DNA of 64,000 nucleotides from Inonotus obliquus. Its lineage: Eukaryota; Basidiomycota; Agaricomycetes; Hymenochaetales; Hymenochaetaceae. A program made the position numbers and the translations under genes. The stretch covers positions 1,984,001 through 2,048,000 of the forward strand of contig JAJHTX010000008.1 in NCBI GenBank assembly GCA_032164295.1, read 5' to 3'. Each line of letters begins with the position of its first letter. The stretch's first letter is position 1. This document shows positions 1 through 64,000 of this stretch, one piece after another. The notes below the pieces were generated by a model. The model ran no database searches, had not been told where the DNA came from, and saw nothing but the letters and a program-made list of their open reading frames with translations.

Positions 1-2
1 TC

Positions 3-584
3 GTATTCCGCGACGGTGTTTCGGAGGGACAATTCGATCAGGTGCTTCTTAGGGAGCTGCCTCCTATCAAAGAAGCATTCAGGACAGTTAAGGGTTACAA
101 GCCGAAACTAACTATCGCCATCTGCGGGAAGCGCCACCATACGCGGTTCTATCCGACTAGACAGGAAGATGCGGATAGGACGTCTAACACGAAAGCCGGA
201 ACAGTCGTCGACCAGGGAATAACCGCAGTCTATGACTTTGACTTCTACTTGCAAGCACACGCAGGTCTACAAGGGACCGTTCGTGCAACGCACTACTCTG
301 TCATTTACGACGAGAACAAGTTCCAAGCAGACGATCTCCAGCAGGGCGCGAATGATGTGAGCTATCTATGGGCTCGTGCAACGAAGAGCGTCAGCTTGAT
401 TCCGCCTGCATATTGGGCGGATCGTGCTTGCGAGCGCGGACGGATGTACCTTCATGGAGTTCTCAATCCACAAAAAGGTAGCCCTGAGAGTCGGATGGAT
501 GAAGAGCAGATTAGGAGGAAGGCGGAAGATGCGTGGGGTAACGGAATCCATGAGAATTTGAAGGGAACGATGTTCTACTTGTAA
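3..584 (+). CDS. Argonaute, C-terminal part of PIWI domain (partial, runs off the left edge)
   Basis: This is the last 193 residues of an Argonaute, the small-RNA-guided slicer or silencing protein of fungal RNAi. The reading frame starts at base 3 and runs to TAA at 582-584. The first visible residues, FRDGVSEGQF, are the PIWI motif holding the third catalytic acidic residue. KRHHTRFYP and the TKSVSLIPPAYWADRACERGR stretch follow, and the protein ends in the usual aromatic tail (MFYL). In the fourth catalytic position (His807 of human AGO2) the sequence has Asp (PAYWAD), giving a presumed D-E-D-D tetrad; the first two acidic residues lie outside the window. No intron is seen in this part. 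The family call is firm; whether the protein slices cannot be judged from the fragment. Confidence 0.95.
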   Translation, partial: VFRDGVSEGQFDQVLLRELPPIKEAFRTVKGYKPKLTIAICGKRHHTRFYPTRQEDADRTSNTKAGTVVDQGITAVYDFDFYLQAHAGLQGTVRATHYSVIYDENKFQADDLQQGANDVSYLWARATKSVSLIPPAYWADRACERGRMYLHGVLNPQKGSPESRMDEEQIRRKAEDAWGNGIHENLKGTMFYL

Positions 585-1058
585 TTCGCACTTTAACGAT
601 TGAAAGGTGTTTAGATGACTTTCTTGATACTATGTAGGATTCGTGTGAATAGGATTTGGATTACTTCATTGCTCATCTGTGCTCTAATGTATCTTGATCA
701 ACCGAATGGTTTCCAATGTTCATTGTGACCGTCTATTCTGCACGTTAGATGTATCTAAATAGAAACAGACTTCACAGTCCTCGCCTTCGGCCCGAGTATA
801 GGTGCACTATTTCTGGTCAATGAACACTAGGTGAGATAACCGAAATCTAATCACTCAGTTCATGATGATTCTAGGACTTCTTTGAATACTCCACTAGGCC
901 ACGGGATACGAAGAAGAATTATATTGAGGTCTTCTATGATACATGGTAGACTAGGGATTCCCAATTCAGTCCATTTCATCTCACCTTATCTATATGCGCT
1001 CAGGATATAAACTACACATATCCTACCAAGCGAAGTTTCCCCAGCTTTCGTTTCGTCG
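585..1058. other. intergenic, Argonaute 3' to amidase 5'
   Basis: No coding potential or repeat is seen. It should hold the Argonaute 3' UTR and the amidase promoter. A pyrimidine-rich stretch (CCCCAGCTTTCGTTTCG) lies just before the amidase ATG, as is common upstream of fungal start codons. Confidence 0.5.
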
Positions 1059-3183
1059 ATGACTAACTGGCAAGACATCGTCTCTGATAAAAAACAACGT
1101 CAACAGGCTGAAATTCCGAAAGAATGGATCATTACGCCTCCTGCTGAAGACGAGCTTGACGTGACGGGAGTCCCGGCTTCGTGTGGTCTCCTAACTCCAT
1201 TTGAACTTGACATTACTGAGCTGGATGATGTCGACGTTCTTCTTGGGAAGCTGTCCTCAGGAGAGTGGTCATCTGTTGATGTCACTCGTGCATATTATAA
1301 ACGTGCGATTATCGCTCAGCAAGTGGTGAGTTATGGATAGCTTGAATTTTGCAATTTTTGATTGATGGTCATTGGGACAGACGAACTGCTTGACCGAGAT
1401 ATTCGTGGAGCGAGCTCTCAAACGAGCTGAGGAATGCGACGCATACTTGAAGAAGAATGGAAAACCGATGGGTCCCCTACACGGACTTCCGATTTCTATC
1501 AAGGATCAATTTCGCATGAAGGGGCTAGAAACGACCATTGGTATGTACTGTATATACCTTGAACAGATGAATATTTCGAGATAATCACCTTTCTGTTAAG
1601 GATTCGTCTCACTTATAGGGAAGTACTCAAATGAAGATGCGGTACTCGTCACGATATTGTATGAAGCTGGTGCTGTTCCGTTCGTTAGGACGAACATCCC
1701 GCAGACGCTTATGGTATGAGATGAACATTTATGAAGGGTCACTCTAATGATTACTTTAGTGGACTGAGAGCTATAACAATGTCTTTGGACGTACGACTAA
1801 TCCTCACAACAGAGCATTGACATGTGGTGGATCATCTGGTGGTGAGGGCGCTCTGGTAGGTATAAAGGGTAGCCCTCTCGGTGTAGGGACAGACATCGCA
1901 GGGTTCGCATCCAGGCTTTGATCTGACCTTACGGAAGCTAATCGCTAACAGCTCCATCCGCGTCCCGGCCGCATTCTGCGGCATATATGCACTTCGCCCA
2001 TCCGCGCACCGTTTTGCATACGAAGGACTCGAAGGACCGATGCAAGGGCAAGAAGAGATATCATGTGTTCTTGGACCAATGGCGAGATCACTTTCTGGGG
2101 TCAAAGTTTTCGCAAAGGCTGTGATTGACTCTAGACCGTGGACGAAAGACCCTCTGATGATAAGGAAGGAGTGGGATGAGGATGCATATAATTTGAAGGA
2201 ACATGGCCGGGGAGAGAACCTGTGCTTTGCGATTATGTGGAACAATGGTTGTGTCCTTCCGCATCCTCCGATCCGCCGTGCATTAGAAGAAACGAGGAAA
2301 TCCCTGAACGCGAAAGGAATCAAGGGTGAGCTATCATATGTTTCAACGAAAATGAGCTGATTGAACGGAAAAGCAGTTATCGATTGGCCGGAGTTCAATT
2401 ATGATGAGTTAAACTCGAAGCTGGTGAGCTTTATTATTTTCTTGTCACACAGCTACCTCACAGTGTCTTTACCCGAAAGTTGGACATGTGGGCCGGAGGT
2501 GTAACCATAGATTTCCCAAAATACGTTGAGAAATCTGGCGAGCCCCTTCTTGATAACCTCGCTCCTGAAGGCAAATCAGTCGGGTTTGAATGGTTGAAGC
2601 GACCTCCGATGGAGCCGATTTCCCTATACGATGCCTGGCAGCTCATGAAGCGAAAGCTTGAGTTACGTATGGAGCATCTAAAGTTGTGGAACTCCACTGT
2701 GAATATCACAGGTACAGGAAGGCCTGTGGATGCAATTATTACACCAGTTGCACCCTACGCGGCAGTTCCGCATGGTAGAAACGTGTGGGTCGTGTTTCCT
2801 CGAAGATGGTTTTCGGAGATGTGGGCACTAACGTGCTGAGTCAATCAGCGATGTTAGCTATACAGTGCCATGGAATGCACTTAACTGTTCGACAGTGATA
2901 TTGCCGGTTTCCAAAGTCCAGCCAGAAGTGGACATCCAGCAGCCACGCATAACATTCTTCAACCTGAGGGACGAGTTTATCCATAAGTTATGTGAGTATC
3001 CCTGTTCACACAGAACATCATACAGAGGTAACATATCAATGCCTTCAAATAGACAACCCAGAGAAATGGAGAAACGCACCCATTTCGCTACAGCTTGTGG
3101 GAAATCCGTATGAAGAAGAAGCTGTTATCCGCATGGCTGAGATTGTGGACGACGCTATCAGGTCTTTCAAGAGTAAGCAGTGA
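1059..3183 (+). CDS. fungal amidase (amidase signature family, acetamidase-like), nine exons
   Basis: Hydrolyses a carboxylic amide to acid and ammonia. The proposed exons keep frame throughout: 1059-1325, 1381-1540, 1619-1713, 1760-1902, 1952-2325, 2377-2423, 2453-2784, 2858-2991 and 3053-3183. The Ser-Ser-Lys triad is visible: Lys in PISIKDQFRMKG, the cis-Ser in CGGSSGGEGAL, and the nucleophile in GTDIAGSIRVPA, the last split by a 49-bp intron (1903-1951). The C-terminus has the family pattern NPEKWRNAPISLQLVG, then AEIVDDA. The intron 2992-3052 is chosen because the nearer acceptor at 3025 makes a stop codon, while the one at 3052 gives LYNPEKW. Acceptors at 2373 or 2376 differ by one residue. 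No signal peptide is seen, so it is probably cytosolic. The substrate cannot be told. Confidence 0.93.
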
Positions 3184-3466
3184 TGGAGATACTGAGCGGT
3201 CGAGCACCTGTACAATAATGAAAGGCGAAATGCAAGCAAGCAATTCAGAGTTTCGAGTGTCCATGTCCACGTGATTGTTTTTTTGGTGTGTCACATCACG
3301 TGTTCTGTTAGTGGTACCTGGCACACGGCGGGCAAATCAGGATGGAGGTGTCAGGTGAGGTCGATATTTTAAATGTTTTCTTCTCCGTCATTTTAAATAC
3401 CAATAAGGATATCCAACTGTTTGATATTTAAAATATAAGTCACGTGTTGGCATTTTAAATATCGAT

Positions 3467-3536
3467 TTGGATATCAACAGGGTTGATATTTTATAACCCA
3501 ACTGATATATAAAATATCAACCCTGTTGATATCCAA
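3467..3536. repeat. 29-bp perfect inverted repeat with a 12-base loop
   Basis: Bases 3467-3495 (starting TTGGATATCAACAGGG) are the exact reverse complement of 3508-3536 (ending CCCTGTTGATATCCAA). It is the core of the surrounding inverted-repeat element, and its right edge is where the next hAT-like element inserted. Confidence 0.8.
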
Positions 3537-4367
3537 TGGTGATTGGCACGGCCTATCAAAATTTTGTGCTTTCCCACGTTCTCACTTAGCTTTGCCAGTG
3601 ATCGACACGTCGATTTCAGTGTCACACTTTTGGTTTTCACCTTTGTCCTCTTGAAATAATTTACACAATTGAAGGATTGATTTAGATTCAATACAGGGAT
3701 ATGTTTTTGAGGTCATTGAATACAATGGACAGTAAATAGAAGCAAAATAACAAATATTGAGCGAATTATGGCCAATTTTAGACATTTTCTCGAGAACTAG
3801 GCAACTTCTCCAATTTGTTTTCTGGACAAAATGAAGAAAATCACTTGAAAGTACTGCAAATGCACTGAAACAAGTTAACTTTTTCGAATTTAGAGAGGAA
3901 AGAAGCATACATTTAGTGTGCATAAACATCACATGCCATTTTCCTTTTATTTGAGTGAGTCAGAGCTTCCATTATTACACAAAACTATGTGTTAGCATCA
4001 CAACATTATCCATGAATGATAATGAGCAGAGTTCTGTGCTGATATCAATGAAGACAAAGCAGCCTCCGAATCGAATGTATGCGGTTACATGATTCAGCAG
4101 TCCCACATGAGAATGCTTTATCGACACAAAATATGCCTCAAATCAGGAAAAATTGCTTATTTAAGGTATGGTGAGATGATATTCAATTGCTGACAGTCAG
4201 TAAAATTATTGAGAGGAAGTTTAACGGGTCTGGTAAAAATTGATGTTGGATTGCTATGTCGAGAGAGTGAGACACAAAGATCGACACAACTTACTATATT
4301 TGGGCACATATTAAAACTCCGCTTGGGAAAAGTCGTCACACGGATCACATAGGCCGTGCCAGGTACC
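3537..4367. mobile_element. non-autonomous hAT-like element, 831 bp
   Basis: The ends are TGGTGATTGGCACGGCC on the left and GGCCGTGCCAGGTACC on the right, inverted to each other with a few differences. The flanks are ATATCCAA (3529-3536) and ATATTCAA (4368-4375), an 8-bp target duplication with one change; 8 bp is the hAT hallmark. The interior is AT-rich and non-coding. It shares a subterminal AGAACTAGGCAACTTCT stretch with the element at 37585-38630. Confidence 0.75.
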
Positions 4368-4587
4368 ATATTCAAATCGATATTTAAAATGCCAACACAT
4401 GACTTATATTTTAAATATCGAACAGTCAGATATCCTTATCGGTATTTAAAATGACAGAGAAGAAAACATTTAAAATATCGACCTCACCTCCATCCTGATT
4501 TGCCTGCCGTGGCATGGCCTATGTAATTTCCGTGACATTCCCATGGTCCCTTCCATGGCTAAGCAGCGATCAACACACGGATTCACT

Positions 4588-7148
4588 CACCTGCAGATCC
4601 CACACTACGTAATCAAATTAGAGGGAAGTTCCCTGTCAAAGGTTCCCTCTAATTTGGTGCCATTATGAAATTATCCCTATACTGCAATTAATACTGTGTC
4701 CTGCGCATTAGATATATTATTGATATATGGTTAAGTCATTCTGACTAATGCTCTGTAGACCAAGTGTCTGACACATCAGGCAAATGATCGCCGCTCGATC
4801 GCTTGGTACACCGAGCTTTCCCATTGTCGCCAAGGGCACCAATCCCCCCTGGATGCTGATCCCTGCCTGCCCGACACCATCTCCACCCTGTGCTCATTGT
4901 CTCTGACAGTGAGCACATATATCTCACTCAATTCTTAACGGATTTTTGTCATTAGTTTTTTAAAAGTCATGTAAATTCGACTGGAGCCCATAAATAAATA
5001 AATAAAAATTTTACTGCAAGTAAATGCGTGGGAATTAAGAAACTACTGTGAAATAATATACAATCAAGGCCTCATCAACCTCCCCCAGCCCACATAACCA
5101 ATCAATTGTCCTAAGCAGTACATAGTAAGCATATGTACATCTACTTGTACATAATCACCAAGTATCAGCTCCTTGTAATTAGTTTACAGAAAGTTATTAC
5201 ATTTACCAAATCACCAGAACTACTAAGCCATATCTCCATACCTAGAGCAGATATTAACACAATCATTGATTCAGTATATCAGTATTGGATAGTCAAATGT
5301 ACCTCTAAATTACTGGGTGATACAGTTCAGGGGGGGTGCCTCAGCTTTGCATCTATTATTTGATATAAAAAATAAGTATCTCCATAGATTCTCAACTGTT
5401 TTCTATGATCCAGGCTGTTTCTAGAAGCTATTACTATGTAGAATAGATATACTTATCCATTGTATATACTACCATAGCATATAACGAGATGTAGCATAGG
5501 TTTGTTAATCATTATTTTCCCCAGACGTTCCGAAATGCGATATCTCTATTTATTGAGTACCAAATATCATCATTAAGCACTCATTTTAAAGATACTATAT
5601 TTTTTAGCATCTGTACAAAGTTTGGTAAGAATCGGTTAAGATCTGGGCACTATGCATGCGATACATTAACGAAAATATGTGCACTACATCGAATTTATTA
5701 AGTGTCTTCTTAATAATCAACTAAATAATTATCAGGAGAGGCTATAACTTTGAGTATACATTAGAACTAAGTATTACTACAACTTACAGGCACTGAGACA
5801 GTGAGGGGTAGGTGTTGTGGTGCAAGGGGGGCATATGGGTATGTTAGACATCAAGTAATAGTACTGTTATCTCCTTCTGTTTCTGTCGATTCAGCCCCCA
5901 TATGCCCCCCTTGCACCACAACACCTACCCCTCACTGTCTCAGTGCCTGTAAGTTGTAGTAATACTTAGTTCTAATGTATACTCAAAGTTATAGCCTCTC
6001 CTGATAATTATTTAGTTGATTATTAAGAAGACACTTAATAAATTCGATGTAGTGCACATATTTTCGTTAATGTATCGCATGCATAGTGCCCAGATCTTAA
6101 CCGATTCTTACCAAACTTTGTACAGATGCTAAAAAATATAGTATCTTTAAAATGAGTGCTTAATGATGATATTTGGTACTCAATAAATAGAGATATCGCA
6201 TTTCGGAACGTCTGGGGAAAATAATGATTAACAAACCTATGCTACATCTCGTTATATGCTATGGTAGTATATACAATGGATAAGTATATCTATTCTACAT
6301 AGTAATAGCTTCTAGAAACAGCCTGGATCATAGAAAACAGTTGAGAATCTATGGAGATACTTATTTTTTATATCAAATAATAGATGCAAAGCTGAGGCAC
6401 CCCCCCTGAACTGTATCACCCAGTAATTTAGAGGTACATTTGACTATCCAATACTGATATACTGAATCAATGATTGTGTTAATATCTGCTCTAGGTATGG
6501 AGATATGGCTTAGTAGTTCTGGTGATTTGGTAAATATAATAACTTTCTGTAAACTAATTACAAGGAGCTGATACTTGGTGATTATGTACAAGTAGATGTA
6601 CATATGCTTACTATGTACTGCTTAGGACAATTGATTGGTTATGTGGGCTGGGGGAGGTTGATGAGGCCTTGATTGTATATTATTTCACAGTAGTTTCTTA
6701 ATTCCCACGCATTTACTTGCAGTAAAATTTTTATTTATTTATTTATGGGCTCCAGTCGAATTTACATGACTTTTAAAAAAATAATGACAAAAATCCGTTA
6801 AGAATTGAGTGAGATATATGTGCTCACTGTCAGAGACAATGAGCACAGGGTGGAGATGGTGTCGGGCAGGCAGGGATCAGCATCCAGGGGGGATTGGTGC
6901 CCTTGGCGACAATGGGAAAGCTCGGTGTACCAAGCGATCGAGCGGCGATCATTTGCCTGATGTGTCAGACACTTGGTCTACAGAGCATTAGTCAGAATGA
7001 CTTAACCATATATCAATAATATATCTAATGCGCAGGACACAGTATTAATTGCAGTATAGGGATAATTTCATAATGGCACCAAATTAGAGGGAACCTTTGA
7101 CAGGGAACTTCCCTCTAATTTGATTACGTAGTGTGGGATCCGCAGGTG
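4588..7148. mobile_element. giant palindromic hAT-like element (2 x 1,252-bp inverted repeats)
   Basis: The left arm 4588-5839 and right arm 5897-7148 are reverse complements of exactly equal length, 1,252 bp. A 57-bp spacer (5840-5896) separates them. Only single-base differences were seen, for example in the terminal CACCTGC[A/G]GATCCC, near 5200 and near 4957. GATTCACT flanks both ends (4580-4587 and 7149-7156), an 8-bp target duplication typical of hAT transposition. Each arm carries mirrored 60- and 76-codon open frames with no recognisable domain; I do not call them genes. No transposase is present. Confidence 0.88.
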
Positions 7149-7156
7149 GATTCACT

Positions 7157-8160
7157 GTTCCACTTTTTGTTTTGAGATTCGAGGGTCTGTCCTCCCTTCC
7201 ACAACTTTACAAAAAATCTGAAAAAATGTCCAAAAAATATTTTTTGACACTCTGAACAAGGTGGTAAGAAAAATTACAAAAAATGTCCAACAGATTCTAA
7301 GATACGGCAATTTTTGACACATATATAAATAACTAAGACACTTCTTAAGAATTTTTTTTTAAAAAAGTCTTTGTTTTTCGTTAAGATTTATATATGTGAA
7401 AGAAATATGACAAGAAATCCTGAATTCATTGAGCTAGGAAGCATATATGCTGCTGTGTCTACTGTATATGTTAATCTCTCCACCAGTATGTTGATTTTTT
7501 TTTACATATTGTTGACAGAACTACCCTAATACACACACACATAATATCCAAGCAGTTTTAAAGGAGTTTTAAAAGTGTTTTCAGAGGAAGATAAGGTCAA
7601 GCCAAAAAGCCAAAATAAGATCACATGACACATAAGTGAAAACGGTTATGTATATTCTGCCTGAATATCACCTACAATCAATTTGGATTTGGTATATTTC
7701 ACACTGGATGGTTATTCTAAGCCTTTTCATGTTGAAAAGAAGGGACAAATAGCTCAAATTCTGTGGAACTATATATTCAAGAGATTTGGTGGGGGACTGG
7801 AAAGTGGGACATAAAGATTGACATGAGTTACTATAAATGGAGAATATTTAAAACTCCGCCTGGGTAAAAGTGTCACAGATTTTTCATATGCCATGCCAGG
7901 CACCACCTTTCCTTCAACCACCACCATTGAGCGTGGAAAACTCCCTCTCCCTCCCTTCATTCCATCCGCCTCGCCAGTGCAGTTCTGGAGAGTCTGCACT
8001 TTTATGGTGTCTCCCCTACGACATCAGGTTGTTTAGCTTTATACTGTCTTCTGTTTGCTGTGGGGTCAATCTCTTTTATGCGCGACGTAAGTCGTGCTTG
8101 CCTCTCTCGTCGGGCGAACTGGTGAAACCCAGTCTAAAAACTATCCTTCGTCCCACCCCC
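7157..8160. other. right half of the outer hAT-like element, then unclassified repeat DNA
   Basis: 7157-7906 is AT-rich and non-coding and belongs to the element starting at 3312. 7907-8160 is pyrimidine-rich and continues, beyond the gypsy insertion, at 16975. No gene is seen. Confidence 0.5.
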
Positions 8161-8725
8161 TGTAAGAACACTTTTCCTTTTTTGTCTTTTCTTATTTTAT
8201 ATTTCCTTATATTACTAATTTCCTTTCATTACTAATACCTTATGACTCCCTCCGCCCCATCCTGATATATTACTAATACTGTATTACTAATTCCGTCCCA
8301 ACCCCGACGACGCTTACTCACCTTACTCATTCTTGCTGACTCGTCGAGCCCCATTGTTTGTTTGTTTATATTGTTATGCTGCTGTGCAGCACCTTCTTAG
8401 AGTAATACCTTCCCACAATCCAGGTGTATATAAGTAGATAGATCTTGTCTTGTCTTCCCCACTCGACTCTTCTACTTACCACCACGACGTCTTAGGTATT
8501 CCTCTCTTGTACTTACTTAGTTTATTCAATCTACTTACCACCACAATATCTTAGTCGTATACTGTTCCTAGACGCGTGCATTACTCAAGGTCATCCACCT
8601 TAGACGTACATCACCAACAACTGTGTACTCCCCCTTAAGACAGTGTAGAGGTTGTCTTGGTTTAACCAGACAATCTTCGTGAGAACAGGCCTCGAGCGTG
8701 CACTGCCACCTCGTCCGTCCTAACA
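8161..8725 (+). repeat. 5' LTR of the gypsy element
   Basis: Starts TGTAAGAACAC and ends CCTAACA. It is nearly identical to 16407-16974, apart from scattered substitutions and a 3-base difference at the very start. TATATAAG near 8426 could be the promoter box. Confidence 0.9.
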
Positions 8726-9743
8726 TAAGAGTCGAGTCTCCCCTCAGGACCAATGTATGACTCGTCATCAACGTCTCTCCTTTGCGAGTGTCCCCTAGTA
8801 GGTTGATATCGCATCAACCTGGGTTTACCCGAGCACGACAGAAACCCTCAACCCTGCCCGGCGATGTTGATCAACGTTGTCGTGTATTGGACTCATAAAG
8901 AAATCAACCCTCACTCGTCACCCTGGCTCCTAGTCGCCGTCAACGACAGTACCGAAAGCCCAAGTCCTACGTCATCAAGTTCGATCCTCTCGACTACGAT
9001 CCAAACGATATCATCTTAGGAACGGACAGGAAAGGACGTGCTCAGTACATCAAGCTTAGGTACCGTCCCCAGCGACCAGTAGTCATTGTTAAAGAAGAAG
9101 AAGTAGAAGTGAAGATTGAGGAAGCCGACGTTAAGGTCGAAGAAGAAGACCCTTCCAGTTGGCAGAAGTCAATTGTACGTTGGTAAATACTGGCGTTAAT
9201 GTTGACGTTGCATTTTAGAGGCAACTGTATCTGGACGAAGCGAACAGACGAAGTATACTGCAGCCAGTGTATCTCTTTCATTGTTCCTCTCTGGATTTTT
9301 AAAGTCACCATCTCATTCGACGATACAATCCCTGCTCATCGACAACAACAACAGACTCATCCTCTCCCCGTCAGACCGCCACAATAGATACCGTATCGGA
9401 GCGTGCGGTTCAGCATCTTGGTCAGCTTAGAAGCAGGAGGTACAGTGGAAGTCGTCAAGGCTTCTATTATATGACAGGTACTGGGAAGGAACAGCGCATA
9501 GTTTAGGATCAAGCGAAGGACAATTGGGTACACGCACCAACTACTGTCCCAGCTCCCATCTCATCCTTCGCCTCAACCTCGTCGACAGCTGCGAGATTCT
9601 CGGCACGCAAAGAACCTGAGGAATCATCAGTAGGAGCATTCGATCCTCTGCAAGGTATTATATCCAGACCACCGTCGACACACGAACCTGTTCCACCCCC
9701 TGTCGAAGAAGACCATATTGACGTTGAACCCCCTAAAGACAAC

Positions 9744-10650
9744 ATGTCACAACTCACAGCAGACGTGATCGCAGCAATCGTCGCTCATGCCTAGCACAGG
9801 CAGGAGTCGGACAGCCAAGAACACCGACGAATGCACCAGCAATAGCATCAACAGACAACCCATCTATCGATAAGCCAAGACAGTATCACGGAGGCGACGA
9901 TTATGAAGATTTTCGTCGGGAATTCTTGTTGTATGTCTCGGAGAACCCAGGAAGGTTTGGAACCAACGTCAACCGGATCAAATTCGTGCTGTCATACCTA
10001 AAGTCGGGACGAGCTTCAACATGGGCACAGAACTATGTTGATTCGAACACAGCAGCGGACGGAAGTTCAACCATTCCTGACGACTTCAAGAAGTTTGTTG
10101 AGGCCCTCGATGCATCTTTTAGAGACCCCCACAAAGCATCAAAGGCACTAGAACGAATATATTCAGAAGTCCAAGGACATCGTACGGCTGATGAGTTTTT
10201 CGACGTCTTCGAACAACTAAGGATCTCGGCGAAACTCACCAACAAGGAACACGATGCCATCCTCATCCATCATCTAGAGCAGGCAGTCAACCCTGATGTT
10301 CTTCGAGGAGTCATGTGAGCAGAGAAGATACCAATGACGTATAATGAATGGAAGGCGAAAGCATTAGCCGTCAATGCAGTAGAACAACAGCTTTGAACCC
10401 AACTGCGTCCGAATCGACCACCGGTGCGAAACCTTCCCCCAAACCCCCAAACTCAGTATCGTCGACCCCCAGGACCCCCACCCCAACAACAGCAGTCACA
10501 ACCACAACATCCCCCATTGCAGGCACAAGGAGTAAAGCCGGGTACACACCCTGGAATGGAGATTCCAATGGAAGTCGGCACCGCTCATCGTCGTCTATTT
10601 TGCTAGGCGTGCAGAAAGCCTAGACACTTTGCGAGTCAATGTCTGGACAA
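9744..10650 (+). pseudogene. gag of the gypsy element, with broken zinc knuckle
   Basis: The capsid-like part is clear. Residues around YHGGDDYEDFRREFLLYV and the long frame 9926-10318 (ALDASFRDPHKASKALERI, DEFFDVFEQL) match retrotransposon gag. A proline/glutamine linker follows, then a CCHC knuckle in which the second residue is a stop: C-stop-AC-RKPR-H-FASQ-C, with TAG at 10604-10606. Further stops lie at about 9793, 10316-10318 and near 10394. A possible N-terminal gag piece with an acidic EEEVEVKIEEADVKVEEED run lies at about 8940-9186 in a different frame. Confidence 0.75.
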
Positions 10651-11028
10651 AAAACAGGTGGTGCGACAAATCATCGTGGGAATGGTCCCAACGATTCGAA
10701 GGGAGATGGTGGAACAGCTTGGGGAACTGCTGGAGTCGGCTTTTGTCAAAGAAGAATACAGTGAGGAAACCGTCGAAGTTAGGGCTACGACCAAGACCGA
10801 AGGAGTCAACGTCGAGCAGGATTTTTCGGAAGACCAGCAGTAGACGCTGTAACTACTGGTCAACATTCTCAAGGACTCTCATCAGTGTTAAATTATAACT
10901 CGCGTGCTGTACAGTATCTAGATGCACCTCAATACACCAAGTTAAAAAATCACGAGATCCTGAACAACGTAATACCCATCCCCAAAAAAGAAGACGATCT
11001 AGATGTTGACGACTATGATGATATGTGA

Positions 11029-11472
11029 ATGTATGACAAAGGTGTACAGCCTAAGGAGAAGGAACCGGAAGCCGTCTTTGTGCGACGAATGAATAGATAC
11101 CAACTGGACGTTATCGTAACCATCATTCATCCCTTAAATCGGCAACTGACTCCCGAAGATAAACAGGAGATGCAGCAGCTAGATGGAGAAGAATACGATA
11201 TGGACAGACTGGAGTTGGATGCACATGCACTCATTGACTCTGGAGCAACTGGTTCTCTCATCGATAAAGGATTCGTCGAAAGGTACAAGATCCCCACCAA
11301 ACACTATATTCGTCCTATACCACTCTTTAATGCTGATGGAACTGGCAACAAGGTGGGTTCAATGACGGAGTATGTGGAAGTGCAAATGATCTTTGACGGG
11401 ATACATGAAGAAACTATTCGTCTAGCAGTGACATCCCTAGCGTCAACTAACGTCTTTCTTGGATATGACTAG
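11029..11472 (+). pseudogene. aspartic protease domain of the gypsy element
   Basis: The frame contains HALIDSGATGSLID, the retropepsin active site (D-S-G-A), followed by the LGYD flap/C-terminal motif. The frame is closed by TAG at 11470-11472 where a Trp codon (D-W-LRKHNP) is expected in this family. The stop at 11026-11028 just upstream likewise separates it from the preceding acidic linker. Confidence 0.8.
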
Positions 11473-11730
11473 TTACGCAAGCACAATCCGGAAATTGACT
11501 GGAAGACGAGCGTCATGTCATTCACTCGTTGTCCGGAGACATGTTGGTCCTTGGAAAGGGAGGTGGAGGAGTATCGCAAGAAGCAGGTTAGAAGAGCGAC
11601 AAAGTGGCCAGAGTACCTCGATGAGTTTGCAGACGTCTTCAGTGAGGAGAACTTTGAAAAGTTGCCAGAGCATTGAGTTTGGGACCACGCCATAGAGCTA
11701 AAGGCGGATTTTAAGCCAAGCGACTACAAG

Positions 11731-14498
11731 GTGTACCCTCTCAACCCGAAGGAACAACAGGTGCTACAAGACTTCATCGACGAGAACCTTGCTTCAGGAT
11801 GCATTCGACACTCGAAATCTCCAATGGTGTCACCGTTCTTTTTTATCAAAAAGGAAGACGGGTCTCTTCGAGCGATTCAGGATTATAGGAAGCTGAACGA
11901 AGGTACTATCAAGAACAAGTACCCACTTCTGTTGATTCAAGAACTTGTCGATAAGGTCAGGGACTCTCGCTATATCACGAAGCTCGACGTTCGTTGGGGG
12001 TATTACAACATTCGTATTCGAGAAGGAGATGAGTGGAAGGCTGCATTTAGGACTAACCTAGGATTCTTCGAACCGACGGTTATGTTTTTTGGTTTAACTA
12101 ATGCGCCAGCTATGTTCCAAGGGTTCATGAATGACATTTTCAGAGAACTAGTACACGAGAGACACGTCATCATCTACCTTGATGACATACTTATCTTCTC
12201 CGAAGGGCAAGACGAACACCAACAGCTAGTCAAACAAGTATTCGAGGTCTTACAAAAGAACAACCTGTACCTCAAACCTCAGAAATGCGAGTTTGAAATA
12301 GACCACATCAAATACCTTGGTCACATCATCGGTAACGGAGTGGTGAAGGTGGATCCGAAGAAATCGAAGGCAATTCAGGATTGGCCAGTGCCGAAGAACC
12401 TAAAGACGTTACAGGAGTTCTTAGGGTTTGGAAACTGGTTACGACGATTCATCAAAGATTACAGCGAGGTCGTCAAACCACTTATGAAGTTGATGGGAAA
12501 GGTAGAATGGAAGTGGGACGAAGAAGAACAGGCAGCTTATGAGGAGCTCAAGAGACGTCTATGCGAACCACCCGTGCTTGTCATTCCGAATAACAAAGGA
12601 GTGTTTAGGGTCGAAGCTGATGTGTCGAACTATGCAACTGGAGGAGTGTTACTACAGGAGCAAGGGGGCAAGTGGAAACCAGTGGCTTATAGATCAAAGA
12701 CATTGTCAGATGCCAAACGAAATTACGAGATCTACGACAAAGAGATGCTTGCAATTGTACAGGCTCTTAGGGAATGGCGACAATATTTGCTAGGAGCTTG
12801 TCAACATTTTGAAGTCTGGTCGGATCATGCTAATCTTCTCTACTTCAAGTCACCACAGAAGCTGAACTACTGTCAGGTGAGGTGGCGACTCGAACTAGCC
12901 GATTACGACTTTACGTTGATTCATAAAGCAGGAACGTCAATGGGCAAAGCTGACCTTCTGTCACGACGAGTGGATTATGATAAAGGCAAACACAATAATA
13001 AGAATGTCACCTTCATAAAGGAAGACTGGTTAGTACAAGGAGTGGTACGGACATTGCAGGAGGATGTGTTGGAAAAGGTACGGGAGGTGCAGCAGGAGGT
13101 GAAGAAGAGACCGAAGGGAGTAGTACCGAAGAATGGGTGGTTAAAGCTAGGAAACGTCATCTTTGTGCCGAATGACGTGAAAGAGCTTGTGTTGAAGGAA
13201 TACCATGATTCACCGATGGCTGGGCATTCTGGGACGACAAAGACCGTTAACCTCATACGCCAAAAGTTCTGGTGGCCTATGATGTTCTACGACATCTGTA
13301 CTTATGTCAAAGGATATGACAAGTGTCAAAGGGCAAAGGCTACAAGGGCAACGAGAGCTAGGAGTCTGCACCCGAACAAAGTACCTGACAAGCCATGGGA
13401 AATCATCACTGTCGATTTGATTGGAGAGTTACCAGAATCAGAAGGATACAACGCTATCTGTGTAATTGTCGACCGCTTCAGCAAACAAATACATGCGATA
13501 CCGACTACGACAAAGTTAACAGCGGAAGGAATGGCTAGGATTTACAGAGATCGCGTTTTCTGTCACCATGGTCTACCACGCAAAATCATTCACGATTGAG
13601 GAACTCAGTTCGATGCCAAGATGATGAAGAAACTGTACAAGCTCCTCCACATCGAAGGAAATCCGTCAACAGCATATCACCCACAGACGGATGGACAAAC
13701 CGAGCAGGTCAATCAGGAACTGGAACAGTACCTTTGTCTCTATGTGGATCATCGACAGTCGGATTGGGCAAACTGGTTGGCTATGGCTGAATTCGCATAC
13801 AACAACAGGGAACACTCAGCGACGAAGATGTCTCCTTTCTTTGCGAATCTGGGCAGGAATCTAGGTGACTTCTCGGACGTTGCGACGACATCCTTGAACA
13901 TGGTTGCAGAAGACTTTGCAAAGAAGATCAAAGAGACGCATGAGCAGGCCAAAGAAAACCTTCAGAAAGCTGCTGACAACATAAAGAAGTACCACGACCG
14001 TCATGTAGGAAAGTCAATAGAGTTTGTACCAGGAGACAAGGTATTTCTGGACGGACGAAACATCAAAACGACGAGGCCTACGAAGAAGATGGAGGACAAG
14101 TGGTATGGACCTTATGAAATCATCGAGAAGGTTGGAGCCGGCGCATACAGGCTCAAGTTACCAAAGGCGTGGAAGAAGATTCACCCCGTCTTCAACGAAA
14201 TCCTACTGAAACCTGCGGTCGAGCCCTCGTTTGAATCTCAAAAGAAAGCACCGCCACCACCACCTGTTCTTGTCAATGAAGAAGAAGAATATGAGGTTGA
14301 AGGAATACTCGATTCATGACTACATCGACGGAAGCTACAATATTTGATAAAGTGAGCAGGATACGAAGAAGCAACCTGGCAACCAGAGTCGGACTTAGGA
14401 GACAATGCAAAGGAAGCTGTCGACGAGTTCTACCGAAAACACCCAGGAGCTCCTCATAAACTCACGATACCTCAATGGTCGTTACGTCAAATCTTCGC
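11731..14498 (+). pseudogene. reverse transcriptase, RNase H, integrase and chromodomain of the gypsy element
   Basis: Order: RT (KLDVRWGYYNIRI, then YLDDILIFS), RNase H (VEADVSNYATGGVL, with DKEMLAIV), integrase zinc finger (H-x-H-C-C pattern around HDSPMAGHSGTT and KCQRAK), and integrase core with D of TVDLIGELP, D of the IIHD motif and E of TDGQTEQVNQEL. A chromodomain then begins EEEYEVEGILDS and continues AGYEEATWQPESDL. In-frame TGA codons sit at 11674-11676, 13597-13599 (HD-stop-GTQF, normally Arg), 14317-14319 and 14353-14355 (normally Trp in K-W-AGYEE). Each is explained by one C-to-T or G-to-A change. The first RT residue Asp-Val-Arg (usually Asp-Leu-Arg/Lys) is normal for the group. 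Confidence 0.92.
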
Positions 14499-16251
14499 TA
14501 AATGTGCGAGAACGCGGCCGGTATCAGAAGTACCAGATGAGGGGGGTACGATTTAGGTGCTTTGGGAGGGCCGGTACGTGGCGGTACTAAGTTGTACTGT
14601 CACAGACAAGTCGTCGAGAGAGATTGTAGGGCCTGGCTGGATTGATGAGTACAGGGGGCTCTAGGTGACTGCTCAAGAGACGAGATATCAGGAGATGATC
14701 GATACCGAGTCGAATCCGTCGATACCGAGTCGTTTGTTGTCCGGTATCGCGGTAGAGAGAACGAAGCAGTAGAGAAGACAAGCAGAGGGGGTGTTTCTGA
14801 TAAGACTAGTTGTGAGACGAGAGGCGAGGACGACAAAGACGATATCGATGACTACCAGTATCAATACCGGTGACTACGAGACGAGACGAATGAATGGGGA
14901 CTTGAACGAGATGAGCAAAACCCGGACCTTCACTCTGGAAGTTCCTCTCAGATTAGCTGGTCTGCTATAGTAGAACATGCAGGCTATAAATACCATAATA
15001 CCGTAGCCACTCAAGATACCAAATGGGGAGTTTTACAAGTCAAATCGTACCACAATCCGGTACAAGAAGGGGAACATAAGATCGAAATGAATGTAAAAAT
15101 ATAACCAGGGGAAATATAAGACGATGAATGAATAAGAAGTTTTATCAGGGGGTAGCTAAGAATAGGGTGGGACGAGACAAGAACCCAATGAAAACTCACG
15201 ATGAGTGATACCGAGGTAGGGCAGCGGTACCGACGTCGACCAGCACTAAAATAAGGACGTGTCTTAAGCTACTGCATGGGCACTCCTGGCGATGGCCCTG
15301 TCGGCTCCTTCTCTGGAGAAGCACGTCATCCTGATTTACCTTTGTTCCGGTATCATGATCCATGCAGCGTCAGTCTGGGCGTCTACCGATCGATCAGACG
15401 GCGTGCTCCGATGTTGACATGTCAGTACAACCTAACCTTGGCAATGGAGTACTCTATCGCTCGGTACCAATCAGTATGCTGGGATCGTCCCTGGGCATCA
15501 ATGAGATCGCTCGAGCCCCTCAATATCGATCAGTATGCGTTGCCTAACTCGACTGGGCATTGCTTGGCTTCCCCTCCGAGTCAGATTGATGGCCTCCTCC
15601 GAGATCGAAGCAGCATACGGCGGACTTGATTCATTTCCCAACCTTCCTCTTGACGTAGATCTCCGAGGGTGTGGTCTCGACCCAGCACACGTTACGAACT
15701 TCGGTACCGGAGTGGACCATTGGTATCAACACTGGTATCATCGGTATCAATGCATGGCGGTTCAGAAGGGCATACCGTCGGACTTGGAGCTTCGACAATG
15801 ATTCAACTCTTCACAGCAATGTATGGCAGACCGATCGTAGCTTGTGAGCCTTTTCTTCTGGTATGGGCCATCGAGGGCGTAGTATCGACTAGATGCGGAC
15901 TATTAAGCATCAGTATCAGGATGGGTGGACGGTACTGTATCGGTATCATCGGTATTGAAGTCTGGTGGTTCGGTACTGTGATGGAAGACGGGCGTAGGGA
16001 TTGGTGATCCGGGATTGGTGCAGAAGTCTGGCTAAACACATGCAGGACTAGTTCTCAATCGTTCTTAGCCTTGTCGAATCACAGAAGCCTCGTACTTTGT
16101 TGGAACTGCAGGCGTAGATAGGACAGCAGAAGTACCGTGGTCCGAAGAGAAGTAAGAAGCGGTAGAATTGCAGAAGCATTGTAAACTGGAAGAAGCGGTA
16201 GAATCGCAGAATTAAGCCCATATCGATCGTAGCCTCCGGTATTACCCTTTA
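14499..16251 (+). mobile_element. CCGG-targeting repeat family, copy 1 (solo-LTR-like), inside gypsy pol
   Basis: Starts TAAATGTGCGAGAACGCGG and ends GGTATTACCCTTTA. The flanks are TCGC (14495-14498) and TCGT (16252-16255), a 4-bp duplication with one change. It is full of CCGGTATC/GTACCG words and has no coding frame. Removing it joins the gypsy pol frame ...LRQIF to YAEPPDPVNGWKG, so it inserted into a then-intact retrotransposon. The same 1.7-kb sequence recurs at 17435, 32291 and 46052. Confidence 0.85.
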
Positions 16252-16255
16252 TCGT

Positions 16256-16373
16256 GTATGCAGAACCTCCAGATCCAGTGAATGGTTGGAAAGGAAAACC
16301 TATGGTCGCAATTGACATAGAAGATCTACCCCTCTATGTAGATCCGGTTGACCAACCAGGACTACTGGCATAA
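16256..16373 (+). pseudogene. C-terminal tail of gypsy pol, cut off by the repeat insertion
   Basis: The frame reads YAEPPDPVNGWKG, DIEDLPLYVDPVDQPGLLA and ends in TAA at 16371-16373, 33 bp before the 3' LTR. It lines up as the continuation of the pol frame interrupted at 14498. Confidence 0.6.
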
Positions 16374-16406
16374 CGTTGGTCGGGACGCCCAACCTTGAAG
16401 GGGGGG

Positions 16407-16974
16407 TGATATAAGAACACTTTTCCTTTTTCGTCTTTTCTTATTTTATATTCCCTTATATTACTAATTTCCTTTCATTACTAATACCTTATGACTCCCT
16501 CCACCCCATCCCGATATATTACTAATACTGCATTACTAATTCCGTCCCAACCCCGACGATGCTTACTCACCTTACTCATTCTTGCTGACTCGTCAAGCCC
16601 TGTTGTTTGTTTGTTTATATTGTTATGCTGCTGTGCAGCACCTTCTTAGAGCAATACCTTCCCACAATCCAGGTGTATATAAGTAGATAGATCTTGTCTT
16701 GTCTTCCCCACTCGACTCTTCTACTTACCACCACGACGTCTTAGGTATTCCTCTCTTGTACTTACTTAGTTTATTCAATCTACTTACCACCACGACATCT
16801 TAGTCATATACTGTTCCTAGACACGTGCATTACTCAAGGTCATCCACCTTAGACGTACGTCGCCGACGACTGTGTACTCCCCCTCAAGACAGTGTAGAGG
16901 TTGTCTTGGTTTAACCAGACAATGTTTGTGAGAACAGGCCTCGAGCGTGCACTGCCACCTCATCCGTCCTAACA
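16407..16974 (+). repeat. 3' LTR of the gypsy element
   Basis: Near-identical to 8161-8725; starts TGATATAAGAACAC and ends CCTAACA. It is followed by the CCCCC target duplicate. Confidence 0.9.
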
Positions 16975-17430
16975 CCCCCTAGCGGGGGTCCATTCTCACC
17001 ACCCTTGTTCGTGCACTGTAGACTGTCCTGGCGGCTTCGGGGCTGGGTTAGTTGTTGTAATGGCACACTGCAGTTGCACGCTGGGGCACCCGATTCTTCC
17101 CTCCAGACTGGAGATAAGGAGTGGTCATGTGGATAAGGAGGATATACCCGTGTAAGTCAGGGAGCGACGGATGGCGGCGGTGCAGGGCCACGAGGTCTTG
17201 AGCCTGTAATGTGCTTCTACGGGGGCCGGGAAGGCCTTCCTATGACGACACCATTGCGAGTAGGGCCGTAAAGCAGGAGGGCTTGAGGACGGTTGTCACA
17301 CCAGTAACCAGGCCGGATGCCATCGGATATGGCCAACCTATTCGCTTCGGGTAGGAAAGTACCTGCGGGGAAACCACACCTCTTGCAGGTGTAAACCGAA
17401 AGACTAGGGCTCTGCAGCGGATCGGATATC
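16975..17430. other. GC-rich non-coding stretch, unclassified repeat
   Basis: Continues the sequence broken by the gypsy insertion at 8160. It is notably GC-rich compared with its neighbours and has short inverted words such as CTTGCAGGTGTAAACC. No open frame of note. It may be the tail of another retroelement, but I cannot name it. Confidence 0.35.
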
Positions 17431-17434
17431 CCGG

Positions 17435-19181
17435 TAAAGAGTAATACCGGAGGCTACAATCGATATGGGCTTAATTCTGCGATTCTACCGCTTCTTCCAA
17501 TTAACAATACTTCTGTGATTCTACCGCTTCTTACTTCTCTTCGGACCACGGTACTTCTGCCGTCCTATCTACACCTGCGGTTCCAACAAAGTACGAGGCT
17601 TCTGCGATTTGACAAGGCTAAGAACGATTGAGAACTGGTCCTACATACGTTTAGCCAGACTTCTGCGCCAATACCGAATCACCAATCCCTACGCCCGTCT
17701 TCCATCACAGTACCGAACCACCAGACTTCAATACCGATGATACCGATACCGTACCGCCCACCCATCCTGATACCGACACTTAATAGTCCACGTCTAGTCG
17801 ATAATACGCCCTCGACGGCCCATACTAGAGGGAAAGGCTCACAAAGCTGCGATTGGTCTGCCATATGTTGCTGCGAAGAGTTGGATCATGGTCGAAGCTC
17901 CAAGTCCGACGGTATGCCCTTCCGAACTGCCATGCATCGATACCGACGATACCGGTGTTGATACCGATGGTCCGCTCCAGTACCGGAGTTCGTAACGTGT
18001 GCTAGGTCGAGACCACGCCTTCGGAGATCTACGTCGAGAGGAAGGTTGGGAAATGAATCAAGTCCGCCGTACGCTGCTTCGATCTCGGAGGAGGCCATCG
18101 ATCCAACTCAGAGGGGAAGCCAAGCAATGCCCAGTCGAGTCAGGCAATGCGTACCGATCGATATCGAGGGGCTCGAGCGATCTCGCTGATGCTCAGGGAC
18201 GATCCCAGAGTACTGATTGGTACCGAGCGGTAGAGTACCCCATTGCCAAGGTTGGGTTGTACCGACACGTCAACATCGGAGCACGCCGTCCGATCGATTG
18301 GTAGATGCCCAGACTGACGCCGCACGGATCATGATACCGGAACAAAGGTAAATCAGGATGACCTGCTTCTCCTACGACAGGGACATCGCCAGGAGCGCCC
18401 ATGCGGTAGCTTGAGACACGTCCTTATTTTAGCGCTGGTCGACGTCGGTATCGCCGCCCTACCTCGGTATCACTCGTCGTGAGTTTTCATTGGGTTCTTG
18501 TCTCGTCCCACCCTATTCTTAGCTACCCCCTGATAAAACTTCTTATTCATTCATCATCTTATGTTTCCCCTGATTATAATTTTACATTCAATTCGACTTT
18601 ATGTTCCATTTCTTGTACCGGATTACGGTACGATTCGACTTGTAAAAACTCCCCATTTGGTATCTTGAATGGCTACGGTATTATGGTATTTATAGCCTGC
18701 ATGTTCTACTGTAGCAAACCAGCTAATCTGAGAGGAACTTCCAGAGTGAAGGTCCGGGTTTTGCTCATCTTGTTCAAGTCCCCGTTTGTTCGTCTCGTCT
18801 CGTAGTCACCGGTATCAATACCGGTAGTCATCATTTTCGTCTTCGTCGCCCTCGCCTCTTGTCTCACGACCAGTCCCATCAGAAACACCTCCTCAGCTCG
18901 CTTTCTCTACTGCTTCGTCCTCTCTACCGTGATACCGGACACCAGACAACTCGGTATCGACGGATTCGTCTCGGTATCGATCGTCTCCTGATACCTCACC
19001 TCTTGAGTGGTCACCTATAGCCTCCTGTACTCATCAATCCAGCCAGGCCCTACTATTCCCTCTTGACGACTTGTCTGTGACTGTACGACTTAGTACCGCC
19101 ACGTACCGGCCCTCCCAACGCATCTAAATCGTACCCCCCTCGTCCGGTACTTCTGATACCGGCCGCGTTCTTGCACATTCA
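17435..19181 (-). mobile_element. CCGG-targeting repeat family, copy 2, inverted
   Basis: Reverse-complement copy of 14499-16251, 1,747 bp. CCGG flanks both ends (17431-17434 and 19182-19185). With copy 1 it forms a 1.75-kb inverted repeat about 1.2 kb apart. Confidence 0.88.
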
Positions 19182-19654
19182 CCGGATAAGATACGCCAGA
19201 TCCGCTATCCGCCCGGATGCGGATGAGTTTTGGAGGGCAAATATCCGGGCAGATATATACGCGCGGAACCGGATATGACATTGGAAATCTGCCGTATCCG
19301 TGCTTATACGGCATCTACCCTGGGGGGCTCAAGGATGTCGAATTAATGATGAAAATACGTGGAATTTGATTAGTCGAATGTCCCTCCAAAGCCAAAACCT
19401 TTCGTAAGCTAGCCTTTCACTAGGTTTCCGTGCCGTATCAAGTAATCGAACCCTAGAAAATGATTAGTCAGACATTACTGCCAAGAATCAGGTTGGGTGA
19501 CGGCGGGATTACTCATTTGGACCTTCACCAATCACCATTTGGACCATTCGTTGACGTTGTGTTGTCCCAAAAGTACCGACGGCACTTTGTTATATGCACG
19601 TTGGAAGGTCCTGGGCCATTTTTTTGCTCTGTAAGTATACTATCAACCTTGGTC

Positions 19655-19800
19655 GCGGATATGCCGGATACGTCTTATAAGATACGTGCGGAACCGGATC
19701 TGGTAGCAGCCATGAAATATCCGGGCGGATATATACGCCCGGATGCGGATGCGACTGAAAATATCCGCGCGTATCTTATAAGATACGCTGCGGAGCCCTA
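19655..19800. repeat. small inverted-repeat element
   Basis: CTTATAAGATACG words lie near both ends (about 19673 and 19780), with CCGGGCGGATATATACGCCC inside. A diverged relative of the inner part is at 19190-19320 (ATATCCGGGCAGATATATA), and copy 2 of the CCGG repeat appears to have landed in it. Confidence 0.4.
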
Positions 19801-19868
19801 CGAAAGACGTAGAAGTTGCGAGCTGCAACAGGGATCATCTGGGCTGGGCCATTCTGGGTTTCAGGTTA

Positions 19869-19886
19869 GGGGGGGGGGGGGGGGGG
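19869..19886 (+). repeat. homopolymer of 18 G
   Basis: An uninterrupted run of G, followed by TCATCC. The exact length in an assembly is often uncertain. Confidence 0.9.
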
Positions 19887-20341
19887 TCATCCGAGTTGGA
19901 GGGGGTTTTTCTTCTGCAATATCCTTTTGTAGACTGTTTTCCTCCTCCCTTTTCCTATCATAAGTGCCAGTTGAAATCCCGGTGTATGTACTCTCACTGT
20001 ATTGTGTATATTACTATGCAATACAAACTGTCAAGGCACCACTGTTAGACATCGCATCACCCGTGGGTAGGCTTTTAATTGTAGTAGCGGGGGTCGACAC
20101 GTCTTCCAACAACTATAGCAGTTAAAGTGCGGCTGTGGCCTGGTTTCATCCTTTCCTCTCGCGTGAATCTATTATCTCACGAGCCGCTATCATGACTTTC
20201 CGAGGACGAGTGTCGGACGTATCTTTCTGTGTCCCCATTCACGACGCACTAGTACTGTACCCAGCCGTATTATGTTCGTCAACTCTTAATCGGCTGGCCT
20301 CGTGACGGGCTGGATGGTCGGGATCTTGTGCGCTCTCGCAT

Positions 20342-20809
20342 GTGATGAGATCCAATGACGGATTGCACTATATGTCCTTCGCGAAAGGTAAATGCGCATC
20401 CTTCAGACGGGATTCTCCCATGGCGCCATCATCTTATCGTATGCGCGTTCACCAGCTGCGTCGTATGACTCAAATTCTCGACCTGAAAGGCTATGAAAAT
20501 GAATCGCCTATATTTCACATTCACAAAGCACCAGTCACGCGAGCGAGTGTAAACCTATCCGGCGCTGTTGAGATGTCGGTTCTCCCTTTGAATTTACATA
20601 ACATCGAATTACGTCCCAGGTCTGTGCTTCACGAGAGGGTTTACGTTCGTCGCTTCACCACTGATCGTCACGCAGTCCCAGGTGCCAGAAGACGGAGTAG
20701 GGCCCGTTTGCCATTGAGGCATGTGTATAATATCGTCCTCCGGAACTTGCAGACACCCCTTCCAGGTGCTTTTATCTTGAGCATGTCCCGCACGGACCAT
20801 CATTATTGA
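20342..20809 (+). CDS. hypothetical open frame, 155 codons
   Basis: Starts ATGATGAGATCC and ends TGA. The protein is basic (GARRRSRARLPLRH) with no domain I recognise, no signal peptide and no membrane segment. A second frame, 20972-21187, follows on the same strand (MAAKDPSSSSWSEGDKLL). No convincing introns link them. It could be a decayed gene or chance coding. Confidence 0.25.
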   Translation: MMRSNDGLHYMSFAKGKCASFRRDSPMAPSSYRMRVHQLRRMTQILDLKGYENESPIFHIHKAPVTRASVNLSGAVEMSVLPLNLHNIELRPRSVLHERVYVRRFTTDRHAVPGARRRSRARLPLRHVYNIVLRNLQTPLPGAFILSMSRTDHHY

Positions 20810-21187
20810 GCACGCTAGTAAATCGGATTTGAGCCTGGGCTGGAGCATCGAACGCGTAACAATAGGAAACCAGCTTCGAAATCTAGTCATACATCAATGA
20901 TCACAGGATCCAATCGTCGATTTCATTCCACGAGAAGTACAATCCCGGGATCACCTCGACCTATTCACGTCTCCAGTATGGCCGCAAAGGATCCTTCGTC
21001 AAGTAGTTGGTCCGAGGGCGACAAGCTTCTTTCAATGAAGTTTCAGTCCGAAACGCCGAAGAATCCGGCAATGCTGACTTACGACTGGAAAAGTTCCGCT
21101 GCACCACAGGCGGAGGCAGATATAGAGACATTTCGACTTGTGAAAAACTGCGGCGTTTTCGTGAAAATCGGAGAAGAACTCATTTGA

Positions 21188-22110
21188 GCAAAACTCGTCC
21201 ACATTGCCAATACCAATCATCGTTCTGCAGAGAATCCCAGAAAAAAGGATATACTTAACCTCGGAACTGCCGAGACTACAGGGAAGAACAGTTCAATCGT
21301 CCAGGAAGAATACTCGGAGAAGCATGAAGCTCATATCACGGCTACTGATCCGAATGTAGGTCTCAACCATTGCGTGTAGACCAGGTCCTTCCCGGGACCT
21401 GAGAAAGGACAGATGGGAGCGAGGGTGAGCTCAAGTGACTGATGTCGGAGTAACAAGCCGTAGGATGGTTCTAGAGCTGAGCTTAGTCGACCTACGTGAG
21501 CTGATGTAGGGTGAAGGAACACATTTGGGACTGCTCGGCGTTGATGGGAGCTGTGTGATGAGTGGGATGAGGTACAAGCGAAGAACCCTATTACCTTCTT
21601 TCACTTCAGTGAGCCAAAACCCCGTGTTGCTTGGAACATCCGGGGTGTCCAGGGTGGAAAGATATGCATTCAATTCTCAGTTTCGCCTCAGATCCTAATT
21701 CATTCGGTACCACGATAGCTAAATGAGCCGTAATTGTAGTTTGAGAAGACAGAGTATATATAGAGAGAAGTAAGACTTGAAAGTATTTTATGTTCACCTT
21801 CTTACCTGTGAATACCCCTGCTCTGCGCCTCCGTAGTGTCCGCACCTGCAACAAGCAAACAAACGAGAGTCATTGATTACATAACACAAAATGAGTAAGA
21901 AATCGTGAGAACCAACTACCCATTTTGATCCTTCTTTCGCATCGCATGCTTATTCCGTGCACGTGCCTCTTTTTCTTTTACTGCTACCATTTGCCATGTC
22001 ATTGCTATTCCGCAGGTGTTTCTCTGCTTCGGCGGCGGGTAGAAAGGGTGCCACGTAGGTCTTAATAGCTGCCCGCCTGAGTCTTGACTAACTTGATTGC
22101 CTTTTAATAG
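21188..22110. other. intergenic, upstream of the cyclophilin
   Basis: No recognisable gene. It probably contains a first cyclophilin exon: an ATG at 21996 opens MSLLFR, next to a GT donor, but its phase does not fit the 22111 exon. Confidence 0.3.
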
Positions 22111-22890
22111 GTCAAATGTTTTCGTACGGCCTTTCACTGCACTGGCACCAGCTCTGCTGCTAACATTTATATCCAGTTTGACGTTGCTATAAATGAAAAG
22201 CCATCAGGGCGGATCGGTGAGCATACCTGCGAGGCAACTTGGAAGCATCCGCTCAACCGTCTGTAGTCTTCAAGCTTTTTGATGAGGCGGTCCCAAAAAC
22301 GGCGCGAAACTTCCGTGAACTTGCTACTGGACAACATGGCTACGGGTATTCTGGGAGCATCTTTCATCGAATTATTCCTAATGTACGTCAATTTCTTCTC
22401 CAATTTTCCCTTGTGGTCCGAAGATATAATTGAAACGTCGAATATAGTTTATGGTTCAAGGGGGTGACTTCACGAGACATAATGGAACAGGTGGAAAGTC
22501 AATCTATGGGGAGCGTTTCCCGGGTATGTGCTGAATATATCGCCAACAATATCTTGTGACCTGACGGACTCACTCTCTCTGTACATCTAGATGAAAACTT
22601 CAAGCTCAGACATAATAAGCCCGGGCTTCTATCTATGGCCAATGCAGGTCCGAACACAAACGGCTCACAAGTGCGTTCCTCCCTTACTATCGCATGCAGT
22701 TATTTCAATCTAACGGATATTCGCACAGTTTTTCATAACGACGGTCGTAACGTCATGGTTAGACAACCGACACGTCGTATTCGGTGAAGTTGTGGAAGGG
22801 ATGGACGTTGTAAAACTAATTGAACAAGAAGGTTCCGACTCGGGACGTCCGAAGAGTAAGGTGGCAGTTACGGCTTCTGGTACAGTATGA
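22111..22890 (+). CDS. cyclophilin-type peptidyl-prolyl cis-trans isomerase, start unresolved
   Basis: Catalyses cis-trans isomerisation of prolyl bonds in protein folding. Exons in frame: 22111-22216, 22267-22382, 22448-22523, 22591-22670 and 22729-22890. The core is complete and conserved: [49 protein letters not shown] (active-site Arg and Phe/Met), [17 protein letters not shown], and [14 protein letters not shown]. Introns are 50-67 bp. Upstream of NIYIQFD the frame stays open back to an acceptor at 22110 ([16 protein letters not shown]), rich in Arg/Ser/Thr and lacking a Met. A further 5' exon is therefore needed; the leader could be a mitochondrial presequence, but this is inference. 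Confidence 0.9.
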
Positions 22891-23350
22891 CCATAACCTC
22901 CCCCGTTCTATTACCGTTCTTTATTACTACCGTTTCCTGGCTACGTATATTTGTCTTGATCCAAAAACCTGCCCCGAGCGAGGTACTACGTTGCTTGCTT
23001 TAAGATCTAGACTATTAGATATATTCTCTTCACTGTTGCTTAAGGTGCTTTGCTGTGGAAGAAACAAGGCTAAAATAACATAAACTTGAATCATCTGCCG
23101 TATGAAGTGTGTTCGTCAGGAAATGAGCGACATCTTAAGTTGTGATGTAGCTCAGAAGTGCAGTTGACGATCTCATGTGGGTCAAAGAACGATGCCTTCT
23201 GCGGCGTCCAAGTGTATTTATACATCGTGACAATACAGTAGTCCATGTATACAGCTCATAAGGCATCAAAGAACAATTTCATCAACTTTTGACTTATGAA
23301 TACAAAATCCCTAAAATCAGGTAAGTTCACGTCATGATGAATCTAGGCAC
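22891..23350. other. convergent 3' ends of cyclophilin and YVH1
   Basis: No coding signal; these are the 3' UTRs of two genes transcribed toward each other. Confidence 0.4.
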
Positions 23351-24993
23351 TTAACTCACGGGTGTGACCCATTCCTTACAGCTGCAACATACACCAGCCC
23401 AGTCGTAATTCCCAAGTTTAGCACCGCATTTCTTGTTCGGACAGATGATCTTCCCACCCAGATCGCCAGATTCGAGGAATGGCTCCATCCAGCGCATGGG
23501 CTCAACGAAGTAGCCTGAACAGTTTGGATCAGTGAGCAACGGAGGAGCTACCTGGGCTGGCGATTTTGGAGCATTTGAAGTGAGAGGTGTCATCGGCTGG
23601 AGTCCACCTCCCGGGGATCGTAATGCGGCGAGTTTGGGATTCGAATGAAGCTGCGCGGCGAGATCCGCAGGACTCAAGTACCCCGACGGCTTTCTAAGAG
23701 TTGGCGCGGTCGTCTCCGCAATTTCGGGTTTATTCACTGCTTCATCGTTCTTGATCCTGTCATCGACAGTGTTGTCCTTTTCGTCTTCCCGTTCGTCATC
23801 ATCGTCATCATCTGCTATCGCGCTCGTATCATCCTGCACAGAGATGCCCTCTGGTATCGGCCTTGGTGCGAGGTTGCTCATCCGTCTCGGCTTCGCTACT
23901 CCCGCAGCACTAAAGGAACCGGCCCGCGACACTCCAGCACTTCTCGGCGTCAGTGATGCGAGATCAAACGGCTTCGCATGGCCCGTGCCAGACATGCGAC
24001 GCGACATTGGGACAGGTTCACCATTGATCGTAGCGAGTGGTACCGTTCGGTCGGATGTTGATGCTCCCACAGAACCTCGGCGAGACGCACTTTGTATTGG
24101 AGTCATGGGGGTCATCCCAAGCCCAAAAGGGCGGTCATGCATGTGTGATGATGGGCGTCGCGACGCAGCAGGAGATAGGACATTGGCAGTAGCTGGAGTG
24201 GCGGGACCAACTTGACCGTGATCGAACATGTGCTCGCGAGCGGCGAGCTCCGTGCGACAGAATTTGCATCTAATTCGACGGCGCGGCACATGGGAGCCTG
24301 GCGTGGGAGGGCCAGAGTCTCCAGGTGTTCGTGGAAAGGATGCGAACATGTTGGTAGAAGGAAGAGTCCCATCGCCATCTGGCTTTCGGTTAGACTTTGA
24401 GGATCGCGCGTATCTGATGTCTGGGACACGTACTCATGATTTCGTCGAGAGCACGTTCAAGATAATACATACGCATAATCTTATTCTTCCTTGAGACTTT
24501 AAAGCTTGCTTGATAGAATACATCAAGCTGCGCAAGGAAACCGTCATTTGGCCTTGAAATGCTTATCGGCGAATGAACAGAATAATAGAAGCGATTAGAC
24601 GTACTGAGTACTCGGACGAGCCTTCCTGAGCTTTTCAAGTGCACTCTCAGCATCAAGCTGTTCCGCATACATGAGATAGGCAGCGGCAATGGTCGCACTT
24701 CGGCTCATACCAGCCTGACAGTGAACCAATACTCCGCGCTCCTGTTCTAGTTCATTCTCGATGAAAGAGATGCATTGGGGGAAGAATGCAAGGGCATCTG
24801 CATCCTCCGTATCGTCGAGCTGTATTTGAAAGTGGGTGAAGGTTTCCGCGATCTTGACCTTGCCACGCATACATGATAGGACAGAGTGTATACCGTGTTG
24901 GCGAAGTAAATCAGCGTTGGATGCTGCAAACATACTACCAACCCATAGACCGGGAAGTACCTCGTCCATGACGTTCTCTTCTGTCTCTGTCAT
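23351..24993 (-). CDS. YVH1: YVH1-type dual-specificity phosphatase (DUSP12 family), 514 aa
   Basis: Exons 24993-24605, 24561-24434 and 24378-23351 join to 1,545 bases in one frame. The start is MTETEENVMDEVLPGLWVGS, the only Met before the catalytic domain that does not need a long odd leader. The phosphatase loop is VHCQAGMSRSATIAAAYLM (C-x5-R). After PNDGFLAQLDVFYQASF comes the YVH1-specific zinc-binding region: CKFCRTELAAREHM, then, after a long insert, SGYFVEPMRWME, CPNKKCGAKLGNYDWAGVCCSCKEWV. In yeast and human, YVH1 acts in maturation of the 60S ribosomal subunit. The insert of about 200 residues between the two cysteine pairs is low-complexity (Pro/Ser/Thr-rich, with a DDDDDE run), longer than in model relatives. 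The 5' neighbour is a transposon that entered 259 bp upstream. Confidence 0.93.
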
Positions 24994-26834
24994 TCCTTCG
25001 TTGCATACCCCTACAGATGTAGTTCTGATGGTGTTTGGGCTTTGGCTTCCTTGTGAATGGAATGGGAATGGGAGAATGTGGCGATGACTCCGAGAGAGTA
25101 ATTTATATTCGTGAGATTGTTTTCCCTTTTTTATAGACAAAGTGTCAGGTGACAACTAGACTTAGGTCACGTGACGTGACACACTAACATAACGCGTTGC
25201 TTTAGTTTCCCATCCGCATCTGTCACGGTCTGGCTGATACTTTTCTCCTCCAATTATACTGGTGGGTGGCAATCCCTAAGTAAGATGTGTGTGTTCCCAC
25301 GGCCCTGCCGCGTCGTGCCAGCGATCGGCGTAGCATTAAGCGGTTACCGGTTTTCAAGAGACACATCCTACTTCATTTATCCCCTTCCACAATGCAAAAA
25401 GAATTAGTTTTTGTGCATATTATCACTCATGTATGCCAGAAGCAAAAATCATACAAATTTTTTTCGCTAATTTGTAAGAATTTGCTGAGATATGGGGTAT
25501 TTCTACCCCATATCTCAACAACTATGCTATTTCCAAAAAAAATATTCTGTATGAATCAAAGATAATGCAGGAAAAAAAGTATCTATGCATTGAGTTTGGC
25601 AAATATTCATGTGGTTGGTGAAGAAAACAAGTTGCAGGTCAAAGTGAGTAAGAAGCATCGAGTCGACAGAAAAAGGAAAATGGCGAGCATGTGATTGATA
25701 GAAGCATTGTTGAACTTTGCTTCCGGATCACCCAAACTGAGGAAGGACGTCAAGAAACAAAACAAAAAGTCAAATAAATGTATGTAACCATGATTTAAAT
25801 GTATATATATGTGCATTTACTTTATTTTCTATATAGATGATTAGCAAGAAGGCATCGAAAAAGCAGAAAAGTACTCTGGTGTTAGAAAACGCTCGCCCTA
25901 AAGGGACTATACAGTAACCACAATAGGACGGTCCGGTTGGTTACGGGTTTGGCGATGCTTTTCTAAGAGTTTCCGGAGCCTACTCAGTTTTCACAAGCAG
26001 GGCAGATTCCCAAGTATACTAAGTGTTGCCTCAGACGCTCACGTTTGGCTGACCAAGTCGAGCCTTAACCTCATTGACAGACTAGTAGGACAGTGTCGAC
26101 TGCCGTTCGTAAGCTTCCCTAGTTGGTGGGCGACTAATCAACTGTTCCATGCCGTAGAGTAAGAGAGGTTAAGCAGATTAGGTGTCTTCAGATGGAAGCT
26201 AGATGCCTAAGAGGACTCGGTGTACAAGAGGATCGAAAGAAAGATAGGGAGCTACGGTCTAAGTCTACAACTATTTATACCTTTTCCTCATGTTGTGGAC
26301 GGACCACTTCCTACACTCCGTAGTTCCTGCTCTCGATCTGATTCGTTATTCTAGCTTCCAAACTCGTCTGGTATTCCTATTGTTCTGCTGCGGATTGACT
26401 CATCGACTGCGCACTGTGCAAGGTGATGACTCGGCGTTGACTCATCTTGACTTGAACTGAATTGAAACCTATGCTCGGGGTTGGTCTTGTGCTGTGCCCT
26501 GTGCATAAAGTGAGTCAGTGAGTGAGTCATTGAATGCGTGTTCGTATGCCATTGGTTTTGCCTGGCTGTGCTGTAGTTAGAGTTCGCTTGTCCGCAGTTG
26601 CTCGTGCATTTAAGGAATTCTGTCGGAGTTCCGTTGTATAGCATCTGGGGCTATGAAGGCTGTGATTTGCTTGTCGCCTCGGGACTCTTGTTCAGGGCCG
26701 TCAAGTGTGATTCGACATCGGATATCATCGTGGGGAAACCAAGGTGGTTTGACGTAGGTGCCTATAGCGATGAGTAGCCGTACACTTCATTGAGTATTGT
26801 TCGAAGGTATTCTTCAGCCTAGGTATAGGTTTCC

Positions 26835-27386
26835 TTATAGTCGAATAGCTTTGCAGTATGCCCATAGTTCCCTGAGGGTGTTTGCAACCCATGCCACTGT
26901 TATCGATGATCGGCAGTTCGTAACATAGTCTGCACTGATCTCCACGAATGTGCTTGGGCACTTGAGTGCTAATATGTTGTGGATTCCTACTATTGTCCAG
27001 TGCATCTTTGGTTGCATGCCTATTGCCGTATCCATTGCTATTGTTGACCTCGTGCGATTTCGAATGACCTCCAGGGGATTGTGGTATTCTCGATAAGCTG
27101 TTGCTCGTTCGCTAGACACATGATACGTCAACATGCCCATTGCCTCCCGTAGTATTATCTTGTGTAGGTCTTCGATGATCTGTTGCACTCTTCTGCATTT
27201 ATAGCAAGCCGTTGGAGGTTGCTGTACTTGCTGCATCATTTGCGAAGGTTTAGTGTGATCGTCAGGATTAGCGTTGCTAGCTGATGCTTCTTGATCGTTG
27301 GCTTCGGATTGTATTAGCCGTGTGTGTTCTTCGCTTCCCGCTGTCGATCCTGATCGTCTCCGGCCAGTGAAATTAACTGGTCCCAT
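26835..27386 (-). CDS. repeat-borne ORF, CxxC protein, related to 50043-50650
   Basis: An intact frame of 183 codons. The N-terminal half is hydrophilic with a Gln stretch (MMQQVQQ). Then come ACYKCRRVQQIIEDLHKIILRE, EVIRNRTRSTIAMD and a Trp-containing C-terminus. The ORF at 50043-50650 has the same layout (CCNICRPAKELAGGLMRELIRE), and both are followed 3' by several hundred bases of non-coding DNA. This suggests one repeat family. I recognise no domain and assign no function. Confidence 0.45.
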   Translation of the reverse strand: MGPVNFTGRRRSGSTAGSEEHTRLIQSEANDQEASASNANPDDHTKPSQMMQQVQQPPTACYKCRRVQQIIEDLHKIILREAMGMLTYHVSSERATAYREYHNPLEVIRNRTRSTIAMDTAIGMQPKMHWTIVGIHNILALKCPSTFVEISADYVTNCRSSITVAWVANTLRELWAYCKAIRL

Positions 27387-27580
27387 CTGGGGTAGTTTTG
27401 ATCAGCGTTCCTAATCGAATCAAAATTTCAGCACAATCCTTTCATCTGGAAAAGGCTTGGAGTGCATGACTCGCCCATATACATGATGAAAAGGAGAATC
27501 ATGTAGTAACCCGTCAGTTCAGAAAGGTCACCGACGCTCTGAAGAGAAGTGAGGAGAAGCTTACCGAAACCCGGGGTGTT

Positions 27581-30151
27581 GTGGCAGAACGAGAGCAGGC
27601 AAACAAACACCTTCGAACTGCGCTTACACTTCTAGATTCGCAAAATCAGAATTTGTCTGCACACCTGGAAGAAGCACAACACAGGCTTACCAGTACAACA
27701 GGACGGCTTCAGAAAGTCCATGAACGCTCATCTCGCTCGAGCCAAGATGTTCGAAACTCGCACAAGTCCATCAAGAACTTGCGCGAGTTGAATGATCGGC
27801 TTACCGTCCAGGTCAAAACGAAGGAGAACAACCTTGCCAACCTTGCAGAACAAGGATGCTGGCTGCATTTGCAGCTGGAATCCTGTCTCACCTCTCTCGA
27901 ACATACAAACCAGGCACTCAGTCTTGCATCCCTCGAGCGCAGTGCTGCTGAAACAGGACAAATGGCCACCGAAACACTCATGGAGCACTTGAAGCTACAA
28001 GTTCAGCACATCGAGAATAAATACAAGAAAAAAATCGAGAACTTACGATGTTGTCACCACCGTCTTCAGGGAATCGCTGCACGGCTTCGAGTAAAGCTTT
28101 CTCGAGCTGGAAATCATATATGTCAGCTCAAATCATTCAAGAACAAGGCAATGGAAAGTTGTCGACCCACCTATCAGGGTATCTTCAAGTCTCCATTTCG
28201 CACTCTAGTTCGTCGGGTTGTATCTCTAGGGTCTCCTTTGAAGAAATGTCGACTGAGTTCTTCAAGTACCTGTACAAGACATGGGGATTAGTGACTCAAA
28301 GAGTGATCCGAGTTCCAAGTACTCGGACTATTGGAAGGATTATTGGTGAAGGAAATGTTGTCTCAAAGCTGCAACTTGCACATGAACTGAAACAATCAAG
28401 AGGTAAGTAATTTTCTGAAGCAGAGTAGATTGCAACTCACCTATATTCTTGCAGGATTTACAACAGGCGGTGACGGGATGACCAACAAGAACCAAAATTT
28501 TGAGTCATTGTACTTCAACATTACTCTGAACGATTCGAGCAGCAAAGACAAGCTTTTCCCAAGTCTTTCACAAGAATCAGACTCACCAGTGATCCAACGA
28601 GTCATACGATTTGGCGAGGTCCAAATGTCAGCAAACCACAGAGTGGAAACGCAAGTTAGAGGGGATACTCAGTTCATGCAGGAGTTGGTCGAGCTTCATG
28701 ACCAAAGCCCCTTGGCATGGGCAGTGGACACTCCCCTCAGCATCACCTCCCTTGCTCTCAAGTACCATGGGACGCACGGGGACCATGCCGAAGACCAGAA
28801 AGCGAAGCATTGGTTGCTTGCTTCTTGGAAGGCCAAGAACTCTCTCAGAGGACTGGGAGCGGGTCACTTATTCGCAATGCCAGAAGAACAATGAACAAAT
28901 TTAGTTTGTAAAGAATGAGAGCAAATGGTTCTGGATTTAGGAGGCGAATCAGTATGGGCTGGGCTTAGTGAGGAAGAGAAACGGCTGAAAGAGGTACACA
29001 CTATGAACAAATTAGTAAGAGAGCTTGCGGAAGTAGCATTTCGCAAGCTTCCAGAACTGGAAAGGCGGCAGTTCTTGTTATTTGTGTGGAGCAGGTATGG
29101 TATGCACAAGGATCTGAATGCGGTGAAGGGAGGTGATTTAGCAATGCAAAATGAATGGAAAAAACATCAAATCTCACCTCGAATCCTTGCAAATAAGGAT
29201 AATGCTGCCATCCTGCAGCTCGCCGAATCTGATGATCCATTTGACAATGAAGACAACTCACCTCAGGAGGAGACCCCTGCAGAGAGAAGAGCTCACGAGG
29301 TCTCAAAAGCTGGTGGTGTCAAACTGGCCAGCTTGATGGGAGCTCTGCTAAACCACAAGGATGATAAGAAGGGTCAGACTATACTCAGCTAGGATCTATT
29401 CTATATGTACTTACTCGAGTCTTGCATGTTTACAGGGCAGCACCATGTCTTTCGGGACTTCGCTACTAGCAAACTTGGTTGACCAATTACGTTTCCCGAT
29501 ACATCCAATACACGTTATTTGTTATACCTCGATGCGGCTGCTGAAATTCTGGCCCGGTTGGATTTCTACATCAATTTCTTGCAGCGAATCCAGTTTTTGA
29601 AGGAAAAGCCTGGATTAAACAACCTAGAAGAAAATATCAGCGTGGCATTGAGAGACGAACCAACACTCACCGAACTTACATGCTTAGCCCTCTACCGGGA
29701 GGCTATATCTATCCCATTCATCTCCGCAATCTGAAATAATGGGCTCGTGACCATAAACACACTCGATCTTGGACCCTTGCTGCAGAAAGTACATACCCAC
29801 ATCCAAAAACTCATCGACTCGCCTGATGTAATTCTTTCAGCCAATTCCGCCTGTCAAGAAGCGATCCTGGATGGGAATGAGTCCTGGAACCGCCCCAATA
29901 CAATCAAAGCGATTTACATACTCATTGCAGACTCGAGGCTCCCCAAGCTGAGAGAGCTGTTCACGGCCTTTCTTATAGGGGCCCTGGCTATATGGGAGTG
30001 GTTCTCATTAGAATTTAAAGCTGATGGTACAATTGTCGGACTTACCAAGGAAGAACGCGATCTGGCATGGATGTCAGCTACGAACGATGCAAACAAAGGT
30101 GCTCTCGGCGCTTATAGGGTGTATTCCACAGGAATCTCACAGGATCTGTAA
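27581..30151 (+). pseudogene. large coiled-coil protein of an Agaricomycete repeat family, decayed
   Basis: The N-terminal part is a long coiled coil (frame from about 27466; NLSAHLEEAQHRLTSTTGRL). Then RIIGEGNVVSKLQLAHELKQSRG joins across a clean intron (28403-28454) to FTTGGDGMTNKNQNFES. Next come WAGLSEEEKRLKEVHTMNKL, MHKDLNAVKGGD, ARLDFYINFLQRIQFLKEK, PTLTELTCLALYREAIS and LAWMSATNDANKGALGAYRV. From memory these blocks match an abundant, unnamed family of large proteins in mushroom genomes; its function is unknown to me. Stops and frame changes after 28894, at about 29481 and at 29732 break it. The expected C-terminus after GAYRV is missing. Confidence 0.6.
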
Positions 30152-30239
30152 AGCTATTCAATTCTTTATTCAGATATCGAAGAAATCAAACGGAAAATTT
30201 CATCGAAAGTGAGCACGTTGTCGTTCTGGGATGGTATTG

Positions 30240-30950
30240 GCTGTTGAATAACCAAGTACACTCCCACTGAGTCAACCGGTCTAATTATCTAGGCGGGTAG
30301 TCTTCCCAGTTGTTCGTTGAAGCTATGGGCAACTTGTTGTAGTTGGAGGGTTGAGAGACTCAAGTTTGAGTAGAGAGGTAGAGTGAGTGAGAGATGAGTC
30401 TTTATCCAATTCTCTTGAAAGTGAGTGATAGGTCACCGTGGGTGAGGAGCAATTAAATTGTCCACACCGAGGTAGGCAATGACAAGCTATGCAGAATAGA
30501 TGTCAATGTCTAGAGGGACACACACACTCGAAGTCTCGAGTTATTAGATATCGACTTTGAGAGGAAGTTTATCACCAATGTCCAATTGGAACAGAGGCGA
30601 TACAATACCTTTGACTAGTACCAAACTAGTCCTTGAGCAATGCAGTTACCCAGTCTTAAGCTGTGGTCAACTGTATGCGACGAAACCTTGACTTGACTTG
30701 CAAATGGTGTAACAAGAGGTCACAGAGTGATGTGAGCTTGTCTTGTTCTGGGGGAGAACTCTGGTGAGTTATTCTATGGGGAGTTAATTCTATGGGGAGT
30801 TATTTCTATGCTCCTCTGGGGGGCTACATGCTGGTCCTTAAATACTAATTCCAAGACCAATTTACATAATCCACAGCATAAGCTAAAAATAGATCTGCAT
30901 CAACCACATCATCAAAATTTGATATCTCCTTCCAAAGCTATGCATCAAAT
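30240..30950. other. non-coding, possible retroelement terminal region
   Basis: No open frame of note. It resembles in style 49140-49700 (ACCGGTC near the start, TACTAATTTACAT-like words at the end), so both may be terminal parts of one family. Weak evidence. Confidence 0.25.
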
Positions 30951-30959
30951 ACTCCAAAT

Positions 30960-31340
30960 CAAGTGATATGTATCAATGTATCAATGAGTTATTTGATGAA
31001 TGATGCGCATCAATGAATTAATTGATGAGTGATGTGCATCAATGCATGATTTGATGAATGCTGTGCATCAATGAATTACTTGATAGATGCTGTGCATCAA
31101 TGAGTTATTTGATGAATGATGCGCATCAATGAGTTACTTGATGAATGATGTGCCATCAATGAATCAATTGATGAGTCCAGAATATGGTTCAAGGTGATGA
31201 CCTGATCGATGATCTAATCGATGATATAATCGATTACTTGATGGATGAGATAATCGATGACCTAATAAATGATATAATCGATTACTTGATGGATGATATA
31301 ATCGATGACCTGATGGATGATATAATCGATTACCTAGTTT
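30960..31340 (+). repeat. two adjacent tandem-repeat arrays
   Basis: 30960-31170: about six diverged units of roughly 35 bp around ATGATGCGCATCAATGA. 31190-31340: roughly 45-bp units built from ATGATATAATCGATTACTTG. The second array is open in one frame (repeats of DDIIDYLMD) and begins at 31184, but this looks like a by-product of the ATCGAT repeat and not a gene. Confidence 0.75.
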
Positions 31341-31990
31341 GGGCTTATTTGGTTTTTGGTATCTGGACTGTGGTCTTTGGTTTTTCCAGAGCGATGTATC
31401 GGATGGCTTCTCAGATAAGACCAAATGAATGGTGCAACCGGTGGTTCTTGAACCTTCATTTCTGCTTCTAGAGCGTGACCATATAAAGAATGGTTTGTTT
31501 ATCTATTGCCGCTCGAGTTCCTTTTCTGCAATTCTTTGTTCTAATGCCACCTTCACGACTTCGTGCACGACTTCACCATCTGCTCTGCCATGCTTCTGAA
31601 CTTCTCAGGCTGACTTTTGTGTATCGTCGCGCTTCCTCTAACCCGATTCAGTGAGTTACTTTCTCGACACTTTGCGATCTTTATGCTTAATAGCACGAAG
31701 AGTATTTGTAGAGACGACTATCATGATCGAGGAGGAGTGGGTCGAGTGGGTACCAGTGCTTGTTACTAGACGAGTTGTGCTCAACGCTTGATAGTAAGCT
31801 TGGCACTTTCCATCGGCTTTCGATTTGCTAACTTGTGTGCAGAATTACGAGTTACTGCGACGTCCGATATTTCTTGTTTATCCTTTCTGATGTCCTACTA
31901 TGTTCTTGCTTCCGATAGTGTAAAGCGTGCCAATATTACGATTGTTTATGTCCAGGCAATATCCTGGCCTGACAACGTGAGGACGACTTG

Positions 31991-32286
31991 ATGGGAATTG
32001 ATAGGAAACGGCGCTGGGAGATCAATGATGAACGTGGGAGGGAAGCTGGGGTACGGAAGGAACGCTCAGACAAAACAGTGCAACGTAAATCCGCACGCGA
32101 AAGGAAGCTCAAGAAGCTTCCTATTGTGGTGGATCGCATGACCTTGGACAAGCTGAGTTCCCCTTCATTGAAGGATCAGCTGGACAAGCTAAGAGAAGTA
32201 GAGAACAACTTACTGAGCATCCCGGCAGTTGGTGAGATAGGCAACAAAAAGTCAGACCAACTGCAGATTTTGCTTGATGCAGTGGA
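31991..32286 (+). pseudogene. fragment of a basic/coiled-coil gene cut by CCGG repeat copy 3
   Basis: The frame begins MGIDRKRRWEINDERGREAG, is very basic to about residue 45, then turns helical (LKDQLDKLREVENNLLSIP). It stops making sense at the CCGG duplicate at 32287. No domain is recognised. After the repeat, at 33992, the frame closes within about ten codons. Confidence 0.35.
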
Positions 32287-32290
32287 CCGG

Positions 32291-33987
32291 TAAAGAGTAA
32301 TACTGGAGGCTACGATCGATATGGGCTTAATTCTGCGATTCTACCGCTTCTTCCAATTAACAATACTTCTGCGATTCTACCGCTTCTTACTTCTCTTTGG
32401 ACCACGGTACTTCTGCCATCCTATCTACGCCTGCGGTTCCAACAAAGTACGAGGCTTCTGCAATTCGACAAGACTAAGAACAATTGAGAACTGGTCCTGC
32501 ATATGTTTAGCCAGACTTCTACACCAATACCAAACCACCAATCCCTACACCCGTCTTCCATCACAGTACCGAACCACCAGACTTTGATACCGATGATACC
32601 GATACCGTACCGTCCGCCCATCCTGATACCGACGCTTAATAGTCCACGTCTTACCAGAGGGAAAGGCTCACAAAGCTACGATCGGTCTGCCATACGTTGC
32701 TGCAAAGAGTTGGATCATTGTCGGAGCTCCAAGTCCGACGGTATGCCCTTCTGAACGGCCATGCATCGATACTGACAATACCGGTGTTGATACCGATGGT
32801 CCACTCTGGTACCAAAGTTCGTAACGTGTGCTAGGTCGAGACCACACCCTCGGAGATCTACGTCGAGAGGAAGGTTGAGAAATGAATCAGGTCCGCTCAA
32901 TCTCAGAGGAGGCCATTGATCCGACTCGGAGGGGAAGCCAAGCAATGCCCAGTCGAGTCAGGCAACGCGTACCGATCGATATCGAGGGGCTCGAGCGATC
33001 TCGTTGATGCTCAGGGACGATCCCAGGGTACTGATTGGTACCAAGCGATAGAGTACTCCATTGCAAAGGTTGGGTTGTACCGACACGTCAACATCGGAGC
33101 ACGCCGTCTGATCAATCGGTAGACGCCCAGGCTGACGCTGCACGGATCATGATACCAGAACAAAGGTAAATCAGGATGATGTGCTTCTCCTGCGAAGGAG
33201 ACGACAGGGACATCGCCAGGAGTGCCCATGTGGTAGCTTGAGACACGTCCTTATTTTAGCACTGGTCGACGTCGGTACCGTCGCCCTACCTCGGTATCAC
33301 TCGTCGTGAGTTTTCATTGGGTTCTTGTCTCGTCCCATCCTATTCTTAGCTACCCCCTGATTAAACTTCTTATTCATTCATCACCTTTTGTTTCCCCTGA
33401 TTATATTTTTACATTCAATTCGACTTTATGTTCCCTTTCTTGTACCGGATTGCAGTACGATTCGACTTGTAAAAACTCCCCATTTGGTATCTTGAATGGC
33501 TACAGTATTATGGTATTTATAGCCTGCATGTTCTACTGTAGCAGACCAGCTAATCTGAGAGGAACTTCCAGAGTGAAGGTCTGGGTTTTGCTCATCTCGT
33601 TCAAGTCCCCGTTTGTTCGTCTCGTCTCGTAGTCGCCGGTATCGATACCAGTAGTTGTCAATATCGTCTTCGTCATCCTCACCTCTCGTCTCACAACTAG
33701 TCCTATCAGAAACACCCCCTCTGCTCGTCTTCTCTACTGTTTCATTCTCTCTACCGCGATACCGGACAACAAATGACTCGGTATCGATCGTCTCCTGATA
33801 CCTCGTCTCTCGAGCGGTCACCTAGAGCCCTCTGTACTCATCAATCCAGCCAGGCCCTATTATCTCTCTTGACGACTTGTCTGTGACAGTACGACTTAGT
33901 ACCGCCACGTACCGGCCCTCCCAATGCACCTAAATCATACCCCCGTCGTCCGGTACTTCTGATACCGGCCGTGTTCTCGCACATTCA
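32291..33987 (-). mobile_element. CCGG-targeting repeat family, copy 3, inverted
   Basis: 1,697 bp, reverse orientation. CCGG flanks both ends (32287-32290 and 33988-33991). It starts TAAAGAGTAATACTGG and ends CTCGCACATTCA. No coding content. Confidence 0.88.
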
Positions 33988-34836
33988 CCGGTACATAGCA
34001 CATTGCGCAGGAGCGCTCCCGATTGTTTGAAACCGAAACCAGCTGTTGTAGTACATGTAGTACATGGTACCTTTATCCTATCTTGATGTTTGTAGTGATG
34101 TTGATAACTGGGCAACATTCGATGGTCTGCTTCAGGAGTGCGATGATCATTTGTTGAGGGCTAACGGACTTACCCAGAATTGCCCGCTGCTGAGTTATCA
34201 TTCGATCGGGTGTCATCCGAGGCACCTTCCTTCAGCAACAACAAAGAGAGTAACAGAGCAGAGTGGAACATATTAAGCGTCATCTGTGTTGCCGAGTCAT
34301 GAGTTTGATGCGCAGCACAGATTGATGCTGCATATATGCGCAAGTTAGTCTGTACAGTACTTTTTTCTTGTGCTCTTTGTCATTCCAGGGCCAATATCTT
34401 CTGAATTGCAGCATATACCAGCAAGGAAACAGGACAGTTGTCTAGTGGGGGGCAGTAAGACATGAAGACAAGAAAGCGGTAAACTAAGATCGTCGTTTAC
34501 AACCAAACATAGCAATTATTGAAACTCCGATATAAAAAAAATGGCACGCGCGGCACTTAGGGATTGCCACCCACCAATTATACTTATTATAAATGATATG
34601 ATGTGGCCTTCTCCATCAGACGCACAGTTTTCATTGTATTTTGCCTCTGACCTCTACGGATGCAACGCGTCTGGTCGACCTATCTCCCACAGAGCAGTGA
34701 TGGATATGGGGGAAACATGGATTCTACTGGTGGTCGAATTGAGCCACTGGTAAGCCATTCGTTCTCTGATTATTATTTTTGTGCTAATACGGAAATGTCT
34801 CCGACTATGATTCACGTTTCTAGGAAAAAATGTTGA

Positions 34837-36398
34837 ATGGAACTCTGTAAGTACAGTGTTATCTCTCGGGTGCCGGTCATGAACCGAAAGACGACAACCG
34901 GGCGAAGGAATCAACAATCCGTGGGACGAAACAGTTCCACGCTACGCTCTCTTCCACGTCGACCACCACCACATCATCATAACCATCAAACCCAGCTCGG
35001 TGCTGACTCCTCTTTCGTTAGACACCCTGCCACCTCTTTAACCTCCATGGCATCGTCTCAACATCATCTCCTTGATGGTCATGACGCCCCACTCGAACCA
35101 CCTCTTGCACCGTTCGCAGGTCGTGCTCCTCAATATTCTCCAGGTGGTAGTCCACGCTCATCCACTCGTCCGCTGTCAGGAGCAGACATTTCAACGGTCA
35201 AATCGCTTTCTCTGAACTACCTGCCATCCAAATTCTCAAACCCACTTTCCGCCGGGAGCATATACAAACGAAAGGTGAAAGGCTCTAAAAGTACAAATGG
35301 CTTTGCGAAGCAAGGCGGCGGAAGAGAGGCTTTCAAGAAAGGGGAAGCTCGTATGCCTGAAGATAAAGACGAGGATTATGATGGGGTGGATATCAAACGT
35401 GGAAGTTGGAAGACGACCACGCCGCTTCGATGGAACAGGTTCAAATGGATTCTGTTCTGTACCAATCTCTTGGTACGTATTAGCAACATACTTTTCCTCT
35501 TGCCTTCCCTCATCTTTCGATAGGTTTCGGTCTACTCCTTCGTTGCACTTATCTTTTGCCTTCTTACGTGGTTCAACATTTGGACGCATGCTGATGTCAT
35601 ACGCGTCGGAAACCGTACGCTCCTCATCTTGTCCACAGTCGCTTCGCTATTTGGAATTCTGTCTTCTTTGCTGGGCTGGGCGGGAATCCTGTTGAATAAT
35701 CGTGGCTACTTAGCAACGTACACCTTCACGCTCTGGGTAACATTCGCTTTCATTTGCGCGCCTGGATATGTCGCGTATAAAACGCATACATTCAACCTCG
35801 AAGGAAAGGTCAACCATCAATGGAGTAGATCGCTCGGGCAAACAGGGCGTTTGAGGATACAGAATCAGCTCGGATGCTGTGGATACTATAGCCCCTTTGT
35901 CGAAGCAACGGTTAGCCAAATGTGTTATGCTCGTAGTGTGCTTCCTGGATGCAAGAACGAGTATATAAAGTTTGAGCGCATGACGCTCAGTCGTTGGTAT
36001 GCCGTCGCGTTCGGTCTCATCCCATTCCACTTATTTGCGATACTCGCGGCTCTTCTTTGCTCAAACCACGTCACCTACCGATTTGGGAAGGGTATGATGC
36101 CCAAGGCGTATCGCCTCAACATGAACTCCATGGCTGTTATAGTGGATAACTACGCTACGTAAGTCCTACCATCTGTTTCCATTGTGTACCGCAAAGGTGG
36201 CTAATTCTAGAGTTATGCAGCCAACTCGCAGAACAGTATGGAGTAGATGTAGCGTCTGATCTGAATTCCCGTTCTCGTTCAAATCTGCAGCTGGACTGTG
36301 TACCGTCGCTCAGCTACGTTGCAGGTCCACGCAACTTCGGCTCGCGCGGCCCAAGCGGGCTGGATGCCTCTTTCGAAGGTGGCCAATCCGGCCCGTGA
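34837..36398 (+). CDS. tetraspanin (basidiomycete TSP2-like), three exons
   Basis: Exons 34837-35472, 35524-36158 and 36221-36398. A cytoplasmic leader of about 200 residues, rich in Pro/Ser/His, comes before four membrane segments: FKWILFCTNLLVSVYSFVAL; LLILSTVASLFGILSSLLGW; YTFTLWVTFAFICAPGYV; and VAFGLIPFHLFAILAALLC. The large extracellular loop has the tetraspanin Cys-Cys-Gly motif (QNQLGCCGYYSPF) and two more Cys (MCYARSVLPGC). The tail (QYGVDVASDLNSRSRSN) is encoded in the last exon. Such proteins organise membrane microdomains. An alternative start is Met at 34879. The hAT-like element ending at 34575 lies only about 250 bp upstream, so the promoter has been cut. Confidence 0.9.
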
Positions 36399-36594
36399 AA
36401 TGAGAAGAATCTGAGCTTGTGCTGCAATAGTAATCCCCTTTGGACATCGTCTGGACTCTTGGGCTTGTCTTTTTTTTTTCTGTTAGTGTTGCTGTCTCTG
36501 TACTTATTTTCACAACCCTCACTGCTATCGTTTCCATGCTCTCTTTCATAAATACGTACATGTATTTGGTCCACTCTGCTGATTTACAACCTGA

Positions 36595-37576
36595 TTGTTG
36601 CTTGCATCGCTATCCATTTTTTGTTTTGTGGAATGTTATGTTTTACGCTGTGAGTCAGCTGAATCAGCGATCGCCCGACGCAGGTGTTCACAGTACCTTC
36701 AGGACTTGGGCGTTAATCGGCCTGTTATTCTCAATAAAATCAAGGCTCTGCTAGTCAAGGACCAGGTTATTCCTGCGGCAGCCAGTCGCCGGACCGTAGT
36801 TTCGCTCGATGCATTCGCCCCTCTCCTCTCATCGCAGAGGGAGAAGGAGATCGTCGCAGTGGCTCTCTCTCCTTGCTCAGAGAAAAACTTCATCTTCTGG
36901 ATTGCAGCGAGCGGGCCTGGGAATAGACCGAACGAGGCCAAGAAACACATGGAAGAGATCTGGTCTATTCTGGAGGGTATCCGTACTAGTATTCATCCAT
37001 CGAAGCGGTGCCAGACAGCATCAGACGAAACTGGGGTGGTATCTTACCCTATGTCGGACCTCTTCCACAGCGGGTATTCCTACTCTCGAGAACGCCTGAA
37101 GAAGCACTTCGACACACCAAGGGATAAGGGCATGTACATTGATCTCCAGAAAACGCACGACGATGCAGCAAGATACCGCCTACTGGCGTTAGTTGACAAG
37201 TTGATCGAGCTATTCCGTTTGTACGAGTTATATGAAGCAGGAAACCCCGATCCTATTCGGACCGAAGAGAACGCATACCTTATGATCCGCCAGTGCTCTG
37301 AGGTGAATGATGCTCGGAAGAAGCTTCCCGATCGGAGCGTCGCCTTTCTGGAAACTTTACGTGAGTTTCACTTCAGTCACCTATAGAGAAATATCAACGT
37401 GTGGTTTCTAGTTTCTCAGTATGGTGGTGTTCAATCTGATAGGACTCTGTATGTGAGAATGATAGATAAGATGTTGACGCTGGATTCGAGTACTATATCT
37501 GTCCGAGTCCGGGTTTGGAAGTTTGGGCTTTGGATGACAGCTTTGGAACACTCAACTACAATTTTGCGGAAGACCA
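36595..37576 (+). pseudogene. unrecognised gene, 5' part, interrupted by a hAT-like element
   Basis: A 263-codon frame, 36595-37386 (real start perhaps near 36780). It is soluble, with SPCSEKNFIFWIAASGPG, HMEEIWSILEGIRTSI and KLIELFRLYELYEAG. A GTGAGT donor at about 37359 and further coding up to EVWALDDSFGTLNYNFAEDQ, next to the 37577 target duplicate, suggest more exons. On the far side of the 16.8-kb insertion block, 54431 onward reads CKDAMHDDCPMAYEAYDDF in the same orientation and may be the continuation. Family unknown. Confidence 0.4.
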
Positions 37577-37584
37577 ACTTATTA

Positions 37585-38630
37585 TGGGGAGTGGCAATCC
37601 GCGTCAAGAAAGTGTCCTGTTCCCACGACCCATGCCGCGTCCTGCCGGAGCTCGGTTACGCATAAGCGATGACCGGATTTTGAGAGATGCATTCGACTTG
37701 ACTAACCTCCATCCACAATGCAATAATGGCCAAAAGAAACTGTACATTTCATATAGTTAGTATCATAAATTGTATCTGTGTAAAAAAAAAAAAATTCTAC
37801 AAAAGTCTATTGAGATATGGTGGTATCTTGGCTCATATCTTAAGAACTAGGCAACTTCTTCAAAATTTTTTTTGAAGAAATTGAAGATAGACATGGTAAA
37901 ATACTCACCATGCATTGAGTTGAGTGATTCTTCAAGTTGTTGCTGAGGAGAAGAAGCAGGAAGATATGCAGAAGTACTAACAAAAAAGGAATAAAGCAAG
38001 CACGTGACCTGATGAGAATGCCTCGAAAAACATTGCCTGATTGACCAAATTGAACAAGAAAGAGATAGAACAATTCTCAACTGTGTGTAGTCGCTTATTT
38101 TACTTTCATAAGAGGTAGATACAGCTCTTATTATGTAGATAAGAGGAGGAGATGCAATATAGGCCAATGGAGGCCTGTTTATTCAAGAGATGTACCACTG
38201 AGAGAAGTGCATACAATGACATTAGATGAGGTAAAAGATCAGTTGGGTAGACTTTAAAGCTTCAATAATAGTATACCAATAGTACGTGTGTCTAGAAGTG
38301 CTGAATATATGCATGTTTTTAGCAATACTCAACGTATTTCTGCACTATATGCAGCTCATAGGTTTATTGGTGACGAAAACCAGCAGTAAAAATTGCTAGT
38401 ATTACTGATTATTCATTAGTTGTGTTGGATACTTAGTTCAATCAATATGTATGGACTGTTTTGATGCTTATTTATGAGTAGAATGACATGATATCCTTAG
38501 CAGCAGACAGGGACAATATGAAAGGTACAGCGGTAAAAAAGGATCGTCGTTATGATACATATAAAGTAATTATTCAAGCTCCGAACAAAAAAATCACAAG
38601 ACACTTTTTTGACGCGGATTGCCACTCCCC
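37585..38630. mobile_element. non-autonomous hAT-like element, 1,046 bp
   Basis: Ends TGGGGAGTGGCAATCCGCG and CGCGGATTGCCACTCCCC; the inverted similarity extends about 35 bp (through AAAGTGTC). ACTTATTA flanks both sides (37577-37584 and 38631-38638). Non-coding and AT-rich, it shares terminal and subterminal words with the elements at 25260 and 53400. Confidence 0.88.
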
Positions 38631-38651
38631 ACTTATTACAGCCGTTTGCAA

Positions 38652-40006
38652 AAGTAATGAGAAAAGCCTAAATCACGTGATTTTTTGACACATGTCGTGC
38701 CCTTGAACAACAAAAATGAATTGAGTGCTCTATTTCTCGGTCAATACTGCATGTAAAAATATGATATGGCTATGTAAAAAAAGTGCTCGAAAAAGTGCTT
38801 CCAACAGTGTAAGAATGTATGAGAAATATAGTGTGTACAAGACAGAACAAAACAGACAACCTTGTTAACCCATCCCTCACAACCATCCCTCAGGCCATTG
38901 AAAAATCACCACTCATGAAATACTCCATGTAAAAATATAATTCAGGTGGCATAATTCATGCAAGTGCAGAAGGTATCTGTGTACAAGTTCTTGTGGCATA
39001 TTGATAGGCCCTTCAATGGTAGAGTAAGGCAACAGCCATTCATGCCCACTTGCAGAACCCCTCTCCTCAGCCTCCTCACAGGGCACTAGCACTCATCATT
39101 TCGATTACCAACAGGTCAGTACTTGCCCTTCACTGCCTATTCCATCCAGTCGAAGCTCTGAAGAGAAAATGCAGCAGCCTTTGGAGCCAGGTCCGTCAAC
39201 ATCTTCATATTCTTCTTTGCATCTCGAGCCAACACGGTCAAAGCAGGCTAAGGAGCCTCAACGACAGATCAGTTAGCTACAATTTGTTGTTATCGCTCAG
39301 TACACAGCTCGCACGTACAGATAATATTAAGTACAAGAAGTAATTCACAACTGAAGGCAAACTCTCGATCAAACAAGAGCAGGTGGAACTCGAATCATCG
39401 CTACTAAAAGAATACAGTCTGAAACTGCATATGACGGCCAAAATACACGGGAATACAGAGGTAGAATGACATATAGAAGAACAGAATACTTATTCAGATA
39501 GGGAGGGAACAAGAAGAGCATGACACAGCAATTCCTGCTGTACACACATTACAAGGCAAGGCAAATGGAGCCACTGTGTGGTGACCTACTGCAGCGTGCT
39601 CTTGGTATACTCAAACAGCCGCAAAAGGGATCAACGTGCCCGCGTAAGAAGTAAGAAGACTGAGTCAAAATAAATAAACACAAAATGAGATCCTTTCGAG
39701 TAACGACTGCCAAACTAGACAAAGGAGAGGTGAAGAGGGCATAATTCCGTCCGTGGAGGGCAAGCAATTGTCCAGTCCGTAGTACTTTCAGCCTCCCACA
39801 GTGGGAGTGAGGCAAGGCTGGATGGTCCCTTGCCCAGCTCACGTCGCCTTCCCCTTCGCCTTCAAGTCTGTCGTCTTCAGCTCCTGATCCATCTGAGCAG
39901 GGTTAGCTGACTCCATCCATTGTAACAGAATAAGGTAGTCCGGATTTGTCGTATTCATTCCGTAATGTGTCTGCACTTCAATGAAATTATCGATTTCCTT
40001 CTCCGT
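38652..40006 (+). repeat. left terminal inverted repeat, 1,355 bp
   Basis: Mirror of 52044-53398. It includes the 3' end of the leftward gene (TEKEIDNFIE onward) and about 1.2 kb of non-coding DNA. Open frames at 39050-39343 and 39549-39842 recur identically in the other arm only because the DNA is duplicated; neither has a recognisable product. Confidence 0.92.
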
Positions 40007-41558
40007 GTTGGACGAGGCTCCATCAACTTCATCTTCGTTTGTTTCAAGAGTTTCGACTTTCTCGGTCTCCTGCAAAGCTTTACTGGAATCGAAAACTTCC
40101 TGCGAGTCGACGTCTCCTGTACAAGCCTTCTTGATCGTGGTCCACGCGGCTTCCAGCTGCTTGAAGGGTAGCTCAACCTCAAGTGCGCCCGCTTTTATAA
40201 GATCGTATACACGTGAGGATCCAGATATTGCTAGATTCAGTAACTTCGCGTCACCATGCACTTGCAGGCACTGCTGAAGAACATTAAGCCGATGAGTGCA
40301 GCTCCGCTGCTTCTCGAGAGCCTTCTTAATTTTCTTCTCAAAGACTCCTGTGTTTCCCTCTAGGTGGTTTATCAACACCAAATTGATCGGGGGACGTTCG
40401 ATTTGAGGACTGCTGTCAACCTTGATCCCGGAAGATTCAATGTTTGAAATGCCAACAACGATATCTGATTGTCCAAATAGAGTGTTTCAGATTCAGAATT
40501 GCTGTGAAATGCTACCTGCCTTAAGTGAAGGGTCCATACCTTCTCTCTCTTGGCGCTTCAGTGGCGCAGGAGTCCCTCCAGATGCACTGCTGGTATAGCC
40601 CGCCTGAGAGCGTTGCTGACTAGCATATACCACTTCTTCCACTGTACCACCACGAGAAAGTACTCTAATAAGGTTGTGTTGCTCAGCAAGCACAGCATTC
40701 AGAGATTCAATTTCTGCGCCCGTTTGTTCTGTTTCCTTCTTAACCACGCTATATTCCCATATTATGAGCAGGGCAAAGAACTTCAAGATGCGACCAAAGA
40801 ATTCCTCGATAGTTTCCGTACCGAAACGTCCAATTTTGTTACATTGGTGATTGGCTTCCGATCAAAAATCTCCGACAATTGCGGTGTTCGGAAGAGTAGC
40901 AAAATACGGACCATTTGGTGAATAACGCTCCTCTTCCAGAAGGTAGTGGAAAACAGAGCGACGAGGACGAAACAGGTACGTCCCATTCAGCCTTGATTGA
41001 ACATCAAAGTGGAGGCGGTAATGTTCCGTCAGCTTCAATAAAAACATGTGCCATAGATTGACTGGCATCGCCCATTCCAATTCGCTCAGGAAACCTGTCA
41101 CATTGAGGAACTTCAGAAGGACGAGCGTGAAACCACACACCATGTCAGATTGCGCCATTGTATACCCACATTGAACATCTAACAACTTTGTGGCTGCATC
41201 ATTCTGAAAAGAAAGAGAGACTATTAGGTAAGGTAGGAAAGGTGTGTCTAATTGTGAACGAGTCATTTACTCCTAAAGAAGAAGCCTCGAGCATCCTCAC
41301 ATGCTCCACGGTCTTGGAGAGCACCATCACAAACTCGGAGATATCCTTTTTCACCATTGCGGAATGGTCTTTCAACTTCGCACGTTGATCGTCTACAGCA
41401 CTCGCTACACCATCACAACGCTTATCAAGACGAGTTACATGCTGAGAAAGCCGATGAACGACATCGCATAGCACATCTGTGAGAACCATTATTTGATCAG
41501 GAGGATAACCCTCAGCCTCTTCCAGTTTCCTTTTAATCCTCATATGCTGAACAGTCAT
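39839..41558 (-). CDS. left coiled-coil gene of the 14.7-kb element
   Basis: Start proposed at MTVQHMRIKRKLEEAEGYPP (41558). The protein is helical: VVHRLSQHVTRLDKRCDGV, MVKKDISEFVMVLSKTVEHV, then KLLDVQCGYTMAQSD, RRSVFHYLLEEERYSPNGP, ETEQTGAEIESLNAVLAEQ and NVLQQCLQVHGDAKLLNLAI. It ends EIDNFIEVQTHYGMNTTNPD ... LKAKGKAT within the inverted repeat. Several short introns are needed and are not all resolved (for example around 41200-41265 and 40380-40500). Order and motifs parallel the rightward gene. No enzyme domain is seen; the length is roughly 450-500 residues. Confidence 0.55.
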
Positions 41559-41914
41559 ACCCTTAATAGGGTCTATAGAGCCCGATTTTAGGGGGGCAGG
41601 GCAAAACAAGACATGGAACGCACCTTCACCCTTCGATGTGCCATGGGTTGGGTGGGTTGAGAGGTGGGAAACAAATGTCGGCAGGCAGATGTCGCACCCG
41701 CGTATCCCAGTAGCGGGGCAGCTCTGAGACATAGTGTAAGTGTAGGACATTCTGACTGAACAGTCCAAACTGTGTGGCAAAGGGAGGTGTGTGAGTGTGA
41801 GTGTTAGGAGGTGGAGCGGGGGAAGAGAGATATAGGGTGATGGCTTACTAAGCTGCGACACTGTCGCAAGTTCTTTCTTTGTCTTTGTTTATTTCGCCCA
41901 CTGCCACTGCCAGC

Positions 41915-43081
41915 ATGACGCATGGGGTTCCTATCTCAGATGACCTGAGTCGCGTTATCGTGCACATGTCCACGAACTGTGGACTAGATGTAAAAGGCAT
42001 TGTTTATCTCACCACGGTTCCTCGGGCTTCAGTGTATCGGGTCTTGAATGCTTGGAAGCAAACTGGTGAAGAGGGTCTTGCACCCCATTCGAAATCAGGG
42101 CGTCCAAGGGCATTAGACTTCGCTGATACCCAGGTACGACTGAAGAATCGTGATCTTGGAGATGTAACTAACAAGGAACAAGTTTCTTTTGAAAACAGTG
42201 ACGTGTCACAATGATATCTATCTTGATGAACTCAGACAATCGCTCGAAGAAAGATGCGGTGTGAGAGTGTCTGATGCTACCATTTGGAGGACTCTTAACC
42301 GGGCAGGCTTTCAAATGAAGGAGGTAATTGTAGCTTATTCGAAAGGGCTGATAAAAAATCAACAATTTAACATAGATCACAAAGCATGCGCAAGAACGCA
42401 ATGAGTCCCGTCAAGCAGAGTATCGGCTTCGCATCGGAGCAAATTATTCTCCAGAGCAGTTGGTTTTCATTGATGAAAGTGCATGTGATCGAAGGACATA
42501 TTTGTGTGGTAGAGCATGGGCATTAGAGGGAGTTTGCGCATGCCGAAAGCAGGTATTCACGAGGGGAAAACGGTATACTTTCAGAGCTATCTGCACATCA
42601 CGTCATTTTCATGCTTCCAGGTATTCCATCCTCCCTGCTATATCTATGAGCAGAATTGTGGAATGCATGATTGTCGAAGGATCATTCAATACGGAGCTTT
42701 TTATGGTTTTCATTGAGGACCTTTTGGCCAAAATGAAGCCGTTTCTGGCACCGATGTCTGTCATTGTTATGGACAATTGTGCCATCCACAAAGCTCTCAA
42801 ACTTCTTGAGCTTGTCAAAGGAAGGTGATAACTTTTTTCAAATATGTTACTGAAAATTTGTTCACCACTTTCATAGAGGAATGAGGCTCGAATAATTGCC
42901 AGCGTATTCTCCCAACTTCAACCCGATCGAGCTAGCTTTCTCGCTGCTTAAACATAATTTACGTCACAGTCTGCCACCGGAGGGGGATGAGGTTCTTGTG
43001 TATGAATACCTATATCTTCAAACTTTTGGCATCTCTGCAGCAGATTGTCAAAGTTTCTATCATCAATCAGGCTATCTCTGA
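41915..43081 (+). pseudogene. Tc1/mariner (IS630-type) DD34E transposase with one nonsense codon
   Basis: Exons 41915-42133, 42183-42323, 42376-42824 and 42877-43081. The N-terminal helix-turn-helix reads LTTVPRASVYRVLNAW, then SKSGRPRALD. The middle, NDIYLDELRQSLEERCGVRV, is the usual second DNA-binding part. The catalytic triad is D in VFIDESACDRRT, D in VIVMDNCAIHK, and E in YSPNFNPIE; 34 residues separate the last two when the intron at 42825-42876 is removed. A TAA at 42893-42895 interrupts LE-stop-LPAYSP, where Tyr is usual. Terminal repeats with TA duplication were not found near it, so I cannot say whether it is the engine of the host element or a later arrival. Confidence 0.85.
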
Positions 43082-43292
43082 TTTGGTCCTGACGTGGATC
43101 CCAAGGAACAAATGCAGTTGAAGCAGTTTTATATATTTCATGCATAGAAAGAGCTGTTGAAGCCTGAAATGGATTAAATACAGCAAGTGAAAGACAGGAG
43201 GAAAGAAACTGTGCACAGCGAACAGAAAGGGAGTAAGTCGTGTGCATAAAACATCAAACAACTAAAGGAGAAAGCAATGCGACTGCACCATT

Positions 43293-45366
43293 TCAATAGG
43301 TAGACAACTTTCCATCCCTCTTGACACAAGCAACATCCTCCACCGCATAATCATGAACGCGATTCACCAGTCCTATCGTCATGTCTACCCCTTCCGCCTT
43401 TGCCAGAGCTTTGATCCTGTCTGTATTCATCCTTGCGATATTATCGATCCTTGTGCAACCATTATTCAAGAACTCGGGTGCAAGCTTCTGGTATTCATGG
43501 TTATCCCTGCCGCACTCCAAATCATCTTTGCATGCCTTGAGCCAATCTCCGATAGCTGGGTAGTTCAGTGGTCCTTTGTGTGTAGTAGAAGTTAAAACTT
43601 CCTGTGCTACTCTGACAGGTGCCGCATGCGAGTCTACCTGTATCTTGTGGACTCCACCATTAGTAGGAGGCGCCCCCTGATTCATTCTTCCTGGCCTCTT
43701 GTAGTCAAGTAATTTTGCTGACATCGACTCTGGGACTTTACTTGCAACTACATGCAACTCCCACCGTGCCTCATGATGCCCAGTTATCAGATCAGTAAGC
43801 GAAGAGAGTCAAACACAAAACTTACGAGTTTTTGCGCATGTTCCAAAATGAGATCGGGGGTATAAACACCGCAAGTACCATTGTATTTCTCGTAACACAT
43901 GCGGTTGTGCACTGGACAAAACATGGCAGCCTGGATACTCTTCGTAGCCTAAGTGATCTTTTCATCGGCGGAGTCCCTAGCAGAGTATGTAGGGTCAGTC
44001 TGTTTCAGTGCCCTACCCCTCGGCGTATCGGCTGCACGGACAGTCGTCTTCGTGGCACCCTATAGCAAATTCACTGAGCAAATGTCGTCATTTTCTAGGA
44101 AAGTAATTACCTGAAGAGTGTCCAACATGTTGCGAAAAACTATTTCGCATGTAATCTCCTGGTTGCGATTGCAATGTTTGCTCCGTTGATCCTTTACATA
44201 CCTTCTATATGCACACCAGAACTCCGTAAGTTCATCCGGGTTGGAAAGATATGTAAGGCTCTTCTTCGTCCCTATCTTCGAGCTCCAGGGGGCTTCATAC
44301 CCGATCTCAACAAGATGATTTGGTCGTTTCAATGCTTGGGCAGCCTTCTCTAAGATGTCAACGTGCTTGTCCAAAGATGATATGGTAACAATTTGTTCTG
44401 CCAGTCCATCGTGGACCTTGACTTTTATCTCTTCAATCTCCGGTCGTTTTGGGGTGCGACGTGTGTTCTTGCCTCTACTCGAGTTTGATGAGACTAGTGA
44501 TAATTTATCATCTTCATCACAATTAGTATGGATTTCATTCAGCAACAAAAGCATGGTATTTATTACCGTCGTCTTCAATTTCCTCAAGATCGGAATCGGA
44601 CAAAGGGATTGTAGAGTTCGCTATTCCGTCTACAAGGATCTGTGCAAGTACATCGTTCAAAAACTCCTCATCAAAAGTACTGGCATCAGCAGGCCCTCTG
44701 CCAGGGGACGGTAAGAAAGTTTTCTTCGGATGAGTATTGATCAGTAACGATGAACAAATAAATCACATACATCAGAGCCTGGATATCTCCGGAGTTGGAT
44801 TATGCAGGTCCAATGGTAGAGGTGGTTGTGGAAAATGATTACGTTTGCAAGGCGGTACAATGGACTTCAGAAGAATTAAGACATAAGCAAATTTATGAGA
44901 TCGGGAATATACCTTATCGTCTGTTTCTCTTTTGGAATCCATAGTGACGACAGCATCTTTCAGCTCTAGGTCAAAATACACCATTCTACAGTGTTCTTGT
45001 TGCTTCAGAAGTGGTCAATAGCAGATATAAAAGTGGGAAACAAGGCCATCATTACCTGACCACCCCTGTCAGTTCCAGTCCTGTCTTCACAGTGAATTCT
45101 CACAGCTTGAACAGCATGCTGTAACAAATATGTCGAAACCAGCACAAGGTGAAAGAAAAGAAGGAGCATACTTTGGCTTTGTCAACACAGGAATCAACAT
45201 TTGAGCCCTGCTGTTCTGGTGCGACTTTGCGAGGGCACCCACGACCACGCTTGACCATAGGGACGTCTTGGGCAGCTGCATCGAGAACCTTCTGAGACAG
45301 CTTTGGCCGGCGTCTGCTTCTTACAATCGCTGCCGCAGATAGATTCGAAGACAGCTCGGTAGACAT
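43293..45366 (-). CDS. AT-hook and SAM-like protein of the 14.7-kb element, multi-exon
   Basis: Exon 1 (45366-45172) encodes SRRRPKLSQKVLDAA and an AT-hook-like KRGRGCPRK. Later exons read HAVQAVRIHCEDRTGTDRGG, YFDLELKDAVVTMD, an acidic DASTFDEEFLNDVLAQ, and DKHVDILEKAAQALKRPNHL. After RNMLDTLQ comes a Cys/His cluster, FCPVHNRMCYEKYNGTCGVY, then a C-terminal helical module, PAIGDWLKACKDDLECG ... LAKAEGVDMTIGLVNRVHDY, that looks like a SAM-type domain. About 600-700 residues. The AT-hook suggests DNA binding, perhaps to element ends; that is inference. One in-frame TAG at about 43945 disappears if a short intron is used there. Confidence 0.5.
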
Positions 45367-46051
45367 GGTGGGTGAGGGCAAGTGCAAAGGAAAAGAGAAA
45401 CCAAGAGAAACCGTGATGTTACTGTCTGACACGTGTCCTTTCCGTTCGTCTCTTCTCTTCTTCTCTTACATACTTACCAACTCTCCGCATCACTGGGATG
45501 AGAACCCTGTCACTTTTATTCCCATGTCAGACAAGGTTCGAGTCAGCCGTTACTTTTCATCTTACCACCATCCTGACCTAACCTGGTCCATTGATCTCCT
45601 ACGATCTCTCTCAACCTCTCCACCCATGGACACAGACACTACAGACACTACAGGACAACAGGATAAAGCTTTGAATTGTACGTGACCTTTGGGATGCTGC
45701 ATGCTACCCGTTTGGCATTACTAATCAGAGTTATAGTGGCGCTCAAGGACGTCTTGAAGAAGAGAGATGACCTGGTATCACGCTTGTCCTCATCGAAAGG
45801 GAAAGTTGAAGATGGTTCTGCTGCTGTTATCGACAAGGCGGTGGATGTGATCGTCAAAATCTATGAACAGGTCCGATTGTTGTCCAGCAAACTTGGAACG
45901 GAAGAGAAGAAGATTAAAGAAGATGAGGTCACACTCAAGGACGTTCTCACAACGGTTAAGAGCGATATCGGGGAACAAGCTGAGGTGCTGGAGCAACTCA
46001 TACAAGTAATGAGAGAGTTGGAATCTAAGGCACTCGAGGTGAGCATGCCGC

Positions 46052-48921
46052 TGAATGTGCGAGAACGTGGCCGGTATCAGAAGTACCGGATGAGGGGGGT
46101 ACAATTTAGGTGCATTGAGAGGGCCGGTACGTGGCGGTGAAGAGAACTACGTGCGGCTGAGCTCGGTATCAACCCCGGTATCCTATTCTACGCTTACCCC
46201 ATGCTATGGTACGGTCCCATCTACACCTTACAGTATCCACCGGCACACCTAGAGAAACCGTTGGTCCCATTTCTCAAAGTACCGAACGCCGAGAGTACCG
46301 GTACCGAGCGCCAAGAAACCCGGTACCGAGAATACCGAGAGTACCGAGTGCCGAGAAACCCGGTACCGAGACAATTTGGCAATTTAACATGCTCTCATGA
46401 CATGGATCAGACGTCTTCCTCTCTGGTATTCATTCCTGATGGTTGGATTATGCATGCCGGTTCTTTGGGGAAGCTCAGGGTCAGTATCTGTTAAGGTTTT
46501 CAGGTCCGGTACCACCAGAAACGTGTCGGTATCAATCAGCAGGGGCGCAGATCTCTTGTCCTGAGGACTTTTCATCCAGGGGTACTATATGCTACGTTTT
46601 CATTGGTATCTTGTCCTCCCTAACCCTTTCTTGTTGTCCCCCTGATGGCGCTGCAATGTTCACTTTCATTGTTACATTTTTCTTCAGACTTTTCTTTGTT
46701 TTGATCTTCCTTTCTACTTTCTCCTTTTGGATTTATGAGCTAACTACGGTACAGTAGTATAAATATCTCCTCCTGTACGTAGTAGCTCTCCAGGTAATCT
46801 TAGGAGCTAGCCTCTAACATGAGGGCTCGGGTTTCCTCACCCCCTTCTCAGTCTCATCTCAGCTTCGTCTCAAGTTCTGTCCCAGTTTCGTCTCAAGTGA
46901 ACCTCAGGAGTTAGCCTCCCGTGCGAGGGCTCAGGTTTGCTTCCCAGTCCAGTCGACACCTTCATCTACCAGTCTCCCTCATTCTGTTTCTCGCTATACC
47001 ACCCCGTGCTAGCTGTTTCCTTGCAGTACCGACCTGTACCGACGTTTTGTTATTCTTCGTATTTTGCACATCCACCTTTCGTTTCTGTACTGAGCTTTTG
47101 TTTTACAACGTTTCTGCACATACCGAACCCGTTCGTTCAAGTACCGACCTGTACCGACATTTTTCCCACGGTACCGACCCCTTTCTTCCTGTACCGACCT
47201 GTACCGAGGTTTTTCCCACGGTATTAGACTCTTGTTTTGCTACGTTCTCTCCCATACCGACCTGTACCGAAGTTTTTCCCACATTCTAACCTGTCCTTTT
47301 CATACCAGAATCACATACCCTTCACTTCCGGCCCATCCATTAACTCCCCCTTTTCATAGACAACAAGTACCGTGACCGTACTGGTTAAGTACCGGCACGT
47401 ATTAGCCCTCCCCCACTTAAAACCATACACCCCTCGTCTCGGTATTTCGGTACCGGACGCGATCTCGCACATTTAGCGGTACTAAGTTGTACTGTCACAG
47501 ACAAGTTGTCAAGAGAGATAGTAGGGCCTGGCTGGATTGATGAGTACAGGGGGCTCTAGGTGACTGCTCGAGAGACGAGGTATCAGGAGACGATTGATAC
47601 CGAGTTGAATCCGTCGATACCGAGTCGTTCGTTGTCTGGTATCGCGGTAGTGAGAATGAAGCAGTAGAGAAGACGAGCAGAGGAGGTGTTTCTGATAGGA
47701 CTAGTTGTGAGACGAGAGGCAAGGATGATGAAGATGATAACGACGACTACCGGATTCGATACTGGTGACTACGAGACGAGATGAACGAACGGGGACTTGA
47801 ACGAGATGAGCAAAACCCGGACCTTCACTCTGGAAGTTCCTCTCAGATTAGCTGGTTTGCTACAGTAGAACATGCAGGCTATAAATACCATAATACCGTA
47901 GCCATTCAAGATACCAAATGGGGAGTTTTTACAAGTCGAATCGTACCACAATCTGGTACAAGAAGGGGAACATAAGATCGAAATGAATGTAAAAATATAA
48001 TCAGGAGAAACATAAGACAATGAATGAATAAGAAGTTTTATCAGGGGATGGCTAAGAATAGGGTGGGACGAAACAAGAACCCAATGAAAACTCACGATGA
48101 GTGATACCGAGGTAGGGTGGCAGTACCGACGTCAACCAGCGCTAAAATAAGGATGTGTCTCAAGCTATCGCATGGGTGCTCCTGGCGATGGCCCTGTCGT
48201 CTTCTTAAGCGCGTTGCCTGACCCGACTGGGCATTGCTTGGCTTCACCTCCGAGTCGGATCGATGGTCTCCTCCGAGATTGAAGCAGCATATGGCGGACC
48301 TGATTCATTTCCCATCCTTCCTCTCGACATAGATCTCCGAGGGCGTGGTCTCGACCTAGCACAAGTCACAGACTTCGGTACCAGAGTGGACCATCAGTAT
48401 CAACACCGGTATCGTCGGTATCGATGCACGGCGGTTCAGAAGGGCAGACTGTCAGACTTGGAGCTTTGACAATGATCCAACTCTTCGCAGCAACGTATGG
48501 CAGACCGATCGTAGCTCATGCGCCTTTCCCTCGGTATTGGCCGTCGGGGGCGTAGTATCGACTAAACGTAGACTATTAAGTGTTGGTACCAGGATGGGTG
48601 GACGGTACGGTATCGGTATCATTGGTATTGAAGTCTGGTGGTTCGGTACTGTGATGGAAGACGGGTGTAGAGATAGGTGATTCGGTATTGGCACAGAAGT
48701 CTGGCTAAACGCATGCAGGACCAGTTCTCAATCGATCTTAGCCTTGTCGGATTGCCGAAGCCTCGTACTTCGTTGGAACTGCAGGCGTAGATAGGACGGC
48801 AGAAGTACCGTGGTCCGAAGAGAAGTAAGAAGCGGTAGAGCAGAAGTATTATTAATTAGAAGAAGCGGTAGAATCGCAGAATTAAGCCTATATCAATCGT
48901 AGCCTCTGGTATTACCCTTTA
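46052..48921 (+). mobile_element. CCGG-targeting repeat family, copy 4, with a nested relative
   Basis: Starts TGAATGTGCGAGAACG and ends GGTATTACCCTTTA. CCGC flanks both ends (46048-46051 and 48922-48925). It contains a nested 1,338-bp relative and lacks about 250 bp near 48200 that copy 1 has. It sits in an intron of the rightward coiled-coil gene. Confidence 0.87.
46138..47475 (-). mobile_element. related repeat nested in copy 4, 1,338 bp
   Basis: GCGG lies on both sides (46134-46137 and 47476-47479). Read on the minus strand, it begins TAAATGTGCGAGATCGCG, like the family start, and ends GTTCTCTTCA. Its interior differs from the other copies and holds repeated GTACCGACCTGTACCGA words. This makes it a subfamily with the same ends and target size. 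Confidence 0.75.
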
Positions 48922-50042
48922 CCGCATAGCATTCAAGCGCATTTTGTCTAATGTTGTCTTGTTTCTAGTACAAGGGAAGCCATGAGGCTGTCGTTCTTTG
49001 TCGGCACCTTGATGATATTTGTGCTGCCATCGCACAAGGATTCATCCTTGCTATGAGTGATGATTTCATCAGTGGTGATCTTGTCAACCGTTACGACTCA
49101 CAAAAGTGTTCAGTGATATGGTGGAAGTTTACCAATCAGGTTAACCGGTCGTGGGAGTACTGTTACTGTTTATCTCCGAGGAGGGTTCATTGATCTTTGA
49201 TTGACGGACCGATCTGGCTAATTCCCCAATTTGAGGGGTTAATCCAAATTCTACAATATGGGTTATGGAATTGTTAATTACCTTAGTGGACTGTGTAGCT
49301 GATCCGATCTGAAACAACTAGCAACTAACTGGTATTGCAGTTGAACCTGATATTATAGTCGTACAGTATTAGATCGGCGTGAACACGCGGTTCCTATACT
49401 GATTGTTATTCACGATAAGAGAATATCAGGAATCGCACCACGTCGGGAGTAGGTCGTACCGTGCAGACAATAGGGAGAACAATCTAGTTGCAATCCGTAT
49501 TTTAGCTTTACTTTGATTTCACACAATCGGGTCAGTTCAGCCACGTCGCTACTAGTAATTTACTGGCTCGCAAGGTGATTGATGTTTAACGATTTAACTT
49601 AGGGACTTATGGTAGGGTCCCTTGACTTGGATTAAACTGCTAGGTCGGCTCTATCATGGCCTCCTTATATACTAATTTACATGTGTGATGTTACTACCTT
49701 GTTACTTACTGTTTTTAGTATTAATCTGTCTCTCGCTCTTGTGATACCTGGTCCGTGCTTTCCTTTCTTCTTCCTTCCTTATTTTACTACCTCTGTGCTA
49801 CCAGCCTTCTTTCGTTTAGTTTAGTTTAGTGGGCAGTACCATCTTGTGGATAGGTTTGATTCCTGCATCGGCATCGGTACTTGATCCAACTCGGCTATTC
49901 TAGGTAATTGCTGAGTCAGCTGTTCTTGTCTCTCCCTCGTTTGTATTTCCGTTCTTGGTTGTATCGGCAGGATTGGCTGAGGTATAGTTAACCAATTCTG
50001 AATTGTTTGCACTCGTGTGTACCCTGGTGTTGTCCTTGCGCG

Positions 50043-50650
50043 TTATAGGGTCGTCCCTTGTACTCCTTGTAAGTGTATTATTCCGCCGTGTTGCTCTGCC
50101 TTTACTTCCATTACAGTGTACCCATATGGTAATCCTCGACTTATGTAATTCATTATCCAATGTCCCCAAGTGTATGCAGTTCTCTCGTTCATTCCTTCTC
50201 GGTCTCGTTTATAAGCAATGTCAATATCTACTATAGCTGCATTGCATCTTTCGTGTCTTCCTTCCTGTGCTACATTTCGTATTCCGATCATCATTACAAA
50301 GTATCCGGTGTCGTAGGATAATACTCTTATTTCTCTTTCATAAGCCTTTTGTATTTGTTGATTAGGATCGTAGGTCAATTCCACGAATTGACATCGTATC
50401 ATTATGTCGGCTTGCCTGTTCATTATATCTCCGTATGTGATCTCCCTGATTAATTCCCGCATTAGTCCTCCGGCTAGTTCTTTAGCTGGTCGGCATATGT
50501 TGCAACATTGTAATATATTGCTTCGCGGTGTCGGTGGAACGATGGGCTGTTCTAGTACTTGTATTACTGCCGTTAATCGTTCTTGTATCCAACGTAGGAC
50601 ACTCATAGTTATTGGCTTATTAATGATGGATAACACTACCTTTCTAACAG
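50043..50650 (-). CDS. repeat-borne ORF, CxxC protein, related to 26835-27386
   Basis: The frame includes CCNICRPAKELAGGLMRELIRE, EREIRVLSYDTGYFVMMIGI and RGLPYGYTVMEVKAEQHGG. The apparent extension to 50846 (repeats of LIATI) is only the antisense of a tandem repeat and is left out. Several hundred bases of non-coding DNA (about 49137-49800) follow its 3' end. The insertion splits exon 3 of the coiled-coil gene from the rest. Function unknown. Confidence 0.4.
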
Positions 50651-50679
50651 TTACCAGTTCTAACAGCTCTTCGACAGCA

Positions 50680-50870
50680 ATAAGGATGGTGGCAATGAGG
50701 ATGGTGGCATTGAGTACATTGAGGATGGTGGCAATGAGTACGATGAGTACGCTGAGGATGGTGGCAGTGGGTACGTTGGTGATCATGGCAATGAGTACAC
50801 TGAGGGTGGTGGCAATGAGCACGTTGGCGATCGTGGCAATGAGCACGTTGACAATCGTGGCAACAAGTTC
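50680..50870 (+). repeat. tandem repeat encoding a GNE-rich segment of the coiled-coil gene
   Basis: About twelve diverged 15/30-bp units (GATGGTGGCAATGAGTAC). Read in the frame of the downstream coding it gives EDGGNEY, VGDHGNEY, VGDRGNEH and VDNRGNKFIDKER. The reading frame is kept throughout, so it was probably part of the protein. Confidence 0.6.
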
Positions 50871-52043
50871 ATTGACAAAGAGCGTTGTGACCAGAGATTT
50901 CGAGCAATCCAGAACAAGAGTGTTTTCTCGTTAATAATGAAGAATCTACCTTACGAAGCTCTCTTCGATACCGGTCATTGTGTATTCACTTGCAACGGTA
51001 AAAATCGTGCTGTGCTGGGTTACGGGCAGATTGAAGAAGGGAGTGCAACTCTGGCGAGACAGCTAAGGTTCTTTGCACCAATCTTTATATGGAAATTCAT
51101 GGAGACGAAGTGTGACATATTGAAATGGAGCCAGCAGGTGCAACACTGCAAGGATCAAGTCAGTTCGCTCCGAACAGCGCTCGAACTCATGGAAGCAGGA
51201 AACATTGTGGAAGCATTAAAGTTCATCGGTGAACAATCCCCACCCAAGAGGCCTGGCAATGAAGTTTCCAATAATGATGGCACTGGGGACAAATTTGCTT
51301 TTGGAACAGCGCAAGAGTTACGACGGAAACCTGAGTGGGGCACAAAACTGGGGACTTTGCCCCATTTTTCCCTGCCAGGACTGGAAAAGAAGGCACAACT
51401 AAAGCGAAAGCCGACCAGCAATGGTAATGCATACAGAGGCTCGCGACCCCGTTTTGAAGCCGATGTGTCAACCTCAACCCGTAGTTATGCCGCTGAAGCA
51501 CTCAAGAAGGTCCACTTGACCTATCCGGATGAGGGCCAACTTGCCCAAATTGCTCAGGACCCTCCTGAGAGGACCTCACATCCCCAGGCACTTCAAAGTA
51601 CCTTGGTGACAACTGACTGGTAGCATACCAAAGAGGGGACTGCCCAACAGCAGAGGGAGAAAGTTTTGCTCTTGCGAGGGGCTGAAGGTCAACTCGCCGG
51701 AGCCAAGAGACAATTCGACACGCTCCAAAAGTGTCTTCATATCCTCCTTTCCAACAATATACTCCATCTTGCAGTAACTGGCCTATCGGTATTGAGAAAC
51801 TCACTGAACTATCTAGCACACTCCAGGCATGCATACGACAAAGATTACGAGGAGTCCATATGAGATGTCGAACAGTTGCTTGAGAGGGTTCAAAAAAATA
51901 TCACCGATAAAGGTAATATGGATCTGTTGGCTGCATTTGACGAGACGCGGCAAGATGAAAAAGAGATTGCACATGGCAAGGAACTTGAAGAGGCACATCG
52001 TGTTCTTATGGAGAGTGATTACTTTGCCAAGGACAACATGTCA

Positions 52044-53398
52044 ACGGAGAAGGAAATCGATAATTTCATTGAAGCGCAGACACATTACGGAATGAATACG
52101 ACAAATCCGGACTACCTTATTCTGTTACAATGGATGGAGTCAGCTAACCCTGCTCAGATGGATCAGGAGCTGAAGACGACAGACTTGAAGGCGAAGGGGA
52201 AGGCGACGTGAGCTGGGCAAGGGACCATCCAGCCTTGCCTCACTCCCACTGTGGGAGGCTGAAAGTACTACGGACTGGACAATTGCTTGCCCTCCACGGA
52301 CGGAATTATGCCCTCTTCACCTCTCCTTTGTCTAGTTTGGCAGTCGTTACTCGAAAGGATCTCATTTTGTGTTTATTTATTTTGACTCAGTCTTCTTACT
52401 TCTTACGCGGGCACGTTGATCCCTTTTGCGGCTGTTTGAGTATACCAAGAGCACGCTGCAGTAGGTCACCACACAGTGGCTCCATTTGCCTTGCCTTGTA
52501 ATGTGTGTACAGCAGGAATTGCTGTGTCATGCTCTTCTTGTTCCCTCCCTATCTGAATAAGTATTCTGTTCTTCTATATGTCATTCTACCTCTGTATTCC
52601 CGTGTATTTTGGCCGTCATATGCAGTTTCAGACTGTATTCTTTTAGTAGCGATGATTCGAGTTCCACCTGCTCTTGTTTGATCGAGAGTTTGCCTTCAGT
52701 TGTGAATTACTTCTTGTACTTAATATTATCTGTACGTGCGAGCTGTGTACTGAGCGATAACAACAAATTGTAGCTAACTGATCTGTCGTTGAGGCTCCTT
52801 AGCCTGCTTTGACCGTGTTGGCTCGAGATGCAAAGAAGAATATGAAGATGTTGACGGACCTGGCTCCAAAGGCTGCTGCATTTTCTCTTCAGAGCTTCGA
52901 CTGGATGGAATAGGCAGTGAAGGGCAAGTACTGACCTGTTGGTAATCGAAATGATGAGTGCTAGTGCCCTGTGAGGAGGCTGAGGAGAGGGGTTCTGCAA
53001 GTGGGCATGAATGGCTGTTGCCTTACTCTACCATTGAAGGGCCTATCAATATGCCACAAGAACTTGTACACAGATACCTTCTGCACTTGCATGAATTATG
53101 CCACCTGAATTATATTTTTACATGGAGTATTTCATGAGTGGTGATTTTTCAATGGCCTGAGGGATGGTTGTGAGGGATGGGTTAACAAGGTTGTCTGTTT
53201 TGTTCTGTCTTGTACACACTATATTTCTCATACATTCTTACACTGTTGGAAGCACTTTTTCGAGCACTTTTTTTACATAGCCATATCATATTTTTACATG
53301 CAGTATTGACCGAGAAATAGAGCACTCAATTCATTTTTGTTGTTCAAGGGCACGACATGTGTCAAAAAATCATGTGATTTAGGCTTTTCTCATTACTT
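52044..53398 (-). repeat. right terminal inverted repeat, 1,355 bp
   Basis: Mirror of 38652-40006. It carries the shared last exon of the rightward gene (to 52211) and non-coding DNA. The frames at 52208-52501 and 52707-53000 are copies of those in the left arm. Confidence 0.92.
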
Positions 53399-53399
53399 G

Positions 53400-54422
53400 T
53401 GGTGGGGCGCAATCCCCTATTGCCGCGCGAGCCAATTTTTTTCAGTCGGAGTTTTAAATCTTACCATATATGGCTGTAATGGGCCATCTGCATTTACCGC
53501 CTTTCTGTCTTCATGTCTACATCCCCTGGCCAGCGATTTCTAGCCTGTTCTTTGACATAGACTCATGTATACAGTAGATATTCTCTACTTTGTCGCATAA
53601 ATCTGAAATATTCAACTTATTTATTGAATTTGACGTGCATATATGCTGGATGCACAAAACCATGCTTGCATGGCCAACTACTGTGCCAAATAAGACAGAC
53701 AAAGAAAAACTTTTTCAACTCATATCAGTGTTCTTCATCTTAATGATGTCATAAACATCACCTGTACGCATCGAGATTGTGCAAGTCTGGTCAGAACTTT
53801 TGCTAATTGTATGGACAATTACAGGCTCTCCAAGTCGATGAACAGCATACTGGTCCAGTGCATGATTTGATATCTGCCTATTTCAATATCAAAGCTCCAG
53901 ACATGAGCTTAAAACCCTTCTTAGTGATGCTGGTGTTTTTTCCTTCAAGTCCTGGTCAGTCTAAGTGATTCGAAGTGGTGTTCCGAAGTGTCACGTGACC
54001 CATTTCTTCCTAATTGAGGCAATTTACATGGAGCAAACTGCGGTAGTACAAGTTGTTTTATTCATCAACCAGTTGCAAAATCATACAACTCAATGCATTA
54101 TAAGTATCCTTTCATTCAAGTCTTCAATTCATACAAAAAACATTTCATAAAAAATGCCCAGCTCTTGAGATATTGGGCTGAAATACTCTATATCTCAGGT
54201 AATACTCGAAAATTTGTGAAACAATTTTGTATGAATTTTGATTTTGATATAATAAAGTGATAATATGCATGAAAACTTATTTTTTTTGCATTGTGGAAGG
54301 AGGTAATTGAAGTCGAATGTGTCTCTTGAAAACCGGTAAACGCTTAACGCTGCGTCGATCGCCGGCACGACGCGGCAGGCCCGTGGGAACGCACGCGGGA
54401 GACTTAGGGATTGCCACCCACC
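53400..54422. mobile_element. non-autonomous hAT-like element, 1,023 bp
   Basis: Ends TGGTGGGGCGCAATCCC and GGGATTGCCACCCACC. ATTACTTG flanks both sides (53392-53399 and 54423-54430). It inserted at the last bases of the 14.7-kb element. It is the closest relative of the ends of the 9.3-kb element at 25260. Non-coding. Confidence 0.85.
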
Positions 54423-54430
54423 ATTACTTG

Positions 54431-54903
54431 CTGTAAGGACGCCATGCATGACGATTGTCCGATGGCATACGAGGCATACGACGATTTCATTCTCAGGACG
54501 AAAACTCTTGAAACACCGACGGGTTATACTGTCATGCGGAAGGATAACGCTCGTTTCCCAGTTCATGGGAAGTGTGTGCTCCTTGCACACATCGATCAGG
54601 CGAAGATCCCTACTTAGGTTGAACCCTTCCGTCCCCAGGTTTTTTGTCCGTGGGACGCATTCTAGGCAATATCCTTGGGTAGTGCCACCTAACATGCCCA
54701 ATAGGGACGTGACGCTACGTGCTATGGAGTCGCTCGACACAGCATTCTTCCGAGACCTCGTACCAAAGAATTTTAGAAATCGCAAGATATCTGAGAGCAG
54801 CCCCTGGTCGCCCACCGATCACAAGGTGAAGAAGGATTGGGGTTTTGGGAGGGTGTTTTTGACCAAAGAGCTGTTCGTAGTGCTTTCCCTATTACTTTCT
54901 TGA
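54431..54903 (+). pseudogene. possible 3' part of the gene begun at 36595
   Basis: The frame to 54617 reads CKDAMHDDCPMAYEAYDDF, ILRTKTLETPTGYTV and FPVHGKCVLLAHIDQAKIP, then stops; other frames continue for about 90 codons. The orientation and position directly after the insertion block suggest it belongs with 36595-37576, but no domain supports this. Confidence 0.3.
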
Positions 54904-55570
54904 AAAGCCTCCTGTTGCTCCTCCTGCGAAGAACCAAGTCATAACTCATCCTTGGGATGAGTTATATATTTCCTCCGAATCTGCCTGTTTCCTTTAAATT
55001 CACACTTCCTCCGTCTGTTCACACTTTCTACATGACTGCTGTGATATGCGCTGTTTAATAAATTCACTTCTGATTGTCTGAATTCTAGTCCTGAAAGAAC
55101 CGGCAAGGACGCTAATGAGGAGAGGAGCGATTCACGTCTCCGAACAGGATACTAGTGATCTCCACCTTGAGGCCTGCCACAACCTTGCCAGAGTCTTATT
55201 ACATGTTGATATCTACGATTAGCTCCCATAGCCTGAGATCTTTTCGTGCTCGGGAGTGGGACCTGGACTGGTTTGTGATCTCTGCATCGTCATTGCGGAT
55301 ATACGCCACCTTGTCCCGCTGTATGAGATAATTCTTTAAAGAATGAATCCGGGTATTGGAATGCGCGGGTTCATATAACACACGGCAGCTAGTTTTGATA
55401 AAGCCGAAAGTAGAAGTGGGACAATCAACTGAGAATGGAAAGTCCGAATTAGCAAATGGTGATATACACCGTAGACTACAACCACTAGTAATCATACAAG
55501 TCCAAGCCTCAAGAGCTGATCGGATTGAGTCAAGAAAGACAACTCATGAAGGAAGTTATCAGAATTCCGC

Positions 55571-57020
55571 CTACCAAATTCCGTCCCTGTATTGTCCTCC
55601 GCGTTCGTATCGATCACCAGGCATACCAAACGTATCAGCAGCGTCGAATGCACCCCTTTCTGCTGCACGTGCCGCTCTGCCTCGTCTACGACCGTGTCTC
55701 GGTCTATATAGATTGTCCCCGTATCCACCACCATATCCGTAGCCATCACCATACTCGTACTCGTAGTTATCGTCATACGCCCGGGCAGAAGGGTAATGAC
55801 CATCTGATAGCCCATCGCGATATCGAGCCTCTTTGAGTGCCGCACGTTCTGCGCGATGTCGCTCAAATCGGGATAGTGCCGTCTCCCCGAACCTGCCTGG
55901 CCCATACTCGGTCGGTGCTCCGTATTCAATTCCACCAGCACCACCGTATCCGCTTGAGGAAAGTGGACGGGTAATGGGATTAGCAACTCCTAGCGTACCA
56001 TTTGTACCGCCGTACATTCCAGCAGTACTTCCCGCGTAGCCAGGGACGCCTCCTGCACCTCCATATCCATATCCACCAGGCGCAGAGCCCATGGAAATAG
56101 ATCTCTGTCTAATGAGCGGAGGTGCGGCAAGTCCTCCTGCAGTCGCCGCTGTGCCCATTCCCTGCCCTGCGATAGATGCAGGATTAAATGCACCTCCAGC
56201 GGCACTGACCATACCCCCGCCCATCGCTCCTGGGACAGCCGGGCTCAATGCACCCATGTTCATTCCAGTTCCCATTCCGTAAGCTCCGCTACTACTCGTG
56301 AGGAATTGATTACCCTGGTCAAATATTCGTGCTGCCGTGATTGCAGCTGCCTCGACTGCAGCGAATCGGCCGGTATTGTCCATCGCTCGAGTTTTGTACT
56401 GCCAGAGCTGGCTAGCTATAGCGCGGTATGTGATTAGTATGGGAGTAAAACTCGAGATAAATCGAAGCACAAACCTTCTCCAATAGCAAGCCCCACCAAA
56501 GCCTCGCGCTGCCTCAGAGTGTCACCGCCGAGTGGTTGGGCAAGAACGCCGAAGTTGTATCTCCAGTTGCGCCATACCTCGTATGCAGCTGCCGCACCAA
56601 TCTCCATGGGTGCCATGGTCATAATATCTCCCTAAATTTGACATTTAGTTTAGCGGTCATATTTTATGAAGATATTAAACGCACGAGACCACCATAAGCT
56701 CTCCGATGCAACAATTTTGCTTCAATGATGGATGGGCCCATTGATGCGAGTGCTTGGGTGCCAATACCTTGTAGTCTACCGTAGGCATGGTTATAAAGAC
56801 CTCCGTCGTAGCTCTGACCTGCTATAGCACGGTAGAAGTCGAGACCTCCCCAAGACGGTTGTGGTTGAAAGGAGGGAGCTGGAGGTACGATCGACTGCCA
56901 CTGGGACGTTGAATAAGACGGGTTTTGTCTATAGCTGTCGAGATAGGACATGGTTGTAAAATTGTAAAGGGAGGCATCGTTGTGGCTTTGGACTATTTGA
57001 GAGGGTGCCGTGCCGATCAT
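55571..57020 (-). CDS. glycine/tyrosine-rich conserved protein, 445 aa
   Basis: Exons 57020-56685, 56631-56475 and 56415-55571 give 1,338 bases in frame. The N-terminal 200 residues are well-behaved: GGLDFYRAIAGQSYDGGLY, HAYGRLQGIGTQALASMGPS, LLHRRAYGGLGDIMTMAPME, REALVGLAIGEASQLWQY. The rest is low-complexity, rich in Gly, Tyr, Ala and Arg (GGYGYGGAGGVPGYAG), ending in an acidic-basic stretch (YDDNYEYEYGDGYGYGGGYG, GRRRGRAARAAER). From memory it resembles an uncharacterised protein family conserved in mushrooms. No signal peptide or membrane span. Function unknown. Confidence 0.8.
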
Positions 57021-57072
57021 TCATTGGAGCCTATTTACGTCATAACATGCTTATATAATTAATCCCAAATTT

Positions 57073-57562
57073 CTAACATTTCAAACTCAGCTCGGAACGA
57101 ATACAATGCTCGGCTATGCGGCTATGTACATGGTACGGTGCATTTCTGCCCCAATCCAATCCATCGGGGGGTTGAGCTAATACCACAGTGTAAGCAAAGG
57201 ATGGACGGAAATGTGAGCAGACTGGTACTGCAGCAGGAAAGCAGCACCGACCCACACAGACAACATGCGAGCCGTCAACATATGTAGGCGCCGCATACTC
57301 CGCCACTCTTAACGTCGATAATGTTGCAGTTGATGTCGACAATGAAGGCCTCGTTCTGTGAGAAGTCGGAGGAGGAGGTTATAAAGAGAAGTCACTGGAA
57401 ACCGTTAACGCCAAAGCCAATATCACCGCCAAGGCCACAGACATGAGACACGAGATCCAGAAAGCGCGATGAAGGCAACGGCGGGAGCTCGAGCAAAGAA
57501 CTTGGTACGGAGAATTGCGAGTTCAATTCATGAGAAAGAGACAAGTTACTGTTGAGATGCAT
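57073..57562 (-). CDS. possible small two-exon gene, 149 aa
   Basis: Exon 57562-57396 (MHLNSNLSLSHELNSQFS) and exon 57355-57073 join in phase across a 40-base GT-AG gap, which is short for an intron. The second exon reads VDGSHVVCVGRCCFPAAVP and ends SELSLKC. Five or six Cys, no clear signal peptide. There is no recognised family, so treat this as tentative. Confidence 0.3.
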
Positions 57563-58522
57563 TCTGCCCACTGAGTGACCGTCTTATTTATAGATTCTGA
57601 GAAAGTATTACGTCTCAAAACACGACCAGATGTAACGCATCAGCCACGCTTTAAACGCTTCCCGGAGTACTGGAAGCTAGCCTCTTGACCCGCTAGTGAA
57701 CTTGAGAAGCTGTGAAAACAGTTCAGGAGGAACTATTTGGCACTCAGCGACTTGTCCGAGAGCAGTCGCACATAGACGTTTGCGAACCAAAGTGTCCCTT
57801 TTATGACTCTCACGCAGTAGTAAGGGCACATTGCTCTTTCACGCATCGTCAAACTTTGCATGTCGCAAGATAATCGGAAATGTGGTCTGTCCTCCTTTCT
57901 CAAGAGGATAGCGGGAGGATGAGCTACCTGAGGGTTGAACGTATAATTGCGGTGTGGGCGTTAGAGAACGGGCTTACTTACCTACAACCAGCTTCGGAAC
58001 ATATTTTTATCTCCCGACTCCCGATCAAGCATTCCTTGTTGAAAATCGTGAAAACCGATGCACCATTTGGTAAGTCCAACGGAGACTACATAAGAGCGTG
58101 AACGATACGGCGTCAATCCAACAGAGACGATAAGGTCCGTGGGTCGGGTCGAGAGTAAGTGAACATAGCACAAAATAGCACCGGATACACCACCCGACGT
58201 GGTCGGCAATCGATCCATAGTAGTCAGAGCTATTCCCGAGCATGTCGTAAACAAAATATTGGCCCATGACACCTCGCAATACTCGGAAGAGGACGGTGCG
58301 GAAGCGGGATAATCACAATTACTCGCAAAGCCATTAGAGAATTAGAGTAAACTGTAGGTGGGTTAATAGATCAAACTAAGACTAGACAATGATTCACAAA
58401 GAACACCATTGAGCCTTTCATCTGCGAGTATTAATGTGGTGGTCAGGACGCAAAAGGAATTCGTCGACGACGCGTCCCAACTTTTGATCGACACCTTTCC
58501 ACTTTCTTCATCTTCAACAACG
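57563..58522. other. intergenic, upstream of MAD1
   Basis: No coding or repeat signal found. The frame upstream of the MAD1 start is open to 58409 but is unlike the protein body. Confidence 0.4.
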
Positions 58523-61500
58523 ATGAGTGGCGTACGACAAGGTCCAGCGCGCGACTTTAGACCAACGAGGGTCACGCGTTCAACGATAACCGCAAGTACA
58601 GCAGATACAACAGGCTCAGCAGGTTTAGCGGCCGGAACGATTCCAGCACGTACGCGCTCGACTTCCAGGCCACCTTCGGGTATGGGTGGGACCGCCGTTC
58701 GACCAGCCTCTACCTCTTACAATAACATAGGCACTTCAAGACCTGGTCCACCGAGCGGTATTCCTAGTGTGACACGTTCAGGTGCCGCGGCCGCTGCTGT
58801 AGCTCGTAGTTTTCTGAGCAATAGAACGGCACCAACACTTGGTACAAAACGCAAGACCCGTGCAACCAGTGGTGAGGCGGAATCTGAGAAAGGTGGGCTC
58901 TTTCGTGACTTATCTAGTTTAGTTTTAATAGTCAGTTATCCAGAGCCGGCGACATCGAAAAAACCTGCACTTAGCAGTGCTTTCTCTGCCCACGTTACAC
59001 AAACGTCTCTCACTCTCCAGCTTCATGATGCACAAACTCAGATAACGAATCTACAGAACTCTTTGATTGAAAAACAAAGAGACACCGACAGGCTCGAAGC
59101 AGACCTCCGATTGGTCTCCAGTCGCGAGGAGGAGGAGAGGGAGGCACGAGTACGGAGCGAAGAGGAGCTATTAAGGAAGACTGTGTGTATTTCCGTTTGC
59201 TTAAACCCTTGGTTTATGCTCAAATTCACTTCCACAGACGCAGTATGAGACGGAATTATCTTCTCTGAAAAGGAAACTAGTCGAAATAGAGGCAGACCAC
59301 GACGACCTCAGCGATGCATACTCGAATCTGTCACATACATCCCAGTCCAAAATAGCAAATCTCAATCTCGAAGTAGCCACTCGTGATGATCGGATTGCCC
59401 TGCTGGAGTCTCAACTGAAAGATGCCGAGACAAGAGCTAACGAAGAAAAGGCACGGACAAAGGCGTTGGAGGAGCTTGTGGCACATCTGACTGAAGTCGA
59501 GCCCCGCGAAGTTGAGATGCAAACGGAGGGAGAATATCAGCTGGAAGGAGAGGGACTAATCCGTGCCCAACGGGAGAATCTCGACCAAGAGCAGGAAGTT
59601 GGAGGCATGAAGATGGAGTTCAAAGAGCCAGAAGCTAGTGTCGATGAATCAACTCCGGAAAAGAATGACGCGGACGGCCAAGCCGAGGAACTCGAGTCCA
59701 ATGCTGATGCAGATGGAGAGGCCGACCCGGATGGAGAGGTATCTATGGTAGTTGATACCACCGCTGAAGACGACGCCACACCTATGGGAGACATGGAAAT
59801 ATCATGCATACGATCTGGTTCAGACATGAATACATTCTCTGAAAGGAATCAACCTGAGATACCAGCGTATCCCGACCCTGGTGCACCGTCACCATACATC
59901 CCTTCGTCTCCGTCGTTGGAATCCTCTCGTTCCATATCGTCAAGAGCGCGCTCGGGGAGTGTCGCATCTTCAATAGCAGGATCCGAATTATCTCGTAAGG
60001 CTGTGATGATCACACTCGATGGGCAGCAAATTCGGGACCTCATGCGGACTCCGGAAACACCCCTCGCAGTCGTCTCCAGTCCACGTCCTGACCCACTTTC
60101 TCGTATCCGCGACCGCCTAAGCCTTACATCGCCCGTTCGACGCGATACCTCTCTCGAGGCATCTCGCAGCCGAGAAAAAGACAACAAGATAATCCGTGCA
60201 GAACTTGCGCGCCAAGTTCCTTTTATGGCACGGCTTGAAGAGACAAATAAGCACCTAATGATTGAGGTAGCTCAACTCAAAAAGCACATAGGAAACATAG
60301 AGGTGCTGCGTGAGGAGAAACGTGATATGGAAAGACGAGTAGAAGGTATGGAGGTGTTGCGTGTCCGTGTTGCGGAACTCGAGACTGCTGCCGCGGAGTT
60401 TGCTCGCAGAGAAAGGGAGTGGCCGGCTCATTTACGTGGACAGACCAATGACAAGAATAGTACACCAGCAAATACACCTGTAGGAGTATCGCAGCAGCTC
60501 GCAACTCTACGACGAGAACATGCTGCTCTTTTGGATGATCATGGCAAATTGAGAGCAGCATTGAGGGCGAATGAAGTCGAGCTTGCTAATGTACACGAGG
60601 AAGTGAGTGACGCTATGCGCGAAACGGAACGTCTGTCGAAAGAGGTGGAGCAATTACAAGGCGCTCTAGCATGGAAGGAGAAGGAACGCAATTTGCTAGA
60701 GCGTGATGTGACGTTCATGCGGTCGCTCGTCTCCAGTTACAAGAACAAAGAGGTTGAGAACACTCCCACTGAAGTTGAGCAAACCACTGGAACGGAGATG
60801 CTCGAGCAACGGATTATGCAGCTCGAGACGCTCCTGTTGGATTATAAGGCTACAATAGCATCGCTACAGGAGGAAGTAGACCGCTTACAGCGTTCCGGTG
60901 GGAAGACGTCCAACAGGTCGCAAGAAGAATGGGATCACCTATTAAATAAAGCAGTTCTATTGGGAGAAGGTAGCGTCTAATCTCTTCGTTATATGACTTA
61001 TGAATGACAAAGCAACATCGTAGCCTTCAAGAATGCTCAAGCCAAGGTGACCAGGCAAGCCGACCGCGTCGAAGAACTCGAACAACAGCTTTTCGAATTA
61101 GGCGGCGAGATCGGCGGAGGGCGCCATATTCCTCCAGCGACACGTGTACTGACTCTACGAGAGAACCCTGCTAAAGAATGGGCAGACACTCGCAAGGCGG
61201 TGCTCGATCGGCTGAAGGCTGAGAACGAGGCGTTACTTGCACGAATCAAGGAGCTTGAAGAGCGTGGTCTCTCTGGCAGGCTGGCCAACCTTGACCCGAA
61301 TGTCCAAGGGGTGCAGCTCGTGCCTCGCGCAAGCTTGGAAGTACTCGAGAAGGAGACGGAAGAGCAAGCGGCTGAGATCGTACAGAAGAATAAACGACTC
61401 AAAAGGCTTCAAGACGTGTATCAGGCCAAGAGTGCCGAGTTTCGGGAAGCGATCGAATCTATTCTAGGGCTCAAGCTCGCATTCTACCCGAATGGCCAAG

Positions 61501-61739
61501 TACGACTCACGAGTATTTACGATCTCTCTGCCACCTATATCTTTCGGCCTTCGAAGGATGAGAGTGGAGGCACGAAAATGCAACTTGTCGCGAAAGGAGA
61601 TAAATGTCCTGAAGATTTGGAAGGATTGGTGAACATATGGATACGCGACGAGATGAATATACCGTGCTTTATGTCAAGCATCACTCTAGAATGTTACGAC
61701 AGGTCTAAAAGGGGGGAGTGCGAGGTAGATTTCGACTAA
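58523..61739 (+). CDS. MAD1: spindle assembly checkpoint protein MAD1, 1,018 aa
   Basis: Exons 58523-58892, 58944-59182, 59238-60969 and 61024-61739 total 3,057 bases in frame. The N-terminus (MSGVRQGPARDFRP) is basic, Ser/Thr/Pro-rich and disordered. A long coiled coil follows from about residue 140, interrupted by an acidic, low-complexity insert of about 200 residues (EKNDADGQAEELESNADADG). The MAD1 C-terminus is clear: KNKRLKRLQDVYQAKSAEFR, ESILGLKLAFYPNGQVRLTS, and IPCFMSSITLECYDR. In known MAD1 the RLK motif binds BUB1 and a segment upstream binds MAD2 at unattached kinetochores. The first intron (51 bp) is a multiple of three and open, so retention would add 17 residues. Confidence 0.93.
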
Positions 61740-62628
61740 CAATTTCCTAATATCTATGTGTACAGCTATTGAGTGCATATGTTTACGTTACACTAGAGCA
61801 TCATGTATTATAATCAATCTCCTTTGCATAATGGCCTTGCACTGCGTAGGATGAGATAGTACTAGCAGTCTCTTCCGAGTCAGCCGTATGCATTAGTATC
61901 GTCTTCCAAGCAAGGAGCATCCAAGCAAGGTATGACACATGCAAACTCAATCATATTCGTGAACGAGTGTTACTGACACTGCAGAGAAAGCGATATACAT
62001 CTATTCTGGCCTTCTAGCGCGTCTGCCACCCACATACAAATCGTGACTCGTGCTTTACGGGTTCACACTGCCCGTTTGAAATTCTAGTCTGGCACATCAT
62101 ACTCGCAAAGCCCTCACGTACTGCCAAATGGAGGGTCCATGGGTGGTAGCAAACTTCCGACGACATTAACCTCTCCAGAGGCGGAGCTCATGTGTCACTC
62201 AGCAGATATCCCCGTGTTTCAGGAGAAATGCTCGCTTCCTGAGCGTGCAGAATAGCGGTGATGGGCGCATTATGGAGCTCCCGTATTATATTCACGGAGC
62301 ACGAGCGGGCACTGTGAAATTCATCGCCGAGTTTCGTAACGGAAACACCGTCTGTCCTTCCGCTTCATGCGGTCGTTTATGACATATTTTCTCATCGGCC
62401 TGCGGTCCGTACTCTCGGTGAATTCGTTGAGTCTCCGTGCTGTGCATTTTGAAGCACTTAACCACGAAACTGGTCTGTGAGCGCAGGCTTGGCAATACCT
62501 CAGGCGTCTCAGGACCAGCACCTGTTTCCCGCCAGCTATATAGTCTAGAAAGGTATAAAATGACACATACTGTCTCGACAACCGTCCTCAGAGCTTCGTG
62601 AAGACTCTTTCATTGCTTTGTCTCCATC
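61740..62628. other. intergenic, MAD1 to secreted-protein gene
   Basis: No gene recognised. Antisense frames at 62292-62581 look accidental. TATAAAA at about 62554 lies 75 bp upstream of the next start codon and could be its TATA box. Confidence 0.4.
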
Positions 62629-63093
62629 ATGTTCCAGAACCACCTTCTCCATTCGTTGGCTGCGGTACTACTTGTATTTGCAAGCGCTACAAGTGTGTCC
62701 GCTGTCTGCGGCTCGAATTCCGTCGGTTTGGCGAATGCTCAAGCTGTAAGCATGCTATAAGCTTCATGCGGCTGATACTCAGATGGTACGGACAGGGCGC
62801 CGTCATCGTCAATAACGACTGCGGTATAGTTTCTAACAAGGCTATCGGCGATTTTAATGTTTGTGGTACCTATGAGGACGGGTCCCAAGTCATCTGTAGG
62901 ACGCCGTGAGTAAAGCATGAATTTCTCGTATGCCTCCTGGAAAGTTAATTCACATGCGATCAGATTTACACCGAGTACTATCCACACGGCTGATGGACAG
63001 GACTGGGGTAACTGTATCGCTTCGACAGAGAGATGCGGAGACGGCACTGTCACTGACCAGCCTATTATTCAATGGTGCTGCCCTGCGTTGTAG
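62629..63093 (+). CDS. small secreted cysteine-rich protein, 118 aa
   Basis: Exons 62629-62745, 62796-62905 and 62964-63093 give 357 bases in frame. The signal peptide is clear: MFQNHLLHSLAAVLLVFASA, with cleavage likely after TSVSA. The mature part (about 92 residues) has eight Cys, in VCGS, NDCG, NVCG, VICR, GNCI, ERCG and the terminal WCCPAL. The acceptor at 62795 (GACAG) is chosen because it alone restores the frame. No known fold is recognised. The size, secretion signal and paired cysteines fit an effector-like or surface protein, but no function can be assigned. Confidence 0.75.
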
Positions 63094-64000
63094 ACATGAT
63101 CTGTAGAAATAATGTTATTAGACAACCCGATGAAATTGGTTGATAAATGGGTGCTTAATAGTAAGTGTAAGGAGAAAGGAGCGTTTCCTGTACGATCGTT
63201 GACCACTCACTAAGAGGAAATAGGAAACCATGAGGAATGTCACCAACCCGCCCGCCTCACTTCTAGCAGACTTTGTCCAAAGTGGCACGTCGGCCATCGT
63301 TCTAAGGTCTTTAGCGGCGGGGTTTCAGAGTGTTTGGTAGAAAGAAAGAGATGCCAGACATCTTTGCCTATAGCCAGAGAATAAGTAACTGACGGAAAGA
63401 CCGCTGGATACACTTGAGCTCACACTCCGAACCAATCCATTTATGACACTGAATTTTTGTAAGAAGAAGTTGCAAATTCAAGCAAGTAGGTGTCACGTCA
63501 TTGAAGCTGGGTAATATTGCTCCGAGCTTGATTGACTTGATGTGCGATGACAATAGATATGCCTTCGAGTACTAGTACTCAGTCGCGGGCGGAGGTTTTC
63601 TAGGCGAGAAGTTACTAGGATACGGAAGCTGAAGGGAAGATTGCTGCACTTACTCAGGTACCGAAAATTGCCCGTTAATGCTACCTTGTCGGCATGACTT
63701 GAAATGGCTGGTCCCGAGTGAATAGCAACGAAGTTCAAGGAACGCAGGGGATGCTGGGTGGACATAGCAACGCCAATTGCGGAAGGTTCTTGTGCTGTGA
63801 TTGAAAAGTCAAGGCATCCGAGAAAATAGAGCGTTCATTTCATAGTGTACGGTGCAAATATCGTGTCAATATTGTATCAAGTGCGGCCGGCGGCGAGGAA
63901 AGATACAAGTCAGACCAGAACTACAAGTACTCAGGCTAGTAAGTACCAGTCAGTACTAACTATGGTGAAAATAGGCGTGTGAAATGATGACATGATATGT
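63094..64000. other. no gene seen at the right edge
   Basis: No domain, repeat or RNA gene found. A minus-strand frame at 63493-63765 has no recognisable content. Confidence 0.4.

Follow-up and report, generated by a model that had tools for sequence, protein, structure and literature searches.

The 64,000-nucleotide stretch of DNA analyzed here (the window) contains two long arms in inverted orientation with a transposase gene between them, which raises the question of whether the arrangement is a mobile element and, if so, of what kind. We read it, with a probability of roughly 0.87, as a decayed copy of a multi-gene DNA transposon of the Tc1/mariner type with long terminal inverted repeats (TIRs), from a Sanghuangporus-like fungus. 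That it is mobile, as proposed in a preliminary description, is supported by its TA|CAG borders, a second copy on contig C11, flanks that join seamlessly, and relatives that share its ends and two of its genes (T and S). The features of the locus are collected in Table 1.

Table 1. Features of the element and its borders (positions within the window).
Feature	Position	Strand	Remarks
MITE-like insert Y, left border	37585..38631		7-bp duplication CTTATTA at 37578-37584 and 38632-38638
TA adjoining left end	38637..38638		
Left TIR	38639..40006	+	13 outer bases CAGCCGTTTGCAA plus 1,355-bp arm
Gene L, putative coiled-coil-like protein	39839..41750	-	Exon 41271-41750 plus stretch 39839-41203
Gene T, DDE_3 transposase, DD34E	41915..43081	+	Spliced; one in-frame stop, in last exon
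Gene S, AT-hook/SAM-like protein	43293..45366	-	Splice model, about 8 exons
Gene R, paralog of L	45524..52208	+	Split by nested insertions; two in-frame stops after 50664
Nested repeat insertion(s) within R	46050..48921		Missing from C11 copy
Nested insertion within R	49167..50646		Missing from C11 copy; 8-bp duplication (one mismatch, by eye)
Right TIR (arm)	52044..53398	-	Holds 3' end of R
MITE-like insert X, within right terminus	53399..54421		1,023 bp; 8-bp duplication CATTACTT at 53391-53398 and 54422-54429
Right-terminus remainder behind X	54422..54433		GCTG at end; 9 terminal-repeat bases missing
TA adjoining right end	54434..54435		

The span first given for the element, 38652..53398, proved too short once the insert in its right end was recognized. 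The element occupies 38639-54433, corresponding to C8:2022639-2038433, is bounded by TA|CAG...CTG|TA, and measures 15,795 bp, or about 10.4 kb without the nested insertions. A truncated right end, with the arm stopping at 53398, was considered and dropped, as CATTACTT-GCTG-TA is located behind insert X, of which a 96% copy lies on C2. C2B, C3, and C10 lack the outer bases at their right ends, which thereby resemble the right end of the window element as it first appeared. The window element, C2C, and C8b each have TA on both sides. Of 22 ends surveyed, 14 show TACAG at the border or close to it, AACAG appears once (at the right border of C2A, which reads AA), and seven have neither. Four copies of TGTAARAA lie in the outermost 420 bp of the window end, against about 0.1 expected; as a subterminal motif this was rejected, with zero copies in 3/16 ends, and it serves only as a lead.

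The mapping of empty sites, which had been suggested earlier, gave a seamless junction for the window element and many empty sites for one relative. When the window flanks were joined, with a single TA kept and both MITE-like inserts omitted, they formed an open frame that aligns without gaps across the junction to a paralogous gene (C13:162150-162600). Before the inserts were recognized, matches to the joined flanks reached at most a few bases past the junction. Because CA stands in place of TA at the corresponding position of the paralogous host gene, we infer the TA at the window site from the two flanks. A TA target site duplication is evident for the relative at C6:2905390-2915010 upon comparison with three empty sites, which were read base by base and each have a single TA; 38 of the 40 matches listed for its joined flanks span the junction, with the other two being its own flanks. 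The joined flanks of C8b had matches that crossed the junction by a few bases at most (eight of 10 matches cover the left flank only, and the other two are its own flanks).

Copies elsewhere with the same arms and gene order had been named as the expected signature of a mobile unit, and the copy on C11 agrees in order but not in completeness. In that copy, a single arm, R, S, T, and the initial part of L are arranged as in the window, but it is truncated, lacking the remainder of L and a second arm; another copy complete in both arms, L, and R was not seen. The C11 copy is about 95% identical to the window element, and its main blocks 93.8 to 97.1%, in a comparison of blocks of at least 800 bp other than the left arm. 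Within the window, the nested insertion at 49167..50646 contains part of an antisense open reading frame. The comparison of the window with C11 also shows CpG decay, with the context rates computed after removal of 91 transitions whose neighbor differs as well. Relatives that have the terminal block, T, and S in common with the window element occur at many sites in the genome, which contains 117 T-type and 26 S-type stretches.

The DD34E transposase previously placed between the arms was confirmed. The T protein matches PF13358 (E = 8e-11; 42.4 bits against a cutoff of 28.6), and 34 residues lie between the second D and the E on the spliced frame, as read with X at the one stop, which is situated between these two residues. 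T also matches the NCBIfam IS630 model (E = 8e-11), yet at 41.9 bits against a cutoff of 100. For an N-terminal helix-turn-helix DNA-binding domain, T gave matches to HTH_32 (E = 1.2e-5) and to HTH_29 (E = 1.3e-5), each under the Pfam cutoff; a match of T to the resolvase-type HTH_7 was weak (E = 0.11). A search of solved structures with T and S gave no meaningful match.

Gene S lies between the arms as described, while its label as an AT-hook/SAM-like gene is only partly upheld: the AT-hook exceeds the Pfam cutoff only in the Sanghuangporus sanghuang homolog (P0002), and the SAM-like resemblance falls below the cutoff (E = 0.17). The splice model of S contains two stops, one of which falls in an intron of the Sanghuangporus baumii homolog (P0001), so that one coding stop is left. 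The stretch of L at 39839-41203 contains three in-frame stops, two of them within a piece skipped by the S. baumii annotation P0004; this piece is probably an intron, leaving one stop in the coding sequence. The predicted structures were useless, with mean pLDDT values of 34 for S and 45 for L. Protein searches with S, L, and R gave named matches only in Sanghuangporus, and all three are annotated as unbroken proteins in S. baumii (P0003 for R). The homologs of S and L have neighboring locus tags in S. baumii (ACEPAG_9375/9376) and tags two apart in S. sanghuang (ACEPAF_8836/8834); the S. baumii homolog of R is on a different contig from S and L. With in-frame stops in all four genes of the window element, present activity is unsupported.

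L and R run outward, one per arm, as originally described, and their coiled-coil character is putative, based on a reading of the sequence and on low-confidence predicted helices. That they are paralogs, though far apart, is well founded. With the last 58 residues removed, their S. baumii homologs align with a score of 155, against 42 ± 6 for 300 shuffles (maximum, 62), and with a BLASTP E value of 2e-11; hhalign joins L and R at an E value of 1.5e-28. Both proteins terminate in EIDNFIE...KGKAT inside the arms, with the final ∼55 codons in common. The shared last exon of the preliminary description is real as a common tail but not as a separate exon, being the 3' end of a long one. R is a single frame from 50646 to 52208 bar two stops, and C11 likewise, bar one stop.

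The arms (38652-40006 and 52044-53398) are exactly 1,355 bp each, as first reported, and differ at two of these 1,355 bases. Parts of their outer ∼420 bases have 42 further matches, several as inverted pairs. Because the right arm carries 64/66 of the differences of the left arm from the C11 copy, we regard the arms as long TIRs homogenized by copying. This result also bears out the earlier statement that the arms are kept alike while the rest diverges, as does the identity of L and R in S. baumii, which is 81.8% in the tail versus 23.8% in the body. Between species, L is 67.1% identical in the body and 49.1% in the tail. One recent copying of an end, without recurrent conversion, could by itself give arms that are 99.8% alike, and the C11 copy has no second arm for comparison. 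We nonetheless consider this unlikely. Since the S. baumii L and R show the shared tail at different loci, the likeness of the tails does not stem from one event in the window copy. Moreover, among relatives with both sides retrieved, transposase sequence lies inside the inverted repeats in 10 of 11, and in 6/7 compared each of the two transposase copies has the other as its best match (a comparison that left out the insertion-split right transposase of C13 and the wrongly cut C10b_R).

It is somewhat less likely still that L, S, and R are host genes acquired by chance, without a role in the element. They have no known transposition function, and their domain matches are weak only. Against such passengers, divergent elements again combine S with T and the ends (protein identities of 28 to 41% for S and 28 to 60% for T), and inspection by eye of three relatives showed a helical gene head to head with S in each; this recurrence suggests retention. 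The central gene of the relatives was rejected as an L/R homolog and is a positional counterpart only, with homology undetected by tblastn and hhalign (P = 0.23). Alternatively, host sequence could have been duplicated locally in inverted orientation, with a small mariner element landing midway and arms that are not transposon ends; this reading would suit the presence of the full arm in only three places and of L/R-type genes in only two loci, but was rejected as very improbable given the CAG ends adjoining TA at both borders, the seamless join of the whole unit relative to an uninterrupted gene, and the second copy and the many sites with the terminal block, T, and S, by which the arm is not confined to this locus.

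For the transposon that we favor, T would cut and paste the unit at TA. S, through AT-hook DNA binding, and the coiled-coil-like L and R may come together on the subterminal block conserved in the repeats, where they would assist end pairing or relieve silencing. Linkage alone ties S, L, and R to transposition, and how they act we only infer. Occasionally, one end might be copied over the other via gene conversion or break repair; such copying would preserve the similarity of the L and R tails in the window element and would have placed transposase sequence in both ends of the relatives. L and R themselves most likely originated as an end-to-end copy of one gene, with the inner part diverging afterwards. 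More tentatively, these elements may constitute a distinct fungal Tc1/mariner lineage with a multiprotein machine (T, the AT-hook protein S, and the paired L/R), in which end-over-end copying repeatedly sets the duplicated gene, i.e., the transposase in most relatives and L/R here. If this is true, the element breeds its own paralogs. It would illustrate, in nature, how copying extends terminal repeats inward and creates paralogs within a single element. With S, L, and R unbroken in another species, it can be tested directly whether they act in transposition or help the element to escape CpG-type decay.

Several known systems offer partial parallels. TnpA of En/Spm is a transposon-encoded, sequence-specific protein that counters silencing; En/Spm and VANDAL belong to superfamilies other than Tc1/mariner. 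VANC of VANDAL is also such a protein (PMC10398659, PMC5735166). A similar role is plausible here from the AT-hook predicted in S and the CpG decay, and VANC and TnpA would then be functional parallels only. The long TIRs of Galileo (P superfamily, Drosophila) grow by recruiting internal sequence, with exchange and conversion proposed (PMC3573991); its transposase belongs to another superfamily, and accessory genes are not mentioned in the relevant passages of that source. KDZ and other fungal DNA transposons captured TET/JBP as a passenger gene (PMC12730594). They are like the window element in being fungal DNA transposons with a passenger gene and differ in their transposases, with mariner elements not mentioned in the pertinent part of that paper; Pfam scans of the window element and homolog proteins gave no match to TET/JBP. 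KolobokP was rejected as a parallel, having direct rather than inverted repeats and belonging to another superfamily, according to the section concerned (PMC9587614).

The nearest known system is Tc1/mariner, with the ciliate Tec and TBE elements as architectural parallels. The window element resembles Tc1/mariner in its DDE_3 transposase with DD34E and in the TA adjoining its CAG-ended terminal repeats. Tc1 elements average about 1.3 kb, and some members have TIRs of several hundred base pairs, as summarized in part of PMC7325037. In contrast to the small, single-gene, short-TIR form, which is typical of Tc1/mariner without strictly defining it, the window element has ∼10.4 kb without insertions, 1.37-kb TIRs, and several genes. 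The claim that it is undescribed holds for a multi-gene, long-TIR variant in fungi, of which no description was found in the literature searched; the superfamily is known, as are multi-gene, long-TIR members in ciliates. Per the Tec/TBE section of PMC7325037, these have a DD34E transposase with three open reading frames, the other genes including a site-specific recombinase in Tec and a zinc-finger protein in TBE, and Tec has TIRs of about 700 bp. The window element shares with both the DD34E transposase accompanied by further genes, and with Tec also the long TIRs. It differs in host and in having no counterpart to the recombinase or zinc-finger gene (Pfam and NCBIfam scans of the window proteins gave no match to a site-specific recombinase), and that section mentions no gene ends common to the arms, unlike what is seen here. 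Several linked genes and homogenized, gene-bearing ends in a fungus would widen the picture of Tc1/mariner beyond ciliates.

Two near-identical inverted arms of 1,355 bp flank the outward-running genes L and R, as the preliminary description had claimed; the arms differ at two positions. The proposed shared last exon fared less well: L and R do end in identical residues within the arms, but these form the end of a long exon rather than a separate one. L and R are distant paralogs, and their paralogy is full length. The Sanghuangporus baumii proteins align over 662 columns (25%, E = 3e-37), and without their last 58 residues they score 155, compared with a mean of 42 for shuffled sequences (sd 6, maximum 62, n = 300). 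S (an AT-hook/SAM-like gene of about eight exons) and the transposase gene T (DDE_3, DD34E) lie between L and R, again as described.

Features of the element, its inserts, and its homologues (bare coordinates are window positions; C13 is another contig of the same genome)
Feature	Position	Strand	Size	Remarks
Left arm, inverted repeat	38652-40006		1,355 bp	
Right arm, inverted repeat	52044-53398		1,355 bp	
Gene L		minus		Runs outward, ends in arm
Gene R		plus		Runs outward, ends in arm
Insert X, MITE-like	53399-54421		1,023 bp	8-bp duplication CATTACTT
Insert Y, MITE-like	37585-38631			Exactly at left border of element; 7-bp duplication CTTATTA
Host gene family	37415-37584 + 54436-54605; C13:162150-162600; C13:379647-380020			
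S homologue, S. baumii			563 aa	92%; annotated, unbroken
L homologue, S. baumii			533 aa	89% over 90% of window L; annotated, unbroken
R homologue, S. baumii			709 aa	81% to C11 copy; annotated, unbroken
S homologue, S. sanghuang			404 aa	75% over 70%
L homologue, S. sanghuang			530 aa	56%

Arms unique to this locus would suit a purely local inverted duplication. Across the genome (36 Mb, 30 contigs), however, a full arm occurs in three places, and there are 42 further matches to parts of its outer ∼420 bases (67 to 78% identity), some with two per locus and several forming inverted pairs. The octamer TGTAARAA, with four copies at the window and C11 ends but none at 3/16 ends (terminal 420 bp), is a possible binding site.

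The left end of the element reads TA followed by CAGCCGTTTGCAA, from position 38637. TACAG lies at or near the border in 14 of 22 ends compared, AACAG in 1, and neither in 7. Insert X cuts the right arm short at 53398; behind the insert, the right terminus resumes as GCTG followed by TA (54430 to 54435), with 9 repeat bases missing. X has the ends GTGGTGGGG and CCACCCAC and a 96% copy at C2:2689601-2690720. The ends of insert Y are related to those of X (GGGGAGTGGCAATC), and a Y end was found at many other sites. Among the divergent relatives in the same genome, C8b is flanked on its left by an internal segment of an X-like repeat, and the right ends of C2B, C3, and C10 lack the outermost bases present at their left ends.

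Mapping of empty sites, suggested earlier as a means of finding the target duplication, gave its clearest result for the relative at C6:2905390-2915010. Its joined flanks have 40 listed matches (40 of 119 candidates scored), of which 38 cross the junction and the other 2 are its own flanks; three of these empty sites, compared base by base, each contain a single TA. Host flanks of the window element, joined without X and Y and with one TA kept, give an open frame. Two of the four genome matches to this join span the whole stretch at 75%, the other two being the flanks themselves, and one spanning match crosses the junction without a gap, although its bases at the position of the window's TA are CA. 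If X and Y are retained, matches to the joined window flanks reach at most a few bases past the junction, as do matches to the joined C8b flanks. The gene disrupted by the element belongs to a small family of host genes (protein piece NYNFAEDQLIKDAMHDDCPMAYEAYDDF).

A second copy, on contig C11, keeps the same order: a single arm, R, S, T, and the start of L, within which it breaks off. Full-length copies elsewhere had been proposed as proof of a mobile unit; the C11 copy agrees in gene order but is not complete. The main blocks of the two copies are 93.8 to 97.1% identical; identity is 88.7% in a repeat-bearing 150-bp stretch of R. Positions 46050 to 48921 and 49167 to 50646 have no counterpart in C11, which marks them as insertions nested in the window copy; the latter holds part of an antisense ORF (50043 to 50930, minus strand) that is 48% identical across 198 aa to one at C5:1115705-1116295.

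Differences between the two copies follow a CpG decay pattern. The two alignment blocks that reach 800 bp, not counting the left arm, total 7,507 columns and contain 339 transitions and 27 transversions. CpG sites (C in at least one copy) differ in 167 of 590 cases (28%), compared with 0.8 to 4.3% for other C contexts. Passages of PMC4352252 report CpG decay for some basidiomycete transposons. Strong CpG-to-TpG decay extends across the whole element, pointing to methylation-driven decay in the host fungus. The window copy is inactive or could at most be mobilized in trans, because every one of its genes T, S, L, and R has one or more in-frame stops that do not fall in probable introns, and R is also split.

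The view that the arms are kept alike while the rest diverges held up. L and R of S. baumii, which lie at different loci, agree at 23.8% in the body and 81.8% in the tail; the L proteins of S. baumii and S. sanghuang agree at 67.1% and 49.1%, respectively. The tail of L/R follows the element, not the gene. The right arm has 64 of the 66 left-arm differences from C11, and both sites separating the two arms are of the CpG type; on the simplest reading, the CpG decay had already occurred when one arm was last copied over its partner. We are fairly confident that the arms have been homogenized.

T-type stretches number 117 and S-type stretches 26 in the genome, counting the window's own and allowing several per gene. 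Ten of 11 relatives with both sides compared (C2A, C2B, C2C, C6, C8b, C10, C10b, C12b, C13, and C13b) have inverted stretches of about 0.3 to 2.4 kb that include transposase sequence, S lying between the stretches, the outer ends not both being seen in C10b, C13, C13b, and partly C12b. The exception is C3, whose inverted repeats measure 580 bp and enclose a single, central transposase fragment. In C5, covered in separate pieces, the two sides are 99.8% alike over 472 bases, across the transposase. The two transposase copies are mutual best matches in six of the seven relatives in which both were correctly delimited; the seventh is C8b, whose right copy more closely resembles C13. Homogenized ends therefore cover the transposase in most relatives; those in the window take in only the L and R tails. 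Inspection of three relatives by eye (C13, C6, and C2A) shows a helical, coiled-coil-like gene in head-to-head orientation with S, the arrangement that R has in the window; this central gene of the relatives has no detectable homology to L/R. The C10 relative also contains a further inverted repeat of 2.8 kb with 70% identity (C10:1660274-1667270).

Protein searches with S, R, and L (about 8,000 candidates scored in each) gave named homologues only from S. baumii and S. sanghuang, which suggests a host in or near Sanghuangporus. Because these searches detect only relatives having exact short words in common, absence of homologues elsewhere is weak evidence. In S. baumii, S and L have adjoining locus tags and contigs equal in length, with R located elsewhere. 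In S. sanghuang, S and L are two locus tags apart, and the gene between them could be T.

Taken together, seamless insertion junctions, conserved ends, gene linkage, and homogenized arms form the observed basis of a mechanism, and we put the probability that the unit is a transposon at roughly 95%. T would catalyze cut-and-paste, while S and L/R may act together as an accessory complex bound to the conserved subterminal block. The AT-hook of S exceeds the cutoff only in P0002, the S. sanghuang homologue, and L/R have long helices predicted with low confidence. We lean toward an accessory role of S, L, and R in transposition, of which anti-silencing is one possible form.

The element has the tested core features of Tc1/mariner. 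No fungal Tc1/mariner element with S/L/R-like genes, or with transposases in both repeats, turned up in our searches of the openly accessible literature. End-over-end copying may extend or refresh the terminal repeats, a likeness to Galileo, for whose repeats passages of PMC3573991 propose such copying; the odds that L and R arose in this way are about even. Ciliates are known to harbor DD34E elements with several ORFs and long TIRs, whose accessory genes are different ones (PMC7325037).
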